From Pseudomonas arsenicoxydans (GTDB lineage: Bacteria; Pseudomonadota; Gammaproteobacteria; Pseudomonadales; Pseudomonadaceae), in assembly GCF_006438915.1 (NCBI RefSeq), contig NZ_RCZE01000009.1, forward strand, positions 1 to 64,000: DNA of 64,000 bases. Direction: 5' to 3'. Below the pieces are notes generated by a model. The model saw only the letters and a list, made by a program, of their open reading frames with translations. It did not search any database and was not told the DNA's origin. Every line of letters begins with the position of its first letter. The stretch's first letter is position 1. Positions 1 to 64,000 of the stretch are shown piece by piece. The position numbers and the translations under genes are program-made.

Positions 1-298
1 GATCGACAACAACGCTGCCGAACGTGCGATCAGGCCCTTCGTCATCGGAAGAAAGAACTGGTTGTTTAGCGACACACCCAAAGGCGCGACGGCCAGTGCT
101 CAACTTTACAGCCTGGTCGAGACTGCCAAAGCCAACGACCAAGAGCCCTATGCGTGGCTGCGCCACGCATTAGAACGGCTGCCACTGGCGACCTCGGTTG
201 AAGATTACGAAGCGCTGTTGCCGTGGAACTGCTCGCCGGCATCGCCTAGCTAAGCGCGTTACCCATCTTGAAGTCGGTGGGGTTTATGGAGCGCTTAC
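1..298 (+). mobile_element. Right end of an IS66-family insertion sequence
   Basis: The segment holds the last part of an IS66 transposase and about 45 bases after its stop. CGCTTAC at 292-298 is the complement of GTAAGCG, the usual start of IS66-family terminal repeats, so the element most likely ends at 298. The left end lies outside the window, so the target duplication cannot be checked. Confidence 0.75.
2..253 (+). CDS. IS66-family transposase (TnpC), C-terminal part
   Basis: The reading frame is open from base 2 and starts outside the window. The first visible residues, [19 protein letters not shown], are the conserved C-terminal block of IS66 transposases, which contains the final acidic region of the DDE nuclease. 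The protein ends with the short IS66 C-terminal tail. Only 83 residues are visible of a family usually above 500. Whether the element is intact depends on sequence to the left. Confidence 0.9.
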
Positions 299-328
299 TC
301 TTCACCGAAGTCACTAGGCCAGATCGAG

Positions 329-877
329 ATGACGCAAAGCGCACCGCATTTCATTCATTTGTACTGCGTCCGGCACCGTGCCAAGGGGCGAAAACATCAG
401 CGCGTCACAGGCTCAATCGCCAAAAATAAACTCAGTAGACAATCGGCCAATCGTGAACGAGAGCCTTGGTTGTTGGCCAGCAATCTACCGGAGGATCAGT
501 GGAATCCATCGAAAATCTTGGCCATTTACAAGCAACGGATGCAGATAGAAGAAGGCTTCCGGGATGTGAAAAGCGAACACTTCGGTGTTGGCGTAACTCG
601 CCATCGAAGTCACTGCCCGCGCCGAATTGAAGTGCTCTTACTGATTGCGGCTTTGGCCAACTACATCATCTGTTTGACCGGACTACAGGCCCGTGAAGCA
701 GGTCATGAACAACGCTTTCAAAGTAATAGCCTTAAACATCGGCGGGTGTTGTCGCTATGGCGGCTAGGGCTGGAATACTGGCGTAGCGGACGCGGTTCAA
801 AGTCTCGAAGAACCTTGGAGAGACTTGAGCACGCGTTGAGAAACGAGGTGCATCAGCAAGCACAGGCGCTAACGTAG
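329..877 (+). pseudogene. IS4-family transposase remnant, C-terminal half
   Basis: These 182 residues contain the IS4 signature Y-(2)-R-(3)-E-(6)-K, seen as YKQRMQIEEGFRDVK near residues 66-80; its E is the last catalytic acid of the DDE triad. IS4 transposases are usually near 400 residues, so the N-terminal half with the two aspartates is missing. The same frame stays open upstream of the ATG towards 299, directly behind the IS66 end. This suggests the IS66 element cut into this transposase. It is probably inactive. A GATCTCTCAGA string at 888-898 may be near the old IS4 end. Confidence 0.8.
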
Positions 878-930
878 ATTTGTGGGGATCTCTCAGAATC
901 CGTCCCCTTTTTTTGTCATTTTTTTTGTTC

Positions 931-1335
931 CTAAATAGCGTCGGAGTCCTTGTCGTTCAGGTACACCGAGGGGCCGCAAAGTAAAGGAGATTTTGTTGTG
1001 AACTCAATCATTGAGTTTTGGTTTGATGCTTGGATTGTGAATATTTTTTCTTTTTTTGTAATTGTTATATTTAGTTTATCTGTTGTAGGTATGTTTTTTA
1101 TCAGAACGTTTTTGATATCGCCACAGTTTAATCCGATTCGACATGTATTGACGTGAGTCTTTTTCCATTTTGCTGGAGGTGCGTCAGGGAGTTCCTCTAT
1201 ATCAAACTCCATTATTATCGTTGGCCTGCTGTTATCAATATTTAAAGCGAAAAGGTCAATGGTGCCGATCGCTATGGGTGTCGTGAAAATCTGGTTAAAA
1301 AAAGTGCTGCCGTCAATATCGTTCCAAAATTTCAT
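931..1335 (-). CDS. Imm50-like immunity protein
   Basis: The 134 residues resemble the Imm50 family of polymorphic-toxin immunity proteins: an N-terminal FWNDIDGSTFFNQIF segment, a beta-rich middle with IIMEFDIEELPDAPPAKW, and a short beta-rich end. Imm50 proteins are thought to neutralise nuclease-type toxins, but the partner here is unknown. The gene is the farthest of four small genes lying downstream of rhs on the same strand, and no toxin gene sits beside it, so it is probably an orphan immunity gene. It is AT-rich compared with the flanking chromosome. The family call rests on recalled pattern only. Confidence 0.65.
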   Translation of the reverse strand: MKFWNDIDGSTFFNQIFTTPIAIGTIDLFALNIDNSRPTIIMEFDIEELPDAPPAKWKKTHVNTCRIGLNCGDIKNVLIKNIPTTDKLNITITKKEKIFTIQASNQNSMIEFTTKSPLLCGPSVYLNDKDSDAI

Positions 1336-1536
1336 AATTACTCCTTGAAGTAGAAGTGATCTTTTGCACCTGGGATTTTACCCTTTTTAGTTTATCCGTA
1401 TTGTCGTAGATAAATGACGAAAATTGGGCAAATTTATTTTCTTTCGTTGAGAATGAATCCGTCCCCTTTGTTCCCTTTGTTTTCTTTCTGTTAGGACTGG
1501 AGTTAGGAGCGGCTGGGTACTTTTAAATCGCATTTT

Positions 1537-1914
1537 CTACCAAAAGTCAATTCTTGCGCAATCGAATTCGATTAAATTTCCAGCTCTTATCCCTCCAGGT
1601 AAATAGTCCTCGATGGTGAGATTTATTCTCCCGACCGAAATTAATTGTTCCGAAATATCTACCACTCTAGCGATGACTTTACTTGACAGTCCTGTCCCTT
1701 CGGTACCCCAAATTCCTAAGGCCGTATCGCCCTCGCAGAGCATCGCTTTTTTAATTGAAAAAACATGCAGCGGTTCATTAATTGTGTCTCCAATATTTGC
1801 ATTGCATGGTTGGGAGAAAGCGATGCAGGTAAATTGCCCGTCGCTTATTTCAACCTCTGCCTCTTCGGCAGCTTCGGATATCCACTTGATATTTTTTACA
1901 ATCATATTCGTCAC
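1537..1914 (-). CDS. Unrecognised small protein, probable orphan immunity gene
   Basis: This 125-residue soluble protein has no signal peptide or membrane segment. It is rich in short alternating hydrophobic and polar stretches, suggesting a mainly beta fold, and ends in IEFDCARIDFW. I do not recognise the family. Its position in an AT-rich series of small genes behind an Rhs toxin gene, bordered on both sides by the AATAAATCCGTCCC repeat, argues for an immunity role. A role in modifying or binding nucleic acid cannot be excluded. The start ATG is followed closely by a second Met at residue 4, so the exact start is uncertain. Confidence 0.6.
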   Translation of the reverse strand: MTNMIVKNIKWISEAAEEAEVEISDGQFTCIAFSQPCNANIGDTINEPLHVFSIKKAMLCEGDTALGIWGTEGTGLSSKVIARVVDISEQLISVGRINLTIEDYLPGGIRAGNLIEFDCARIDFW

Positions 1915-2090
1915 TTTGTTGGCGTTGAAAATAAATCCGTCCCTTTTGTTATGGCGGTGTTATACATTTTTCCGGAATAATAAAGGGGCGAATAATATCA
2001 GGGGATAGATTTATTTTTTGTCGCTAAAAATAAATTTTCCCCTTTTGAGTCTTTTTTGTTCGCCTTGTTTTGGTGAGTTAAAGTGGATAG

Positions 2091-2465
2091 TCACAACGCC
2101 ATGGAGGTGTGAATAACTCTGGATTTATCTGGTATTTTTTTCAAATGGTTATTTATTTCTTCTTCTGAATTCATCTCTTCAAGATTTTCTATGTTTATAT
2201 CGCGGTCATCTATGCCGTCGCTGGTTTTAAGAGTTTCAATAGGTACTGAAAATATTATAGTTACGTAGCGAGAATTTTTTGCATTGTTTATAAAGTCGTG
2301 GTATTGGAAATCGGTCGGTAGAAATTCATATTTGTAAATTGCATATATCGCGGCCCATTTACGCGACAGTGGGTCTTCAGAGTTCAACTCTTGGGCAATT
2401 GAGTCGTAGCTTTTGCCGTCAAGACCGTACCAAACGCTTCGCGGGATTGTCTTTTGCTCGTTCAT
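2091..2465 (-). CDS. Unrecognised small acidic protein, probable orphan immunity gene
   Basis: The 124-residue soluble protein has an alpha-helical first half (SVWYGLDGKSYDSIAQELN) and a strongly acidic second half with many E and D. Many immunity proteins are small and acidic, matching this one, but I do not recognise the family. A perfect hairpin repeat at 2515-2554 lies just upstream and an imperfect one at 2001-2046 just downstream, so the gene looks like a self-contained cassette. It is AT-rich. Its partner toxin is not identified. Confidence 0.6.
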   Translation of the reverse strand: MNEQKTIPRSVWYGLDGKSYDSIAQELNSEDPLSRKWAAIYAIYKYEFLPTDFQYHDFINNAKNSRYVTIIFSVPIETLKTSDGIDDRDINIENLEEMNSEEEINNHLKKIPDKSRVIHTSMAL

Positions 2466-2605
2466 TTTTGCCCCTCAAATTGATTTGGCCTAAATGAAAA
2501 GGGGACATGAAAAGGGGACGGATTTATTTTTTTGCGTGAAAATAAATCCGTCCCATTTTTTTTCTACAAATGTGTTTGGTCAGTATATTCGAAGTGCTTC
2601 ACCTT

Positions 2606-3028
2606 TTATGTTTTAGAATTTTCCGCTTTTTTCAGCAGGTTTGTTAGCTCTGGGTAGGAGTCAAGCTCTTCCACTGACATACTTTCGATAATGTGTTTTA
2701 TTTTTTTTGCGAGTGCTTGTTCAATTGATGCCTCTGTCCAGTCTAGTTCTGAGGCGGCAGCTATAATTACTTCTTTATGTTGTGAGTCAAGGAGAGTTTT
2801 AAGTATTTCGATAGCTGAAGCAGAACGTTGCTCGCCTAAAGCCGCCGCGCTGCGTTCCTGCCAATATTCAGCTTTAGAGAGTATGGAGTTATTAAGTCTT
2901 TGCCAGTCCTCGGTACTGAATTTTTCTAGAACTCCTTTAGCTACCTGCTCAGCAGTATATTCGTTCCACGTTGAATTTTCGTCGGGGCCAAGCCAATAGT
3001 TAAGTTCGTCAAATTCTTTGCTTTTCAT
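2606..3028 (-). CDS. Probable immunity protein of the adjacent Rhs toxin (HEAT-like helices)
   Basis: The 140 residues are predicted all-helical. The segment SAAALGEQRSASAIEILKTLLD followed by KEVIIAAASELDW resembles HEAT-type helical repeats, known in several toxin immunity families. The start lies 16 bases behind the rhs stop on the same strand, the usual place for the cognate immunity gene of a C-terminal Rhs toxin. It should therefore bind and block the EndoU-like tip in the cytoplasm. The assignment rests on position and fold, not on a recognised family. It is AT-rich like the rhs tip and the genes further downstream. Confidence 0.7.
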   Translation of the reverse strand: MKSKEFDELNYWLGPDENSTWNEYTAEQVAKGVLEKFSTEDWQRLNNSILSKAEYWQERSAAALGEQRSASAIEILKTLLDSQHKEVIIAAASELDWTEASIEQALAKKIKHIIESMSVEELDSYPELTNLLKKAENSKT

Positions 3029-3044
3029 ATTTGGTTACTCGAAA

Positions 3045-6000
3045 TCAGATTGGAGGTAACATCGGGCCGTCCCCAGCAGGGAATGAGGAAGTCAGCTTTC
3101 CGTTGTCTTTTAGAACTTGCCACTGGACACCATCAACTGTTTTGGTATGTAAGGTCGTAATCACGCCATCGACCTCTCGCATGAAAACCCCTGGTGTTGC
3201 AGCTACTTCATCGGTCACCGTTAATATTTTATCGTTGCTCCAGCTTTTTGGTGCCAGCGTATGCTTTCCGCCCTTTTTGGCTGACATGCCGATGGTTCCG
3301 TCCTTCCGCTCGAGAATCATTTTAAAATCTTCGACTTTTATTGTTCCATCCGGGTTTGTCTGAAGTACAGTCATCTGATGGTCCGGGGATGTCAAAACAT
3401 CGGACGAGTGCCCGCCGATTGGTTTGTTACTACCGGGGCTTCGCGTGCCGAACAGAATTTTGTTCTGCATTTGTTTAGGCAGAGGCCCAGTGTAGGGACC
3501 GTGAGGAGCGGGTGGTGGTGGTTGGCCTTCATCAACGTGCGCATTCGTCGCATCATCCGGGTTTTTATTTGAAGATTCGTTTTTCGCACCAGGACATTCC
3601 CCTGTTAGACCCAACGGATCCACCCACCCCGTAGGGTTAGGCACGTACTGGTAGTTATTCAACCCACCCGCAAGCTTGATCGGATCCGGCGTCAGAAACC
3701 GCCCGGTCCCCGGATTGTAGTAGCGATGCCGGTTGTAGTGTAAGCCCGTCTCTGCATCGAAGTACTGTCCCTGAAACCGCAACGGGTTGTCGATTTCGGC
3801 AACATCGAGTGCGGCGAGATTGCCATAAGCGCGGTACTTGGCAGACCACATGATCTCGCCGCTGTAGTCGGTGAGCTCTTGCGGCGTCCCCAGATGGTCG
3901 AGCTGATAGTAAAACGGCGTCGCCTTCAGCGGGCCTTCACCATCCAGCATTGCCAGCGGGCGGAAGCTGCCGGGTTCATAGATGTAGGTGCGATACCGGT
4001 TATCTGCACTTTCAGCGATCAGGCGTTCGCCTTGCCAAAGAAATTCGGTGGTGCTGCCATCGACGGTTTTTTCGATGCGGCGGCCGAAGGCGTCGTACTT
4101 ATAGGACGCGACGCTACCCCCCGGCAGGCTAGCCCCAATCAAGCGATGCTGGCAGTCGTAACGGTATTCAGTGACGAGTTTTTGCCCGGTGCCGCGACGT
4201 TCGCGGGTCAGGTTGCCGTAGGCGTCGTAGTCGTAGTGGCGGTCGCCCTGCATCAGCAGGCGGTTGCCTTTGACGTTGGCCAGGTTCGCAGTGGGTTGGT
4301 CGCCTTGCCCCAGCAAGTTGCCCGCAGGGTCGTGGGCGAAGCTTTCCGGGGTGTTGCCACGGACGTTGATCAGACGGTCGAGCGGGTCGTAGTGGTAGCT
4401 GCGATTGCCTTTGCGACTGTCGTCGATGCCGGCAAGGTTGCCGTTGGCGTCGTAGGCGTAGCGACGGTGGAACAGGTTTCTATCTTTTTGGCTGACGCTG
4501 TGGGCTTGCAGACGTCCTTGCTCGTCGTACTGATACTGACTGAGCAGCAGACCCTGTTGGCGTTTTTGCTCTAGTCCGGCGTTGAACTGGTGGGTGGTCA
4601 GGCGCGAGCCGTTGAGGTCGATGCTGCTTAGTTGGCCGCCGCGCTGGTGGTTGTAATCGAGCTTGCTGCCATCCGGGAGGCGGCAGTGTTTCAGTTGGCC
4701 GACGCTGTCGTACTGGTAGCGCAGGGTGCCCCAGCCTTGGTGTTCGGTGATTAGGCGGTCTTGTAGATCGTATTCGTATGCCAGCGGCCAGTGGCCGTCG
4801 TCCACGTTTACCAGACGGCCAAGGGCGTCATAGCTGTAATGGATCTCCTCGCCATCGGCCAGGGTTTTGACCAGTAAGCGGCCAGCAGCGTCGCGCTGAT
4901 ATTCAGTGACAAGTTCACTGCCATCGTCGCCGAACTCGGTTTTCTTCAGCAATTGGCCGTTGAGGTCGTATTCATAGGCGGTGCGGCGCCCGTCGAATCC
5001 GGTTTCCTGCTGGATCAGGCCGTTGGCGTAGTAATCGAGGTGGTAGTGCTCGCCACGTTCATTCTCGATCTCGGTCAGCAGCAATCTCGAGTTGTCGTAG
5101 CGATAACGCAACTGGCTGCCATCCGGATTGATCCGGCGGCTGACCAGGTGCAAACCATCGGCATATTCGTAACGCGTCACACGGCCTAGCTCATCGCGCT
5201 CTGCGGTGACGCGGCCGTACGGGTTGTAAGTGAACGCACGGCTGGCGCCGCCGGGCAGGGTGACTTGCGTCAGGCGGCTGGCTGCATCCCATTGGTAGTG
5301 GGTGATCGCACCGTTTTCTTCCTGACGAGTAATCTGCCGACCCAGTGCGTCATAGCGGTATTTGCGCTGGCCGCCGTCGGGCAACCGTTCTTCCAACAAT
5401 TGACCGAGGTTGTTCCACCCCAGTTGATGGCGGCTGCCGTCAGGATAACGAATCTCCAACAGGCGACCTTGACGGTCGTAGCTGTAGTGAGTTTCGTTAC
5501 CGTGGGGGTCGGTTTGCTGGGTGATGTCGCCTTGACGGTTGCGCTCGTACTTCCAGCGTGCTCTGCCGCGTTGCACATCGATGAGTTGGCCATCGTAGTA
5601 GTTGTAGCGAGTCGGTTCATCTTCTGGAGGAACAACAGCAATCAAACGCCCGGCGTCGTTGTATTGGTATTCGGTGACGGCTCCCAGCGCGTCTTTTTCA
5701 GCGATCAGGCGACCTTCGTCGTTGTAAGCTCTTTGCGTTTCAGCCCCGTCAGGCGCGGTCTCGCTGATAAGTCGCGCATTTTCGTCATGCACGTAAACCT
5801 GTTCGCTGCCATCTGCATTGAGCACGGTCACCGTGCCCTTGTCGTCCCACATATAACGCGCTTCAAGTTGGGAATAACTGGCCCAGTGGCGGATGCAGCG
5901 CGCCAATTTGCCTTCGCGTTCCCATTCCCAGTAGAAGCTGGCGCCACCCGCCAATTGACGTTCGAGAATGACGTGTTGATCGTTGTAGCGATAGTGCTCG

Positions 6001-7979
6001 CGCTCACCGGCAGCGTTGGTGGCACTGACGAGTTGATTGCGCTCGTTGTAGTGATAGGTGACCAGGTTTTGCACGGTTTGCCATGGATCCTGGCGCCCAC
6101 CGCGATCATCGTACTCGGCACGTTGCTGCTGGTAGTCGACTGCCGAGATATGGCGATCGTCATAGCGCAGTAATAAGGCACGGCCAGCGCCGTTGTCGAT
6201 GCGCTGAATGCGCCCAACCAGGTCATAGCTGATGTGCAACTGGTTTTCGTAGGCATCACTGATGGTGTTCAGACGCCCGGCACGGAAATGGTAAAACCGC
6301 GTTTTCGGGCCGGCTTGAGTCAGGATCAGTTCACCTGGGGCGTCACCAAGATAAATCGCCGCTTCAGCCAGGCTGTTGGTGATCGCCGGACGTTGTTCGG
6401 TTGGCATCGGGAAGCGGGTCTGACGGTTTTCATTGTCAGTCCACAGCACGCCTTCATCGTCCAGGTTCAGGCGATGGGACAGTGAATGGCTCCAGCCATA
6501 GCCGAGACGACTGTCGATTTCGACCGCACTGCTGCGATAAAGACGCGTCCATTCCAGCGGCAAGAGACCACCGAGTTCACCATCGGTGAGCGTCAGCAAT
6601 TCCTCACCGGTTACCATCGACACAGGGTCGCGGTCGGTACATGTTTTTGTTGTGCATTGTGCGGGTTTGTCAGCGGGGGTTTTCGATTGGTCGGGAGCGT
6701 TGTCGACAGGCTCTTTTTGTTCGATGCGTGTGGTGTTGTCTTTCTTTCCGCGTGCATGGATCTGCGCGTCGGTCTCCACTTTGCCGCCTGTAACCTTTGG
6801 CTTTTTCTTCGGCGCTGTGGCCGTGGTTGCGGGTTTGGGGGCAGCAATTTCGACGCTTGCTTTGCGTGCCTGATTGACCGCTGAATTGCCGTTGAGCAGT
6901 AATGGCCTGGCGGCTTCCGTGTGGACCGCAGCGTTCTTGCCGCTGGTTTTCATCAGCATGCCGGTGAAGTCTTCGATCAGTTTCAGCACCTTGCCACTGT
7001 TTTGCGTGGCTTTCAGCGCCTTGGTGCCGACACGTACTGCCAAGCCGAGACCACCGGTCATTACAACGCCGACCAGAATGTTCAGCAGGACTTCGGTGGT
7101 CAGTTGAGACAGCACTTCCGTGCAGGTCTGCGGAGGCAGCATTTTGACCCACGCCACGATTGCGGCCATGTAGATCCACATCAATGGCTCGTCACTGGCG
7201 ATCAACAGGGCGGTATGAATCGCTTCCGCCGAGGCGTTGTAGATGCGCTTGATTTCTTCCTCGGTGAAGAATTTCTTGAGCTTTTCATAATTCTCTCGAG
7301 GATGCGCAACCAGGTCGTAGAGGCTTTTGATATCGCCCCACAAACCCATGATCGCTTTCATAAAGCCTTTCCACTCGGCTTCCAGGTCTTGCATGACACG
7401 GCCAGCCATGGACGCGTTGTTATGTTCCTGCCACAACGGCAAAAAGTCGGTGGTCCACTGGGTTTGTAGCCAGCCACTCAGATCGCCAATAACGCCTTGA
7501 TAGGAGTTGAACAGCGTGTCGATTTGCGCTGGGGTGGGGTTAGGGAAGAAGGTAATTTTGTATTGTTGGTTCGGTGTGAGGCCCGCGACTTCAAGAATTC
7601 CGTCAGGACCAATCGTTGCGTTGATCGCCTGACCGATTTCATTTTTACCGTACATCTTGCCGTCGGCTACAGGCGCCAATCGAACCGGTGTATTACCGAT
7701 AGGGACAAACCGCGCAGACTCGAAACTGTGCACCAGTTTGAGCTTGCCATTGGCTGGGCAGTTTGCGTAAAGGTCGACTTGCTCTTTGCTGTCTTTGTCC
7801 TGCGTACCGACTTCGTCACCGACCTGAAATTGTTGTTCCGCATCCAGGGCACCGCCATACCAGGCTTCGGCATGGCTGCGGTAGTCAGCAATACACTTCT
7901 TGAAATCACTGATGATGACCTGAGCGTCGGGTTGTTTTGCTGTGAGGTTCCCCACAATGGAGCCCATCAAAATGCTCAT
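3045..7979 (-). CDS. Rhs-family type VI secretion effector with EndoU-like C-terminal toxin
   Basis: The 1644-residue protein has four parts. Residues 1-370 form an N-terminal region without a PAAR motif but with hydrophobic segments near 265-320. A charged linker follows to about 445. From DPVSMVTGEE (451) onward come many YD repeats of the Rhs cage, ending in the PNPTGWVDPLGL motif where the C-terminal tip is cleaved (DPLGL at 1454-1458). The last 186 residues are the variable toxin. KILFGTRSPGS, GGHSSD (His near 1524), SWSNDKI and TSSFP fit the bacterial EndoU-like (BECR-fold) RNase pattern. The gene overlaps the DUF4123 adaptor by 4 bases (ATGA) and is followed by its presumed immunity gene. 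The toxin class is moderately sure; Rhs identity is certain. Confidence 0.92.
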   Translation of the reverse strand: MSILMGSIVGNLTAKQPDAQVIISDFKKCIADYRSHAEAWYGGALDAEQQFQVGDEVGTQDKDSKEQVDLYANCPANGKLKLVHSFESARFVPIGNTPVRLAPVADGKMYGKNEIGQAINATIGPDGILEVAGLTPNQQYKITFFPNPTPAQIDTLFNSYQGVIGDLSGWLQTQWTTDFLPLWQEHNNASMAGRVMQDLEAEWKGFMKAIMGLWGDIKSLYDLVAHPRENYEKLKKFFTEEEIKRIYNASAEAIHTALLIASDEPLMWIYMAAIVAWVKMLPPQTCTEVLSQLTTEVLLNILVGVVMTGGLGLAVRVGTKALKATQNSGKVLKLIEDFTGMLMKTSGKNAAVHTEAARPLLLNGNSAVNQARKASVEIAAPKPATTATAPKKKPKVTGGKVETDAQIHARGKKDNTTRIEQKEPVDNAPDQSKTPADKPAQCTTKTCTDRDPVSMVTGEELLTLTDGELGGLLPLEWTRLYRSSAVEIDSRLGYGWSHSLSHRLNLDDEGVLWTDNENRQTRFPMPTEQRPAITNSLAEAAIYLGDAPGELILTQAGPKTRFYHFRAGRLNTISDAYENQLHISYDLVGRIQRIDNGAGRALLLRYDDRHISAVDYQQQRAEYDDRGGRQDPWQTVQNLVTYHYNERNQLVSATNAAGEREHYRYNDQHVILERQLAGGASFYWEWEREGKLARCIRHWASYSQLEARYMWDDKGTVTVLNADGSEQVYVHDENARLISETAPDGAETQRAYNDEGRLIAEKDALGAVTEYQYNDAGRLIAVVPPEDEPTRYNYYDGQLIDVQRGRARWKYERNRQGDITQQTDPHGNETHYSYDRQGRLLEIRYPDGSRHQLGWNNLGQLLEERLPDGGQRKYRYDALGRQITRQEENGAITHYQWDAASRLTQVTLPGGASRAFTYNPYGRVTAERDELGRVTRYEYADGLHLVSRRINPDGSQLRYRYDNSRLLLTEIENERGEHYHLDYYANGLIQQETGFDGRRTAYEYDLNGQLLKKTEFGDDGSELVTEYQRDAAGRLLVKTLADGEEIHYSYDALGRLVNVDDGHWPLAYEYDLQDRLITEHQGWGTLRYQYDSVGQLKHCRLPDGSKLDYNHQRGGQLSSIDLNGSRLTTHQFNAGLEQKRQQGLLLSQYQYDEQGRLQAHSVSQKDRNLFHRRYAYDANGNLAGIDDSRKGNRSYHYDPLDRLINVRGNTPESFAHDPAGNLLGQGDQPTANLANVKGNRLLMQGDRHYDYDAYGNLTRERRGTGQKLVTEYRYDCQHRLIGASLPGGSVASYKYDAFGRRIEKTVDGSTTEFLWQGERLIAESADNRYRTYIYEPGSFRPLAMLDGEGPLKATPFYYQLDHLGTPQELTDYSGEIMWSAKYRAYGNLAALDVAEIDNPLRFQGQYFDAETGLHYNRHRYYNPGTGRFLTPDPIKLAGGLNNYQYVPNPTGWVDPLGLTGECPGAKNESSNKNPDDATNAHVDEGQPPPPAPHGPYTGPLPKQMQNKILFGTRSPGSNKPIGGHSSDVLTSPDHQMTVLQTNPDGTIKVEDFKMILERKDGTIGMSAKKGGKHTLAPKSWSNDKILTVTDEVAATPGVFMREVDGVITTLHTKTVDGVQWQVLKDNGKLTSSFPAGDGPMLPPI

Positions 7980-8719
7980 ACGGTCACCTCATTTTCCAAG
8001 TAGGACTTCAGTAGCCCTGTGTAGTTTTCTTCCGTGAGTGGGGTGCGTTTTACAAAGCGCGCCACTTTTTGCTGCAAGTTGGATTCAGGGACCGAGAAAT
8101 ACAGCTCGGCGTGATCCTCCTTCAGCCACTGCATCATGTTGCCGACCACGGTGGACGGGTTTTTAGTCGTCAGGCCATCGAGCAGTTTTTTAGGCACCTC
8201 CCACCAAGGCCAATCCTTCGCCTTCTGCACCGCCCTTGGCCCAATCTCCAGCCGCTTCCCATTAATCAGATACCGATCAAACACTGGCAGCACTTCCCCA
8301 GCCGCATCATCGAGTCCTTCCAGAATCGGAAAAATATGCCGCCCATCCCAGAACCGGAAAAACACCTCAGTCCCATCAGGCATGCGCACTTGGGTCAGGC
8401 TGCGAAGGTGTTCGAACACCACCTCAGGCGTGCTGGTTGAAACGGCCAGCCAACCCCAGTCCCGCGCGTCCGTTTCGGCAATCCACGGTAGAAAACCGGA
8501 GTTGGGTTTCAGCTCGACGAGGTAGGGCATGACCTGTTGCCAGCCCGCGTAGGGAGTTCCGCCCCAGATCGGGGTGGCCTGGGTCGTCGGATCATTCTGA
8601 TACAGCGTCTTGAGCGCATCGGCATCGCTGGCGGCGCTGACGATCAGATACAGGTGCTCGCCCGTTTGCAGCGGGCTCTCGGATAACCAGGCCTGTGGGG
8701 AAATGCTTTCAGATGTCAC
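7976..8719 (-). CDS. DUF4123 adaptor/chaperone for the Rhs effector
   Basis: This 247-residue protein matches the DUF4123 family, T6SS adaptors (Tap/Tec type) that load effectors onto a VgrG spike. Family features seen are an N-terminal LYLIVSAASDADALKTLY, a central WGWLAVS and FFRFWDGRHIFPIL. The gene starts with GTG, preceded by an AAGGAC ribosome site. Its TGA overlaps the rhs ATG, which fits translational coupling of chaperone and cargo. It sits between vgrG and rhs, as expected for an adaptor linking the two. Confidence 0.88.
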   Translation of the reverse strand: MTSESISPQAWLSESPLQTGEHLYLIVSAASDADALKTLYQNDPTTQATPIWGGTPYAGWQQVMPYLVELKPNSGFLPWIAETDARDWGWLAVSTSTPEVVFEHLRSLTQVRMPDGTEVFFRFWDGRHIFPILEGLDDAAGEVLPVFDRYLINGKRLEIGPRAVQKAKDWPWWEVPKKLLDGLTTKNPSTVVGNMMQWLKEDHAELYFSVPESNLQQKVARFVKRTPLTEENYTGLLKSYLENEVTV

Positions 8720-8743
8720 AACTGTCGTCCTTGATGAGTGAAT

Positions 8744-9070
8744 CTAAAAACTCATATCAGCTTCAATATTTTCTTCGTAAGTCGAGAGCAGCGTTTCAAC
8801 GCTTTTGTTTCCGGAGTATTTCTCCTTCAACTGCTTCAGCTGCTGATCGGTACCTTTGCAATATTTGTTTATATCGCTGATGACACGATCGAGATTCCCC
8901 GGGTCGGCAGGGTCCGGCTCTGGAATATCGCCACGCAGAGAGTCACAGTTGTCTCTACTTTTGATGTAGCTGGAGACGTCAGGGGGCACGGAGCCATCGC
9001 TTTCCGCTGCACAAGAAATCAACGGCAGATTCAGCGCAAGAAGTAACAAATAAGGCGTGATTTTACCCAT
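8744..9070 (-). CDS. Small lipoprotein, probable immunity to the M15-type effector
   Basis: The 108 residues begin with MGKITPYLLLLALNLPLISC: a signal peptide ending in the lipobox LISC, so the mature protein should be a lipoprotein from Cys20. The rest is a short helical domain with two more cysteines (residues around 41 and 70), which could form a disulfide. It lies directly after a cell-wall peptidase-like effector, whose target is periplasmic, so a periplasmic lipoprotein is a fitting immunity protein. The start at 9070 was chosen for signal-peptide geometry and a GGA 7 bases upstream. In-frame ATGs at 9085 and 9106 are possible. The immunity role is inferred from context. Confidence 0.65.
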   Translation of the reverse strand: MGKITPYLLLLALNLPLISCAAESDGSVPPDVSSYIKSRDNCDSLRGDIPEPDPADPGNLDRVISDINKYCKGTDQQLKQLKEKYSGNKSVETLLSTYEENIEADMSF

Positions 9071-9071
9071 T

Positions 9072-9722
9072 TTAATGTCCGTCATTTGACCAGTGAGGTT
9101 TGTCACTACTTCCCCCTACAAATTTGATCACGCCATAAGAAGCTCCAACAGTGTGAAGCTCACTGTTCATGCCGGTTTTGGGCGACGAGCTTATACTGAC
9201 CGCCGTTCCAGAGGCATTGTTAATCGCTAGCGTGCCGGTCCAACTGATATTCATGTCTATCGCCAGTTTCTGGGTATGTCTGGAATTAAGCGCCGGGGCG
9301 ACGTTAAGCCCGTTGATCCCGTAGCCACTCACCATGGCCCTCGCACCCTGCACAGAAGCTGCCTGGTCATATGCGCCAGAGGCGGAAATGTGAGCCCATT
9401 TAATTTTGATAACGTCACCCGGATAACTAGGCACTTGTTGTGGGTCGAAGCCGGTTTTGACGATTTTCCAGGACCAGTGCATCAAATAGGCTCTTTCCGG
9501 AGGGCGATACGTCGCGGAAATGTGTACAGCTCCGCCAGCAGCTTTCACTGCATCGAGGAACTTGCTCACAGCTTCACGAAATGGAGATGCAAGTGCGGAC
9601 ACACTAGCGCTGCCCAGGAATCTTCCCACCCATTGCGCGCCGCTAGGCTCGTCCGCTGAGACGCTAACAGCTACAGGCGTCTGATCCGCAGTCGGAGTTA
9701 GTGTCGCTTGTAGAGTCGCCAT
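9072..9722 (-). CDS. Peptidase M15-like (VanY/D,D-carboxypeptidase type) T6SS effector
   Basis: The 216-residue protein carries LNSRHTQKLAIDMN and KPHWSNDGH, close to the SxHxxGxAxD and HW zinc-binding motifs of M15 D-Ala-D-Ala peptidases. It also has HISATYRPPERAYLM, typical of the region before them. It should cut peptidoglycan peptides in the periplasm of a rival cell. There is no signal peptide, as expected for VgrG-delivered cargo. The ATG at 9722, with GAGG 10 bases upstream, lies inside the end of vgrG (59 bases overlap in another frame). An in-frame extension to 9875 exists but lies wholly inside vgrG. A lipoprotein gene follows. The HTQK in place of HxxG makes the catalytic match imperfect. 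Confidence 0.75.
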   Translation of the reverse strand: MATLQATLTPTADQTPVAVSVSADEPSGAQWVGRFLGSASVSALASPFREAVSKFLDAVKAAGGAVHISATYRPPERAYLMHWSWKIVKTGFDPQQVPSYPGDVIKIKWAHISASGAYDQAASVQGARAMVSGYGINGLNVAPALNSRHTQKLAIDMNISWTGTLAINNASGTAVSISSSPKTGMNSELHTVGASYGVIKFVGGSSDKPHWSNDGH

Positions 9723-11970
9723 AGTAGGGGGCCTCGATAGTGGCTTTTTCGGGTTTGTTGGATGAGACTTTTTGAGTCCGTCCTTTGCTGTCGGTGACGC
9801 CGTTAACAATAAGTCCAGATTCAAGCTTGATTTGGTAAGGGGTATTCGGCTTTGGTTTGCCTGTTGCTTCGTCATTTATGACGAACACTAAATCGTGAGT
9901 GGTCTGTTCAGTATCGAGGGGAGGTTTTTCAATTTCGCACACACCGGTTTTGCATCGTGCGCACTCTTCACAAAACGGCGCATTACGCTTCAGCGTATTC
10001 ACCTGCGCCGGGCTCAGTACCGCACCCGCCTTATCCGCATCAGCCTGTTTCAACACGCCGGGCATCAACGGCGCAGCCCCGGTCCCGCTACCCGGACTCC
10101 CGCCGGAGTTCATGTTGATCACCGGCCCGCTCAGGGTCACACCACTGGCATCGATCTTGATAAAGCTGCCGCCACCCTTGAGCGTCAGTTCGCTCCCCGC
10201 TTCGAGCACGACCTTCATGCCACTACTCAGGTGAATCTCCTGACCTGCTTCAATGAACTGGCCGGTGCCGATCTTGATGTGCTGATTCACGCCCACGGTC
10301 AGGTGGTCATTCGCCCGGGCTTCGACTATGCGATCGGCATAAACCGTGTGGTGTTCTTCGGCCTTGAATTCGCTGTAGCTGTTTTGCTCGACGGTGTCGT
10401 GGCGTTCGTTGCCGACGCGGATTTTCTGGTCGTGCTCGACGTTTTCGTCCCAGTCGCGCTGGGCGTGCAGGAAGATTTGTTCCTGGCCTTTTTTGTCTTC
10501 GATGCGCAGTTCGTTGAAGCCGCCGCCACCGGGGGAACTCAGGGTCTTGAAGGTACTGCGGGTCTTGTTCGCCGGCAGTGGATAGGGGACGACGTTTTCC
10601 TTGTGGTACAGGCAGCCGCTGATCAGCGGTTGATCGGGGTCGCCTTCGAGGAAGGTGACGAGGACTTCCATGCCGATGCGCGGGATGGCGATGCCGCCGT
10701 AGTGGGCGCCGGCCCAGGCGGACGAGACGCGCAGCCAGCAGCTGGTCTTGTCATCGGCCTGGCCTTCACGGTCCCAGTGGAATTGCACTTTGACGCGGCC
10801 GTACTCATCGCAATGGATTTCTTCACCTTTTGGCCCGGTGACGACGGCGCTTTGGCTGCCGAGGATTCGCGGTTTTGGGTGGTTCAGCGGTGGGCGGTTC
10901 GGCACGTCCCACGGCGTCGCCTGGAAACGGTTGCGATAGCCTTGATGGAAGTCGTCCTTCAACGCCGTGGTATTGCTGGTGACCGACTCTTCCAGCACTT
11001 GCGGCTGTTTGCCTTCATGGAGGATTTCGGTGAGCAGCCACAGGTCGTTCCATTTGGCCTTCGGGTGTTGGGTCAGGGCCAGGAAGTGGCCGCTGACCAG
11101 TATCGGCTGATCGCTTTTGCCTTCGGCGAGCTGGAAGTCGCTGCGGTGGCGTTCGAGGGCGCGTTTGGCCAGGTGCTTGCCACGTTCGCGGTCGAGGAAG
11201 CGGCCGGGGTAGTCGTAGTCTTCGAGGTCGGGCAGGGCGTCGCCACGGTTTTCGCTTTCGAGGGTGATGCGCGGTTTTTCGAAGTCGTAGTCGCGGCGGG
11301 TGGTGCGGCTGGTGCGGGTTTCCAGACGCAGGTCGAAGCGCTTGATCACCGGGTCGTTGGCGACCATGCCGGAGTCTTGCTGGTAGGCCACGGGCGGGAG
11401 TTTCGGGAACACCGTCTGGTCATCGCCGAACACCAGTTTGTGGGCCGTGGCGCTGTGCTGGAAGTGGTAATGGATACCTTCTTCCTCGCACAGGCGCTGG
11501 ATGAACTGCAGGTCCGATTCATCGTATTGAACGCAGTAGAGGCGCTCGGGATAAATCGCCCCGACTTTGAATGCGTAGGCGTTGCTCTGGATGCCGTGCT
11601 CTTCAAGGACCTTGCCGATGATTTTCGGCACGCTGAGGTTCTGGAAGATGCGCTGGTTGATGCGGTGCGCCAGGTACGACAGTTGCGGACGCAGGGTCAC
11701 CGCGTAGCGGGTCAGGCGTTTGCCGGAATCACCCTGGGCGGCGCGGTAGATCAGGCCATGAATGCCGCTGCCGTCCGGCGAGAGCTGCAGGAAGGCCGGT
11801 TTGTGCAGCAGGGTTTCGAGGTCCAGGGACGGCTGCTCACTGACCAGTTCCACCTCAAACACGAACGGTTGGCTGATCGCCTCCCGACCTTGCAAGGACA
11901 GCACCTGCAAATCGCTGGATAGACCTTCGATGGTCAGGGCAAAGTGAGTCTGATTGGCCGGCGCGAACAT
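9664..11970 (-). CDS. vgrG: Type VI secretion spike protein VgrG with cysteine-rich C-terminal extension
   Basis: The 768 residues show the VgrG plan. The gp27-like base includes LVSEQPSLDLETLLHKPAFL and YDESDLQFIQRLCEEEGIHYHF. The OB-fold gp5-like part includes EYGRVKVQFHWDREG and SAWAGAHYGGIAIPRIGMEV, followed by the beta-helix needle. After GPVINMNSGG comes an extension with FCEECARCKTGVCEIE and a final CGSDACSC, probably a cargo-docking or metal-binding tail. The ATG at 11970 was chosen for the AGGAACAAGGG ribosome site; an in-frame start at 12033 lacks this. It lies between hcp and its cargo genes. No T6SS core genes (tssB, tssC, tssM) are in the window, so this is an auxiliary hcp-vgrG island. 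Confidence 0.95.
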   Translation of the reverse strand: MFAPANQTHFALTIEGLSSDLQVLSLQGREAISQPFVFEVELVSEQPSLDLETLLHKPAFLQLSPDGSGIHGLIYRAAQGDSGKRLTRYAVTLRPQLSYLAHRINQRIFQNLSVPKIIGKVLEEHGIQSNAYAFKVGAIYPERLYCVQYDESDLQFIQRLCEEEGIHYHFQHSATAHKLVFGDDQTVFPKLPPVAYQQDSGMVANDPVIKRFDLRLETRTSRTTRRDYDFEKPRITLESENRGDALPDLEDYDYPGRFLDRERGKHLAKRALERHRSDFQLAEGKSDQPILVSGHFLALTQHPKAKWNDLWLLTEILHEGKQPQVLEESVTSNTTALKDDFHQGYRNRFQATPWDVPNRPPLNHPKPRILGSQSAVVTGPKGEEIHCDEYGRVKVQFHWDREGQADDKTSCWLRVSSAWAGAHYGGIAIPRIGMEVLVTFLEGDPDQPLISGCLYHKENVVPYPLPANKTRSTFKTLSSPGGGGFNELRIEDKKGQEQIFLHAQRDWDENVEHDQKIRVGNERHDTVEQNSYSEFKAEEHHTVYADRIVEARANDHLTVGVNQHIKIGTGQFIEAGQEIHLSSGMKVVLEAGSELTLKGGGSFIKIDASGVTLSGPVINMNSGGSPGSGTGAAPLMPGVLKQADADKAGAVLSPAQVNTLKRNAPFCEECARCKTGVCEIEKPPLDTEQTTHDLVFVINDEATGKPKPNTPYQIKLESGLIVNGVTDSKGRTQKVSSNKPEKATIEAPYYGDSTSDTNSDCGSDACSC

Positions 11971-12101
11971 CCCTTGTTCCTCGTGCAGTGCTGCGGCGTG
12001 CGCCAATGGCCGAAAAGGCCTCGGCAGACGCAAAAATTCTGGAAGGGCGAAAACAACATCGACCAGCAGAGCTGGCCGATGCTTTAGACGGTCGGCCTGA
12101 C

Positions 12102-12617
12102 TCAGGCGACCGGCAGGCGCCAGTCATCGGAACCCGAAGTACCGGATACTTCGTGGGTCCAGGTGATTTTGCGGTAGGTGAACTGCACTTCTTCCAGGTG
12201 CGTGAAGTGCGAGTTCGACGGGTCCTGGCAGTTGTGCATTTTGTTGTTGATGGCGACGATGATGGCGTCTTCCAGTTTGGTGGTGTAGTAGTGCTCTTGG
12301 GTGCCTTGAGCCGAAGTGCGGTACCACTGGATAACGATTTCGCTCATGCGCTCGCCGGAAGTCAGCGCGGCTTGCAGCAGTGGCGAGGACTTGTCGTAGA
12401 CCTTGGTGATGACCACTGGCTTGTGAACGCGCTGACCGGTAGGTTGGCCGGATTGCGGGTCACGCGGGATGATCACGTCGTGGCTGAAAGCCTGAACCAT
12501 GACCTGGTCTTCGTGGCCTTCCTGGTAGGTGTTGCCAACCGAATCGGCGGTGAACGCGCCGGCGGTGATCAGACCTTGTTTTTCGCCAGTGACGGACATG
12601 TACGCTGGTGTAGCCAT
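12102..12617 (-). CDS. hcp: Hcp, type VI secretion tube protein
   Basis: The 171-residue protein is a full-length Hcp1-type tube subunit. It has MATPAYMSVTGEKQGLI at the N-terminus, the KPVVITKVYDKSSPLL strand region and a C-terminal EEVQFTYRKITWTHEVSG. Hexameric rings of Hcp form the tube that carries effectors out of the cell. It is the first gene of the minus-strand island and lies 131 bases before vgrG. Its upstream region holds three near-identical palindromes (12788-12909) that could control it. An AAGGAGCAC ribosome site precedes the ATG. Confidence 0.95.
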   Translation of the reverse strand: MATPAYMSVTGEKQGLITAGAFTADSVGNTYQEGHEDQVMVQAFSHDVIIPRDPQSGQPTGQRVHKPVVITKVYDKSSPLLQAALTSGERMSEIVIQWYRTSAQGTQEHYYTTKLEDAIIVAINNKMHNCQDPSNSHFTHLEEVQFTYRKITWTHEVSGTSGSDDWRLPVA

Positions 12618-13032
12618 GGGTGTGCTCCTTGCTAAAAATTGAGGGTGCCCGGGAGGCGTGTATCGCCCGGTGGGTGCCTGACTGTATTCAAGGTCCGTGC
12701 CAGAAACGGTTAACGTTATATAAATCAGGGTGTTGAGCCTGTTTTATAACGCAGGAAAATATTTTCGCCGCTGTACCCAGAGGAATGTGCGCAAGAACTT
12801 GCGCACCACTGCGCAACTTCTTGCGCACTCGGCTGGAGGGCCTGACAGGCTGGGCGATCAGCAGCAAGGTAGGACCTTTCTGAAGGATGAGTGCGCAACT
12901 TCTTGCGCATAACGGCCTTGCGCCACCCGTCAACGGCGCCTGACATCCGGTGCAACGAATGGGCCTGTCGTCGGGTCCATAAAAACAGCGCCATCGAGCG
13001 TCCGAACAACCCTGAAACGGAGTGAGAACGAC
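12618..13032. other. Divergent intergenic region between hcp and the DJ-1 gene
   Basis: No convincing gene is seen in these 415 bases. The region holds the ribosome sites of both neighbours, an AT-rich stretch at 12714-12770 that may contain the hcp promoter, and three 18-base palindromes listed separately. Confidence 0.6.
12788..12909. promoter_or_regulatory. Three 18-base palindromes TGCGCAA-N4-TTGCGCA
   Basis: TGCGCAAGAACTTGCGCA at 12788-12805 has perfect 8-base arms. TGCGCAACTTCTTGCGCA occurs identically at 12810-12827 and 12892-12909 with 7-base arms. The first two are centred 22 bases apart (about two helix turns), the third 82 bases further. Such iterated operators usually bind a dimeric repressor or activator. 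The regulator is unknown, and either hcp or the DJ-1 gene could be its target. Confidence 0.6.
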
Positions 13033-13710
13033 ATGAAAATCCTGATGGTTTTAACGTCCCACGATCAATTGGGTGATACAGGCAAGAAAACCGGCTTCTG
13101 GCTGGAAGAATTCGCCGCTCCGTATTTCGCTTTCAAGGACGCCGGTGCACAACTGACCCTGGCCTCGCCCAAGGGTGGTCAACCGCCGCTGGACCCGAAA
13201 AGTGACGAGCCGGATGCGCAAACCGAGGCGACAGATCGGTTTAACAAGGACCCGTCCGCTAAATCCGCATTGGCCTCTACCGCGTTGCTGAACAGCGTGC
13301 GAGCCGAAGATTACGACGCGGTTTTCTATCCCGGTGGCCATGGGCCGCTGTGGGATCTGGCCGAAGACAAGCAATCCATTGCGCTGATCGAAGCGTTTAT
13401 CAAGGCCGGTAAACCGGTCGCAGCGGTTTGCCATGCACCGGGCGTGTTGCGTCACGTCAAAGGTGCGGACGGCCAGCCATTGGTCAAAGGCAAGCGTGTT
13501 ACGGGGTTTACCAACTCGGAGGAAGAAGCGGTGCAACTGACGAAGGTAGTGCCGTTTCTGGTGGAAGACATGCTGAAGGAGAAGGGCGGGATTTATTCCA
13601 AGGGCGATGACTGGGCGAGCTATGTAGTTGAGGACGGGTTGCTGATCACCGGACAGAACCCTGCGTCTTCGCAGGCTGGCGCCGAAGCATTGTTGGCGAA
13701 GCTCCGCTAA
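13033..13710 (+). CDS. DJ-1/PfpI-family protein (Hsp31-like, class I glutamine amidotransferase fold)
   Basis: The 225 residues follow the DJ-1/PfpI fold. The nucleophile elbow is AAVCHAP with Cys133 and His134, a GFWLEE stretch supplies the conserved Glu, and FYPGGHGPLWDL is the oxyanion region. Similar proteins act as glutathione-independent glyoxalases (methylglyoxal to lactate), as holdases or as deglycases in the cytoplasm. The substrate cannot be decided here. A GGAGTGAGAACGAC ribosome site precedes the ATG. It stands alone, divergent from hcp. Confidence 0.88.
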   Translation: MKILMVLTSHDQLGDTGKKTGFWLEEFAAPYFAFKDAGAQLTLASPKGGQPPLDPKSDEPDAQTEATDRFNKDPSAKSALASTALLNSVRAEDYDAVFYPGGHGPLWDLAEDKQSIALIEAFIKAGKPVAAVCHAPGVLRHVKGADGQPLVKGKRVTGFTNSEEEAVQLTKVVPFLVEDMLKEKGGIYSKGDDWASYVVEDGLLITGQNPASSQAGAEALLAKLR

Positions 13711-13738
13711 ACCTGAAAGTTCAGCGGATCGAAGATTT

Positions 13739-13864
13739 GTGGCGAGCGAGCTTGCTCCGGGCGGCGTTCCGACGTTGGGCTGCGAAGCGGCCCCAAAAAT
13801 CTGCGTAGTAAAGGAGATTTTGTGAGTGCCGCGCACTCAAGCGGGAGCAAGCTTCCTCGCCACA
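13739..13864. repeat. REP-type inverted repeat pair (GTGGCGAG class)
   Basis: GTGGCGAGCGAGCTTGCTCC and its near-complement GGGAGCAAGCTTCCTCGCCA flank about 85 bases. The pair lies between convergent genes and may act as a transcript-end structure. Confidence 0.75.
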
Positions 13865-13873
13865 CGTTTGGTT

Positions 13874-15259
13874 TCAGATCGCATGGCCCAACGTGGCATA
13901 GCATTCTTCAACCGAACGCCGCTGTGTCTCGGCATACAACCCCAACTCATCAATCGTCAATCGCCCCAGCGCCTGCTCGAACGCCTGCTGATTCGAATGC
14001 ACGCCATAGTGGGTTTGCGCCGTGTCCCCCAGGTTCGACTGGAATATCCCCGCCGCACTCACCGGCAGGAAGTCCTCATACACCAGCGGTTCAACCCGCA
14101 GATACCCGCCGTCGAGCAAGTCTTCCAGCGACAACGATTCCAGCGCATCCGCCGCCAGGCCTTTTTCCGTCACGAAGTAGCGAAAGTACGCCAGTTCCTG
14201 TCGGCGCATGCCTTCGTAGGTGTCAGGGAATTCGCCAAAGTGCTGCGTCATCAGCGCGATGTAGCGGGCGGCATTGGCTTCATTGGGGAAGTCTTTCAAC
14301 TCGTCCCGAGCGGCGTTGAGTAAACGGTCGTACAACGCTCGTCCCTTGGGTGTCAGCGCGGCTCCACGCTGCTCGATTTCGCCGAAGCGCGCGCTGTGGC
14401 TGCTACGGGTTTCGTCTTGGTCGGTGAATGCAACCGGTTCGTCCAGCGCCTTGAAACTGGTCTGACGCAGCAGAATCGGGCACTGGCGGCGGGGTGGGCC
14501 TTCGATCACCGCTTTAAGGGTGATGCCATGGGCCGGCATTTGCGCCTGGACGATGTCGATGTCCAGCGTACGCGGGGTCAGGTGGTTGATGTGCGGGCCT
14601 TTGAAGGCCACGACGTCGGCGATCAAGCGATGCTGAGCGCTGAGTTTCTGGTATTGCTCGGCGGTAACCGTGGCGCTGTGGTGCCAGCGGAAGGTTTCCA
14701 GCGCCTGTTCGACGAACTGCTGTGCTTCTTGCTCAGTAAGGCCACCTTCGGTTTCCGCACGTTCGATCAGGCTCAGCGCTGCCGGGGTAAAGATCTGGCG
14801 CTTGTCCAGCACCGACTGGGCGAAGGTGCGCAGTTCCAGGTCTTCGATCAGTTCCAGGCGCAACAGCGAGGTGAATACGCGGAAGGGGCTGACCTGTAAC
14901 GCGTCTTCGTGCACCGCGCGAAACGCTGTTGAGTGCACCGGCACACCGGCCGGGGTCAGGTCGTAGTAACCCACTGGTTGCATGCCCATCACCGCGAACA
15001 AACGGGCGAGGGTGGCCAGTTCTGCGGCGGTGCCGACGCGGATGGCACCGTGGCGCTCCAGGTCCAGGCGTTCGATTTCACCGGTGCTGTTCAACTGGCG
15101 GGCGATCTGCGGGTCGTTGTCCAGCACGTATTGGTTGGTCTGCTCAACCAGTTCCATGAGCGCGCCGTACAACGGCACTTCTTCGCGGTACATGTCGGAC
15201 ATCGCTTTGGAGAAGCGTTGACGGATCAGGTCAGGACTGACGAAGGGTGACTGGCTCAT
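13874..15259 (-). CDS. hglS: 2-oxoadipate dioxygenase/decarboxylase (HglS, DUF1338/YdcJ family)
   Basis: The 461-residue protein matches the DUF1338 family. In P. putida, HglS converts 2-oxoadipate to D-2-hydroxyglutarate in D-lysine catabolism, using non-heme iron and oxygen. The segment LERHGAIRVG puts His at position 70 and Arg at 74, the same numbers I recall for a metal ligand and a substrate-binding residue in HglS. The start at 15259 (MSQSPFVSPD) was chosen because numbering then matches; the open frame runs further upstream without family similarity. The gene stands alone, downstream of the hydrolase/monooxygenase pair with a 130-base gap. Confidence 0.88.
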   Translation of the reverse strand: MSQSPFVSPDLIRQRFSKAMSDMYREEVPLYGALMELVEQTNQYVLDNDPQIARQLNSTGEIERLDLERHGAIRVGTAAELATLARLFAVMGMQPVGYYDLTPAGVPVHSTAFRAVHEDALQVSPFRVFTSLLRLELIEDLELRTFAQSVLDKRQIFTPAALSLIERAETEGGLTEQEAQQFVEQALETFRWHHSATVTAEQYQKLSAQHRLIADVVAFKGPHINHLTPRTLDIDIVQAQMPAHGITLKAVIEGPPRRQCPILLRQTSFKALDEPVAFTDQDETRSSHSARFGEIEQRGAALTPKGRALYDRLLNAARDELKDFPNEANAARYIALMTQHFGEFPDTYEGMRRQELAYFRYFVTEKGLAADALESLSLEDLLDGGYLRVEPLVYEDFLPVSAAGIFQSNLGDTAQTHYGVHSNQQAFEQALGRLTIDELGLYAETQRRSVEECYATLGHAI

Positions 15260-15389
15260 GAAAGAATTTCCCGGCGCGGTAACGTAAAGGATGTGCGAAA
15301 AGATCGCAGCCTTCAGCGGCGCCGACAAACGAAGAATCTTACGGACTTCATTCTCCCCAGGACTGCTTACACACCCGCCGCTATAGGCG

Positions 15390-16337
15390 CTATAAATGAG
15401 AACGGCTTTCCGTGCGCAGCGACCCCAGGAACTCGCGATATAGCCGTGCTGTATTGGCCGGCTGTTCGACCATCGGCATGTGCCCGATGTGGTCCCAGAT
15501 ATGCACCCGCAGATCGACAATACCTTTACTCCAGACGGCCACGCTGCTGACGTCGATCAAACGGTCCTTGTGCCCCCACAGCAACAGTGCCGGGCACTTG
15601 ATGTCGGCCAGTTTGGGTTCCATCGGCGGGCTGGCGCGGAAGTCGTTGAAGATCTCTTCCAGCTCATCGCGGCTTTGTTCATAGCGCTGGGCAACGGCGT
15701 CCAGCACCACGCCGGGCACCCACGGCGGTTCGGCCATGGTCATGGCGTAGAAGCGCCGAAACTCTTCGCGCGAGTGAATCAGAAACGGGTTGTGCCCCTT
15801 GGCCAGATGCCGCTCCAGATCACTGGCCTCGGGCGCAGTGACCCCGGCCGGGTCGATCAGCGCCACAGAGGCGATCCTGTCCGGGTAGGTGGCCGCCAGC
15901 CACGCCGCGATGTAGCCGCCCATGGAGTTGCCGATCACATGCACCTTCTCGACCCCGCAGACGTCGAGCAGCTGGATCATCCGCTTGGCTTGCAATGGAA
16001 TGTCATAGCCGCCACCGGCCTTGAAGCCGGTTTCGCCATGGCCGGCAATGTCCGGAATGATCACCCGATGCGTGCCGACAAAATGCCGGGCGAAGCGCAG
16101 CCACAGGTTCTTGTCGGCGCTATAGCCGTGCAGCATCAACACACTGCTGGACGCTTCATACGGCCCGCCTTGCCAGGTCGAGACGGTCATTTCGCTGATC
16201 GGCACGACGATCTTGTGCAGCCGATACAGCTTGGCCTCGATTGCCATGTTCCAGTCGTACAGCCAATAACCGATGGCCGGGTAGCTCAACCAGCTCCAGG
16301 CCACGATAACCGCGAGAATGACGACCAATAGCAGCAT
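15390..16337 (-). CDS. Membrane-anchored alpha/beta hydrolase
   Basis: The 315 residues start with a hydrophobic anchor (about 1-25) followed by an alpha/beta hydrolase fold. The oxyanion motif is LMLHGYSADK (about 67-76), the nucleophile elbow is GNSMGG with Ser138, the acid lies in LLLWGHKDRLID, and the catalytic His in DHIGHMPM. It probably acts on esters at the inner membrane. It lies 22 bases behind a Baeyer-Villiger-like monooxygenase gene, so it may hydrolyse the ester or lactone made by that enzyme. The natural substrate is unknown. Confidence 0.85.
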   Translation of the reverse strand: MLLLVVILAVIVAWSWLSYPAIGYWLYDWNMAIEAKLYRLHKIVVPISEMTVSTWQGGPYEASSSVLMLHGYSADKNLWLRFARHFVGTHRVIIPDIAGHGETGFKAGGGYDIPLQAKRMIQLLDVCGVEKVHVIGNSMGGYIAAWLAATYPDRIASVALIDPAGVTAPEASDLERHLAKGHNPFLIHSREEFRRFYAMTMAEPPWVPGVVLDAVAQRYEQSRDELEEIFNDFRASPPMEPKLADIKCPALLLWGHKDRLIDVSSVAVWSKGIVDLRVHIWDHIGHMPMVEQPANTARLYREFLGSLRTESRSHL

Positions 16338-16359
16338 CGGATGACTTCCTTAAACGTAA

Positions 16360-17814
16360 TCAGGACAAGATGTGGTCGGCGGGTTTCAAGGCCCGGGTCA
16401 ATCGGTAATAGCTGAAACTAAACCCCGGAAACATGGCGATCACATGACCGCTCTTGCTTTGATACCAGCTGTGACAGCCTCCAGACTTCCAAACGGTGCG
16501 CTCCATTTCCCTGTGGATCATTTCAGTGTAGGTACGTTCCGCTTCGGGGCGTACTTCAATGCTGCGTAAACCCTGTGCTTTTAACGTACGGATGCAGTCG
16601 AGGATGTAATTCATCTGCGATTCGATGATAAACAGCGCCGATGTGTGGCCAATGCCGGTGTTGGGGCCGGTGACGATAAACAGGTTAGGGAAGTCCGGCA
16701 GACTGGTGCCCAGGTAGGCCCGCGGGTATTGCGCCCAGACGTCCTTGAGTCGGGTGCCGTGTTTGCCGGTGACGGGGTAGGAAATCACCCCGTCAGTGGC
16801 GTCGTAACCGGTGGACCAGACGATCAGGTCGAGGTCGATGTGCTGGCCGTCCTGAGTGACGATGCCGGTTTCATCGATGGAAGCGATGCCCTGTTCGCGA
16901 CTGTGCAACGTCACGTTGGGGCGGCTCAGCGCCGGGTAATAGGTGCTGGAGACCAGCACGCGTTTGCAGCCGATGGTGAAGTCCGGTGTCAGTTTTCGGC
17001 GCAATTCGGGGTCCGGCACCTGGCGCTTGAGGAAGCGCAGGGCCTGTTGCTGAACCAGGCGAATCGCCGGTTTCGAGTATTTGAAGGCAATCACCCGGGT
17101 TTCGAATTGCCAGTAGATCATCCAGCGCAGCAGTTTGTAGGCCGGTTTCAGACCCAGCAGCCAACGCTGGAAAGGGCCAAACGCGCGGTCGGCCCTTGGC
17201 AACACCCAGTGCGGGGTGCGTTGAAACACATGCAGGTGCTCGACGTTCGGGGCAATCGCCGGGATGACCTGCGCGGCACTGGCGCCGCTGCCGACGATGG
17301 CCACGCGTTTTTCCCGGTAATCGTAGGAATGGTCCCAGTTGTTGGTGTGAAAGGTCTTGCCCTGAAAGCGGTCCACACCTTCGAAATGCGGGACGACCGG
17401 TTGGCTCAATGGCCCCGTCGCATTAATCAGGAACTGTGCGTAAAACGTGCCTTTGCTGCCGGTGTGCACTGCCCAGCGTTTGTTGGCGTCATCCCATTCG
17501 ATGCGTTTGACATTGGCCTCCAGTTCCACCTTGTCGCGCAGGCCGAAGTGTTCCACCACGTACTGGGTGTAGTGGTGCAGTTCCGCCTGTTCGGCGAACA
17601 TTTGCGTCCAGCGATAGGGCGCAAAGGACAGCGAATAAAGGGGCGAAGGTACATCCACCGCCGCGCCGGGGTAGGTGTTCTGGCACCAGGTGCCGCCAAA
17701 AAAGTCCCGCCGTTCCAACAGGCGAAATTCGTCGATGCCAGCCTTGAGCAAATTGATCGCCGCACACTGACCGCCAAAACCGCTGCCGATGATCAACACT
17801 TGAAAGGTCTGCAT
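16360..17814 (-). CDS. FAD-dependent Baeyer-Villiger-type monooxygenase
   Basis: This 484-residue flavoprotein has an N-terminal FAD motif GSGFGG (10-15), a second dinucleotide motif GSGASA (175-180) for NADPH, and between them FQGKTFHTNNWD (150-161). The latter matches the Baeyer-Villiger fingerprint FxGxxxHTxxWP/D. Such enzymes insert oxygen next to a ketone to give an ester or lactone. The adjacent hydrolase could open that product, making this a small ketone-degrading operon. The gene starts at ATG 17814 with an AGGAGG-like sequence (the complement of CCTCCTTT) just upstream. Confidence 0.88.
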   Translation of the reverse strand: MQTFQVLIIGSGFGGQCAAINLLKAGIDEFRLLERRDFFGGTWCQNTYPGAAVDVPSPLYSLSFAPYRWTQMFAEQAELHHYTQYVVEHFGLRDKVELEANVKRIEWDDANKRWAVHTGSKGTFYAQFLINATGPLSQPVVPHFEGVDRFQGKTFHTNNWDHSYDYREKRVAIVGSGASAAQVIPAIAPNVEHLHVFQRTPHWVLPRADRAFGPFQRWLLGLKPAYKLLRWMIYWQFETRVIAFKYSKPAIRLVQQQALRFLKRQVPDPELRRKLTPDFTIGCKRVLVSSTYYPALSRPNVTLHSREQGIASIDETGIVTQDGQHIDLDLIVWSTGYDATDGVISYPVTGKHGTRLKDVWAQYPRAYLGTSLPDFPNLFIVTGPNTGIGHTSALFIIESQMNYILDCIRTLKAQGLRSIEVRPEAERTYTEMIHREMERTVWKSGGCHSWYQSKSGHVIAMFPGFSFSYYRLTRALKPADHILS

Positions 17815-18006
17815 GGGCCTCCTTTTTTATGGTTATTGATGGAACCCGCCCTTCATGTATAGCCAAACATTGGGGACTCGCCTCGCGACAATACTCCAGT
17901 ATTCAGACCGCTCACCGGTGATGGCTATTTAACGTCGCCCTGATAGACTTCAAACGCACCTGCAAGCCCGGTGTTATCAGGTTCCGTTCAGTGGCGCAGA
18001 GGCCCT

Positions 18007-19080
18007 ATGGTGGCAAAAGCGGGGAAAGGACTTTCATTGGCCAGGAGGCTTTATACATCGCGAACCCTGGGCCTGGCCTTGGGATTGTTGTGCGTGAGCA
18101 CGGCGATGTACCCACTCGACCCGGCTCCGTGGGTGTGGGGGCTGATGCTGTTCAACGGCGTGTTGTGGCCGCACGTTGCCTATCAATGGGCGCGTCGGGC
18201 CAAGGTGCCGTTTCACGCCGAGCACCGCAACATCCTGGTCGACGCCTTTCTCGGCGGTTTCTGGGTGGCGGCCATGCAGTTCAATCCACTGCCCAGCGTT
18301 GCAACGCTGTCGATGATGGCGATGAACAATGTCGCCATTGGCGGCTTGCGATTCCTGCTGGTGGGCGCCGTCGCGCAAATACTCGGGATGGGAGTGGGGT
18401 GGCTGGCGTTTACCCCTGCGTTCATTCCGTCGACAACGCCGTTGCAGATGTTCGCCTGCATGCCCTTGCTGATTCTGTATCCCATGGCGCTGGGCTGGAT
18501 TTGCTTTCGTCAGGCCACCACCCTCGGCCGACAAAAGCGCGAATTGCTGGCGCTGAGTCGCACTGACAGCCTGACTGGCCTGCTGAACCATGGCGCCTGG
18601 AAGGATCAACTCGAAGTCGAATTCCAGCGCTGCCAACGCCTACAGCAGGGCGGGGCGATTGCGCTCATCGACATCGACCATTTCAAAGCGATCAATGACA
18701 CTTACGGCCACGTCGCCGGGGACATCGTGTTGCGCCAGTTGAGTAAAATGCTCAAGCAGAACCTGCGCGCCGCCGATGTGGCCGGGCGTTATGGCGGCGA
18801 CGAGTTCTGCGTGATACTGCCGGACATGCCGTTGAACAGTGCCGCCGCGACGATGGAAGCCTTGCGCGACCGCTTTGCCACGTTGGGTTACGAGCAGAGC
18901 CCGGCGTTGAAAGTCAGTTTAAGTATTGGTCTGGCGGCTTTCAGTTCGGCGCATACCGATGCGACTTTATGGCTTAACGATGCGGATCAGGCGTTGTATG
19001 AAGCCAAGACCACGGGCCGCAATCGCGTGATCTGCCGCACCAATGGCAAGCCGTATCGCGAATTGCTCGATCCGGTCTGA
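18007..19080 (+). CDS. Diguanylate cyclase with MASE2 membrane sensor domain
   Basis: The 357-residue protein has an N-terminal MASE2 membrane domain of about five hydrophobic segments (roughly 20-170), a short linker and a GGDEF domain. RYGGDEFCVIL puts the active GGDEF at 263-267. RAAD (254-257), five residues upstream, is an intact inhibitory I-site, so it should make cyclic di-GMP and be product-inhibited. The layout resembles AdrA/DgcC. ATG 18007, 4 bases behind AGAGG, was preferred to a GTG at 17971. It is divergent from the monooxygenase operon and appears monocistronic. Confidence 0.92.
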   Translation: MVAKAGKGLSLARRLYTSRTLGLALGLLCVSTAMYPLDPAPWVWGLMLFNGVLWPHVAYQWARRAKVPFHAEHRNILVDAFLGGFWVAAMQFNPLPSVATLSMMAMNNVAIGGLRFLLVGAVAQILGMGVGWLAFTPAFIPSTTPLQMFACMPLLILYPMALGWICFRQATTLGRQKRELLALSRTDSLTGLLNHGAWKDQLEVEFQRCQRLQQGGAIALIDIDHFKAINDTYGHVAGDIVLRQLSKMLKQNLRAADVAGRYGGDEFCVILPDMPLNSAAATMEALRDRFATLGYEQSPALKVSLSIGLAAFSSAHTDATLWLNDADQALYEAKTTGRNRVICRTNGKPYRELLDPV

Positions 19081-19180
19081 CCCTTCGGCCACGGGTTCGT
19101 GTGTGTTGCATTCGGTCTAGAGCCTTGCGTCGTAGTCAGTTAGGGTGTTTTTGACCCCGACACGAAACAAGGACCGATTC

Positions 19181-20416
19181 ATGACGCTCCATCTCCCTCG
19201 CTCCCTGCTGGCCACCAGTCTGACCCTCGCCCTCGGCGCCTTCGCTCCTGCAGCCTTCGCCGAACCCCACAAACAAGTCCTCGCCGATGCCGAGCAATAC
19301 AAGGGTGAAGCCCTGAAACTGCTGGAGCGGCTGGTCAATATCGACTCCGGTTCCGGCTATGAGCCCGGCCTGACGCAAGTGCGTGACATCGCCACCGATG
19401 AACTGAAAAAGCTCGGTGCCACCATCGAACGGGTGCCCAACACACCCGACAAAAGCAGCCACGTGATCGCGACGCTGAAAGGCACTGGCAAGGCGAAAAT
19501 CCTGCTGATGGCGCACATGGACACCGTCTTCAAGGAAGGCTCCGCCGACGAGCGCCCGTTCCACATCAAGGACGGCCGCGCCTATGGGCCGGGCGTGATG
19601 GATGACAAGGGCGGCATTGTCGCCGGGATCTATGCGCTGAAAGTCCTGAAAAACCTCGACTTCAAGGACTACGCGCAGATCACGTTCCTGCTCGACGCCA
19701 GCGAAGAAACCGGCTCCGACGTCGCCACCGACCTGATCAAGAAAACCGCCAAGGCCCACGACGTGACCCTCAACCTCGAACCGGGCCGCCCGGCGGATGG
19801 TTTGGTGGTGTGGCGCAAAGGCAGCGCGACGGCGGTGGTGGAAGTCAAAGGCAAAGCTGCTCACGCCGGTGTCGCACCCGAATTGGGGCGCAACGCGGCC
19901 ATGGAAGCCGCGCATCAGATTCTGCAACTCGGCAAGTTGGGCGATGAAGAGAAGAAAACCACCATCAATTTCACCGTGCTCAAGGCGGGCGACCGAACCA
20001 ATGTGATCCCGGACCAGGCCACGGCCAAGGCTGACGTGCGGGCGGCAGTGCCGGAAGAATTCGAGCGGATCGAGAAGGATCTGGCGCGGGTTTCCAAGGA
20101 CAAGCTGATTGCGGATACCGAAGTCACCACCACCCTTCAGCGCGGGTTACCACCGATGCCGCAGACGGCGGAGTCCGATCGGTTGATGGCCATGGCGCAG
20201 GGTATTTACGGAGAAATTGGTCGCAAGTTGACCGAGGAAGGCAGCGGCGGGGCAGCAGATGCCAGCCTGTCGGCCAGTGTGGGCACGCCGACGCTGGATG
20301 GGTTCGGGATTGTCGGCGGGAATATCCATACGCCTGAGGAGTACGCCGAGGTTGAAAGCGTGGCGCCGCGGATTTATCTGTTGTCGCGGATGATTATGGA
20401 GTTGACCAAGCAGTAA
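19181..20416 (+). CDS. Secreted M20-family metallopeptidase, glutamate carboxypeptidase-like
   Basis: The 411 residues begin with a signal peptide (MTLHLPRSLLATSLTLALGA...AFA, cleaved near 27). The M20 catalytic motifs follow: LLMAHMDTVF (His112, Asp114), GPGVMDDKGG with the bridging Asp, and ASEETGSD with the catalytic Glu. A dimerisation domain includes KAAHAG, and HTPEEY supplies the last zinc His. Length and order match carboxypeptidase G2 (glutamate carboxypeptidase) of Pseudomonas. It should release C-terminal Glu from folate-like or peptide substrates in the periplasm. ATG 19181 has an AAGGA site; an upstream in-frame ATG lacks one. Confidence 0.92.
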   Translation: MTLHLPRSLLATSLTLALGAFAPAAFAEPHKQVLADAEQYKGEALKLLERLVNIDSGSGYEPGLTQVRDIATDELKKLGATIERVPNTPDKSSHVIATLKGTGKAKILLMAHMDTVFKEGSADERPFHIKDGRAYGPGVMDDKGGIVAGIYALKVLKNLDFKDYAQITFLLDASEETGSDVATDLIKKTAKAHDVTLNLEPGRPADGLVVWRKGSATAVVEVKGKAAHAGVAPELGRNAAMEAAHQILQLGKLGDEEKKTTINFTVLKAGDRTNVIPDQATAKADVRAAVPEEFERIEKDLARVSKDKLIADTEVTTTLQRGLPPMPQTAESDRLMAMAQGIYGEIGRKLTEEGSGGAADASLSASVGTPTLDGFGIVGGNIHTPEEYAEVESVAPRIYLLSRMIMELTKQ

Positions 20417-20432
20417 GCCGCACGATCTTACC

Positions 20433-20526
20433 CTGTGGCGAGGGAGCTTGCTCGCGCTGGACTGCGCAGCAGGCCCATTCTTTGGGGTCGCTTCGCAACC
20501 CAGCGGGAGAAGCTCCCTCGCCACAG
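20433..20526. repeat. REP-type inverted repeat pair (CTGTGGCGAGG class)
   Basis: CTGTGGCGAGGGAGCTTGCT and its near-complement AGAAGCTCCCTCGCCACAG form a long hairpin directly behind the M20 peptidase stop. Between this and the leader RNA (20527-20640) I see no gene. Confidence 0.8.
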
Positions 20527-20640
20527 GTTTTTTTGGGTGTCGGTGAAATAGCGTTCCGTCCATCGTCGGGCAACGATCATCATGTGGCGCACAACTTTCC
20601 AAGACGTTTCCTACAACGTACCCTGTTGCCGCGTTTCGGT

Positions 20641-20883
20641 ATCGACCCCTATAGTTCGGGCTCGCGGAAATTACCGCGAACGACCTTGGCCGGTCGGATA
20701 CAGGAACGTCCAGCTACCTAGCACCGTTCAGGCGATCTTCACCTGAAACATCGTGTTATGGCGGCTGTGCGTGGGACACCTTCGGGTGTGCCGGAGTCCT
20801 GTAACCGGTCGGCCAACCCGCGTACGGCTGCCACCTTCGTTTGGCCGCGAAAGGTGGTTGCTCTAATTACAGGAGTTACAACC
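20641..20883 (+). ncRNA. Structured 5' leader of the DUF3077-like gene
   Basis: Six helices can be drawn by eye. They are TCGCGG/CCGCGA at 20662-20679; CGACC/GGTCG at 20681-20696; TTCAGG/CCTGAA at 20727-20747; a 16-pair stem of 20760-20775 with 20817-20832 (with G-U pairs); inside it ACACC-UUCG-GGTGT at 20776-20789, a UUCG tetraloop; and CCACCTT/AAGGTGG at 20831-20857. The last ends 15 bases before the AGGAG ribosome site (20871-20875). I recall similar leaders before related small genes in other pseudomonads. A cis-regulatory element or a processed sRNA are both possible. Confidence 0.6.
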
Positions 20884-21186
20884 ATGCACGACCAAGTAAT
20901 GCCTCGTTACCTCCCCATCGACACCTACGACGCCGAAAGTCCGGTGCTCTTCATCAATACCCACAAAGAACTCAGCGACCTCGCAGCCTGCGCGGCGCAT
21001 CGCTTTTCCGTGGTTCGTGATCTCGCGGACACCTTGTCCAGCCTTGGCCTCAAAGGGATTTCAGACTGTGATCTGACGCGTGTCACCGGGGCGGTGCATC
21101 TGCTGATGCGTGAAGGGTGCGCGATTCTGGATGTGGTCCGGGCACGGGCGTTGCAGCGGGAGGAGGGGTTCAAGACTGCAATCTAG
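20884..21186 (+). CDS. Small DUF3077-like protein of unknown function
   Basis: The 100-residue soluble protein resembles the small DUF3077/DUF6124-type proteins found in many copies in Pseudomonas genomes. It has an N-terminal LFINTHKELSDLAACAAHRFSVVRDLADTL and helical segments; no catalytic motif is seen. It has no signal peptide. The ATG at 20884 lies 8 bases behind AGGAG. It is preceded by a highly structured leader, implying post-transcriptional control. Function is unknown, and the family name is given from memory. Confidence 0.75.
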   Translation: MHDQVMPRYLPIDTYDAESPVLFINTHKELSDLAACAAHRFSVVRDLADTLSSLGLKGISDCDLTRVTGAVHLLMREGCAILDVVRARALQREEGFKTAI

Positions 21187-21199
21187 CGGTGTTGCGACC

Positions 21200-21278
21200 G
21201 GCCCCATCGCGGGCAAGCCACGCTCCCAAAGGGCAATGCGTTTCAAATGTAGGAGCGTGGCTTGCCCGCGATGGGGCC
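21200..21278. repeat. REP-type inverted repeat pair (GGCCCCATCGCGGGC class)
   Basis: GGCCCCATCGCGGGCAAGCC and GGCTTGCCCGCGATGGGGCC face each other across 38 bases between convergent genes. The sequence class differs from the other pairs in the window. Confidence 0.8.
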
Positions 21279-21311
21279 TAGACCGGCAATACAGCTAAAC
21301 GGGCGAAACCA

Positions 21312-22181
21312 TCACTCCTTCACACGCATAAACTCTTCCGCCCAACGAATGTAATCCTCAGGCTGCGTATACGTATGCGTCAGTTCCGTAGCGCTCAAGT
21401 CTGACGCCTGGGTAAAGATCTGCCGCTGCTCGCGCAAGCTGTCGTACGTCGCCTTGATCGCCGCGAAGTAAGCGCCATGCCCATCAATGGTCACCCGCAC
21501 GCCCAGTTCGGCCAGGCGTTTGTCGTCACGCAGCGCCGGATTGCCGTAGGTGACCAGCATCAGCGGCACGCTCAGGTGCTCGGCGATTTTTTCCAGTTGG
21601 TCGAAGTCCTGCACGCCCACCATGCAGATCCCGTCCGCCCCGGCGGCCTGGTATTGCTGGGTGCGGCTGATGATTTCCTGGATGGGCAGGATGCCGGCGT
21701 TGGTGCGGGCGATGATCGCCATTTCCGAATCAACCCGGGCTTCCAGCGCGGCGCGGATCTTGCCCACGCCTTCCGCGACCCCGATCAGGTCGGTGGATTT
21801 ACGGCCGAATTGTGCCGGCAACAGGGTGTCTTCGATGGTCAGTGCGGCGATGCCGGCGCGTTCGAGTTCGACGATGGTGCGCATTACGTTGAGCGCGTTG
21901 CCGTAGCCATGGTCGGCGTCGGCGATGACCGGCAATTGCGCGACGCGGCCAATGCGGGTGGCCTGTTCGGCGAACTCGCTGAGGGTGATCAACGCAAAGT
22001 CGGGGGCGCCCAGCACCTGCAACGATGCGACGGAGCCGCCCAGAATCCCCACTTCAAAACCCAGGTCAGCGGCAATGCGGGCTGACATCGGGTCGAAGAC
22101 CGAAGCCGTGTGATAGCAGGTGCTGGAAGCGAACAGTTCGCGGAAGTTACGGCGCAAATCTTGATGGGAAAGCCTGGACAT
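21312..22181 (-). CDS. Oxaloacetate decarboxylase-like protein (isocitrate lyase/PEP mutase superfamily)
   Basis: The 289-residue protein has the superfamily's TIM-barrel pattern, with [19 protein letters not shown] holding metal-binding acids and [13 protein letters not shown] the mobile catalytic loop. The P. aeruginosa homologue PA4872 decarboxylates oxaloacetate to pyruvate and CO2, and this protein matches that type better than 2-methylisocitrate lyase (no KKCGH loop). It is cytoplasmic. ATG 22181 (MSRLSHQDL) was chosen over an upstream in-frame ATG that adds unrelated sequence. Confidence 0.85.
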
Positions 22182-22330
22182 ACGAGTTCCACCACTGCAA
22201 TTGAATGGAAGGGCTTGAGCAAAAGTGTCAACGCCGAAGGAACAAAAGGCTATCACGCTGGCGGTGGAATAATGATGACGAATTTGCAGCGGCGCGGAGT
22301 CTTTTTAATCAGAAACGCCTCTGAATTCAT

Positions 22331-22360
22331 AAAAAGGTGCAGACCTTTGTCAGTCTGCAG
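22331..22360 (-). terminator. Rho-independent terminator of the two-peptide operon
   Basis: On the minus strand TGCAGAC and GTCTGCA (353-359 and 339-345 in the last three digits) pair across 7 bases and are followed by CCTTTTT. It lies about 30 bases behind the stop of the second small peptide gene. Confidence 0.8.
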
Positions 22361-22388
22361 CCTTGCTGATGCGTTTAACGAGCAGGTT

Positions 22389-22565
22389 TCAGCCTTGGGC
22401 CGGCACGCTCCAGATTTTCTTGATTTCGTGGATATTGCCCACGTTGAAGCGAATGGTCATGCTGCCGCAAGGCGAAGCCAGCGTACTCTTGACCGGCGTG
22501 TTGATCACGTTGGTACCTGCACGCAGCAGTGGGGTTTCATTCCAGTTTTTCATCAGCTTGTTCAT
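22389..22565 (-). CDS. Small peptide B of a two-peptide operon (candidate precursor)
   Basis: This 58-codon gene encodes a peptide aligning without gaps to the peptide at 24056-24256: 27 of the first 52 positions are identical. Shared features are KL..NW at 3-8, TN.INTP at 18-24, a Cys at 33 and GNIHEIKK at 43-50 followed by W52. The middle (25-40) varies. An AAAAGGAA ribosome site lies 6-13 bases upstream of the ATG. It is the last gene of the operon, 18 bases behind the cupin-like gene and before a terminator. No signal peptide or membrane segment. I do not recognise the family. A modified-peptide precursor is the leading guess; a small regulatory or structural protein is possible. Confidence 0.75.
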   Translation of the reverse strand: MNKLMKNWNETPLLRAGTNVINTPVKSTLASPCGSMTIRFNVGNIHEIKKIWSVPAQG

Positions 22566-22583
22566 AGGTTTTTCCTTTTATTT

Positions 22584-23243
22584 TCATTGGGGTAACGAAT
22601 GGCTACCGTTATTAAGCAGTGACAGCGAATCTTCAAAGAATGCTGTTTCCTGCTTTGCAATACCGGGATAAGTCGGTCTGTAGTTTTCATCGAAGCACCA
22701 GGCTTCTTCGTTTCGCTCCGACCGTAGAGGATGAATAAGTAGACTCAACGATGCGGACATTAGGTTGGGTGGAAGCTGCCTATGTATTTCTTTCAGTGGA
22801 GGCATGTGCAGGACTTCGCCCGGTGCGAGTTTAAGCACTCGCTCTTCACCGAGTATTGGAATTGTTCCGGCACGAATCGGTGTGTCATCAAGTATTTCGC
22901 GAATGACCGTTGTATACCCGTCGCCGCTGTAACCCACGGCATACATTTCAAAATCGTGGGTGTGATTCAAGTCATAGATAAATGTTTCGCTTTCGTCTTG
23001 GGACGAGACCGGCGACCAAAAACCCAATCGAACAGTAAACAGGTCGTTGTAATGCAGTACAAAGGCGTAGGCGCTGTAAAGACTATTTTTTGTGCTGAAA
23101 CCCTCTTGTTGAACGGTGTTGTAAAGATGCTCGCTCAACAATCTACGGTTGGTAGCCAGTCGACGAAGGTCCTCTATTATTTTTGACGTGTCTCGCTCCA
23201 GATCGTACGCCAACACACGCTCAACAAACGTCTGCAATTTCAT
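22584..23243 (-). CDS. Cupin-like protein of the two-peptide operon
   Basis: The 219 residues contain NHTHDFEMYAVGYSGDG (about 92-108), resembling the first cupin motif (HxH, Glu, Gly). LAPGEVLHMPPLKEIHRQL (about 136-154) resembles the second, with PG and a His. Thiol and peptide dioxygenases often have such metal-binding cupins, so a metal-dependent oxidation of the flanking peptides is conceivable. The N-terminal third is helical and has no signal peptide. The ATG overlaps the stop of the preceding gene (ATGA), implying coupled translation. I do not recognise the exact family; the metal and reaction are inference. Confidence 0.7.
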   Translation of the reverse strand: MKLQTFVERVLAYDLERDTSKIIEDLRRLATNRRLLSEHLYNTVQQEGFSTKNSLYSAYAFVLHYNDLFTVRLGFWSPVSSQDESETFIYDLNHTHDFEMYAVGYSGDGYTTVIREILDDTPIRAGTIPILGEERVLKLAPGEVLHMPPLKEIHRQLPPNLMSASLSLLIHPLRSERNEEAWCFDENYRPTYPGIAKQETAFFEDSLSLLNNGSHSLPQ

Positions 23244-24016
23244 GCCACTTCACTTTGCTGGTCGAGTAAATAGTTCAGGCGACTGTTTTGCAGGTTTCTC
23301 AACAGTGGCACGAAATTCAGTGCGGTTTGCGGATTGGTTTGCTGTATCACCTGAAAGGCTTTCCAGGCGACGGCGGGGTGATAGTGATAAATCAATTCTT
23401 CGGCCACTTTGACGGCCCCTGGATCCTGTGCGGCTTCGAGTAACTCAAGACTCACCAGATAGCGTGCGGCACTGTCGTCATGGGGGAACCAGGCGACTTT
23501 GCAGCGTGTGGCACGATCAAATACCCCGATGTCTGCACTTCTGTCCGGCAGGTTGATACTGCCAATAAAGGCCACGTGCCCGTCGCCTGTTGGGTTGCTG
23601 TCGAACAGGACCTTCGTGCCGTCGATGAATAAAGGGTTGTTCGCGTCGACAATGACCTGCTGTCCAATGATCAGATGGCTGGCTTCTACCCCAAAGAGCT
23701 GGACAGGAAATGACTGGTCGTTGATGGCAAATAAAACGCTCTTGCCTGGAACGGTGTACAACAGGGGGGAAGGCGATGCGCGATCAGGTACTTTGAGACT
23801 AATGTTCCCATTTTTGTTGCAGTACAGTGTCAATGTTCCGGTATGGGTGTTTGTTGACTTCATGATCGCTGCACCTTTAGAGGTGTCATGGAGCTGATCG
23901 GATTGGTTGTGCAGCAAACTGACTAGGTTATGAATGTCGGCGGATGTGTTCAGCGTTTTTAAAGTTGTTATCAGTTCGTCGGGTGATAAGGCGTCGTTTA
24001 AAAGTGTTGTGATCAT
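23240..24016 (-). CDS. Unrecognised protein of the two-peptide operon (beta-rich middle, helical repeat end)
   Basis: The 258 residues show a helical start, a beta-rich central domain (about 60-185, with LYTVPGKSVLFAINDQSFPVQL) and a helical C-terminal third. That third, containing SARYLVSLELLEAA and HPAVAWKAFQVIQQ, is reminiscent of HEAT-type repeats. No catalytic motif, signal peptide or membrane segment is visible. It lies 39 bases behind the first peptide gene and overlaps the cupin-like gene by 4 bases. A peptide-binding partner of the cupin-like protein would fit the layout, but no function can be claimed. A Met at residue 52 could be an internal alternative start. Confidence 0.65.
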   Translation of the reverse strand: MITTLLNDALSPDELITTLKTLNTSADIHNLVSLLHNQSDQLHDTSKGAAIMKSTNTHTGTLTLYCNKNGNISLKVPDRASPSPLLYTVPGKSVLFAINDQSFPVQLFGVEASHLIIGQQVIVDANNPLFIDGTKVLFDSNPTGDGHVAFIGSINLPDRSADIGVFDRATRCKVAWFPHDDSAARYLVSLELLEAAQDPGAVKVAEELIYHYHPAVAWKAFQVIQQTNPQTALNFVPLLRNLQNSRLNYLLDQQSEVA

Positions 24017-24055
24017 GAAATAGCCTGCTTCGTATTTATTTCCAAGCTCAGGCGA

Positions 24056-24256
24056 TCAGGTGGCGGAGTTGCTCGATGTGTCTGGCACTTCCGCCCGCTG
24101 CCAATATTTCTTTATTTCGTGAATGTTTCCGATATTCAGGCGGGGTGTTGTTCCCCAGCAATTGATGCTGCTGTTTGTTTGTGTGGGGGTGTTAATCATA
24201 TTTGTGGCTGCGCAAAATGTCGGGGTGTCAGACCAGTTTCCTGTCAGTTTTTGCAT
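24056..24256 (-). CDS. Small peptide A of a two-peptide operon (candidate precursor)
   Basis: The 66-residue peptide is the paralogue of the one at 22389-22565, with the same KL..NW, TN.INTP, Cys33 and GNIHEIKK.W positions. It adds a second Cys at 15 and a 12-residue polar tail. It is the first gene of the operon, about 35 bases behind a sigma-70-type promoter. The coding sequence is more AT-rich than the neighbouring aruG. No signal peptide. Conservation at both ends with a variable middle would suit a precursor with recognition segments around a modified region, but this is inference. No radical-SAM, YcaO or lanthipeptide enzyme is nearby. Confidence 0.75.
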   Translation of the reverse strand: MQKLTGNWSDTPTFCAATNMINTPTQTNSSINCWGTTPRLNIGNIHEIKKYWQRAEVPDTSSNSAT

Positions 24257-24291
24257 GGTTGGCTCGTTTGATGTGGTTGGTGTGTGTTTTT

Positions 24292-24354
24292 AGTATGGGG
24301 AGGGCGACTTCCAAAGGCAATTTAGTAGTTGTTAGTTGATGTTGTCAGTTGTTA
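24292..24354 (-). promoter_or_regulatory. Promoter and direct repeats upstream of the two-peptide operon
   Basis: On the minus strand TTGCCT (24315-24320) and CATACT (24292-24297) are 17 bases apart, a plausible sigma-70 promoter. Two direct copies of AGTTGTTA (plus strand 24327-24334 and 24347-24354), 20 bases apart, lie just upstream of the -35 element and could bind an activator on one face of the helix. Confidence 0.5.
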
Positions 24355-24432
24355 TTGGATGTTTTCAAAGGGGCAGATACCGTAATGGCGAAACACTGTT
24401 CTTATATCGATTGTTACACCGAGGCCGCACGA

Positions 24433-25467
24433 TTACGCAGCCACCGCCTGCTGCTGTTGCCTCAACAAAGGCACCGCACGCACCGAATTACCGGGTTGCA
24501 GTTGCAGGCGTTTGGCGGTGAGGCGGTCGACGATCAGGCTGTTGCCGATCATGCGCGCCTTGGCAACGGTGATGCGGCAGTTTTCCAGGCGGCGGTTGTG
24601 GATCAGCCACACCGGTGCCTGTTCGTCGGGTGTGCCAATGGCCAGTACCAGCGCCTGGCTGTCGCGCACGGTGCGGATTTTCGCCACCGGCGCTTCAATC
24701 ACCGGCCCGGCGTCGAAGATGTCGATGTAACCCTGGTGGGCAAAACCCTCGGCATTGAGGATTTTCATCGCCGGTTCGGTGTTCGGGTGCGCTTTGCCGA
24801 TCACTGCCTGGGCCTGTTCCGTCAGCAGGCAGGTGTAGAGCGGTTGGCGCGGCATCAGTTCGGCGATGAACGACTTGCTGCCCAGCCCCGACAGGTGGTC
24901 GGCGTGGCTGAATTCCTTTTTGAAGAAGTGCCGGCCCAGGCTGTCCCAGAAGGGCGAACAGCCATGCTCGTCGGCGCTGCCACGCAGTTCGGCGATGAGT
25001 TTGTCGCCGAACAGCTGCGGGAATTCGGCGACGAACAGCAGACGCCCCAGCGACAGTAAGCGACCGTTCGTACCCTGGCGTTGATCGTGGCGCAGGAACA
25101 GCGAACACAGCTCCGATTGGCCGGTCATTTCGTTGTTCAGAAACAAGGTCGGAATCTGCCGCTGTATCCCAAGATCCGGCGAAGAACTGACCGTCAGCCC
25201 CACCCGATAGTTGTACCAGGGTTCACGCAGGCCCACGGCCCCAGCCATTGCACTGACGCCGACCACTTGCTGATCGTCATCTTCCAGCACAAACAGGTAA
25301 TCGGCATCCGCACGCTCCACCTGTTCGGCGAACGTCCGCTGGGCCCAGCGCACTCGGTGGGTCAGGCGATCTTCGTTGGCTGGCAGGGTGGTGAACCCGG
25401 GGCCGGCCTGTTGCACCAGATCCATCAAGGCGGGCAGGTCGGTGACGCGAACCGGGCGGACGATCAT
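24433..25467 (-). CDS. aruG: Arginine N-succinyltransferase, AruG/AstA type subunit
   Basis: The 344-residue protein belongs to the arginine succinyltransferase family, which transfers succinyl from succinyl-CoA to arginine (or ornithine) in the AST pathway. Family landmarks are MIVRPVRVTDLPALMDL at the start and SPFWDSLGRHFFKKEFSHAD and FIAELMPRQPLY in the middle. It follows aruF with a 61-base gap. The usual aru partners (aruC, aruD, aruB, aruE) are not in the window, so this is probably a detached or second copy. F/G naming follows P. aeruginosa. Confidence 0.88.
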   Translation of the reverse strand: MIVRPVRVTDLPALMDLVQQAGPGFTTLPANEDRLTHRVRWAQRTFAEQVERADADYLFVLEDDDQQVVGVSAMAGAVGLREPWYNYRVGLTVSSSPDLGIQRQIPTLFLNNEMTGQSELCSLFLRHDQRQGTNGRLLSLGRLLFVAEFPQLFGDKLIAELRGSADEHGCSPFWDSLGRHFFKKEFSHADHLSGLGSKSFIAELMPRQPLYTCLLTEQAQAVIGKAHPNTEPAMKILNAEGFAHQGYIDIFDAGPVIEAPVAKIRTVRDSQALVLAIGTPDEQAPVWLIHNRRLENCRITVAKARMIGNSLIVDRLTAKRLQLQPGNSVRAVPLLRQQQQAVAA

Positions 25468-25528
25468 GATGCAGCTCCTTCTTCGCGCCAGTTCGGGCGC
25501 TGTCGTTGGGCACGGGGCCGGGTGATGC

Positions 25529-26545
25529 TCACAGGGCGATCAGCCGGATCGGGCTGCCATCGGTCACGTTCAGTGCCTGGCACATCTCGGTGCTCAACCC
25601 CACCGGTTGCCCGGTTTGAACATCCAGTTCGACGACGATCGCGCGATAGCCTTCGAGCGCATCGTTGCTCACCAGGTAGCGACCGCGTGCATCGATGGAT
25701 GAGCGCAGTTGCACCGTGCCGGTCTGGCTTTGGGTGATGGAGAGCACGTTCGAGGTGCGCGCATACAGGGTCGGGCCACCGTCGAACAGGTCGATGTAGC
25801 TGTTGGTTTCAAAGCCTTCGCGTTCAAGAATATCGAAGGCCTCCTGGCCGTCCGGGTGAATCCGGCCAATGCAGTCCTGTGCCGCCTGAGGCAGCATCGG
25901 CACGTAGATCGGGTACTGCGGCATCAGCTCGGCGAGGAAGGTCCGGGTTTCCAGGCCGCACAGCCGTTCGGCCTCGGTGTAAGGCAGGTCGAAAAAGTGT
26001 TTGCCCACCGCGTCCCAGAATGGCGATTGCCCCTCATCGGTGCTGTAGCCGACGATTTCAGTGATGACCGCGTCGGCAAAGCGCTGCGGATGGGCGGCGA
26101 TGAATAACAGCCGTGCCCGTGACAGCAACTGCGAAAATGCAGTGCGCACCAGCGCGGTATCGATGTGGAAGCCGCGCAGTAAGGTGTGACCGTTGAGGTC
26201 CTGGCACAGCGACAGCGCCGGCACGCCATGTTCGATGTTCAGTTCCCGGGAAGCGCTGTTGAAATTGCGGTTGCGCAAGCTGTAGAAAGGCTCGTTGAAC
26301 CCGGCGGTGGCCAGGAGCTCCGAACAACCCACCAGGCGCTTGACCGCCAGGTCCTCCAGCACGAAGAAGTAATTTTCCGGACCCTGTGCCTCAACGTCTT
26401 TTTCGAATGAGGCGCAGGAATCGATAATCTTCAGGCGCAGGCGTTCGGTGTCGTCGGGCAACGACGTAACGCCCACCAGGCTGTCGCGCGCCAGTTGTTG
26501 CAACTGGGGCAGATCGGTTAACTCGACTGGGCGTAAGACCAGCAT
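25529..26545 (-). CDS. aruF: Arginine/ornithine N-succinyltransferase, AruF type subunit
   Basis: The 338-residue homologue of AruG begins MLVLRPVELTDLPQLQQL and has the matching SPFWDAVGKHFFDLPYTEAERL and FLAELMPQYPIYVP blocks. In P. aeruginosa AruF and AruG form the heteromeric enzyme of the first step of arginine degradation. ATG 26545 has an AAGGAG site; the open frame extends 13 codons further without family similarity. A divergent-looking but same-strand RpiR-family regulator gene lies upstream, an unusual companion, since the classic aru operon is under ArgR. Confidence 0.88.
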   Translation of the reverse strand: MLVLRPVELTDLPQLQQLARDSLVGVTSLPDDTERLRLKIIDSCASFEKDVEAQGPENYFFVLEDLAVKRLVGCSELLATAGFNEPFYSLRNRNFNSASRELNIEHGVPALSLCQDLNGHTLLRGFHIDTALVRTAFSQLLSRARLLFIAAHPQRFADAVITEIVGYSTDEGQSPFWDAVGKHFFDLPYTEAERLCGLETRTFLAELMPQYPIYVPMLPQAAQDCIGRIHPDGQEAFDILEREGFETNSYIDLFDGGPTLYARTSNVLSITQSQTGTVQLRSSIDARGRYLVSNDALEGYRAIVVELDVQTGQPVGLSTEMCQALNVTDGSPIRLIAL

Positions 26546-26682
26546 GGCTGCACTCCTTGTATCAAAGGGTTCGGTGATTGGCACCGAACCTGACGGTCAC
26601 TGTCGGTTTCCACGCTTGATTGTCGCGACGATGATAAAGCCAACCGCCGGACAGAGGCTGCGATGGGGGGGCGCAAACATCC

Positions 26683-27537
26683 TTATTGTTCCTCCAGCAG
26701 ATGGGTGTCGAATTCGCCGCGCAGGGCGTCGATGCCTTCCAGGCGCTCGGCAAGGTCAGCGCTGCGCAAGGTCAGGCAGGCAATCAACGCCTCCACCTGG
26801 GCCAGCGCGGGCACCAGGGTGTCGAATGCCGACACCGACTCCACTGGCGCACTGATGATCAGGTCCGCCATCTCGCGCAGCGGTGAAGCATAGATGTCAG
26901 TAAACAGCACCACTCGGGCGTATTGATTCTTGACGGCGCTGGTCAAGCGCAAGGTTCGCGACTGGTAGCGGCGGTAGTCGAACACCAACACCACGTCTTG
27001 GCGTTGCACGTCGAACACGTGGTCCGGCAGTTGAGCGTTGTCTTCCAGGGCAAAACAGCCGGGTCTCAGCAGCCGCAGGTGGTTGAGCAAATAGTGGGCG
27101 AGGAAACTGCTGAAACAGCCGCCAAAGCAATGCACCTGATGGCGCGTGTCGAGCAGCCACTCGACGAGTATCCGGATGTCTTCGGGCTGCGTCAGTGCAT
27201 GGGTATCTTCCAGCGCTCGATGGCTGTGCTCCAGAGAGTGACTCCAAGTATCGCCTTTAGGCAAATCAGGGCGAGGTTGCAACTGGGCGCTGGGCGACCG
27301 CCAGCGGTGGTCCATTTCACTGAGCAGGGCATTCTGGAAATCGGCATAACCGCTGAAGCCCAGTTTTTTCACCAGCCGTACGATGGTGGGATCGCTGACC
27401 CCGGCATGTTCGGCCAAGCGAGACATCGGGCCAAGACCGTTACGCGGGTACTGGTCCAGCAAGGCACGGATGACCTTGCGTTCCGACGGCGTCAGTTCCA
27501 GGCCGGCATCGGTAATCAGGTCTCTCAAAACAGGCAT
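26683..27537 (-). CDS. MurR/RpiR-family transcriptional regulator
   Basis: The 284 residues consist of an N-terminal RpiR-type helix-turn-helix (about 15-75, with SRLAEHAGVSDPTIVRLVKKLGF) and a C-terminal SIS sugar-isomerase-like domain (about 110-260). The family senses phosphosugars or related metabolites. The gene precedes aruF by 137 bases on the same strand, so it may control the aruFG pair. The SIS effector is unknown. Confidence 0.88.
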   Translation of the reverse strand: MPVLRDLITDAGLELTPSERKVIRALLDQYPRNGLGPMSRLAEHAGVSDPTIVRLVKKLGFSGYADFQNALLSEMDHRWRSPSAQLQPRPDLPKGDTWSHSLEHSHRALEDTHALTQPEDIRILVEWLLDTRHQVHCFGGCFSSFLAHYLLNHLRLLRPGCFALEDNAQLPDHVFDVQRQDVVLVFDYRRYQSRTLRLTSAVKNQYARVVLFTDIYASPLREMADLIISAPVESVSAFDTLVPALAQVEALIACLTLRSADLAERLEGIDALRGEFDTHLLEEQ

Positions 27538-27879
27538 CCGGGCTCCTTGCTGGATGGGTGTGTCGGTTTCATTTCATTAATTGCCAAAAGAGTATTTATG
27601 TAGCGGACTCTACATGTCTAGTGAATTTTCCCATGCTTTTTCCAGGCCCCAAAACAGAGCGAAACCTGCGTGTTACAGGGGCTACATGGTAGTCGACAAT
27701 GCTTGTAGGCTATCGCCCATAACCATGTCGGAGATTGCCGAATTTCACCGGTCCGTTGAAGGGGCAAGCCAGGCGTGCCGGTTGAAAGGAAACGCCCTGG
27801 ACCGGGCTTCTTGCGGCACAATCTGATAAATATCGTCGGCGCATTGCCGTTTTCCGTTTGATCGCCAGGGTGTTTATCC
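27538..27879. other. Intergenic region upstream of the cobF operon
   Basis: No gene is supported in these 342 bases. It contains a two-helix hairpin at 27748-27805 (listed separately). I looked for a cobalamin riboswitch and did not recognise its conserved core. Confidence 0.6.
27748..27805 (+). promoter_or_regulatory. Possible structured leader before the cobF operon
   Basis: CCGGTCC at 27748-27754 pairs with GGACCGG at 27799-27805. Inside, AGGCGT (27771-27776) pairs with ACGCC-T (27792-27798) with one bulge. It ends 74 bases before the phosphatase ATG. It could be a leader or an attenuator; no follow-on T-tract is seen. Confidence 0.35.
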
Positions 27880-28452
27880 GTGCAAACAACCCGTTTGACC
27901 TTGATTTGTCACGCTCGAACCGTCTCACAGAAATTGGCGTATTTTCCTACGAATGAACCGCTGGAAATGGATTGGCAATCGGCGAAGGGTTCGCGTCGTC
28001 ACGCATTCAAAGGGACGCCACGTTTACTCTGCGGTCCGGAATTGCGGACCCGACAAACGGCCGCACTGTTTGGCGATGAAGTTGAAGTGGTCACCGCCTT
28101 GAGTGATTGCGACTTCGGACAGTGGCAGGGCGTACACGTTGATGACCTGCAAACATCACAACCCGAGGCGCTCCAGGCCTGGCTCGATGACCCGACCTCG
28201 GCGCCCCATGGCGGTGAGTCGGTGGCGCAACTGGGTCAGCGCGTGGCGCAGTGGCTACACACCCTTGAGGCAAGTGCGGGGCATGTTGTTGCGGTCACCC
28301 ATCCGTTTGTCATTCGCGCTGCGCTCACCCAGGTATTGCAGGCTGCGGCGTTCAACCAGATCGACGTTGAACCGCTGTCAGCCATTGAGTTGCGGTTCAC
28401 CGGCCGCTGGCGTCTACGCTTGCTCGGCACTGATGCCCAAGGAGTGCTCTGA
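27880..28452 (+). CDS. Histidine phosphatase family protein
   Basis: The 190 residues have the phosphohistidine phosphatase start LTLICHARTV, where the usual RHG is CHA but the phosphate-accepting His is kept. They also have GPELRTRQTA, the acid region HGGESVAQLG and the second His in AVTHPFVIRAAL. Related phosphatases such as CobC act in cobalamin synthesis on adenosylcobalamin or alpha-ribazole phosphate. Here the stop overlaps the cobF ATG, which supports a cobalamin link. The replacement of the first Arg may lower or change activity. Confidence 0.82.
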   Translation: MQTTRLTLICHARTVSQKLAYFPTNEPLEMDWQSAKGSRRHAFKGTPRLLCGPELRTRQTAALFGDEVEVVTALSDCDFGQWQGVHVDDLQTSQPEALQAWLDDPTSAPHGGESVAQLGQRVAQWLHTLEASAGHVVAVTHPFVIRAALTQVLQAAAFNQIDVEPLSAIELRFTGRWRLRLLGTDAQGVL

Positions 28453-29207
28453 TGAGAAAACTGTTGGTCATCGGCATCGGCGCCGGCAACCCCGACTACG
28501 TCACGATACAGGCTGTGAAGGCGCTGAACCTCGTCGATGTGTTTTTCCTGATGGACAAGGGCCCGGACAAACATTCACTGATCGACCTGCGCCGGGATAT
28601 CTGCGAGCGCTACATCACCGATCACGATTATCGCTTCGTCGAAGCCCACAGCCCCGAGCGTGAGCGCGGTGAAGTGGACTACACGAGCAGTGTCGAAGAC
28701 CTCAACCTTGCCAAGCAATTGACCTTCGAACGGCTGATCAACGAGGAAATGACTGACGAGCAGTGCGCCGGTTTCCTGGTGTGGGGCGATCCGGCGTTGT
28801 ACGACAGCACGATCCGGATTTTGCAGGCGATCCTGGCGACGGGTCGCTGTGTGTTCGAGTTCGAGGTGATCCCCGGCATTACCAGCGTCCAGGCGTTGGC
28901 GGCGCAGCATAAAGTGCCGCTCAATCGCATCGGTCGCTCGATTGAAATCACCACCGGGCGCCGGTTGGCGGCGGGGCAGGTGGGTGAGGTGGACAGTGTG
29001 GTGGTGATGCTGGATGCGCAGGATGCCTACCGTCAGGTGGCCGATGCTCAGACCGAGATTTACTGGGGGGCTTATTTGGGAACGCCGGATGAGATTTTGA
29101 TCAGCGGCAAGCTTGAAGAGGTCGCGGATGAGATTGAGCGGGTGCGCAAGGCGGCTCGGCTGGCGAATGGGTGGATTATGGATACCTATCTGCTTCGTAA
29201 GCCTTGA
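28452..29207 (+). CDS. cobF: Precorrin-6A synthase (deacetylating), CobF
   Basis: The 251-residue SAM-dependent methyltransferase has the tetrapyrrole-methylase pattern: VIGIGAGNPDYVTIQAVKAL at the start, LVWGDPALYDS in the middle and FEVIPGITSVQALAA for the SAM pocket. CobF methylates C1 of precorrin-5 and releases the extruded acyl carbon as acetate in aerobic B12 synthesis. It overlaps the upstream phosphatase gene. No other cob genes are in the window; in Pseudomonas they are usually elsewhere. Confidence 0.9.
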   Translation: MRKLLVIGIGAGNPDYVTIQAVKALNLVDVFFLMDKGPDKHSLIDLRRDICERYITDHDYRFVEAHSPERERGEVDYTSSVEDLNLAKQLTFERLINEEMTDEQCAGFLVWGDPALYDSTIRILQAILATGRCVFEFEVIPGITSVQALAAQHKVPLNRIGRSIEITTGRRLAAGQVGEVDSVVVMLDAQDAYRQVADAQTEIYWGAYLGTPDEILISGKLEEVADEIERVRKAARLANGWIMDTYLLRKP

Positions 29208-29229
29208 GATCAGCGGTGTTTGAGCCGAC

Positions 29230-29320
29230 GCCTTCGCGAGCAAGCCCGCTCCCACATTTAACCGAGATCCCCCAGAGGAATGCGGTCTAATGTGGGAGCG
29301 GGCTTGCTCGCGAAGGGGCC
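29230..29320. repeat. REP-type inverted repeat pair (GTGGGAGCGGGC class)
   Basis: CCTTCGCGAGCAAGCCCGCT and GTGGGAGCGGGCTTGCTCGC face each other between convergent cobF and ftrA. Confidence 0.85.
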
Positions 29321-29332
29321 TTAAAAGCCACC

Positions 29333-30307
29333 TTAGATTATCGCTTTGACCCCACGCCCAAACCGCTCCCGATACACCGACGGCGGCACACCCACCACCC
29401 CTCGAAACGCCACCCGAAAACTCTCCACCGACCGATACCCGCACTGCTCGGCAATCTGATCTGTGTTCTGCCCGGTGCTCTCCAGCAACGCTCGGGCCCG
29501 GGCCAATCGCTCATGCTGCAACCACGCTTTGGGTGGCATCCCGGTGGCCTCGGTAAACCGACGCAGAAATGTCCGCTCACTCATCGCCGCTTCGCTCGCC
29601 AGTTCACGAACCTCCAGCGGTTGATGTAAACGCTCTCGCGCCCATTGCATGACGCGTGACACATCGCTGCGCGGCGTCGGGCTGACCGGTGTCGGAATAA
29701 ACTGCGCCTGGCCGCCGGTGCGTTGCGGCGACATCACCAGCCGTCGCGCCACCGAGTTTGCCACCTGCGTGCCGAAATCCCGTGCCACCAGGTGCAGGCA
29801 GGCATCGATCCCCGCCGCGCTGCCGGCCGAGGTGATCAGTTGGCCTGAGTCGACATACAACACTTCCGGGTCTACCAGAATGTGCGGAAAACGCTCCGCC
29901 AGTTCAGAGGTGTAGCGCCAATGGGTGGTAGCGCCGCGCCCGTCTAGCAGGCCGGTCGCCGCCAACACAAACACACCGGAGCAGATCGACAGCAATCGCG
30001 CACCCCGGGCATGGGCTTTTCGCAGGGCGTCGAGCAGGTGCTCGGGCACTGAGGCGTTACGGTCACGCCAGCCGGGAATGATGATGGTCCGGGCGACTTC
30101 GAGCAGCTCCATGCCGCCATCGGCCAGCACCTGAATGCCGCCCATGGCGCGCATCGGGCCTTTATCCACGGCGACAATCCGGTGTTCGTACCACGGGAAG
30201 TCGAACTCGGGTCGCGCCAGACCGAAGATCTCCACGGCAATACCGAACTCGAACGTACAGAGGCCGTCGTAGGCCAGAATCGCGACCAATCCAGGGTTGG
30301 GATGCAT
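29333..30307 (-). CDS. ftrA: Transcriptional regulator FtrA (GlxA-type, AraC family)
   Basis: The 324 residues have an N-terminal DJ-1/PfpI-like domain (about 1-180, with LLSICSGVFVLAATGLLDGR) and a C-terminal AraC double helix-turn-helix (about 215-315, with ASEAAMSERTFLRRFTEATGM and IAEQCGYRSVESFRVAF). FtrA-type proteins commonly sit divergent to a rhodanese gene, exactly as here, and probably regulate it. ATG 30307 (MHPNPGLVAIL) was chosen; the open frame extends upstream without family similarity and into the shared promoter. Confidence 0.88.
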   Translation of the reverse strand: MHPNPGLVAILAYDGLCTFEFGIAVEIFGLARPEFDFPWYEHRIVAVDKGPMRAMGGIQVLADGGMELLEVARTIIIPGWRDRNASVPEHLLDALRKAHARGARLLSICSGVFVLAATGLLDGRGATTHWRYTSELAERFPHILVDPEVLYVDSGQLITSAGSAAGIDACLHLVARDFGTQVANSVARRLVMSPQRTGGQAQFIPTPVSPTPRSDVSRVMQWARERLHQPLEVRELASEAAMSERTFLRRFTEATGMPPKAWLQHERLARARALLESTGQNTDQIAEQCGYRSVESFRVAFRGVVGVPPSVYRERFGRGVKAII

Positions 30308-30408
30308 TTGGCGGAAAGTTCCCGGTGAGTGTCTTGTGCGCCACTTTAGCGGCAAGTGACGGGCGGATAAAGTCTTGTCACACCCACCCGCACTTCGGAG
30401 TACAGAAC

Positions 30409-30843
30409 ATGACCAGCCTGGTTCGCGAAATCCCCGCCGCCCCTTCGGCCATCGCCCTGATGCATTTCAGCAATCGCCTGACCTTCGAAACCGATTGTTC
30501 CGACGTCCACGGCAGCCAACAGGCCGGCGAGGTGGACTTTGTGCTGGTGGACGTGCGCGGTCCTTTGGCGTTCGAGCGTGGCCACGTGCCGGGCGCGATC
30601 AATATTCCGGGGCGATTGCTCACCGCTGAAGGCCTGGCGGTTTACCCGAAACACAGTTTATTCGTGGTGTATTGCGCGGGTCCACATTGCAACGGCGCCA
30701 ACAAGGCCGCCGTGAAGCTCGCGGCGCTGGGTTACCCGGTCAAGGAAATGATCGGCGGCGTGACGGGGTGGCTGGATGAAGGGTTTGAGTTGAAGGTGGT
30801 GGTGCAGCGTCCGGCCAATGCTGTTATTGGCTGCGAATGCTGA
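30409..30843 (+). CDS. Rhodanese-like sulfurtransferase
   Basis: The 144 residues form a single rhodanese domain with VDFVLVDVRGPLAFERGHVPGAINIP, the active-site loop VVYCAGPHCNGANKAA (Cys near 104) and GGVTGWLDEGF. It is cytoplasmic and should carry sulfane sulfur. The gene is divergent from ftrA with about 100 bases between them. ATG 30409 lies 9 bases behind GGAG; a longer in-frame start would run across the ftrA promoter. Confidence 0.88.
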   Translation: MTSLVREIPAAPSAIALMHFSNRLTFETDCSDVHGSQQAGEVDFVLVDVRGPLAFERGHVPGAINIPGRLLTAEGLAVYPKHSLFVVYCAGPHCNGANKAAVKLAALGYPVKEMIGGVTGWLDEGFELKVVVQRPANAVIGCEC

Positions 30844-30864
30844 CGCACAGCCAACGGTGATCAA

Positions 30865-30999
30865 TTGTGGCGAGGGAGCTTGCTCCCGCTCGGCTGCGAA
30901 GCAGTCGTAATCAAGGAGAACGCGGTGTGCCTGATGCACTGCGGTTACCGGTTTTGGGGCCGCTTCGCGACCCAGCGGGAGCAAGCTCCCTCGCCACAA
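30865..30999. repeat. REP-type inverted repeat pair (TTGTGGCGAGG class)
   Basis: TTGTGGCGAGGGAGCTTGCT and its complement AGCAAGCTCCCTCGCCACAA are outer arms. Inner arms GCTGCGAAGCAG and CCGCTTCGCGA extend the structure over 135 bases between convergent genes. Confidence 0.85.
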
Positions 31000-31034
31000 A
31001 AGCCCTCTGACCTCAGAGCCTCAAATTCTCGCGT

Positions 31035-31679
31035 TCAGCGAAGGGTTGAGGACGCCGCCCACCACCCATCCAGCGTCGCCTGCAACCAGTCATAAACGGC
31101 TGTGTAAGCGGCGCTGTCGGGTTCACCCCGAGGCAGCGGCGACTCCTCACCAAAGTGCTCATTGAGCATCGCCACCGACTCGGCATTCCACTCCGGATGG
31201 AACTGCAACCCCACTCGTGTCGGCCCCACCCGATACATCTGCTGTTCGCATTGCGCGCTGCTGGCGAGCAATTGCGCGCCGGGCGGGAGATCGATCGCGT
31301 CTTCGTGCCACTCCAGCACCTTCAATCGCTGGCCATCGGCGAACGTCACCTCAGTCCAGCCGGTTTCGGTTTGATCCATCCGCCGCACCTGTCCGCCCAG
31401 ACTCAACGCCAGTAACTGCGCCCCCAGACAAATCGCAAACACCGGAGCACCCTGATGCAGGCTGCCCGCCAGCCACTGCCGTTCAGCTTCCAGCCAGGCC
31501 GGCCCGGCATTGGATTCATAAGGCCCGCCCAACACCATCATCGGTGCCGCATTCACGGGCGGCAACTGGCCAAGGTCGGCGCGAAAGATGTTCAGCGTCA
31601 GTCCCCGGGACATGGCCCAGTCAGCAATCGCTCCGGGTCCTTCGGCGGGATGGTGCTGGATCAGATTCAGTGTTGGCAT
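31035..31679 (-). CDS. Class I glutamine amidotransferase-like protein
   Basis: The 214 residues have the GATase fold: nucleophile elbow VFAICLGAQLLA (Cys near 81), GGPYESNAGPAWL for the oxyanion region, and GLQFHPEWNAES with the catalytic His and Glu. Stand-alone members are close to the glutaminase domain of GMP synthase, and some cleave gamma-glutamyl amines. The acceptor is unknown. ATG 31679 (MPTLNLIQHH) has AGAGAA upstream; the open frame runs 30 codons further without similarity. Confidence 0.85.
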   Translation of the reverse strand: MPTLNLIQHHPAEGPGAIADWAMSRGLTLNIFRADLGQLPPVNAAPMMVLGGPYESNAGPAWLEAERQWLAGSLHQGAPVFAICLGAQLLALSLGGQVRRMDQTETGWTEVTFADGQRLKVLEWHEDAIDLPPGAQLLASSAQCEQQMYRVGPTRVGLQFHPEWNAESVAMLNEHFGEESPLPRGEPDSAAYTAVYDWLQATLDGWWAASSTLR

Positions 31680-31926
31680 CAGGATTTCTCTGTCGTTTTT
31701 TGCGCGTAGGGTTTGTCTGAAAAAGGAGCTTGTCCTACAGTCTGTGCACCGCCGTGGCGCACACTTCAAGGGACTCCATTACACGAGCCACTTTTATGTA
31801 AGTATTTGTCGCTTAAACACAATTTGCCCATTTGAAGCCACTCTAGACTGCCGGCCTCTTCGGTTTTCACCGGCCGAATGCCAATCGTAAGCTGCCAATA
31901 AAAGTCTCCGCACACGGGAGTTATAA

Positions 31927-32706
31927 ATGAAAAAGCTAGTGATGTTCGGTGCCCTGGCACTGTCGATGTTGTCCCTGACCGCTGTGGCCGAAGACGCCAA
32001 GCCGATCCGCATCGGTATTGAAGCCGGTTACCCGCCATTCTCGATGAAAACCCCTGACGGCAAACTGACCGGTTTCGACGTGGACATCGGCGATGCGCTG
32101 TGCGAGCAGATGAAAGTCAAATGTACGTGGGTCGAGCAGGAATTCGACGGCCTGATCCCGGCATTGAAAGTGAAGAAAATCGACGCGATCCTGTCGTCCA
32201 TGACCATCACTGATGACCGCAAGAAGAACGTCGATTTCACCATCAAGTACTACCACACGCCGGCGCGCTTCGTGATGAAGGCAGGCACCGACGTCAAGGA
32301 CCCGCTGACCGATCTCAAAGGCAAGAAAGTCGGTGTACTGCGCGCCAGTACCCACGACCGCTTCGCCACCGAAGTGCTGGTGCCGGCCGGCATCCAACTG
32401 GTTCGCTACGGCTCCCAGCAAGAAGCCAACCTGGACATGGTCTCTGGCCGCGTTGACGCGCTGCTGGCCGACTCGGTCAACCTGGACGACGGTTTCCTGA
32501 AAACCGACGCCGGTAAAGGTTTCGCCTTCGTAGGCCCTGAGTACAACGATCCGAAGTACTTCGGTGGCGGCGCCGGCATTGCCGTGCGCAAGGGCGATAC
32601 TGCCCTGGCCGATCAGTTCAACGCGGCGATCACCGAAATCCGCGCCAACGGCAAGTACAAGCAAGTGCAGGACAAGTACTTCAAGTTTGACGTTTACGGC
32701 GAGTAA
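31927..32706 (+). CDS. Periplasmic binding protein for basic amino acids (ArgT/HisJ/AotJ type)
   Basis: The 259 residues start with a signal peptide ([21 protein letters not shown], cleaved before EDAKP). The type 2 binding-protein fold follows, with [53 protein letters not shown] and [12 protein letters not shown]. These signatures belong to lysine/arginine/ornithine or histidine binding proteins of ABC importers. No permease or ATPase genes are adjacent, so it must use a transporter encoded elsewhere. A strong terminator follows directly. Confidence 0.9.
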
Positions 32707-32724
32707 TCACGCCGTTCAAAAAAG

Positions 32725-32757
32725 TGGCAACCGTTGACGCGGTTGCCATTTTTTTTG
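32725..32757 (+). terminator. Rho-independent terminator of the binding-protein gene
   Basis: TGGCAACC and GGTTGCCA pair around an 8-base loop (GTTGACGC) and are followed by eight T. It lies 19 bases behind the stop codon. Confidence 0.92.
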
Positions 32758-32798
32758 TGCATTCTCTAGCAACAGAGAACCCTGTGGGAACGAGCCAT

Positions 32799-32925
32799 TG
32801 TGGCGAGGGGGCTTGTCGGAACGCCGCATCGCCCCGTTGGGTTGCGAAGCGGCCCCAGCGTTTCAGCGATAAACCGCGTTTACGACTGCTTCGCAGCCGA
32901 ACGGGGGCAAGCCCCCTCGCCACAA
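32799..32925. repeat. REP-type inverted repeat pair (TTGTGGCGAGGGGGC class)
   Basis: TTGTGGCGAGGGGGCTTG and CAAGCCCCCTCGCCACAA enclose two inner GCGAAGC/GCTTCGC arms. The structure is nearly the same as the pair at 52311-52463. Confidence 0.85.
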
Positions 32926-32977
32926 AGGCTCTTCCCTCAGGTGATTTTCACCACCGTTCAGGCATCAGGAGTTCACC

Positions 32978-34090
32978 ATGCAACGCATCGACCATTCACT
33001 GCCCTGGAGCCACCTGGGCACCGAACGTACCCTCAGCGTATTTCGTTACGGCGCGGGCACGCGCAAGGTCTACATCCAGGCCAGCCTGCATGCGGACGAA
33101 CTGCCGGGCATGCGCACGGCGTGGGAGTTGAAGAAGCGCTTGGCTGAACTGGAAACCCAAGGCCAACTGCAAGGCGTGATCGAACTGGTGCCGGTGGCTA
33201 ACCCGATCGGTCTGGATCAGCACCTGCAAGGCAGCCACATGGGCCGCTTTGAACTGGGCAGCGGCAAGAATTTCAACCGCTCGTTTGTCGAGCTCAGCGC
33301 ACCGGTAGCCGCGTTGATCGGTGACCAATTAGGCGATGATGCGCAGGCCAACATTGCCCTGATTCGCCAGACCATGGGCCAGGTGCTTGACGGTCTGCCG
33401 GCACCGGCCTCGCAACTTGAAGCCATGCACCGCTTGCTGTTGCGCCATGCGTGCGATGCCGAGATAACCCTCGATCTGCATTGTGATTTCGACGCGGCGA
33501 TTCATATCTATGCCTTGCCGCAGCACTGGCCGCAGTGGCAATCCCTGGCGGCGCGGTTGAAGGCTGGCGTGGCGTTGTTGTGTGAAGATTCCGGTGGCAG
33601 TTCGTTCGACGAATCCTGTTCTTCGCCGTGGTTGCGTCTGGCGCGGGCGTTTCCTGACGCCGCCATTCCCCCGGCCAACCTGGCGACGACGTTGGAGTTG
33701 GGCAGCATGGGCGACACGCGGGTTGATCAGGCACAGGCCAACTGCGAGGCCATCCTCGGCTTCCTGGCCGAGCAGGGATTCATCAAGGGCGACTGGCCGG
33801 CGGCACCGAGCGAATGCTGTGAAGGCATGCCGTTCGAAGGCACTGAGTACCTGTTCGCGCCGCATCATGGAGTGGTGAGTTTCCTGCGCGACGCTGGTGA
33901 ATGGGTGGAGCGCGGTGATGCACTGTTTGAAGTGGTAGACCCGTTGAATGACCGGGCGACCACCGTGCGCGCCGGGACCAGCGGCGTGTTGTTTGCGATT
34001 GATCGCGGGCGGTATACGCAGCCGGGGACGTGGCAGGCGAAAGTGGCGGGGCGTGAGCCGATTCGGGTGGGCAAGCTCATCAACGACTGA
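32978..34090 (+). CDS. Succinylglutamate desuccinylase/aspartoacylase-family zinc enzyme (M14-like)
   Basis: The 370-residue protein has the M14-like signature YIQASLHADELPGM (zinc His and Glu, about 31-45). The second His lies in ITLDLHCDFDA (about 165), and LATTLELGSMGDT supplies the catalytic Glu region. The C-terminal VVSFLRDAGEWVERGDALFEV is a biotinyl-lipoyl-like domain usual in this family. It should hydrolyse an N-acyl amino acid or amide; it is not the canonical AruE. An AGGAGTTCACC ribosome site precedes the ATG. It stands alone. Confidence 0.85.
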   Translation: MQRIDHSLPWSHLGTERTLSVFRYGAGTRKVYIQASLHADELPGMRTAWELKKRLAELETQGQLQGVIELVPVANPIGLDQHLQGSHMGRFELGSGKNFNRSFVELSAPVAALIGDQLGDDAQANIALIRQTMGQVLDGLPAPASQLEAMHRLLLRHACDAEITLDLHCDFDAAIHIYALPQHWPQWQSLAARLKAGVALLCEDSGGSSFDESCSSPWLRLARAFPDAAIPPANLATTLELGSMGDTRVDQAQANCEAILGFLAEQGFIKGDWPAAPSECCEGMPFEGTEYLFAPHHGVVSFLRDAGEWVERGDALFEVVDPLNDRATTVRAGTSGVLFAIDRGRYTQPGTWQAKVAGREPIRVGKLIND

Positions 34091-34114
34091 TCCGGAGTCT
34101 CTGATGCCTCATAG

Positions 34115-34198
34115 GGCCCCTTCGCGAGCAAGCCCGCTCCCACATTTGACCGAGGCAACACTGATCAAATGTGGGAGCGGGCTTGCTCGCGAAGGCGG
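34115..34198. repeat. REP-type inverted repeat pair (GTGGGAGCGGGC class)
   Basis: CCTTCGCGAGCAAGCCCGCT and GTGGGAGCGGGCTTGCTCGC flank 20 bases with a further ATTTGA/TCAAAT extension, so the perfect part is long. Confidence 0.85.
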
Positions 34199-34278
34199 CA
34201 TCAGCAACATCCAACCCCCCGGCAAGCCTCACAGTGCTAGGCTCCCTCCCGAATCCTGCTCCCTGTAAAGGAAGGCCA

Positions 34279-34995
34279 ATGTTGAAATTTCTCGCCATGC
34301 TGATGCTTCTGGCATCCGCCACGGTCCACGCCCAAACCCCGCTACAGACCGATCTGCCCCTCAAGTACCTGGAACAAACCAACGCTGCGTCGCAACACCA
34401 GCCACTGGTGATTTTCCTCCACGGTTACGGCAGCAACGAGCAGGACTTGTTCGGCATCAAGGATGATCTGCCCGCGACTTACACCTACCTGTCAGTGCGG
34501 GCGCCGATGACCCTGGAAGAGGGCAGCTACCAGTGGTTTAACAAGAAGGGCGAGGGCGCCTATAACGGCAAGACGGGTGACTTGAAGACCAGCGGCCAGG
34601 TCCTGCTGGATTTCATCGCGCAAGCGGCGAAGAAATATCACACCGAACCGGACAAGGTGTTCCTGGTGGGATTCAGCCAGGGCGCGATCATGTCCTACGA
34701 AGTGGCGCTGCGTCACCCCGAGGCGGTCGGTGGGATTGCGGCGTTGAGCGGGCGGATTCTGCCGGTGCTCAAATCCGCACTCAAACCGGATGAAAGTCTC
34801 CAGAAACTGGCGATCTTCATCGGTCATGGCAAAGAGGACAATCGCCTGCCGTACGAGGACGGTACAGACGCCGACAACCTGCTGAAGAGCCTGTCGCTGA
34901 AGCCCGAGTTTCATGGCTACGAAGGACTCGGCCACAACATCAGTGAGGCCGAGATTAATGATCTGAACGCCTGGCTGCAGCGCCTCAATCCCTGA
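34279..34995 (+). CDS. Secreted carboxylesterase/phospholipase-like hydrolase
   Basis: The 238 residues begin with a signal peptide (MLKFLAMLMLLASATVHA). The esterase fold follows: LVIFLHGYGSNEQD (oxyanion), VFLVGFSQGAIMSYE with the nucleophile Ser, IGHGKEDNRLPYEDG with the acid, and GYEGLGHNIS with the His. This is the phospholipase/carboxylesterase family (PF02230), but exported to the periplasm. Substrates are probably short acyl esters. ATG 34279 has AAAGGAAGG just upstream. Confidence 0.87.
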   Translation: MLKFLAMLMLLASATVHAQTPLQTDLPLKYLEQTNAASQHQPLVIFLHGYGSNEQDLFGIKDDLPATYTYLSVRAPMTLEEGSYQWFNKKGEGAYNGKTGDLKTSGQVLLDFIAQAAKKYHTEPDKVFLVGFSQGAIMSYEVALRHPEAVGGIAALSGRILPVLKSALKPDESLQKLAIFIGHGKEDNRLPYEDGTDADNLLKSLSLKPEFHGYEGLGHNISEAEINDLNAWLQRLNP

Positions 34996-34998
34996 GGT

Positions 34999-35571
34999 TT
35001 ATTTGCCGCTGACGATCTGTTTGATCAAGGTTTCGTGTGCGGCCATGTCTCCCGGACGGGAAATCACCTGAACCACCGCCATGCGGTTACCCGACGCCGC
35101 CATCAGCGTGGTGTTGAGGGTCATGCCGCCCCCTTGCGTGGCAGTGCTGTCCACTTGACGCAGCCCCAGGCCTGACGCTTTCTGTGTCAGGCTTTTTTCG
35201 CTGAGTTTGTTGAAGTCAGGCAAGGCTTTGAGTTGTGCGGCTTCAAAATCGGCGGCCGTGCCATCGAGAAAAGCGCTGTCGTTGTCTTTTACGGTGACGT
35301 CTGCCGGCAGGTTGTTTTCCGCGGCGATCACCACGGTCTTGGTGGTTTCGTTGGTGTACATGGTGCCGCTGGCGCCCGACGGGCTGGACGGCAGCGTGTT
35401 GGCGGTGAAGCCTTTGGGCAGGGAGAAGGTGAACTTGCCGCCCAGCATCGAGACTTTCTGCGAGGACGAAGGCGCAGCGGCCGTGGTCTTGGCGGCCTGT
35501 GCATTCAACGCGCCCAGACTGGCAACCGCCATCAGCAACAGGACAACGGCTTTTTTACTCAACAGTGACAT
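34999..35571 (-). CDS. Exported protein, DcrB-like
   Basis: The 190 residues have a signal peptide (MSLLSKKAVVLLLMAVASLGALNAQAA). A beta-rich domain follows, with VSMLGGKFTFSLPKGFTAN, an arrangement like DcrB-type periplasmic proteins. No catalytic residue is visible. The gene starts directly behind a strong terminator of the neighbouring unit, and its stop is 3 bases from the convergent esterase stop. Function unknown; family call tentative. Confidence 0.7.
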   Translation of the reverse strand: MSLLSKKAVVLLLMAVASLGALNAQAAKTTAAAPSSSQKVSMLGGKFTFSLPKGFTANTLPSSPSGASGTMYTNETTKTVVIAAENNLPADVTVKDNDSAFLDGTAADFEAAQLKALPDFNKLSEKSLTQKASGLGLRQVDSTATQGGGMTLNTTLMAASGNRMAVVQVISRPGDMAAHETLIKQIVSGK

Positions 35572-35573
35572 GC

Positions 35574-35615
35574 AAAAAACTCCAGGGATGATCGCGCTTT
35601 GAGGGCGATCATCCC
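35574..35615 (-). terminator. Rho-independent terminator of the GST-ABM unit
   Basis: GGGATGATCGC at 35605-35615 on the minus strand pairs with GCGATCATCCC at 35585-35595 over 11 bases, followed by TGGAGTTTTTT. It ends just upstream of the DcrB-like gene. Confidence 0.85.
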
Positions 35616-35650
35616 ATGGAGTTTGTGCAGCATTCCAGCGCGGCAGCGCT

Positions 35651-35977
35651 TTACACCTCGCGGCGCGACGGATAGCTGTTGATCACGTCAAGAAACTCGA
35701 TCCGCCGATCCTCAGCCAGCAACTCCGGCAACAGCGCTTCGTACGCCTGGCGATAGGGCTTGCTCAGGTGATGGGCGATGAAGTCTTCCTTGCTGCAATT
35801 CCAGGTTTCGTACAACACCAGGGTGTTCGGGTCGTCCTGCAACTGATGGACCCAGGTGTTGACGAAATCCGGTTCGGCAGACATCTGGTGCACCACCTCC
35901 AGCAGCCGTTGCCTGGTTTCGGTGAAACGTTCGGGTTTGGCCGGCAGGTAAACGATAAACGCGACTTGATCACTCAT
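35651..35977 (-). CDS. Antibiotic biosynthesis monooxygenase-domain protein (YgiN-like)
   Basis: The 108-residue protein has the dimeric ferredoxin-like ABM fold, with VAFIVYLPAKPERFTETRQRLLEVV at the start, NTLVLYETWNCSKEDFIAHH in the middle and the AEDRRIEFLDVI end. Family members oxidise quinols or degrade heme without a bound cofactor. It lies 43 bases behind the GST gene on the same strand, so a redox or detoxification role is likely. It ends before a strong terminator. Confidence 0.85.
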   Translation of the reverse strand: MSDQVAFIVYLPAKPERFTETRQRLLEVVHQMSAEPDFVNTWVHQLQDDPNTLVLYETWNCSKEDFIAHHLSKPYRQAYEALLPELLAEDRRIEFLDVINSYPSRREV

Positions 35978-36020
35978 TTCATCACCTTCGAATGCTGGAG
36001 TTGGAAGCGGATCTGGACAG

Positions 36021-36692
36021 TCAGGCCTGGTTTTGCGGGAACAGGTTGCGACGGGTTTCTTCGTCGAACTCGGCCTTGAGCACCAGTTTCTCTTTCAAAC
36101 CCTGGGCACGCTGGGCGGCAGGGCGGGCGCTGATTTCGTCGAACAGGCGCTTGACGTTCGGGTACGCCGCCAGGCCGTTCTCGCCGAGGATGTACGGCGC
36201 GTAGTTGGCCCAGCCCCAGAGCGCCATGTCGGCGATGCTGTAGGTGTCGCCGGCCAGGTATTGATGATCGGTCAGGCGCTGGTCGAGTACGCGGTAGTGA
36301 CGTTCCACTTCTTTCAGGTAACGGTTTTTCGCGTAAGCCAGGTCTTCCGGCGCGTGGTGCAGGAAGTGCACCGCTTGACCCGAGAAAGGCGACAAGCCGG
36401 TGGCGATGAACATCAGCCACGACAGCAGCTCGGCATTCCCCGCAGCGGTGGTTGGCAGGAAGCGCTGATGTTTTTGCGCGAGGTGCAACAGGATGGCCTG
36501 GGAGTCGAATACCGTGGCGTCGCCGTCAACGAGTGCTGGAACCTTGGCGTTCGGGTTGATCGCCAAAAAGGCTGGCAGGTGTTGCTCGCCCTTGAAGGTG
36601 TCGACGCCGATCAATTCGTAAGGCGTTTGCAGCTCTTCAAGCAGCAGGGCAACTTTCATCGGGTTTGGCGAAGGGTGGAAAAAGAATTTCAT
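36021..36692 (-). CDS. Glutathione S-transferase family protein
   Basis: The 223 residues have the thioredoxin-like N-terminal domain (about 1-78), with MKFFFHPSPNPMKVALLLEEL, the cis-Pro NAKVPALVDGDA and FDSQAILLHLA. The helical C-terminal domain includes YSIADMALWGWA, the N-capping box. It resembles the YfcG/Ure2p-like group. It conjugates or reduces electrophiles with glutathione in the cytoplasm and leads an apparent two-gene unit with the ABM protein. Confidence 0.9.
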   Translation of the reverse strand: MKFFFHPSPNPMKVALLLEELQTPYELIGVDTFKGEQHLPAFLAINPNAKVPALVDGDATVFDSQAILLHLAQKHQRFLPTTAAGNAELLSWLMFIATGLSPFSGQAVHFLHHAPEDLAYAKNRYLKEVERHYRVLDQRLTDHQYLAGDTYSIADMALWGWANYAPYILGENGLAAYPNVKRLFDEISARPAAQRAQGLKEKLVLKAEFDEETRRNLFPQNQA

Positions 36693-36774
36693 GGTGTAGG
36701 CCTCAGTCGGGTTGGTTTTGAACTGAGGCTGATGTTGAGGGAAACCTGTTCGATTGACGTACGAGGTTGTTGCT

Positions 36775-37698
36775 TTACTCGTTCGATGTTATCGAACGTG
36801 TTGCGACAGGCTTCTCGGTGTATCGCGTGGTGGCAATCACCGCTCCGCCGATGATCAACAGCGCGGGCACGATCAGGATCGGACCGGCCTGGCTGTCGCT
36901 CACGGTGATCAGCAGCAAGGTGGAAATCAGTGGCGCCAGGTAGGAGAGCGCCCCCAACGTCGCCAGACTGCCGTGCTTGGTGGCGTGGTCCCAGGCCAAA
37001 AACGCCAGGCCCACCGGTCCCAGGCCCAGGCAGAGGATGGCGGCCCATTGACCGGCATCCGGCCAGACCGTGGTTTCAAACAGCAGATGGCAGATCAGCC
37101 CGCCGACGGCCACCAGACCGCAAACGCCACCGATGGTGTTGCTGGGCACGTCGCTGAAGCGTCGATTGAACACCGAATAAACGGCCCAGATCAGCGCACA
37201 GCCAAACGCCGCGAGATAGCCGGCCACTGGCATCGCCGCACCCGCCGCCGGTGCGTGTTGCTGCATGATGAAAGCGGTGCCGGCCAGCCCCAGCAGCGCG
37301 CCGAGCATCTGCCGCTTGTGCAGTTTTTCCCCGGCCGAGAACGCCGATAGCAGCACCAGCAACAGCGGCCAGAGGTAGTTGATCAGGCTTGCCTCAGCCG
37401 CTGGCGCAGCCTTGAGCGCGAAAAAATACAGCGCATGATAGACGAAGATTCCGCTGAACCCGGTCGCCCAAACGGCCCAGGGTTGTCGCCAGCTGCTGAA
37501 GCCAGCGATGCCGCGTCGCCCCAGAATGACCACGCTCGCCGCGAAGGCCACGCCGAAACCAAGTGTCATCAGCTGAAAGGGCGGAATACCTTTAGTGAGG
37601 GTGGTCAGCAGCGCGAGGCAGGACCAGAGGAATATTGCAATGACGCCGATGGCGGTCGCTGAACGGGCAGTGCGCACGGGAAGCGTAGCGTGATTCAT
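36775..37698 (-). CDS. yddG: YddG-type aromatic amino acid exporter (DMT superfamily)
   Basis: The 307-residue membrane protein has ten predicted helices arranged as two EamA repeats, with AEASLINYLWPLLLVLLSAF between. Motifs such as IAIFLWSCLALLTTLTKGIPPFQL fit the YddG branch, which exports aromatic amino acids and paraquat-like compounds. It sits in the inner membrane. It lies about 80 bases upstream of the GST gene, but separation by an inverted CCTCAG/CTGAGG repeat suggests a separate unit. Confidence 0.82.
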   Translation of the reverse strand: MNHATLPVRTARSATAIGVIAIFLWSCLALLTTLTKGIPPFQLMTLGFGVAFAASVVILGRRGIAGFSSWRQPWAVWATGFSGIFVYHALYFFALKAAPAAEASLINYLWPLLLVLLSAFSAGEKLHKRQMLGALLGLAGTAFIMQQHAPAAGAAMPVAGYLAAFGCALIWAVYSVFNRRFSDVPSNTIGGVCGLVAVGGLICHLLFETTVWPDAGQWAAILCLGLGPVGLAFLAWDHATKHGSLATLGALSYLAPLISTLLLITVSDSQAGPILIVPALLIIGGAVIATTRYTEKPVATRSITSNE

Positions 37699-37755
37699 GT
37701 CTGGTCCTTCAGCACGGTGAACGGGCGATATCCTGGCCCGCAGCTGTAAAGGAGC

Positions 37756-38550
37756 TTAGCGGTTGATCGCGGATCTTCCAGGCTCGGTCGTCGGCTTGAC
37801 CGGGCGTGCCAGCAATTGCCGGGTGACACCGAGCATCGCCACTGACACCGCGACACCGAGGGCAAACGCAGTCAACCCCATGTGCGGCAACGCCAACGCC
37901 AACACCAGACAAAACGCCGCGAACGAATACATGCCCGTGGCTGTGGCACGCAGCAACGCGGCGGTAAACGCCGGGCCTCGGGTTTGTTGGGAAAACACCG
38001 CCATCACGCTGCCCAATACCGGGAACACCGCGAGCAACCCGCTCCAGCGTTCGCCGACGGTGCTGGCCAGCAGCGTGACGGCGAGGGTGAGCAGGGCGCC
38101 GGCAATCATGCGCAGCAGTAATTTATCGGACTTCGGTGCTGGGCCGGACACCAGCGGCTGCACCTTGGGGAACAGGTAAGGTGCGGCGAGCAGCGCAGTC
38201 GCAGCGGCGATGACCGAAAACACCAGGGATGGCGGGATCTGCGACAGGATGACAGCCGCCAAGGCCCAGACGGACAGCGAAACCACCAGCGCCAACGGCC
38301 AACTGGCGCGCTGGGCAACTTGGGCATAGGTCACGCAGAAGGCAATCATCGCGAACATCGCCGACAACGCGGCCGTCGCCGATTGGGCGGCAAACACTTC
38401 ACCTTGCTCGATGGCGAGGAAGAACAGAATCGGCCCGACCACCACCGGTAACCCGGACAGCCAGCCGGCCACACTCGGGCCCCAGCGTTTACCGGCCAGG
38501 GAAATCAGCAACAGAAATCCGGGAATCACCAGCAGTTTAAGCATCAGCAC
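37756..38550 (-). CDS. Multi-pass inner membrane protein, unknown function
   Basis: The 264 residues form about eight hydrophobic segments spread over the length, beginning MLMLKLLVIPGFLLLISLAGKRWGP. A short motif SVAGWLSGLPVVVGPILFFLAIEQG follows helix one. No transporter signature that I can name is present. The C-terminus ends in a charged tail (KPTTEPGRSAINR). The likely start is 38550 or the second Met at 38544. It is a monocistronic gene upstream of yddG. Confidence 0.7.
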   Translation of the reverse strand: MLMLKLLVIPGFLLLISLAGKRWGPSVAGWLSGLPVVVGPILFFLAIEQGEVFAAQSATAALSAMFAMIAFCVTYAQVAQRASWPLALVVSLSVWALAAVILSQIPPSLVFSVIAAATALLAAPYLFPKVQPLVSGPAPKSDKLLLRMIAGALLTLAVTLLASTVGERWSGLLAVFPVLGSVMAVFSQQTRGPAFTAALLRATATGMYSFAAFCLVLALALPHMGLTAFALGVAVSVAMLGVTRQLLARPVKPTTEPGRSAINR

Positions 38551-38625
38551 GCACGCGTCTCCGACCTGAGTGGGGGCGCTAACGTTAGCATTGCGGGCGT
38601 AGGATTGCTCCAGGAATTAGGAGAT

Positions 38626-38637
38626 TTTGTATACAAA
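38626..38637. promoter_or_regulatory. Palindrome TTTGTATACAAA, GntR-type operator candidate
   Basis: The 12 bases are a perfect palindrome in the divergent space between the membrane protein and the chalcone isomerase-like gene. A shorter TTGTACAA palindrome follows at 38655-38662. TTGTATACAA-like sites are typical of GntR-family regulators; none is encoded nearby. Confidence 0.45.
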
Positions 38638-38713
38638 GCTTGCAGCTCAAATAGTTGTACAAAACCATGCTTTGCGTATAAGTTTTTAGCAGGTGCCCAA
38701 GGTGAAGAACGCG

Positions 38714-39247
38714 ATGAACAGACTCCGATTACGCCTGCTCCATGGTGTGTTGTTGCTGGGATTGGCAAGCACCCAGGTCTTGGCCAATTGGCAGGAAGCA
38801 TTGCCCGGTGCGCAGATTATCGGCACCGGCGATTTTCGGGTGTTCGGGTTCGATGTTTACAACGCTCGGCTCTGGAGTGCGGGACGGCCCTTGTCGCCGG
38901 ACCAGCCGTTTGCCCTGGAACTGATCTATCAGCGCAGCATTTCCCGAGATGATCTGGTACAGGCCAGTGTCGATGAAATCAAGCGATTGTCCGGCGCCTC
39001 GGTCAGCACTGAGCAACTCGATCGCTGGAAGGTGCAGATGCAACAGTCGTTCGTCGATGTAAAAGCCGGCACCCGCATTACCGGCGTTTATTTGCCTGGG
39101 CAGGGCGCGCGGTTCTTTGTCGGCCAGCAACCGCAACACGAAGTGAACGACCCGCAATTCGCCCGGGCCTTTTTCGATATCTGGCTCGACCCACGTACAC
39201 GTAATCCCGAGTTGCGCCAGCAGTTGCTGGGCAGCGCCAAGCCTTGA
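38714..39247 (+). CDS. Secreted chalcone isomerase-family protein
   Basis: The 177 residues have an N-terminal signal peptide (to about residue 25, VLAN). The bacterial chalcone-isomerase-like domain follows, with IIGTGDFRVFGFDVYNARLW and YQRSISRDDLVQASVDEIKRL. Bacterial members lack plant chalcone isomerase substrates and are thought to act as periplasmic ligand or fatty-acid binding proteins. It is followed 10 bases later by a DUF3833 lipoprotein gene, a frequent partner, so the two probably share a transcript. ATG 38714 has GGTGAAG upstream. Confidence 0.83.
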   Translation: MNRLRLRLLHGVLLLGLASTQVLANWQEALPGAQIIGTGDFRVFGFDVYNARLWSAGRPLSPDQPFALELIYQRSISRDDLVQASVDEIKRLSGASVSTEQLDRWKVQMQQSFVDVKAGTRITGVYLPGQGARFFVGQQPQHEVNDPQFARAFFDIWLDPRTRNPELRQQLLGSAKP

Positions 39248-39257
39248 GGTGCATGAC

Positions 39258-39782
39258 ATGCTGAAGAATCTGCTGCTGGTGTGGTGCGTCTGCCTGGCCG
39301 GTTGCGGAGTCAATGTGCAGCGCTACAGCGAGCAAAACCCCAAGCTCGATCTACCCGGGTTCTTCGTCGGGCGAGTGGATGGCTGGGGAATGTTCCAGAA
39401 GCGCTCGGGCGAGGTGATCAAGCGCTTTCATGTGCTGATCAGCAGCCGAATGGACGGCCAGAACCTGATCATGCATGAAGCCTTTACCTACAGCGATGGC
39501 ACCAGGCAGACCCGAGTCTGGACGTTGTACCCAGACGGCCCTGGCCGTTGGCGCGGTACGGCCGGCGATGTGGTCGGCGAGTCCCACGGTGAGGTCGCCG
39601 GCAACGCGCTGCACTGGCGCTATGAACTCAGCCTGCCGGTGGACGACAAGGTCTACCAAGTGCATTTCGACGACTGGATGTACTTGCTGGACGAAAACAC
39701 CATGGCCAATCGCTCAGCCATGACCAAGTTCGGTGTTGAGTTGGGTCAGGTGACATTGTTCTTCCGCCGCCACGGCGCCTGA
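39258..39782 (+). CDS. DUF3833 family lipoprotein
   Basis: The 174 residues start MLKNLLLVWCVCLAGCGVNVQ: a lipoprotein signal with lipobox LAGC at about residue 16. The DUF3833 domain follows, with LPGFFVGRVDGWGMFQKRSGEVIKRFHV, TRVWTLYPDGPGRWRG and DDWMYLLDENTMANRS. Function is unknown, but the family is regularly found behind chalcone isomerase-like and cyclopropane fatty acid synthase genes, so a role with lipids in the envelope is plausible. ATG 39258 follows GAGG. Confidence 0.85.
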   Translation: MLKNLLLVWCVCLAGCGVNVQRYSEQNPKLDLPGFFVGRVDGWGMFQKRSGEVIKRFHVLISSRMDGQNLIMHEAFTYSDGTRQTRVWTLYPDGPGRWRGTAGDVVGESHGEVAGNALHWRYELSLPVDDKVYQVHFDDWMYLLDENTMANRSAMTKFGVELGQVTLFFRRHGA

Positions 39783-39859
39783 TACACGGGTATTTGCCCC
39801 TTGGGCGCATGGGCTGAAACCTCTAAGCTGCGCTTTTCGACCTGTCGACGGATGTGTGC

Positions 39860-41179
39860 GTGAAATTCAGTCTACCCAAAGTCGCCACGGCGCCGTTTTG
39901 CCCGCCGGAAGTGGCCGGCACTGTTGCCGTTGATCCGCGCGCTTCATTCTTTAAACGGGTGCTGAGCTTTGCCGGGCCGGGTTTGCTGGTGTCCATCGGC
40001 TACATGGACCCGGGCAACTGGGCGACCGCCATCGAGGCCGGTTCGCGGTTTGGCTACAGCCTGTTGTTTGTGGTGTTGTTGGCGAGTCTGGCGGGGATGG
40101 TGGTCCAGTGCCTGTGTTCGCGACTGGGCATTGCCACCGGGCGCGACCTGGCGCAATTGTCCCGCGAGCGCTACAGCACGCGCACGGTACGCACGCAGTG
40201 GGTGTTGGCGGAAATCTCGATCATCGCCACTGACCTTGCCGAAGTACTTGGCTGTGCGTTGGCGTTCCATCTGTTACTGGGGTGTTCGCTGACGTTTGGT
40301 ATCGCGCTGACGGCGTTTGACACGCTGCTAGTGCTGGCCCTGCAAAACCGTGGTTTCCGTCGTCTGGAAGCGATCATGCTGGTGCTGGTGAGCACCATCG
40401 GCGTGTGTTTCTTCGTCGAATTGCTGTTGATCAAACCTTACTGGCCGGACGTGGCGCGCGGCTTTATGCCGTCACTGTCCGCGATTGGCAATGCCGCGCC
40501 GCTGTACCTGGCCATCGGCATTCTCGGGGCCACCGTGATGCCGCATAACCTGTACCTGCACACTTCGATTGTGCAGACCCGAATGATCGGCAAAGACCTG
40601 GCCAGCAAGCAGGACGCAGTAAACCTGGCACGCATCGACACCATCGGCTCGCTGGCGTTGGCGCTGCTGGTTAATGCGGCGATCCTGATACTTGCCGCGG
40701 CCGCGTTCCACAAGACCGGGCATACCGAAGTGGTGGACATCCAGGACGCCTATCACTTGCTGGATCCGCTGGTGGGCGGGGCGTTGGCGAGCGTGTTGTT
40801 CGGCGTGGCGTTGCTGGCGTCGGGGCAGAGTTCGACCTTTACCGGCACCATCGCCGGGCAGGTGATCATGGAGGGTTTCCTGAACCTGCGGATTCCGTGC
40901 TGGCAACGGCGCTTGATCACCCGGGGGCTGGCGCTGATCCCGGCATTCATCGGGGTATGGCTGATGGGCGACAGTGCGATTGGCAAGTTGCTGGTGTTGA
41001 GCCAAGTGGTGTTGAGTTTGCAATTGCCGTTTGCGTTATACCCGTTGATTCGCATGACCAACGATCACGCGTTGATGGGGACGTTTGTGAATCGCTGGCC
41101 TACACGGGTGTTGGCGTGGGGATTGTTTGTGGTGATCAGTGGGGCCAATTCCTGGTTGATCTTCCAGTTTCTGGGGTGA
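39860..41179 (+). CDS. mntH: Nramp-type manganese/divalent metal transporter MntH
   Basis: This roughly 439-residue protein has eleven predicted helices with the Nramp metal-binding motifs YMDPGNWATAIEAGS (helix 1) and LGATVMPHNLYLHTSI (helix 6). It imports Mn(II), and possibly other divalent ions, with protons across the inner membrane. The start is probably GTG 39860 (giving MKFSLPKV); a GTG at 39854 is also in frame. No metal riboswitch or MntR box was recognised upstream. Confidence 0.9.
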   Translation: MKFSLPKVATAPFCPPEVAGTVAVDPRASFFKRVLSFAGPGLLVSIGYMDPGNWATAIEAGSRFGYSLLFVVLLASLAGMVVQCLCSRLGIATGRDLAQLSRERYSTRTVRTQWVLAEISIIATDLAEVLGCALAFHLLLGCSLTFGIALTAFDTLLVLALQNRGFRRLEAIMLVLVSTIGVCFFVELLLIKPYWPDVARGFMPSLSAIGNAAPLYLAIGILGATVMPHNLYLHTSIVQTRMIGKDLASKQDAVNLARIDTIGSLALALLVNAAILILAAAAFHKTGHTEVVDIQDAYHLLDPLVGGALASVLFGVALLASGQSSTFTGTIAGQVIMEGFLNLRIPCWQRRLITRGLALIPAFIGVWLMGDSAIGKLLVLSQVVLSLQLPFALYPLIRMTNDHALMGTFVNRWPTRVLAWGLFVVISGANSWLIFQFLG

Positions 41180-41187
41180 CTGTCAGG

Positions 41188-41256
41188 GCCTCTTCGCGAG
41201 CAAGCCCGCTCCCACATTCGATCGCGGTCAAATGTGGGAGCGGGCTTGCTCGCGAA
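41188..41256. repeat. REP-type inverted repeat pair (GTGGGAGCGGGC class)
   Basis: TTCGCGAGCAAGCCCGCTCC and GTGGGAGCGGGCTTGCTCGC face each other between convergent mntH and a LysR gene. Confidence 0.85.
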
Positions 41257-41271
41257 TAACGATCGCGCGGT

Positions 41272-42165
41272 CTACTTCTGGAATGCTTCAACCACAAAGT
41301 CTATGAACACCCGGGTCTTGGCCGGCATCAATGTCCGGCTCGGGTAGTACAGCGAAATCGGTCCTGCATCCGCGTGCCAGTTGGGTAGCAAGCGCACCAG
41401 TTCGCCACGCTGGAGGTGGGCGCTCACGTCCGGCAACACCAGCAGCGTCACGCCCAACCCTAGCAGCGCCGCTTCGCGCATGGCCGCCGGGTCATTGAGC
41501 ACGATGGTTTCGCTCAGACTGACCGGCGCTTCATGACCCGCGCCATCCTGCATGACCCACTGACGAATCCGCCCGGTGCGGCTGCCGCGCATCGCAATCC
41601 CGTTGAATCGGGACAACTGCGTCGGATCGTCCGGTAATGCTCGTCCGGCCAGATAAGCGGGAGACGCCACCGCCACTACATCCGCCGCTGCCAGCGTGCG
41701 CGAAACCACACCGGGTGTCAGTTCGAAGCCGCCGCCGATGGCCGCGTCGTAGCCTTCGGCAATCAAATCCACGGGGCGGTTTTCGAAGTGCCATTCCGGT
41801 TTGATCAATGGATAACGCTCAAGAAAGGCCGGCAGCAATGGCAGCACATGGCCGATACCAAACGTCGGTGCGAGGCTGACTTTGAGCACGCCGGCAGGCT
41901 CGCCCCGGTCGCTGCTCACTGCATTGATCGCCGCCTGCAACGCCTCCAGATTGCCGCCAATGCTTGCCAAAAATCCCTCGCCGGCCTCGGTCAGCGACAG
42001 CTTGCGGGTCGAGCGCTGGAACAGCCGCACACCGATGTTTCGCTCAAGCATCGCCACGTTACGACTGACTGCAGCGGGCGTCAGCGCCAGCAAGCGTGCC
42101 GCCGCGGAAAAGCTGCCGGTTTCGGCGCTACGCACAAAAGACTCAAGATTGGCGAGGGTTTCCAT
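41272..42165 (-). CDS. LysR-family transcriptional regulator
   Basis: The 297 residues have the LysR winged helix-turn-helix at about 5-60 (FVRSAETGSFSAAARLLALTPAAVSRNVAMLE) and the effector-binding domain with LAPTFGIGHVLPLLPAFLERYP. It is of the CrgA/YhjC branch. It lies divergent from an NAD(P)-binding oxidoreductase gene that it may control. ATG 42165 follows CAGGTG; a GTG at 42174 is also possible. Confidence 0.9.
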   Translation of the reverse strand: METLANLESFVRSAETGSFSAAARLLALTPAAVSRNVAMLERNIGVRLFQRSTRKLSLTEAGEGFLASIGGNLEALQAAINAVSSDRGEPAGVLKVSLAPTFGIGHVLPLLPAFLERYPLIKPEWHFENRPVDLIAEGYDAAIGGGFELTPGVVSRTLAAADVVAVASPAYLAGRALPDDPTQLSRFNGIAMRGSRTGRIRQWVMQDGAGHEAPVSLSETIVLNDPAAMREAALLGLGVTLLVLPDVSAHLQRGELVRLLPNWHADAGPISLYYPSRTLMPAKTRVFIDFVVEAFQK

Positions 42166-42278
42166 TAGCGGCACCTGCTAGTAATGCTTGAAAATCATTC
42201 AAGGCATTACCGACTAATCAAGCGCTAATGGCAAGCGCAGTATTCACTCCAACGACAACCCCCTCGGAGTGAATATTC

Positions 42279-42881
42279 ATGAGCACTATCGGAATCATCG
42301 GCGCCGGTGCCATCGGCGAAGCCTTTGCCAGAGCCCTGTCGCGTCAAGGCATCGAACTGGTCATCGCCAACAGCCGCGGACCGCAAACCCTGGCTTCGCT
42401 GGTAGAGGAACTCGGGCCGACGGCACGAGCCGGAACCCGTGAAGAAGCGGCTGCGCAGCTGATTGTACTGGTCGCGGTGAACTGGTCGAAGTTGCCGACC
42501 GCGCTCGCCGGTCTGCCGGATTTTGGCGGACGGATCGTCATCGACGCCAACAACTCAATTGAGGCGCCGTCGTTCAAGGCGGTGGATTTGCAGGGGCGCA
42601 CTTCCAGCGAAGTGTTTGCCGAATGGGTGCCCGGCGCGCGGGTAGTGAAGGCGTTCAATCACCTTCAAGCGCGTTTTCTGGAAAGCGATCCGGCAGCGGT
42701 GGGCGGGCGGCGGGTGCTGTTTCTCTCGGGTGATGATGCCGATGCGAAAGCTCAAGTGGCGGCGCTGATCGAACAGCTGGGCTTCTTCGGGATTGATCTT
42801 GGGGAGTTGAGCATCGGGGCGCGGCTGACGCAGTTTCCAGGCGGCCCACTGCCGTTGCTGAATCTGGTGAAATTTGCCTGA
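42279..42881 (+). CDS. NADP-binding F420-reductase-like oxidoreductase
   Basis: The 200 residues begin with a dinucleotide motif (IGIIGAGAIGEAFARAL). VIANSRGPQTL suggests NADPH binding through Arg, and a Rossmann domain covers the rest, with VVKAFNHLQA, the typical KAFN motif. It resembles the small NADPH-dependent reductases annotated as F420-dependent, but pseudomonads lack F420, so the partner is unknown. It faces the LysR gene. Confidence 0.85.
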   Translation: MSTIGIIGAGAIGEAFARALSRQGIELVIANSRGPQTLASLVEELGPTARAGTREEAAAQLIVLVAVNWSKLPTALAGLPDFGGRIVIDANNSIEAPSFKAVDLQGRTSSEVFAEWVPGARVVKAFNHLQARFLESDPAAVGGRRVLFLSGDDADAKAQVAALIEQLGFFGIDLGELSIGARLTQFPGGPLPLLNLVKFA

Positions 42882-42890
42882 CCGCCAGAC

Positions 42891-42931
42891 AAAAAGAACC
42901 CGGTGCGACGTGAGTCGCACCGGGTGTTTTG
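42891..42931. terminator. Bidirectional terminator between the reductase and thiolase genes
   Basis: CCCGGTGCGAC and GTCGCACCGGG pair around GTGA with 11 pairs. A T-rich end (TGTTTTG) on the plus strand and AAAAAGAA on the other side allow both convergent genes to use it. Confidence 0.88.
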
Positions 42932-42981
42932 CCAGACGACGAACAGATATTCGTGGGTCCCCGCGCCGTCTGATAAAAGCT

Positions 42982-44163
42982 TTACGCTCGCTCGATCGCC
43001 AATGCCACGCCCTGACCACCGCCGATGCATAGGGTGGCGAGGCCTTTCTTGGCGTCACGCTTGATCATTTCATGCAGCAAGGTCACCAGCACGCGGCAGC
43101 CCGATGCACCGATCGGGTGACCCAGGGCGATGGCGCCGCCGTTGACGTTGACCTTGTTCAAGTCCCATTCCAGGTCCTTGGCCACCGCCAGTGATTGCGC
43201 GGCGAAGGCTTCGTTGGCTTCGATCAGGTCCAGTTGGTCGATGGACCAACCGGCCTTGCTCAAGCAACGACGCGTGGCCGACACCGGGCCGATGCCCATG
43301 ATCGCCGGGTCGACGCCCGCGTTGGCGTACGCGGCGATTTTTGCCAGCACTGGCAGGCCGAGGGCCTTGGCTTTGTCGGCGCTCATCAGGATTACGGCAG
43401 CGGCGCCGTCGTTCAGCGACGACGCGTTGCCGGCGGTCACCGAACCGTCCTTTTTGAACGCCGGTTTCAGTTTGCCCAGCGCTTCAGCGGTGGTGCCGGC
43501 GCGCGGCTGTTCGTCGGTGGCGAAGGACAGCGGATCGCCCTTGCGCTGAGGAATCAGGATCGGCGTAATCTCATCGACAAAACGCCCGGCTTCGATGGCC
43601 GCCGTGGCTTTCTGCTGGGAGGCGGCGGCGAAGGCATCCTGTTGCTCGCGAGTCAGGCTGTACTGCTCGGCCAGGTTCTCGGCGGTGATGCCCATGTGGT
43701 AATCGTTGAACGCATCCCACAGACCGTCGCTGATCATGGTGTCGACGATTTGCGCGTGACCCATGCGCAGACCGGTGCGAGCACCCGGCATCACGTAGTT
43801 GGACAGGCTCATGTTTTCCTGGCCGCCGGCAATGATCACGTCGGCATCGCCGCAGCGAATGGCCTGGGTGGCCAGGTGCAGGGCTTTGAGGCCCGAACCG
43901 CAGACCTTGTTCAGGGTCATGGCCGGCACGGTGAACGGCAGGCCGGCCTTGATCGCGGACTGGCGCGCAGGGTTTTGCCCGGCGCCGGCGGTCAGGACCT
44001 GGCCCATGATCACTTCATCGACTTCAGTCGGGTTCAGGCCAGTCTGTGCCAGCAGCTGGCGGATGACCGCAGCGCCCAAATCAACGGCAGAAACATTGGC
44101 CAGAGAACCCTGGAAACTACCGATCGCGGTACGCGTGGCGGCAACAATGACGACGTCTTGCAT
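42982..44163 (-). CDS. atoB: Acetyl-CoA acetyltransferase (thiolase)
   Basis: The 393-residue thiolase has the acyl-accepting Cys88 in [26 protein letters not shown] with the catalytic His, and the final [14 protein letters not shown] with the second Cys. It cleaves acetoacetyl-CoA to two acetyl-CoA. It follows the CoA-transferase subunits in an operon, so it takes their acetoacetyl-CoA product. ATG 44163 lies 11 bases behind the dhcB stop. Confidence 0.92.
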
Positions 44164-44174
44164 GGAAGGATTCC

Positions 44175-44840
44175 TCACTGGTCAGCGAACTGCATTTCTG
44201 GAACGTGATCGGGAACAATCAGTTTACCCGCAGTCTTGGCGACGATTTCCTCAACACTGACGCCCGGTGCACGTTCCTTGAGAATGAACGCGCCGTTGTC
44301 GATTTCCAGGTAAGCCAGGTCGGTCAATACGCGCTTGATGCAACCGGCGCCGGTCAGCGGAAGGCTGCATTGGGTCAGCAGTTTGGACTCACCGTCCTTG
44401 GACGCGTGGGTCATGATGACGATGATGTTGTCTGCGCCAGCCACCAGGTCCATGGCGCCGCCCATGCCCTTGACCAGTTTTCCGGGAATCATCCACGAGG
44501 CGATGTTGCCTTGCACGTCGACTTCAAAGGCGCCCAGCACGGTCAGGTCGACATGGCCACCGCGGATCATCGCGAAGGACTCGGCCGAGGAAAAGATCGA
44601 CGCGCCGGTGCGTGCGGTCACGGTTTGTTTGCCGGCGTTGATCATGTCGGCGTCGATGGTTTCTTCAGTCGGAAAAGGGCCCATGCCCAGCAGGCCGTTT
44701 TCCGACTGCAGCATGACTTCCATGCCTTCAGGGATGTAGTTGGCGACCAGGGTCGGAATGCCGATGCCCAGGTTCACGTAAAAGCCGTCCTGCATTTCGC
44801 GGGCGACGCGTTGAGCCATTTGTTCGCGGGAAAGTGCCAT
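44175..44840 (-). CDS. dhcB: 3-oxoacid CoA-transferase subunit B (DhcB-like)
   Basis: The 221 residues have the class I CoA-transferase subunit B start [18 protein letters not shown]. The active-site Glu lies in [12 protein letters not shown] (near residue 47). With subunit A it moves CoA from a donor to acetoacetate or dehydrocarnitine. In P. aeruginosa dhcA/dhcB are the carnitine pathway enzymes next to a thiolase and a LysR gene, the same layout. The exact substrate is not decided by sequence. Confidence 0.88.
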
Positions 44841-44876
44841 TGTTGTTATTCCTTCATTCGGTCCGGGGGCAGGGGA

Positions 44877-45575
44877 TCACTTACGGATGGTGCGCTGTTC
44901 GATGCGCTTCTCGAACGTGCCGCAGATGATCCGGTCGACGTAGATGCCAGGGGTGTGGATCTGCGCCGGGTCCAGCTCGCCGGGTTCAACGATTTCTTCG
45001 ACTTCGACCACGGTGATCTTGCCGGCGGTAGCGGCCAGCGGGTTGAAGTTCTGGGCGGTGTGGCGGTAGATCACGTTACCGAAATGGTCGGCTTTCCAGC
45101 CTTTGACGATGGCGAAGTCACCGGTGATGGACTCTTCCATCAGGTACTTGCGGCCATGGAATTCGCGGACTTCCTTGCCGTCGGCAACCGGGGTGCCAAC
45201 GCCTGTCGCAGTGAAGAACGCCGGGATGCCGGCGCCGCCTGCGCGCATTTTTTCAGCGAGGGTGCCTTGCGGGGTCAGGACGACTTCGATTTCGCCTTTC
45301 AACAGCTGTTCTTCGAACAGCTTGTTTTCGCCGACGTAGGAGGCCACCACTTTGCTGATCTGGCGGTCTGTCAGCAGCACACCGAGGCCGAAACCGTCGA
45401 CGCCGCAGTTGTTGGAGACGACGGTGAGGTCGCGGGTGCCTTTGCGTTTGATCTCGTTGATCAGATTTTCCGGGATCCCGCACAGGCCGAAGCCGCCGGC
45501 GATCACGGTCATGCCGTCTTCAAGACCTGCCAGAGCTTCCTCGTAGGAACTCACGCGCTTGTCGAAACCTGCCAT
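44877..45575 (-). CDS. dhcA: 3-oxoacid CoA-transferase subunit A (DhcA-like)
   Basis: The 232 residues have the glycine-rich CoA-binding loop [19 protein letters not shown] (about 22-40) and the [21 protein letters not shown] block of subunit A. It forms a heteromer with the product of the next gene. ATG 45575 has AAAGAGGTGC just upstream; the open frame continues but without similarity. It leads the operon and is divergent from a LysR gene. Confidence 0.9.
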
Positions 45576-45725
45576 ATGCACCTCTTTTATTCTTTGTGGG
45601 CGGCTGGCTAGCCGAATGGGAGGGAGTGTCTCGCTGTTGAATTCATTTGTTAAGTTGATTTTTAAGGTGGATTGATAGATAAAACTCACCAATCGAACAT
45701 CCGTATTACGTTGGAGCCACCGGCC

Positions 45726-46637
45726 ATGACAGTCAAGCAGATCCGCGCCTTCCTGGCCGTGGCCCAGAGCCTGAGTTTTGCCGTGGCCTGCGAACGCCTC
45801 CATCTGTCGCAATCGGCGTTGAGCCTGACCATCAAGGCGCTGGAGGAGGGCCTGGGCGGGCGCTTGTTCACACGCAACACGCGCAACGTGGCGCTGACCG
45901 CCGAGGGCGAATCGCTGGTGCCGCTGGCCCGCCGGTTGATCGCCGATTGGGACAATGCCGAGGACGAACTGCGCCAGCGCTTCACCTTGCAGCGCGGCCG
46001 CGTGACCCTGGCGGCCATGCCATCGTTTGCCGGCAACCTCCTGCCGCCGATTCTCAAGACCTTCCGCGCGCGTTATCCCAAGGTCAACGTCACGGTGAAT
46101 GATGTGATCAACGAGCAGGTGCTGGAAATGGTTCGTGACCGCCAGGTTGAGCTGGGCGTGGCGTTCGAGCCGACGCAGAGTTCGTCACTGGCGTTCACGC
46201 CGCTGTACATGGACCGTTTCGTGGCCATTGTGCCCAAGGATTCGCCGCTGACTGAGCAGGCTGATATCGACTGGCATACGCTGCTCAAGGAACCGTTCAT
46301 CACTTTGCAGCGACCGTCCACGGTGCGGGTGATGCTGGAGGAACATTTACAGGCGCAGGGGATGAAATTGCCGGTGGAGTTTGAAAGTCATCAGTTGGCG
46401 ACGGTGGGACGGATGGTTGCCAGCGGGTTGGGTGTGAGCGCGGTGCCGGCGTTGTGCGCGGGGCAGATGCAGGAGCTCGGTGCGAAGTGCATTACGCTGC
46501 GCGATCCGGTGTTGGAACGGGCCATCGGCGTGTTGACCCAGCCTGGCGGTGAACTGTCGGCGGCGGCGCAGGCGTTGTTCGATATCCTCAAGGAAGAGCT
46601 CGGCCAAAGTATGTCCATCCGGTCAACACCGGCCTGA
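45726..46637 (+). CDS. dhcR: LysR-family regulator of the dhcAB-thiolase operon
   Basis: The 303 residues have an N-terminal LysR helix-turn-helix ([20 protein letters not shown] and [19 protein letters not shown]) and the effector domain with [20 protein letters not shown]. Its divergent position to dhcA matches the arrangement in P. aeruginosa, where the LysR regulator next to dhcAB is DhcR. The shared 150-base promoter probably holds its operator. The name is given by synteny, not proven. Confidence 0.82.
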
Positions 46638-46653
46638 TGACTTACACAAATCT

Positions 46654-46746
46654 AATGTGGGAGCGGGCTTGCTCGCGAAGGCGGTGTATCAATAAGCATC
46701 AATATCGACTGACCCACCGCCTTCGCGAGCAAGCCCGCTCCCACAC
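46654..46746. repeat. REP-type inverted repeat pair (GTGGGAGCGGGC class)
   Basis: GTGGGAGCGGGCTTGCTCGC and CTTCGCGAGCAAGCCCGCTC face each other between convergent dhcR and the sirtuin gene. The inner bases also match the pairs at 48930 and 59071. Confidence 0.85.
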
Positions 46747-46768
46747 TAGATTGAGTCTTCGTCAGTTG

Positions 46769-47611
46769 TTAAGTGATCAGGCGCTGGGCCAGCAGGGGCA
46801 AAAGCTGTTCGCACGAGCCTTCAATCTTCAGATCCAGCATGTCATCCGCCCGGGTCTTCCCCAGATTCATCGCAATCAACGGCTTCCCCTGATCCGCCAC
46901 CGCCCGGCACAGCCGAAACGCGGAGTACGCCATCAACGAAGACCCGACCACCAACAGCCCCGCAGCCTTTTCCACCGCGACCATCGCCTTGGCCGCTGTC
47001 ACCTGCGCCACGTTCTCGCCAAAAAACACCACGTCCGGCTTCATCCGCTCGCCCTTGCAATGCGGGCACTGCGGCACTTGAAACCGCGCTTCAAACGCCG
47101 CATCCAGCAAAGTATCGCCATCCGGCGCCTGTACCGCATCGACCCCGGCCAGGTAAGGATTCTGCGCTTCCATCAACCGCTGAATGACATCCCGCTCGGT
47201 GCGAATCCCGCAATCCAGGCACAGCACCCGGTGCAGGCTGCCGTGCAGTTCGATCACATCGTGGCTGCCGGCCTGATCGTGCAAGGTGTCGACGTTCTGG
47301 GTAATCAGGCCGTTGATCTGCTGCCTGCTTTGCAAACTGGCCAACGCCTCGTGCGCGACGTTCGGCTGCGCCAGGCGCACACGCGGCCAGCCGAGCATGG
47401 CCCGTGCCCAATAGCGTCGGCGCGATTGCGGGGCCGAGAGAAATTCCTGGTACATCATCGGTTGCCGGCCGCGGCGCACGCCCTGGTTGTCGCGGTAGTC
47501 GGGGATGCCCGACGGGGTGCTGATACCGGCGCCGGTCAGTACCACGAACGGCTGGTCAGCCATGAGTTGCCGAAGCCGCTCGAGTTGTTCGCGCAGGAGG
47601 CTGTCGAGCAT
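46769..47611 (-). CDS. Sir2-family NAD-dependent protein deacetylase (sirtuin)
   Basis: The 280 residues have the sirtuin NAD-binding motif VVLTGAGISTPSGIPDYR (about 24-41), the catalytic TQNVDTLHDQAGS with IELHGSLH, two zinc-binding Cys pairs (CLDC and CPHC) and VVGSSLMAYSAFRL. It removes acyl groups from lysine with NAD. ATG 47611 follows GGAG. The gene appears monocistronic. Confidence 0.92.
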   Translation of the reverse strand: MLDSLLREQLERLRQLMADQPFVVLTGAGISTPSGIPDYRDNQGVRRGRQPMMYQEFLSAPQSRRRYWARAMLGWPRVRLAQPNVAHEALASLQSRQQINGLITQNVDTLHDQAGSHDVIELHGSLHRVLCLDCGIRTERDVIQRLMEAQNPYLAGVDAVQAPDGDTLLDAAFEARFQVPQCPHCKGERMKPDVVFFGENVAQVTAAKAMVAVEKAAGLLVVGSSLMAYSAFRLCRAVADQGKPLIAMNLGKTRADDMLDLKIEGSCEQLLPLLAQRLIT

Positions 47612-47699
47612 GTTCAACACTCCGGGAAGGGCCTTGAGTGTGTGCAGCGTAGCAGACCGATCACCCGGACAGTGCGGCTGTCCGGGTGATGATTGAGGC

Positions 47700-48746
47700 T
47701 TATTTACGTGCTTCCAGGATCAGGTTGAACGGTGTTTCGGTGGCGCGCCGGAACGTCTTGAACCCCGCCTCGGTGAAGACCTTGCGTAACCGCGCTTCAC
47801 CGGCCTGGGCGCCGAGCCCGAGACCGACTTCCTGGGACAGCGAGTTCGGTGTGCAGATGAACGTCGAAGCCGCATAGAACAGCCGTCCCACCGGGGTGAT
47901 GTTGTCGTCAAGCGAGTCGTTGGCGAAAGGCTCCACCAGCAACACCGTGCCGTCCGGTTTCAGCGACTCATAAGCATGTTTGGCCGCACCCACCGGGTCG
48001 CCCATGTCGTGCAGGCAATCGAAGTAGCAGACCAGGTCATAGTCATCGCCGGGGTAGCTCTTGGCGGTGCCCTGGAAGAACCTTGCGCGTGCGGCCACGC
48101 CGCCTTCTTCGGCACGTTGGGTGGCGATGGTGACGGAGGGCGCGTGGTAGTCGAACCCGACAAACCGCGAGGCCGGGTACGCCTGGGCCATGATCACTGT
48201 CGACGCGCCATGCCCGCAGCCGATGTCCGCGACTTTCGCGCCGGCCTCCAGTTTGGCCACCACGCCATCCAGGGCCGGCAGCCACTCGGCAATCAGGTGC
48301 GCTTTGTAACCGGGGCGGAAAAACCGTTCGGTGCCGCTGAACATGCACGGGTGGTGATCGCCCCAAGGCAGGGCGCCGTCGCCGCGCATGGCTTTGACCA
48401 GTTTGTCCTTGTCATGGAAAAACGACGCCACCACGCCGATACCGCCGGCGATATAGACCGGTGAGTCTTCGATGGCCAGGGCCAGGGCTTGTTCTTCGGG
48501 CAGGCGGAACTGGCCGTCGCGGTGTTCCATGTAACCGGAAGCGGCGTGGGCGCTGAGCCATTCGCGCACCAGGCGGGGGTTGCAGCCGGTTTTACCGGCG
48601 AGTGTTTCGGGGCTGATCGGCTGACTGTCGGCCATGGCCCGGTACAGGCCGAGTTCCTCGCCGAGGATGACATTGGCGAGCATCGCCGCGCCGCCCATGT
48701 CGTTCACCAGTTTGCCCATGAAATCATTGAGTCTGGCCTCGTCCAT
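47700..48746 (-). CDS. SAM-dependent methyltransferase with N-terminal winged-helix domain
   Basis: The 348 residues have an N-terminal dimerisation/winged-helix region (about 1-100, with TLAGKTGCNPRLVREWLSAHAASGY) and a class I methyltransferase domain. The SAM-binding loop is VADIGCGHGASTVIMA (about 175-190), followed by YDLVCYFDCLHDMGDP. The N-terminal part resembles O-methyltransferase domains. The acceptor is unknown. ATG 48746 has an AAAGGAGCACACGTG context, giving GGAG 8 bases upstream. Confidence 0.87.
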   Translation of the reverse strand: MDEARLNDFMGKLVNDMGGAAMLANVILGEELGLYRAMADSQPISPETLAGKTGCNPRLVREWLSAHAASGYMEHRDGQFRLPEEQALALAIEDSPVYIAGGIGVVASFFHDKDKLVKAMRGDGALPWGDHHPCMFSGTERFFRPGYKAHLIAEWLPALDGVVAKLEAGAKVADIGCGHGASTVIMAQAYPASRFVGFDYHAPSVTIATQRAEEGGVAARARFFQGTAKSYPGDDYDLVCYFDCLHDMGDPVGAAKHAYESLKPDGTVLLVEPFANDSLDDNITPVGRLFYAASTFICTPNSLSQEVGLGLGAQAGEARLRKVFTEAGFKTFRRATETPFNLILEARK

Positions 48747-48929
48747 CACGTGTGCTCCTTTGGCAGGATCACGGTCCAGAGGGCTTGTTTTCGAGGCGTT
48801 CGGCTCTGGGCGGTGGTCGTGGGAATGAACAGGACGCCAAGCACGTCCTGTGTGCATTAAGTTTAGTCCGCAGGCTGCGCGCTGCGCCCTGAAGCGACGA
48901 AACCCCGTTTCCCTGATTGACACAGAACC

Positions 48930-49022
48930 CCTGTGGGAGCGGGCTTGCTCGCGAAGGCGGTGTGTCAGTCACCATAAATATCGACTGACGCACCGCCTTC
49001 GCGAGCAAGCCCGCTCCCACAA
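48930..49022. repeat. REP-type inverted repeat pair (GTGGGAGCGGGC class)
   Basis: CTGTGGGAGCGGGCTTGCTC and GAGCAAGCCCGCTCCCACAA form a long inverted pair in the 470-base gap between the methyltransferase and formamidase genes. The rest of that gap (48747-48929) shows no gene. Confidence 0.85.
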
Positions 49023-49054
49023 GGGATTTGTGTTTCCAGGGGGGAATGGTGGTG

Positions 49055-49133
49055 TGTATCGCACTGTATCTATCGCGCCGCTGGATACAGTTCTCTCCAA
49101 CAACCGGCCATTGCCGAACACAGCCCGGATACA
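49055..49133 (+). promoter_or_regulatory. Operator cluster A (TGTATC-N4-TGTATC) before the formamidase-like gene
   Basis: TGTATC occurs at 49055-49060 and 49065-49070, followed after 13 bases by GATACA (49084-49089). The same 35-base layout recurs at 54621-54655. CCGAACACAGCCCGGATACA at 49114-49133 differs by one base from 50615-50634. Ten-base direct repeats suit an OmpR-family regulator; such a system is encoded at 52501-54548. Confidence 0.65.
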
Positions 49134-49216
49134 AACCTGCGATGAACTGTACAAGCCATCCAGCGCCCGAACTCCGGTTCTGCCGAGGCATTCTCACTCC
49201 GTGAAGGGAACCCCTG

Positions 49217-50539
49217 ATGACTACGCTTGTGTCTGAAACCAACCCCGTCAATCGCCTGCGCGTCGACCATTACACCCAAGGGATCATCGGCCCAAGCCAG
49301 CCCATGCTCGGGCCGCTGGCCGACGGTGGCACGCTGATCACCGGCACGCCGCCGGGATGTTGGGGGCCGATGATCACGCCGGCGTTCGAAGGCGGCCACG
49401 AAGTCACGCAACCGGTGGCCATCGCTGGCGCCGAGGTCGGCGACGCAGTGGCGATCAAGATCAAAAGCATGCGCGTGACCTCCCTGGCGACGTCCTCCGG
49501 GGTCATGAGCTTTGTCGAGGGGCGCTATAACGGCGATCCGTTCGTCTCCAAATTCTGCTCCAAGTGCGGCACCGACCACCCGGCCAGCCACGTCGAAGGC
49601 ATCGGCGAAGCAGCCATTCGTTGCAACAACTGCGGCGCTGAAGTCAGCGCGTTTCGCTTCAGCCACGGCTACGTGATTGTGTTCGATGCGCAAAATCAAG
49701 TCAGCCTGACCGTCAATCAGGACGTTGCCAACCGACTGGCGGGCAATGCGTCCGAGATGTCGGCACTGCCGGAATTCGCCGCCCAGCATTCGATCCTGTC
49801 GCTGGCCCGCGCCGACATCCCCGGCGTCGCCGCGCACATGCGCCCGTTCCTCGGCAACATCGGCACCACGCCGTCCCGTGACTTGCCGGACTCGCACAAC
49901 TGCGCCGATTTCGGCCAATACCTGATCAACGCACCGCACCGTTTCGGCATGACCCGTGAGGAACTGCACGCCGCGAAAACTGACGGCCACATGGACACCA
50001 ACTCGATCCGCGAAGGCTGCGTGCTGATCTGCCCGGTTAAAGTGCCCGGCGCCGGGGTGTACATGGGCGACATGCATGCCCAGCAGGGCAACGGCGAAAT
50101 CGCCGGGCATGCCACCGATTGCTCCGGGGAAACCGAAGTGCAGGTGGAAGTGATCAAGCACCTGACCCTGGAAGGGCCGATCCTCCTGCAGAACCTCGAT
50201 GACCTGCCACCCATGGCCCGGCCGATGACTGCCGAACAACGGCAGAAAGTCCGCGAACTGGGCGAGCGTTGGGGGCAGCACGAGATCGAGCAGAGCGGCC
50301 CGATCACCTTTATCGGCAGCGGCGAAAACCTCAACGTCGCCGTGGAAAACGGCCTGAAGCGCGCCGCTTCGGTCACCGGCCTGTCGTATGACGAAGTGCT
50401 CAACCGCGCCACCATCACCGGCTCCATCGACATCAGCCGCTTGCCCGGCACCGTCCGCGTGACCTTCCTCTGCCCGATGACCGTGCTGGACCGGTTCGGC
50501 ATCGGCCATCTGGTACGCGAGAAATACGACTTGGCATAA
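49217..50539 (+). CDS. Acetamidase/formamidase-family protein with a zinc-ribbon-like insert
   Basis: The 440 residues match the FmdA/AmdA family in the N-terminal [22 protein letters not shown] and in [19 protein letters not shown] (about 278-296), the conserved metal-site region. These enzymes hydrolyse formamide or short amides. Between about 115 and 150 are CSKCG and CNNCG, two Cys pairs that look like a zinc ribbon, not usual in classical formamidases. The upstream operator links it to the two-component regulator. The true substrate is unknown. Confidence 0.82.
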
Positions 50540-50550
50540 CGCCAACCCCA

Positions 50551-50580
50551 CGGGTCTGTACCGAAGTGTGTACAGACCCG
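50551..50580. repeat. Perfect 11-base inverted repeat CGGGTCTGTAC
   Basis: CGGGTCTGTAC (50551-50561) and GTACAGACCCG (50570-50580) surround 8 bases just behind the formamidase stop. No T-tract follows, so it may be an operator or a Rho-dependent end rather than an intrinsic terminator. Confidence 0.6.
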
Positions 50581-50585
50581 CTGCC

Positions 50586-50634
50586 GATACATCCAACCCG
50601 ATTTGCCGCCGTAACCGAACACAGCCCCGATACA
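50586..50634 (+). promoter_or_regulatory. Operator B before the DUF692 gene
   Basis: GATACA at 50586-50591 and 50629-50634. The latter is the end of CCGAACACAGCCCCGATACA, which matches operator A in 19 of 20 bases. It lies 51 bases before ATG 50685. Confidence 0.6.
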
Positions 50635-50684
50635 GCGCTTCGATTAACTGTGATTCCGTTATGGCAATCATTGAGATCGACACC

Positions 50685-51524
50685 ATGCAGACCTCTTCCT
50701 CCTCCATCGCGGCCAGCGTCGGGCTCGGCCTGCGTCGCGGTTTAATGAAAGACCTTCTAGCCGCCCGTACCGGCGATTTCGACTTTCTGGAAGTCGCACC
50801 GGAAAACTGGATCGGCATCGGCGGCGCCCATGGCCATGCACTGCGCACCCTGGCCGAGCGGTTCCCCTTGTCCTGTCACGGCTTGTCGTTGTCCCTCGGC
50901 GGGCCAGCGCCGCTGGATGTCGGGTTCCTGCAAGAAGTCCGGGTGTTCCTCGACCAGTATCAGGTGCCGCTGTACAGCGAGCATTTGAGCTATTGCAGCG
51001 ATGACGGTCACCTCTACGACCTGTTGCCGCTGCCCTTCACCGAAGAAGCGGTGCACCACGTGGCGGCGCGCATCCGTCAGGCACAGGACATTCTCGGGCG
51101 GCGCCTGGCGGTGGAAAACGTTTCCTATTACGCCGCGCCACAGCAGGACATGGACGAAGTGACCTTCACCAACGCGGTGTTGCGCGAGGCCGATTGCGAC
51201 CTGCTGCTCGACGTCAACAACGTGTACGTCAACTCGATCAATCACGGTTTCGATCCGCTGACCTTTTTGGCCAATGTCGACTCAGGCCGGGTGGTGGGCA
51301 TGCACGTGGCCGGGCACTTTGACGAATCCGACACCTTGAAAATCGACACTCACGGCGCCTCGGTGAAACCGGTGGTCTGGTCGTTGCTGGCGCAGGCCTA
51401 TGCCCGCTTCGGCGCGCAATCGACGCTGCTGGAGCGGGATTTCAACTTCCCGGCGTTTTCTGAACTGGTGGCCGAATTGCAGACCATTCGCCGCTTGCAA
51501 ACCGAGGGGATGAACCGTGGATAA
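50685..51524 (+). CDS. DUF692-family protein (MbnB/BufB/TglH-like)
   Basis: The 279 residues form the DUF692 TIM barrel, with [58 protein letters not shown] and [16 protein letters not shown], containing the His, Glu and Asp metal ligands. Family members are multi-iron enzymes that oxidise cysteine or peptidyl thiols in making methanobactin, bufferins or thiaglutamate. It overlaps its DUF2063 partner by 8 bases. Unlike typical bufferin operons, no precursor peptide gene sits directly upstream. The start at 50685 (MQTSSS) is preferred; ATG 50661 is in frame. Confidence 0.9.
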
Positions 51525-52275
51525 GCCGAGCCTGGTTGAACAGCAAGGCACCCTGGGCCGCTATCTGCGCGACCCGGATCACTGCGCGCCACCCAGTGAA
51601 ATGAATGCGACGCGGGCCCAGGTCTATCGCGACTTGATTTTCGCCAACCTGTCGACGTTGCTCAGCGGGACGTTCCCGGTGCTGATCAAGATTCTCGGTG
51701 ATGAACAGTGGCGCACGCTGGTGCGGATTTTCCTGCGGGATTACCGCGCGCAGACGCCGAAATTCGGCGAGATCGCCAAGGAATTTATCGAGTTTCTCGC
51801 GGCTGAACCGCAGGCGTTGAGCGAGGGCACCTGGCCGCCGTTCATGGTCGAGTTGGCGCATTACGAATGGGTCGAGATGGCGTTGCAGCAGTCCGATGCC
51901 GAGCCGTTGGCACCGAGTGATGCGGCGATGATCCTGGAGCGACCGTTGCAGGTTTCGCCCCTGGCGTGGCCGCTGGCGTATGGCTGGCCGGTGCAATTGG
52001 TCGGGCCGGATGTTCAACCCGAGGCAGCACCGGCTCAGCCGACCTTGTTGCTGGTGAGACGGGCGGAGGACTGGAGTGTGAAGTTTTCCGAACTGAGCCC
52101 GTTGGCGTGGCGATTGTTGCAACGGATCGAGCAATTCCCTGAGCTGAACGGCGCTGCGCAGCTGGAAGGCCTGGCGGTCGAGGCGGGGGCGAGCGGTTCG
52201 GCGGAGTTCATGGAGAGCGGCGCGGCGTTGTTGCGCCAGATGCACGGGGAAGGGGTGGTTGGCGTAGCAATCTGA
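51517..52275 (+). CDS. DUF2063 protein, partner of DUF692 (MbnC/BufC-like)
   Basis: The 252 residues belong to DUF2063, with an N-terminal helical domain ([16 protein letters not shown] and [21 protein letters not shown]) and a C-terminal domain. In methanobactin and bufferin systems the homologous protein binds the precursor peptide and activates the DUF692 enzyme. It overlaps the preceding gene by 8 bases, supporting a complex. A REP structure follows. Confidence 0.87.
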
Positions 52276-52310
52276 CCCACCACAACCCAACAAACCCCAT
52301 CAACCCTGGA

Positions 52311-52463
52311 GTGAGCCTTTGTGGCGAGGGGGCTTGCCCCCGTTGGGTCGCGAAGCGGCCCTGCACTTTTTAAAGCCAACCGAGTCGCCTGGATTTACGG
52401 CTGCTTCGCAGCCGAACGGGGCGATGCGGCGTTCCGACAAGCCCCCTCGCCACAAAGGCTCAC
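52311..52463. repeat. REP-type inverted repeat pair (GTGGCGAGGGGGC class)
   Basis: GTGAGCCTTTGTGGCGAGGG and CCCTCGCCACAAAGGCTCAC are perfect complements across 113 bases, with inner arms GCGAAGCGGC and GCTGCTTCGC. It separates the DUF692 operon from the convergent histidine kinase gene. Confidence 0.88.
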
Positions 52464-52500
52464 TCAGGGTTAGTGGTGTGTCTGGATATCTCTTACACGT

Positions 52501-53811
52501 TTACTGACCGACAGGTCGGATCGGCAATTTCAGCTCCGCACACAATCCCCCACCTTCACGATTGCTCAACGTCAGCGACCCGCCAATGGCCAACGCCAGT
52601 TGCTGTGCAATCGCCAACCCAAGTCCCGTGCCACCGGTGCTGCGGTTGCGTGAATTCTCCACCCGGTAGAACGGTTCCATCACCTGTGCCAGCTCTTCCT
52701 CGGCAATGCCCGGCCCGCGGTCCATGACTTTCACTGACAGGCTGCCGTTTTTGTTTTCCACCTTCAGTTCAGCCGCGCCCGCGAACTTCAGGGCATTGTC
52801 GGTCAGGTTCACCAGCACCCGGCGCAACGCATGGGGTCGGGTGTTGATGACGGCTTCACTTTTTCCGCCCAGTTGCACGTCTTTGCCCATGTCCTGATAG
52901 TCGAACACCAGGCTGTCGAGGAAAGAGTCCATGTCGGTGCGCCGACTTTCTTCGGTCGAGCCGTGAATGCTGCGCGCGTACGCCACGCCTTCGCGTACCA
53001 GGTGTTCCATCTCGCCAAGGTCGTTCCACAGTTTGTCTTTTTCGACGGAGTCGTCCATGAATTCGGCGCGCAGTTTCATGCGGGTGATTGGGGTTTGCAG
53101 GTCGTGGGAAATAGCCGCCAGCAGTTGCATGCGTTCCTTGAGGTACGCGGCAATGCGGGCCTGCATGGCATTGAACGCCTTGGCCGCGTGGGCGACTTCA
53201 GTCGGGCCTTTTTCGTCCAGGTGCACCGCGTGGGCATTGGGGTCGAGGGTTTCCACGGCTTGCGCGAGGCGCGTCAGCGGGCGGATGGCGATGCGCACGG
53301 CCAGCCAGGTGCAGGCGATCAACAACGCCAATTGGCCGAGCAATACGACAGGCAGCCACGGCGACAGCGGCACCATCGAAGGGCGCACGTCGATGGTCAC
53401 CGGGCTGCCATCGGCGAGTTTCAGGTGGACCTGGAAGTGTTTGATCGGGCCGGGGATGTCGGTCACGGTCATCGGGTAGTCCTTGCCGATGGCGTCCTTG
53501 ATCGACGTCACCGCAATCGGCGTGTCATGCATGGCCGTGCCCGGCGAACCTTCATCCAGCAAATAGCGGTAATTGCGCCGTTCCAGTTGTTGCAACCAAC
53601 TCATTCGTTCCGCCGCTGGCAAGCGGTCGAGGATGGCGATGGAGGTCGAGACGTCGGTCTCAAGGTTGCCAAGCATGGTGTTTTTCGCGGTTTCGTAACG
53701 CTCGTAATACTGCGCGCCGAAGGACAACGCCTGGGCCAGGATCAAGCCGATCAGGAAGATCAGCGACAGCCGCGAGGCGAGGGTGCGGGGCCAGCGAATC
53801 GCAAGGTTCAT
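52501..53811 (-). CDS. EnvZ-type sensor histidine kinase
   Basis: The 436 residues have a transmembrane segment at about 12-32, a periplasmic loop to about 150, a second transmembrane segment and a HAMP domain. The dimerisation helix follows with the phospho-His in AAISHDLQTPITRMK (about 229-243), then the ATPase domain with LTDNALKFA (N box), DRGPGIAEEEL (G1) and GTGLGLAIAQQLA (G2). It phosphorylates the response regulator encoded upstream, whose stop overlaps its ATG by 4 bases. The signal is unknown. Confidence 0.92.
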   Translation of the reverse strand: MNLAIRWPRTLASRLSLIFLIGLILAQALSFGAQYYERYETAKNTMLGNLETDVSTSIAILDRLPAAERMSWLQQLERRNYRYLLDEGSPGTAMHDTPIAVTSIKDAIGKDYPMTVTDIPGPIKHFQVHLKLADGSPVTIDVRPSMVPLSPWLPVVLLGQLALLIACTWLAVRIAIRPLTRLAQAVETLDPNAHAVHLDEKGPTEVAHAAKAFNAMQARIAAYLKERMQLLAAISHDLQTPITRMKLRAEFMDDSVEKDKLWNDLGEMEHLVREGVAYARSIHGSTEESRRTDMDSFLDSLVFDYQDMGKDVQLGGKSEAVINTRPHALRRVLVNLTDNALKFAGAAELKVENKNGSLSVKVMDRGPGIAEEELAQVMEPFYRVENSRNRSTGGTGLGLAIAQQLALAIGGSLTLSNREGGGLCAELKLPIRPVGQ

Positions 53812-54548
53812 GAGGGTGCACCGAGTACTTCTACCGCCAGCGAAAACACGTAGCCCTCGCTGCGCACGGTTTTGATGTAGGCCGGTTCGCGGGCGTCGTC
53901 GAGCAAACGCTGACGTAAACGGCTGACCAGTAAGTCGATGGAACGGTCGAACAGGTCGGCATCGCGGCCCTGGGTCAGGTTCAGCAGTTGATCGCGATTG
54001 AGCACCCGTTGCGGGTGATCGAGGAATACCCGCAGCAGCCGGTATTCGGCGCCACTGAGCGCGACCATGGTGCCGTCCTCGTCCAGCAAGTGCCGGGCCG
54101 AAGTGTCCAGGCGCCAGCGCCCGAACGCTAGCAGGCGGCCGCTTTCGGTCACCACCAGGTTGGGCGGCAACATGCGCGTGCGGCGCAGCACGGCGTTGAT
54201 ACGGGCGAGCAACTCGCGGGCGGCGAACGGTTTGACCAGGTAATCATCGGCGCCCATTTCCAGGCCGATGATGCGGTCGGTTTCGTCGTTGCGCGCGGTG
54301 AGCATTAACACAGGCGTGGCCTTGTGTTTGCCGGCGCGCAATTCGCGGCAGAGCATCAGGCCGTCGTCGCCGGGCATCATGATGTCGAGCACGATCAGGT
54401 CTACCGGCGTGGTTTCAAGAAAGGCACGCATCTGCCGGCCGTCAGCGACGACGGTGGTGCGCAGGCCGTTCTTCTTCAAGTAGTTGCCTACCAGTTCCCG
54501 GATCTCGCGGTCATCGTCGACGATGAGAATGTGATCGACGTGTTCCAT
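53808..54548 (-). CDS. OmpR-family response regulator
   Basis: The 246-residue regulator has an N-terminal receiver domain with DDDREIREL (acid pocket), the phospho-Asp in LIVLDIMMPGDDGL (about 55), MLTARNDETD and DDYLVKPFAAREL with the conserved Lys. The C-terminal winged helix contains LSGAEYRLLRVFL, LNRDQLLNLTQGRDADLFDRSID and YIKTVRSEGYVF. The start at 54548 was chosen because upstream in-frame codons lie in the operator region. It probably binds the TGTATC direct repeats around its own promoter and before neighbouring genes. Confidence 0.93.
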   Translation of the reverse strand: MEHVDHILIVDDDREIRELVGNYLKKNGLRTTVVADGRQMRAFLETTPVDLIVLDIMMPGDDGLMLCRELRAGKHKATPVLMLTARNDETDRIIGLEMGADDYLVKPFAARELLARINAVLRRTRMLPPNLVVTESGRLLAFGRWRLDTSARHLLDEDGTMVALSGAEYRLLRVFLDHPQRVLNRDQLLNLTQGRDADLFDRSIDLLVSRLRQRLLDDAREPAYIKTVRSEGYVFSLAVEVLGAPS

Positions 54549-54620
54549 GGGGGCCTTGCCTCTGTAAGTGGGGGATGCCACGCAGTCTATCGAGCCTTGG
54601 TCCGCTTGCCCGCCGCCCTT

Positions 54621-54765
54621 TGTATTGCAGTGTATCTGGCTTGGCGGCGGATACACGCAGACGCAAAAACCCGGTTTTTCAGGGGTTTTGTATCGCTGTG
54701 TATCGCAGGGCGGCTTTGATACGTACCGATTTACACGCGTCTGTTTTCGACACAGACCAGATACC
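54621..54765. promoter_or_regulatory. Operator cluster C between the response regulator and DUF2790 genes
   Basis: TGTATT-GCAG-TGTATC with GATACA after 13 bases (54621-54655) has the same layout as operator A. A second pair, TGTATC-GCTG-TGTATC, is at 54689-54704, and a degenerate ACACAGACCAGATACC at 54750-54765. The 307-base divergent space shows no other gene. Confidence 0.65.
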
Positions 54766-54855
54766 TCGCAGGCTTCTAATAGGTTCCATCGAGGCAAACC
54801 AGACCGCCTCGGCTCAATTGAACGACCTACCCATTGAAGCCTTGAGGAAACCACC

Positions 54856-55119
54856 ATGAACACTAAAGCCATCTACGCCGCTTGCCTGTTTGCTGCCCTG
54901 AACATCTGCACCTTGTCGGCCCGTGCCGAAGCAGACGTCACCCCGAAAACCTACACCTACGGCACCCATCTGGACATCAAGAAAGTCGTGTCGCTGAAAC
55001 AGGACGCGACCCCGGCCTGTGGCGTGGTGGATGCGCAACTGACTTACCTGGATTCGCAGAACAAAACCCAGGTTCTGGACTACCGCAAAGTGGCTGACAA
55101 CTGCAACTCGGACAACTGA
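54856..55119 (+). CDS. Secreted DUF2790 protein
   Basis: The 87 residues have a signal peptide (MNTKAIYAACLFAALNICTLSARA) and a DUF2790 domain, with YGTHLDIKKVVSLKQ, ACGVVDAQLTYLDSQNKTQVLDYRKVADNC. The two cysteines (about 54 and 83) could form a disulfide. DUF2790 proteins are small periplasmic pseudomonad proteins often next to a metal- or stress-responsive two-component system; function unknown. It is divergent from the response regulator gene and carries its own copy of the operator. Confidence 0.87.
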   Translation: MNTKAIYAACLFAALNICTLSARAEADVTPKTYTYGTHLDIKKVVSLKQDATPACGVVDAQLTYLDSQNKTQVLDYRKVADNCNSDN

Positions 55120-55167
55120 TTGCTGCGATCACCCAGTGCTCATCCCCTTTGAAACAGGAAGAACCTC

Positions 55168-55380
55168 ATGAACAACGTAAGCCGCTACCTGACCGCCATT
55201 GCCTTCTCCGTCGCCGGCGCTGCCGCCCATGCCAATGCCGCTGTTGAACAGAACAGTTGTGGCAGTGCCACCTGCTTCCAGCTGACGCCGGTGGCGCACA
55301 AGGATTCCAACGCATTTCTGGCCGAGGAGGGTTATAGCCGTACGCCGCAGGGGCAGCATCTGGATAACCAGACTGCCTGA
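55168..55380 (+). CDS. Small secreted protein with CxxxxC motif
   Basis: The 70 residues have a signal peptide (to about residue 26, AHANA) and a short mature part with NSCGSATCFQLTPVAHKD. No family recognised. It lies 48 bases behind the DUF2790 gene and probably shares its transcript. Being cysteine-containing, secreted and in the same presumed regulon as a DUF692-DUF2063 pair, it is a candidate substrate of that enzyme, but this is inference and the genes are 3.6 kb apart. Confidence 0.7.
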   Translation: MNNVSRYLTAIAFSVAGAAAHANAAVEQNSCGSATCFQLTPVAHKDSNAFLAEEGYSRTPQGQHLDNQTA

Positions 55381-55413
55381 AGCCAGACATCGCTCATGTA
55401 AACGCCACCAATC

Positions 55414-55510
55414 TAGTGTGGGAGCGGGCTTGCTCGCGAAGGCGGAGTGTCAGTCGACATCAATATGGAATGTACTGGCCTCTTCGCGAGCAAGCCCGCT
55501 CCCACATTAG
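55414..55510. repeat. REP-type inverted repeat pair (GTGGGAGCGGGC class)
   Basis: GTGTGGGAGCGGGCTTGCTC and GAGCAAGCCCGCTCCCACAT lie between the small secreted protein gene and the DipZ-like gene. Confidence 0.85.
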
Positions 55511-55546
55511 TTGTGTGTGAATCGCCACCCCTTATTAGGTGATCCC

Positions 55547-56755
55547 ATGTTTCTCATCGCTTTCCTGGGCGGCATATTGACCGTCCTCAGTCCCTGCATC
55601 TTGCCGGTCGTGCCGTTCCTGTTCGCCGGGGTCAAACGTACCCGTTCCTCCATCCTGCTGACGCTTGGCGGCATGGTCCTGACGTTCGCCCTGATCTCCA
55701 GCCTGGCTGTGGTCAGCAGTGAGTGGGTGGTGCAAGCCAACAACACCGGGCGCCATGTCGCCCTGTTCGTGATGGTGCTGTTTGCCCTCTCGCTGATTTC
55801 GGCCCGGGTCGGTGACTGGATGGCACGTCCGTTCGTGGCGCTGGGCAATCGCCTTGACCCTGACACCCGCAAAATGTCCGGCCCGTTGAGTTCGGTCATG
55901 ATCGGAGTCGCCACCGGTCTGCTGTGGGCACCGTGCGCCGGGCCGATCCTCGGGGTGATCCTCACCGGCGCCATGCTGCAAGGCGCCAATGCGCAAACCA
56001 GCCTGTTGCTGCTGGCGTACGGTTTGGGCAGCGCACTGTCCCTGGGGACGTTGATCTTCGCCGGTCGCGGCTTGGTCAATCGCTTGAAAGCGTCGATTCC
56101 GGTCACCGGTTGGCTGCGTAAGGGTGCAGGTGTTGCGGTGCTGGCGGCTGCGGCGGTGATTTCCACCGGCGCTGATAAAACCCTGCTGGCCGGCACCTCG
56201 TCCGAAGGCGTCAGCAGCCTTGAGAAAGGCGTGCTGGAAAACGTGCCGAAAGTGGTCGATTACTTCGTCAGCAAAGTGAAGGCCGATACGATGGACAACG
56301 CCCAAGGCGTCATGCCGTCGCTGAATGGCGCCGTCGAATGGCTCAACTCGCCGGCCCTGACCAACGAATCGCTGAAAGGCAAAGTGGTGCTGGTGGATTT
56401 CTGGACCTTTGACTGCATCAACTGCCAGCACACGCTGCCGTATGTGAAGGACTGGGCGAAGAAGTATGAGAAGGACGGCCTGGTGGTGATTGGTGTGCAC
56501 ACCCCGGAATACGGTTTCGAACGCATCATCGACAACGTCAAGGATCAGGTGAAGAAGCTCGGCATCACCTACCCGGTGGCCATCGACAACAACTACGCGA
56601 TCTGGCGCAACTTCGACAACCAGTACTGGCCCGCTCACTACCTGATCGACGCCAAGGGCCAGGTGCGTTACACCCACTTCGGTGAAGGCAGTTACGAGAC
56701 GCAGGAGAAGATGATCCAGCAACTGCTGCAAGAAGCGAAAGCCCCGGCAGCGTAA
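55547..56755 (+). CDS. DipZ-like protein: CcdA-type membrane domain fused to a thioredoxin-like domain
   Basis: The 402 residues have an N-terminal CcdA/DsbD-type domain of about six helices with SPCILPVVPFLFAG and LWAPCAGPILGV, the paired cysteines that carry electrons. The C-terminal periplasmic TlpA-like thioredoxin domain has the active site DCINCQ. Such proteins bring reducing power from the cytoplasm to periplasmic thiols. ATG 55547 fits the CcdA start. Its place behind the two-component system and small Cys-containing proteins, like the P. aeruginosa DsbRS region, suggests a role in thiol or copper stress. A terminator follows inside the convergent gene end. Confidence 0.88.
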   Translation: MFLIAFLGGILTVLSPCILPVVPFLFAGVKRTRSSILLTLGGMVLTFALISSLAVVSSEWVVQANNTGRHVALFVMVLFALSLISARVGDWMARPFVALGNRLDPDTRKMSGPLSSVMIGVATGLLWAPCAGPILGVILTGAMLQGANAQTSLLLLAYGLGSALSLGTLIFAGRGLVNRLKASIPVTGWLRKGAGVAVLAAAAVISTGADKTLLAGTSSEGVSSLEKGVLENVPKVVDYFVSKVKADTMDNAQGVMPSLNGAVEWLNSPALTNESLKGKVVLVDFWTFDCINCQHTLPYVKDWAKKYEKDGLVVIGVHTPEYGFERIIDNVKDQVKKLGITYPVAIDNNYAIWRNFDNQYWPAHYLIDAKGQVRYTHFGEGSYETQEKMIQQLLQEAKAPAA

Positions 56756-56764
56756 GCGACCCAA

Positions 56765-57757
56765 TCAATGGCCCACAGGCTCCGCGCCGTGGGCCATTGG
56801 CTTTTTCGCCTGACTGCGTCGCCATGCGGCCGGCGGTGCACCGAATTCACGACGGAAGGCCCGACTGAACGCCGTGTCGGTCTGGTAACCCACTTCTTCG
56901 GCAATGCGCATCAATGAGCTGTTACTGCTGCGTAACAGGTTGGCCGCCAGCAGCATCCGCCATTGCGTCAGGTACTGCATCGGCGAACTCCCCACCAATT
57001 GCTGAAAGCGTTCGGCCAACACCGATCGTGAGGTGCCGGCCGTTCGCGCCAGTTCATCCAGCGTCCAGGCGTGACAGGGTTTGTTGTGCAGTGCGTTCAA
57101 CGCGGCGCCGACAATCCGGTCACCAACCCCGGCCAGCCAACCGGTACGTCCTTCGCTCTGTTCGTTCATGTGCAGGCGCAGCACTTCGATGAACAACACC
57201 TCGGCCAGTTTCGCCAGCACACCTTCGCCACCGGGCCTGGGCGAGCGAGCTTCGGCCAAGGCATAACGCACTGAAGACTCCAGCCACAGGCCTGCATTCG
57301 AACCGCGCACATTGACCCGGACCACCGCGGGCAACCCGGTCAGCAACATGCCGGCCAACCGCGTATCGCATGCCAGATAGCCGCACACCAACCGCGTCAC
57401 CGCGCCGCCTCCGCCATAACTCAATTGCCGGGGACGCCGCGCCAGCACCACGTCCAGCCGCGCACCGCTGGCGGGTGCGAGCCCGGGTGTCGAGCTCATG
57501 CGATGGGCATGCCCCTGCGGGAAAACCACCACATCGCCCGCCGTCAGCAGCAGCGGAGGATCATCCCCGAGTTCGACGTAGCACTCGCCTTCGGTGATCA
57601 AGTGAAAGATCACTATGCGCTCGGCGCCAGGCTCCAGAAACGGCGCCGCCGTGTCGGCGCTGGGCGACTGGTAGCACCACGGTGCGGTGAACCGGGCATT
57701 GATGAAAATCGCGCCGACCAGGCGTACGACCCGCAAGGTTTGGGACAGGGCGTCCAT
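56765..57757 (-). CDS. AraC-family transcriptional regulator with cupin sensor domain
   Basis: The 330 residues have an N-terminal cupin-like domain (IVIFHLITEGECYVELGDDPPLLLTAGDVVVFPQGHAH) and a C-terminal AraC double helix-turn-helix (LARTAGTSRSVLAERFQQLVG and IAEEVGYQTDTAFSRAFRREFG). It is of the cupin_6 type that senses small ligands. ATG 57757 was chosen; further in-frame upstream codons lack similarity. It is divergent from the DUF4242 and methyltransferase genes, which it may regulate. Confidence 0.87.
   Translation of the reverse strand: MDALSQTLRVVRLVGAIFINARFTAPWCYQSPSADTAAPFLEPGAERIVIFHLITEGECYVELGDDPPLLLTAGDVVVFPQGHAHRMSSTPGLAPASGARLDVVLARRPRQLSYGGGGAVTRLVCGYLACDTRLAGMLLTGLPAVVRVNVRGSNAGLWLESSVRYALAEARSPRPGGEGVLAKLAEVLFIEVLRLHMNEQSEGRTGWLAGVGDRIVGAALNALHNKPCHAWTLDELARTAGTSRSVLAERFQQLVGSSPMQYLTQWRMLLAANLLRSSNSSLMRIAEEVGYQTDTAFSRAFRREFGAPPAAWRRSQAKKPMAHGAEPVGH
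56766..56806 (+). terminator. Rho-independent terminator of the DipZ-like gene
   Basis: CAATGGCCCAC and GTGGGCCATTG pair around 12 bases and are followed by GCTTTTT. The stem lies inside the last codons of the convergent AraC gene, so the two functions share the same bases. Confidence 0.85.
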
Positions 57758-57938
57758 GGAGGTTTTCCGGTGTAGGGATCGCACTGATTGTGAGCCTGTC
57801 GCCGCCAGGCGGCCAACCTCCGGACGATCGGACAAGGTTGGCCGACGATCGGGCAGGACGCCGGCGTGCGCCGGGGCGATAGTTGGCTCACAGGGCCACT
57901 ACCGACCCTGTCATCAATAACAAGAATGAGAGGTTGCC

Positions 57939-58208
57939 ATGCCTAAGTTCGTCATAGAACGCGAGATCCCCGGCGCTGGAACACTGTCAGAACGGGATTT
58001 GAAAGCCGCGGCGCTAAAGTCCTGCGGCGTGTTGCGCGAGTTGCCAGAGGTGCAGTGGCTTCAGAGTTACGTCACCGGTGACAAGCTCTACTGCGTGTAC
58101 ATCGCACCCAGCGAAGCCCTCATCAAAGAACACGCCACCCGCAGTGGTTTCCCGGCCAGCCGTGTTTCCCAAGTGACGAGCATCATTGATCCCACCACGG
58201 CGGAATAA
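57939..58208 (+). CDS. DUF4242 family protein
   Basis: The 89 residues match DUF4242 (the SCO4226-like nickel-binding fold), with MPKFVIEREIPGAGTLSERDL, WLQSYVTGDKLYCVYIAPSEALIKEHA and a C-terminal VSQVTSIIDP. The fold is a ferredoxin-like barrel. Function is not settled; some members bind metal. A methyltransferase gene follows 36 bases later, so the two probably share a transcript, divergent from the AraC gene. Confidence 0.88.
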   Translation: MPKFVIEREIPGAGTLSERDLKAAALKSCGVLRELPEVQWLQSYVTGDKLYCVYIAPSEALIKEHATRSGFPASRVSQVTSIIDPTTAE

Positions 58209-58244
58209 GCAGCGGTCGGTCGCCATTCGTACGGAGCAGACTTC

Positions 58245-59057
58245 ATGAGTACACCGATTGATCTCACTGCCCTGAAAAATCGCCAGATGGCCTCCTGGGC
58301 CAGCGGCGACTACGCCATTATCGGCACCACGTTGCAGATTGTCGGCGAGCAGCTTGCCGAAGCCTGCGACCTGCTCTGTGACGAGCGGGTGCTGGACGTC
58401 GCCGCCGGCAACGGCAATGCGACACTCGCCGCCGCGCGTCGAGGCTGCAATGTCACTTCGACCGACTACGTCGCCGCGCTGCTGGAACGTGGCGAAGACC
58501 GGGCGAGGGCAGAACGCCTGGAAGTCAGCTTCCAGGTGGCCGACGCCGAAGCGTTGCCGTTCGACGACGCCAGCTTCGATGCCGTGCTGTCGACCTTCGG
58601 CGTGATGTTTACGCCGGACCAGGCCAAAGCCGCTTCAGAACTGGCCAGAGTGTGTCGCCCCGGCGGCCGTATCGGCCTGGCGAACTGGACACCCGAGGGT
58701 TTCGTCGGCCAGATGTTCAAGACCCTTGGCCGTCACATACCGCCACCTCCCGGCGCGCAACCACCCTCAAACTGGGGAACCGAAGCCTGGTTGCACTCGC
58801 ACTTTGACGAGCGCAACTTCCTGGTTCAGGTCACGCGCCGAACCTTCAACTTCCGCTATCGCTCGGCGGCGCATTTCATCGATATCTTTCGCAACTGGTA
58901 CGGCCCGCTCCACAAGGCCTTCGCGGCGCTGCCTCCCGAAGGTGCCAGGGCATTTGAGAGTGACCTGACTGAACTGATCAACCGGATGAACAGGGCGGGA
59001 GAAAAATCGCTGGTGGTGCCCAGTGAATACCTCGAAGCAGTCATCACAAGACGCTGA
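58245..59057 (+). CDS. Class I SAM-dependent methyltransferase (UbiE/Methyltransf_11 type)
   Basis: The 270 residues have the SAM-binding motif VLDVAAGNGNATLAAARRG (about 45-63), the acid of motif II in DYVAALLERG, VADAEALPFDDASFDAVLSTFGVMF, and CRPGGRIGLANWTPEGF. It resembles small-molecule methyltransferases of ubiquinone type; the acceptor is unknown. It follows the DUF4242 gene. Confidence 0.9.
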   Translation: MSTPIDLTALKNRQMASWASGDYAIIGTTLQIVGEQLAEACDLLCDERVLDVAAGNGNATLAAARRGCNVTSTDYVAALLERGEDRARAERLEVSFQVADAEALPFDDASFDAVLSTFGVMFTPDQAKAASELARVCRPGGRIGLANWTPEGFVGQMFKTLGRHIPPPPGAQPPSNWGTEAWLHSHFDERNFLVQVTRRTFNFRYRSAAHFIDIFRNWYGPLHKAFAALPPEGARAFESDLTELINRMNRAGEKSLVVPSEYLEAVITRR

Positions 59058-59070
59058 GTTGATGCAGAAC

Positions 59071-59166
59071 TAATGTGGGAGCGGGCTTGCTCGCGAAGGC
59101 GGCGGATCAGTCGATATCTACATTGACTGACACACCGCCTTCGCGAGCAAGCCCGCTCCCACAGGG
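59071..59166. repeat. REP-type inverted repeat pair (GTGGGAGCGGGC class)
   Basis: TAATGTGGGAGCGGGCTTGC and GCAAGCCCGCTCCCACAGGG face each other across about 50 bases between convergent methyltransferase and DUF488 genes. Confidence 0.85.
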
Positions 59167-59186
59167 GTTTTGTGGTGTTTATGGAT

Positions 59187-59573
59187 TTACTGAATGCTGG
59201 CGCCTCGGGCCGCCAGCAGTTCGCGCAATACCGAGCGGTGGCAGTGCGCTTCTTCCTCGCAGTAACAACCAACGGCCAATGAGGATTGATGGGAGAGGGC
59301 GGCCAGCAAGTCGAGTAACTGGCTCGGCGCGGGGTGGTTCATTTCAGCCTTGAACTTGCGTTTAAAGGCTTCCCAGGCTTTTTCATCGGTGGCCGCTTTG
59401 GCCTCGGCGACCAATTCCGCGCTCGGCGACAGCAGCGGTTGCCACACATCATAAAAATCACGACTGGCAAACTCGGCCTTCGGTACGCCACGGGGCGGGC
59501 GGCGGACCGTGCCCAGGCGCAAGCCTTCATCAGGCATGCGCGGTGAGCCGAGTCGAATGATATGAATGGCCAT
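59187..59573 (-). CDS. DUF488 family protein
   Basis: The 128 residues match DUF488, with IHIIRLGSPRMPDEGLRLGTVRRPPRG, FYDVWQPLLSPSAELV and CYCEEEAHCHRSVLREL near the end. That final stretch contains conserved Cys and His residues but function is unknown. The fold is compact and cytoplasmic. It lies 6 bases behind the phosphatidylcholine synthase gene on the same strand, so they likely form one unit. Confidence 0.88.
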   Translation of the reverse strand: MAIHIIRLGSPRMPDEGLRLGTVRRPPRGVPKAEFASRDFYDVWQPLLSPSAELVAEAKAATDEKAWEAFKRKFKAEMNHPAPSQLLDLLAALSHQSSLAVGCYCEEEAHCHRSVLRELLAARGASIQ

Positions 59574-59579
59574 GGCGGG

Positions 59580-60302
59580 TTAGGAGTGACGCGAGCCGTC
59601 AAACCACTCCAGTGCCGTGCGCCAGATGCAGATCCCCAAAAAATACGCCGACATCAGCAACCAAAGCCCCATCACCATCGGGTTGATGACCGGATGATTG
59701 ATCACCAGGGACAGACTGCACAGCAGCCAGATCGCCGTCACGGCGATGTTGATCGGCATGAAGCGGCGCACGCGAAACGGGTGCAGGAACTTCATCCGGG
59801 TCACGGTCAGCAAGGCCAGTCCGATGACAGTGAGCAAGGTGATCCACGGCGACGGCGCGATGATGTACAGGCACAGCGCAACCACGTTCCACGCCGCCGG
59901 AAAGCCCTGGAAGTAGTTGTCTTTGCTCTTCATGTTGACGTTGCAGAAGCAAAACAGCGACGACACCAGAATCAGCGACACGGTCAGCAGCAGCGTGTAG
60001 TCCGGCAGCGGGATGTAGCGATAGATGAACAGCGCCGGGATAAACACATAGGTCAGGTAGTCGATCACCAGGTCCAGGATCGAGCCATCGAAACTGGGCA
60101 GCACCGATTGCACATTGACCTTGCGCGCGAGTGCGCCGTCCAGCCCGTCGACGATCAGCGCGACGCCCAGCCACAGCAGGCAGTGGGTCGGCTGGTTTTC
60201 CAGCAGGGCCAGGGTGGCGAGGAAGGCGGTCACCACGCCGGTGGCGGTAAAACCATGGGCGCCCCATGCTTTGAGCCTGGCAATGTGTACGGTCGAAATC
60301 AC
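59580..60302 (-). CDS. pcs: Phosphatidylcholine synthase (Pcs)
   Basis: The 240-residue membrane enzyme has the CDP-alcohol phosphotransferase motif as DGLDGALARK (about 52-61), then SFDGSILDLVIDYLTY (about 69-84), with the two Asp pairs that bind metal. Pcs joins choline to CDP-diacylglycerol to give phosphatidylcholine. The start is GTG 60302, preceded by TGGAGAACGCC; with it the protein begins MISTVHIARLKAWGAHGFTA, as in other pseudomonads. The frame stays open to an ATG at 60365. Confidence 0.9.
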   Translation of the reverse strand: MISTVHIARLKAWGAHGFTATGVVTAFLATLALLENQPTHCLLWLGVALIVDGLDGALARKVNVQSVLPSFDGSILDLVIDYLTYVFIPALFIYRYIPLPDYTLLLTVSLILVSSLFCFCNVNMKSKDNYFQGFPAAWNVVALCLYIIAPSPWITLLTVIGLALLTVTRMKFLHPFRVRRFMPINIAVTAIWLLCSLSLVINHPVINPMVMGLWLLMSAYFLGICIWRTALEWFDGSRHS

Positions 60303-60585
60303 GGGGGCGTTCTCCAGAAAGTGAAGCAAGCCTGTTATCACCCCTTCAAGTGGGGGTGTCGGCAAACCGGGTCGGGTAGCAGGTATCGACCGGGAATCCG
60401 GGGATAAGGTTCACCGTCTATAAATCTTAGCTGCATGGCAAGAAAATACCCCGGATGAAATCCGTCGGTCGAGGAAAAACGGACGCCGGTGCCCAGTCTG
60501 ATTTCAGCAGCCCAACGGTGTTGGCGCATTGGTCGGCGAGGACTATCGTTGCCTGACTTAATTACTTTTTGATGAGGACGTCGTC

Positions 60586-61311
60586 ATGAACACCAGCGAT
60601 CTGCTTGAACAGTTATTGCGGGCCGGCCAAGGCTCGATGAGGCAACAGGGCGGCGGCAGCGCGTCGTCTCAGGATCCGCTCGGTGGACTTGGCGGCTTGC
60701 TGGGTGGCCTGATGGGCGGTGGGAGCGGTTCAAGTGCTGGCGGCGGCCTGGGCGGCTTGCTCGGTGGTTTGCTCGGCGGCGGTTCACCTACGGGCGGTTC
60801 GACCCAGACTCGCTCCGGTGGCGGCACCAACTATGCGGCCCTGGCGTCTTTGGGAATGATGGCATTTCAGGCGTATCAGGCCTGGCAGCGCAGTCAGGCC
60901 TCGGCCCCGCAACAGGCGCCGCGCACGGTGGATCTGTTGTCCGGCCCGGACGTCGAGGATCACAGCCATGCGGTGTTGCGTGCCTTGATTGCGGCGGCAA
61001 AGGCCGATGGCCAGATCGATGACGCCGAAAAGCAGATGATCAGCTCTGAAATCGGCAAACACACCGATGACCCGGACCTTCAACAATGGCTGGATGAAGA
61101 GGTCGCCCGACCGCTGGATGCCAACGATGTAGCGCTGTCGGCAACCAACGATCCGGCTATTGCGGCGGAAATGTACCTGGCCAGTGTGATGCTGGTGAAT
61201 GATCAGGGGGAGGCTGAGCGTAACTATCTGGATGAGCTGGCGGTGGCGCTGAAGATAGAGCCTGAATTGCAGGTGCATCTGGAGCAGCAGGCCAAGGGTG
61301 GTGTGGCCTGA
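60586..61311 (+). CDS. DUF533/TerB-like protein with Gly-rich N-terminal region
   Basis: The 241 residues have a Gly-rich low-complexity segment at about 32-80, a hydrophobic stretch (YAALASLGMMAFQAYQAW) and a C-terminal TerB-like helical domain (ALIAAAKADGQIDDAEKQMI...). It resembles DUF533/YebE, a membrane-associated protein of unknown function. A GGACGTCGTC ribosome region precedes the ATG. It stands alone; the 283-base gap before it shows no gene. Confidence 0.85.
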   Translation: MNTSDLLEQLLRAGQGSMRQQGGGSASSQDPLGGLGGLLGGLMGGGSGSSAGGGLGGLLGGLLGGGSPTGGSTQTRSGGGTNYAALASLGMMAFQAYQAWQRSQASAPQQAPRTVDLLSGPDVEDHSHAVLRALIAAAKADGQIDDAEKQMISSEIGKHTDDPDLQQWLDEEVARPLDANDVALSATNDPAIAAEMYLASVMLVNDQGEAERNYLDELAVALKIEPELQVHLEQQAKGGVA

Positions 61312-61340
61312 CACAAAAGCTGTTTTGTCCATGAAATTGC

Positions 61341-61424
61341 TACCGCGAGCAGGCTCACTCCTACATTTGACCGCGTGCTTCAGGTAGAACTCGGTCGAAT
61401 GTGGGCGCGGGCTTGCTCGCGAAA
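61341..61424. repeat. Degenerate REP-type inverted repeat pair
   Basis: TACCGCGAGCAGGCTCACTC and GTGGGCGCGGGCTTGCTCGC are imperfect arms of the same class as the others, with several mismatches. Confidence 0.65.
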
Positions 61425-61461
61425 GAACGATAACGCGGTCAACCGGCTTGCCCGAAACCAG

Positions 61462-61893
61462 TCACACCAAAAACGTAACGTCATACGCCTCGGCAATCTC
61501 CAGTATCCGCGGCAAATCCTCCGGCACCCGCAACCGATCCATCGCCGCAAAGAACTGCCCACCCCGCGGATCTGACACCACACCAATCATTTTCGCCGTC
61601 TGGCTGATGTTCTTGTAAGCATGGATCGCCCCGCCGGGAATATGCACATACCCCCCGGCAGAGACCCTGTTGGACACGCCTGCCACCGTCACTTCAACCT
61701 GACCGTCGACCACATAAAACGCCTCGTCCCACGGGTGAAAGTGCAGCGGTGGCCCTCCCCCTTGCACGCCTTCCTGAATGTGCATCTCAAAAGGTTTGCT
61801 CAGATCACCGCCGGCCAGAATCGTGATCGTCTCGCCGACGACATTCACCGGTGCCGGCGATGTGGCCGACTCGATGACATGAACCGTTCGCAT
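61462..61893 (-). CDS. Cupin-domain protein
   Basis: The 143 residues form a single cupin with LHFHPWDEAFYVVDGQVEVTV (motif 1: HxH, Glu, Gly; about 51-71) and AGGYVHIPGGAIHAYKN (motif 2 with the last His; about 78-95). It probably binds a divalent metal and acts as a small-molecule dioxygenase or isomerase, but the ligand is unknown. ATG 61893 follows GGGAG. The frame continues upstream by 120 codons without similarity. Confidence 0.88.
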   Translation of the reverse strand: MRTVHVIESATSPAPVNVVGETITILAGGDLSKPFEMHIQEGVQGGGPPLHFHPWDEAFYVVDGQVEVTVAGVSNRVSAGGYVHIPGGAIHAYKNISQTAKMIGVVSDPRGGQFFAAMDRLRVPEDLPRILEIAEAYDVTFLV

Positions 61894-62087
61894 GATTGCT
61901 CTCCCAAGGATGAACCCGCACCTGTTGAGTATATTCACTCGCCGGCCTGTCGCTGCCCGGGCCACAGGGCCGTCTGTCCGGGCAATTTCAACGCCGATTG
62001 AATTTTTCTCCGGCGCCATCGCTCTGCTGATGTAGAGACGTGCTGCTTCAACGTCCTGCCACTGGCCATAGACCGAGAGATGCGCCC

Positions 62088-63464
62088 ATGACTGCCCTGA
62101 CACGACTTCAATCCCGGCCTGCCCATGAGCAGGCGTTCTCTGCCGCCGGCAGCCTGATGCAAACCTACGAGCAATTGCTGCTGGGCGACAATGCTCAGCC
62201 ACTGGCCCGAACCTTTCTGCAGGCACAACTTCAGCAAGCTGCGGACCTGCCACAGGAGATGCCTGAAGACCTGTCGGCCCTGCAATGTTTCGTCGAACAG
62301 CACTTTGCCGAAGTGGCTCGCCAATACGCTGACTACCTCAAAGCCCGTAAAGCAGGGGGCGGGCGGCAGTTCTTCAGCAACAAGGCTCACGCCCTGTTTT
62401 TCCTGCAAGCCGTCGCCCCGACCAAGCTGGTGGACGGCGCGTGGCTTTACGGGTTGCTGCAACACTGGCGCGACCCGCGTTTCGACGGGCTGATGTGCAC
62501 CTATCTGGAAGAACTGGGCGATGGCAACCCGGCGCAGAATCATGTGGTGATTTATCGCAGACTGCTGGCCGAGCTGGGCTTGCAGGACAGCGGTGTCATC
62601 GCCGACGAGCATTACCTGCAAGGCGCGATCCAGTTGGCGTTGGGTGAGTGCGCAGATGAATTTTTACCCGAGGTGATCGGCTACAACCTGGGTTATGAAC
62701 AACTGCCGCTGCATCTGTTGATCAGCGCCTATGAACTGGCCGAGCTCGGCATCGATCCCTATTACTTCACCCTGCACGTGACCATCGACAACGCCAGCAC
62801 CGGCCATGCGCACAAAGCGGTGCAGTCGGTGTCGCAACTGATGCCACTGGAAGGCGATCGCGACGAATTTCTGCGGCGGGTCGCGTTGGGCTATCGGCTG
62901 AATGATCTGGGGCAGGGCAGTCGGGCAATCATCGAGTCGTTCGACCTCTACGGCGAAGTGCTGAGCATGCTGGAACGCAAACGCCCGTTCGGCCAGCACA
63001 TGCATTCCGACTACTGCCGTTTCGAAGGCCAGACCGTCAATCAATGGTTATCGGTGCCAGAGCAGTTGCCGGGCTTTCTCACCGCCCTGGAAAACAAGGG
63101 CTGGATCAAGCGTCACCAGGATCCGCAGGCCAGCCGTTTCTGGCAGTTGATCGAGGGTGACGGCGCGGCGATGTTTGGGGTGTTCAGCCCTTATGAAAAA
63201 CAACTGCTGCACGACTGGATAGCCGGCGAGTGGACGCCTGAGTGCCCGCCACCTGCCTATCGCCGCAGCAATCAAGACGCCGTGGAACCCGTATTACCGC
63301 TCAGCGATCCGGATGTCCAGAGCCTGCAATCGGCATTAAAGGGGCGGGCCGCTGCCGAGCAGATGCAGGTGTTGATCCCGTGGCTGTCGGCGCAGCGCCA
63401 TTCCCATCCCGCCGGCCTGCTGGCCACGCGCCTATTCATCGAGCTCAAGTCCAGCCTTCGGTAA
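62088..63464 (+). CDS. Heme-oxygenase-like, iron-containing redox enzyme family protein
   Basis: The 458-residue all-helical protein resembles the iron-containing redox (heme-oxygenase-like diiron oxidase) family, with CTYLEELGDGNPAQNHVVIYRRLLAELG and GYEQLPLHLLISAYELAELGIDPYYFTLHVTIDN. The Glu and His in these segments are candidate iron ligands. Members oxidise amino acids or fatty acids in natural-product pathways. A GAGAGATGC ribosome context precedes the ATG. It lies 11 bases before a methyltransferase gene, and the two look like one operon running off the window. Confidence 0.8.
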   Translation: MTALTRLQSRPAHEQAFSAAGSLMQTYEQLLLGDNAQPLARTFLQAQLQQAADLPQEMPEDLSALQCFVEQHFAEVARQYADYLKARKAGGGRQFFSNKAHALFFLQAVAPTKLVDGAWLYGLLQHWRDPRFDGLMCTYLEELGDGNPAQNHVVIYRRLLAELGLQDSGVIADEHYLQGAIQLALGECADEFLPEVIGYNLGYEQLPLHLLISAYELAELGIDPYYFTLHVTIDNASTGHAHKAVQSVSQLMPLEGDRDEFLRRVALGYRLNDLGQGSRAIIESFDLYGEVLSMLERKRPFGQHMHSDYCRFEGQTVNQWLSVPEQLPGFLTALENKGWIKRHQDPQASRFWQLIEGDGAAMFGVFSPYEKQLLHDWIAGEWTPECPPPAYRRSNQDAVEPVLPLSDPDVQSLQSALKGRAAAEQMQVLIPWLSAQRHSHPAGLLATRLFIELKSSLR

Positions 63465-63475
63465 AGGAGCCTTTC

Positions 63476-64000
63476 ATGAATCAGGAAGTACACATGGACG
63501 CTGCGGATCTGGCGTTGCTGCAACTGGGGCGCCGTTTGCAAGCTGACGGCTATCGATTCATCACGCCAACGCCGCTGACGCATCAGCGTGTGCTTGATCG
63601 TTCCTTCGGACGACAGGCCCAGACCCTGCGCGATGTATTCGGTTGGTCCCAGCCGTTCGAGCCGGGCCTGTTGCCAGCGGCTGAGCAACTTCAGTTGGAA
63701 CAGGCTGGCATGCTCGAAGCCAGCAACGGCCACCTGAAAAGCCGGGTACGCTGGTCGAGCCTGGATGATCTGCTGTTCGTGCATTCCGCCTTTCCCACCG
63801 ACGCAGCGGACGCGGTGTTTTTCGGTCCGGACACCTACCGGTTTGCGCAACTGATTCATGCCCATCTGCAACAGGACTTCGCGCCGATCCGCCGTGCCGT
63901 GGACATCGGTTGTGGTGCCGGTGTCGGCGCAATAGTGATTGCCCGCGCCCGCCGTGAAGCCGAGGTACTGGCCTTGGACATCAACCCGGCAGCGCTGCGC
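63476..64000 (+). CDS. Class I SAM-dependent methyltransferase, N-terminal part (truncated at window end)
   Basis: The visible 175 residues show a helical lead (about 1-135) and the start of a class I methyltransferase domain with AVDIGCGAGVGAIVIARARREAEVLALDINPAAL (SAM loop). This resembles PrmC/HemK-type methyltransferases or small-molecule relatives. An AAAGGAG site precedes the ATG. The C-terminus lies outside the window. It follows the heme-oxygenase-like gene by 11 bases. Confidence 0.85.
   Translation, partial: MNQEVHMDAADLALLQLGRRLQADGYRFITPTPLTHQRVLDRSFGRQAQTLRDVFGWSQPFEPGLLPAAEQLQLEQAGMLEASNGHLKSRVRWSSLDDLLFVHSAFPTDAADAVFFGPDTYRFAQLIHAHLQQDFAPIRRAVDIGCGAGVGAIVIARARREAEVLALDINPAALR

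Follow-up and report, generated by a model that had tools for sequence, protein, structure and literature searches.

A putative RiPP-like cassette of small peptides, a three-histidine cupin and its degenerate partner in Pseudomonas and remote relatives

The genome of Pseudomonas arsenicoxydans harbors a locus in which the genes of two similar small peptides enclose those of two larger proteins, and none of the four products (P66, A258, C219 and P58) matched a family of the Pfam and NCBIfam collections. Do the two larger proteins modify the peptides, as a sequence-only reading of the locus had suggested? The question was addressed by a computational analysis of the window, i.e., the whole stretch of 64,000 nucleotides (contig NZ_RCZE01000009.1) around the locus, and of related loci in other genomes. 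The preferred answer, to which we assign a probability of roughly 0.6, is a RiPP-like maturation cassette, in which the A258/C219 pair would modify P58 and P66.

The four-gene locus and its distribution in Pseudomonas

All four genes lie on the minus strand and the ORFs were found where the earlier reading had placed them. The P66 gene (24056-24256; all gene coordinates include the stop codon) encodes a peptide of 66 amino acids and is located 5' of the pair encoding A258 (23240-24016) and C219 (22584-23243), whose genes indeed overlap as ATGA. According to its AF2 model and to profile comparisons, A258 represents a degenerate cupin with a helical C-terminus, and C219 is a cupin with the conserved residues H94, H96 and H154. 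The P58 gene (22389-22565) encodes a peptide of 58 amino acids with a single cysteine, Cys33, and the C-terminal sequence NVGNIHEIKKIW. Its ATG is preceded by AAAAGGAAAAACCT; a good ribosome-binding site was also sought upstream of the P66 start and none was seen.

A terminator had been postulated at 22331-22360, and the terminator scan yielded an intrinsic-terminator-like hairpin 3' of the P58 gene (22359-22338, minus strand) with an 8-pair stem and a CCTTTTTATG tail. The number of terminator-like sites alone barely exceeds chance (12 versus 7.5 +/- 2.9 in shuffles). By our own reading of the foldings, a strong hairpin was present 3' of the peptide gene in nine out of ten folded loci, its T-run being poor in some of them (L018, L020, L029); there was no such hairpin at the Morganella locus (L030). 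The promoter postulated at 24292-24320 was not reproduced by the promoter scan, which gave a weak site at 24348-24319 with 9/12 matches (six promoter-like sites found versus 2.5 +/- 1.8 in shuffles). The cassette may be transcribed from upstream genes.

The proposed paralogy of P66 and P58 was borne out by a gapless alignment of 52 residues with 27 identities (E 4e-19). Within 17 aligned peptides, a set that leaves out the peptide of a Vibrio plasmid, the residues W8, A16, C33, R39, N41, G43, I45, H46, I48 and K49 are invariant; by our own reading outside the alignment, the Vibrio peptide retains the Cys, the Arg, the Asn, both Ile and the Lys. Conservation in the P58 family extends to both the N- and the C-terminal end, unlike in many RiPP cores. 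That the peptide ORFs show the substitution pattern of real genes was confirmed for the P58 type, orthologues of which are under purifying selection (dN/dS 0.08-0.38 for pairs with unsaturated dS). For P66-type pairs, with dS near saturation, values of 0.23 and 0.26 were obtained. This subtype also occurs at two further loci (L021 and L031).

Matches to C219 were detected in 13 of 199 Pseudomonas genomes including that of the window. Eleven of these are intact, one (G037) was dismissed as the region of an ABC ATPase, and one (G055) is a broken A/C pair, of which a remnant is located at L024 7403-8139 and for which the profile found no peptide. A scan of genome contigs revealed six more loci, five from Pseudomonas and one from Morganella; a seventh, L028, was treated as a duplicate of G135 because their contigs are equally long. 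The cassette on the Vibrio plasmid came from a search of plasmids. At all 18 distinct intact loci of this Pseudomonas type the gene of the A protein is found directly upstream of the C gene, with a peptide gene alongside, and in 15 of the 18 the overlap of the A and C genes falls on the same base. The peptide gene lies downstream of C at 17 loci and solely upstream of A at the remaining one (L031). Flanking peptides on both sides, as described in the earlier reading, are real in the window but confined to it among the 18 loci.

Within the 199 Pseudomonas genomes, a peptide together with an intact C was present in 11, C without peptide in none, a marginal peptide match without C in one, and neither of them in 187. 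The co-occurrence is significant (Fisher p 3e-17 with the peptide profile A3), its informative part being the absence from the other 187 genomes, because the profile was built mostly from the 11 positive ones. The marginal match (G062, E 0.009) has neither A nor C within 8 kb and was rejected; about two such matches are expected in 199 genomes. The idea of a modified peptide would have suffered if the middle genes occurred often without one, and it survived (18/18 loci, 11/199 genomes with co-occurrence, 50/57 places in remote relatives).

Within the stretch compared, genes which we take to encode N-succinyltransferase-like proteins are found near the cassette in 14 of 18 loci, and a presumably oxaloacetate-decarboxylase-like gene in eight. 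The cassette on the Vibrio plasmid (L066 3026-6877) adjoins genes for a Tn3 family transposase, a recombinase and restriction-modification, which suggests mobility of this copy. The nucleotide stretch of C and peptide from Morganella gave no match in E. coli genomes.

The intact cupin and its degenerate partner

Across 34 C sequences, which span bacterial classes, the residues H94, H96, H154, R72, W76, F98, G107, G109, Y110 and Q156 never change. Of the two cupin motifs named earlier, HTHDFE is located at residues 94-99 of C219 and PGEVLHMP is present as well, but conservation does not extend to the histidine of the latter, H146; instead, H154 within the motif EIHRQ completes the three conserved histidines. 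The three-histidine pattern of thiol dioxygenases is thus found in 34/34 sequences, and metal binding is predicted for C219. The C proteins share with cysteine dioxygenase (CDO) the lack of a conserved glutamate in the usual cupin motif. Among the families matched by 31 C members at E up to 1, CDO_I was absent; weak matches to HEAT_2 occurred in 4/31 (best E 9e-4). The genome of the window itself contains no CDO_I match. The structure prediction of C219 reached a pLDDT of 37, and PDB sequence searches with the C and A profiles gave chance matches only. Judged from its invariant residues, C219 is likely the catalytic subunit.

The A proteins have no conserved histidines and lack the histidine triad; W218 is their sole invariant residue. 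The profiles of remote A and remote C proteins matched each other with a probability of 97% in hhalign (E 8e-11, 263 columns), and A is therefore a degenerate paralogue of C. Profiles built from Pseudomonas sequences only showed no match between A and C (0.7%); the Pseudomonas A profile matches the remote A profile at 98%. In the AF2 model of A258 (pLDDT 77), residues 1-172 resemble CDO, ADO and plant cysteine oxidases with Z values of 9-11 (best Z 10.9, rmsd 3.2 over 142 residues), and other cupins score lower, at a Z of about 8, among the 50 best matches listed. HEAT repeats are located C-terminally in some A relatives: three remote A proteins scored above the HEAT_2 threshold (E 8e-7, 2e-7 and 5e-9), and A258 itself did not. 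Apart from such generic repeats, the remote A and C proteins and ten remote peptides yielded nothing but weak matches to the Pfam and NCBIfam models.

The pair shares with CDO, ADO and the plant cysteine oxidases the predicted fold of A258 and the three-histidine pattern of C. It differs from them by having no significant sequence match, by an A protein devoid of the histidines, by the HEAT repeats of its relatives and by its linkage to small peptides.

Remote relatives, exporters and sister peptides

The C profile matched in 15 of 398 genomes of the phylum and in two of 369 genomes of the class, with the window's genome counted in both samples. An A-like gene is located upstream of C in 15 of 16 remote loci according to BLAST clustering; at one locus (L056) the upstream ORF shows only a weak HEAT_2 match. 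These relatives, found in Gammaproteobacteria and in a family of another class (f213), probably Alphaproteobacteria, carry different small peptides. As for the earlier question whether homologues are always accompanied by a GNIHEIKK peptide, the peptide is present at the 18 Pseudomonas-type loci, and other peptides take its place at the remote ones.

Family f213 turned out to be rich in the cassette, with C in 55 of 149 genomes, as against 4/118 in f141, 6/99 in f14 and only 2/190 in a class-wide sample around f213. A peptide of the A9 profile is encoded 905-1175 nt upstream of C on the same strand at 50 of 57 C places in f213, and 30 of these 50 linked peptides are rows of the profile itself; across genomes, peptide and C co-occur with a Fisher p of 3e-31. 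An earlier profile of eight peptides had detected a peptide upstream of A in all 30 f213 census loci examined, 22 of which were outside the eight. Visual inspection of the seven unlinked places showed, in each case, another small ORF before the A gene that could plausibly encode a different peptide. Close remote peptides gave dN/dS values of 0.29-0.76, less clear than those of the P58 type. Some of the remote peptides share an LPxLD-type N-terminal motif, the profile of which misses several remote peptides as well as the Pseudomonas ones.

In 24 loci, 13 of 23 A genes are preceded by an SD-led ORF whose C-terminal half is rich in Val/Ile, as against 3 of 135 other genes there; the criterion was chosen after such peptides had been seen, and one of the three control ORFs (in L145) is itself a candidate peptide. 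The control was needed because SD-led ORFs are unspecific, nine of them being present in L126, which has neither A nor C. This locus contains a peptide relic (3265-3606) with a decayed N-terminal motif, A and C being absent within 7 kb. In a genome that has kept the peptide without A and C (G953), the N-terminal motif has decayed, which we count in favor of a link between peptide and pair. A match in another genome (G1008) lies inside a frame of 816 amino acids and is probably due to chance. One locus (L065) has the A/C pair without a convincing peptide; nearby, an ORF which we take to be JmjC/FIH-like was observed (4573-5517). L146 and L148 contain closely similar pairs of a C-like protein and an upstream partner near large ORFs that presumably begin with nucleotide-cyclase domains, and their peptide candidates look unlike the rest.

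Of 45 long loci, three have exporter genes adjoining the cassette, none of them in Pseudomonas. The 45 comprise L129, 36 loci that were searched by tblastn with the Alteromonas proteins as queries, and eight further ones; the 36 include two loci without an intact cassette (L024 and L025) and the duplicate L028 mentioned above. The plasmid of Alteromonas stellipolaris (L129 3491-10935, CP013927.1) encodes HlyD, an ABC ATPase, MacB/FtsX, two small peptides, A, C, a second ABC ATPase and an ABC-2 permease. In the gene table of CP013927.1 all of these are named hypothetical protein except the first ABC ATPase, and the two peptides are missing. The order in L144 is HlyD, ABC ATPase, MacB, three sister peptides, A, C and ABC ATPase, and in L145 the exporter genes are located beside the pair on the opposite strand. 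Three sister peptides follow C in L147, and L142/L143 encode a peptide with a double-glycine motif. Two candidates were left out of the exporter loci, namely an ABC ATPase in L062 and an HlyD-like match in L141 beside an ORF which, as we assume from its beginning, encodes an RND pump. No relative of the Alteromonas-type exporter was found near Pseudomonas-type loci by tblastn or, for the neighbors in the window, in the ORF list.

Bacteriocin operons with MacAB-like exporters are a known arrangement. L129 and L144 resemble them with their HlyD, ABC ATPase and MacB/FtsX genes, small peptides and second ABC ATPase, and the cassettes of the window and of the other Pseudomonas-type loci differ in that no such exporter was found beside them. 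The exporter operons and the sets of sister peptides speak for a product of the RiPP or bacteriocin kind.

A proposed peptide-modifying pair and its alternatives

The linkage of precursor gene and putative enzyme gene that is expected of a RiPP was observed at 18/18 and 50/57 places. Since the pair and a small peptide recur in distant bacteria, sometimes beside an exporter, the cassette has the appearance of a so far unrecognised route to modified peptides. P58 and P66 would serve as precursor peptides, P58 being a likely substrate of the pair as judged from gene linkage and conservation. The overlap of their genes would couple the synthesis of A258 and C219, and the two proteins probably assemble into a heteromer, in which C219, as a three-histidine metal cupin probably dependent on iron and O2, would do the chemistry. 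The metal-less paralogue A258 would contribute the helical C-terminus, which consists of HEAT repeats in relatives. The heteromer would probably hold the precursor by its conserved N-terminal part and present the segment behind it to C219. In the clade of the window the target most likely lies in the variable central segment, which contains the invariant Cys33; elsewhere Val/Ile-rich or other tails may be modified, and no type of residue is common to all peptide families as an obvious target. Some relatives probably export the product via HlyD/ABC/MacB as an antibacterial or signalling peptide.

A similar division of labor is known from methanobactin and TglHI, where a metal-oxidase subunit of the MNIO type (DUF692) and a partner protein are encoded beside a short precursor. 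The predicted cassette has the same composition, and MNIO and partner proteins have folds other than those of A and C. In our cassette the partner is instead a paralogue that lacks the metal and has helical repeats, and neither A nor C matched DUF692. Among the matches listed in the literature search, the scope of which excluded preprints and most subscription papers, there was no description of the cassette or the pair.

An oxygen or redox switch, in which C219 acts as a CDO- or ADO-like thiol dioxygenase and oxidises Cys33 to the sulfinate, is an unlikely alternative. It is in line with Cys33 in 17/17 aligned peptides and a Cys at the equivalent position in the Vibrio peptide, with the CDO/ADO-like predicted fold of the paralogue A, and with an alignment in which the C profile places HxH, H and a Ser on CDO landmarks. 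This alignment, between C and relatives of CDO_I, does not reach significance (hhalign, 1%, E 0.05), and by its register only the Ser of the Ser-His-Tyr triad of CDO is kept. Cys is absent from 30/30 aligned peptides of the remote family (A9) and present in 4 of 11 divergent ones, and thiol oxidation is therefore no family-wide rule. The earlier proposal of Cys33 as the target of modification remains attractive for the window's clade and cannot be extended to the family.

We also consider it improbable that A258 and C219 are non-catalytic and hold a toxic or membrane-active peptide unmodified, be it as immunity protein, chaperone or antitoxin. The Val/Ile-rich tails of remote peptides, ABC transporters adjoining some loci, the missing metal site of A and the plasmid copy near a Tn3 transposase would fit such a role. 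The retention of the three histidines of C and of neighboring residues in 34/34 sequences across classes would, however, be difficult to account for if C had no metal function, and PADLOC models found no family among eight proteins.

Rather doubtful is the idea that the peptides are conserved small proteins which regulate or anchor the A/C pair, the pair itself acting on another substrate. The conservation of P58 at both ends, its low dN/dS and the lack of an Alteromonas-type exporter near Pseudomonas-type loci agree with it. It is opposed by the peptides being wholly different between clades in which A and C persist, and by the several peptides and the exporters in L129 and L144.

A 2-oxoglutarate-dependent hydroxylase of the JmjC type was rejected as very improbable in spite of weak JmjC_2 matches in 4/31 C members (best E 0.012), since the HxD/E...H facial triad of these enzymes is replaced by HxH in 34/34 sequences. 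The precedent is PbsQ, described in PMC12257519 as a cupin-like, JmjC-related hydroxylase of a RiPP pathway whose pbs cluster also holds MNIO, B12-rSAM, arginase and protease. The pbs and biphenomycin-like clusters resemble our cassette in combining small precursor peptides with a cupin-superfamily protein, which acts on them in that pathway (PMC12257519). They differ by these four additional enzymes, none of which was recognised here among the neighbors scanned, and by HxD/E in place of HxH. The neighbors scanned also fit the earlier statement that a classical RiPP enzyme is missing. A phage or defence origin was rejected, as was a chance pairing of ORFs. Relatives were found neither in phage records nor, by a one-pattern scan, in viral contigs, PADLOC gave no match, and a PHROGs search of the window proteins returned nothing useful (E 0.08-0.46).

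We classify the locus as RiPP-like, short of a proven RiPP. Whether it stands for a new RiPP class is a more tentative proposal, to which we give slightly less than even odds: such a class would occur in Gammaproteobacteria and in one family outside them, probably of the Alphaproteobacteria, and would rely on a heteromer of a CDO-fold metalloenzyme and its metal-less, HEAT-bearing paralogue for the O2-dependent modification of clade-specific precursors, with MacAB-type export in some lineages. If the preferred reading of a RiPP-like maturation cassette is true, the A/C pair would be a RiPP-like enzyme pair unnamed by the Pfam and NCBIfam models used, the genomes sampled would contain dozens of candidate precursors, and thiol-dioxygenase-type folds would gain a possible role in peptide maturation.
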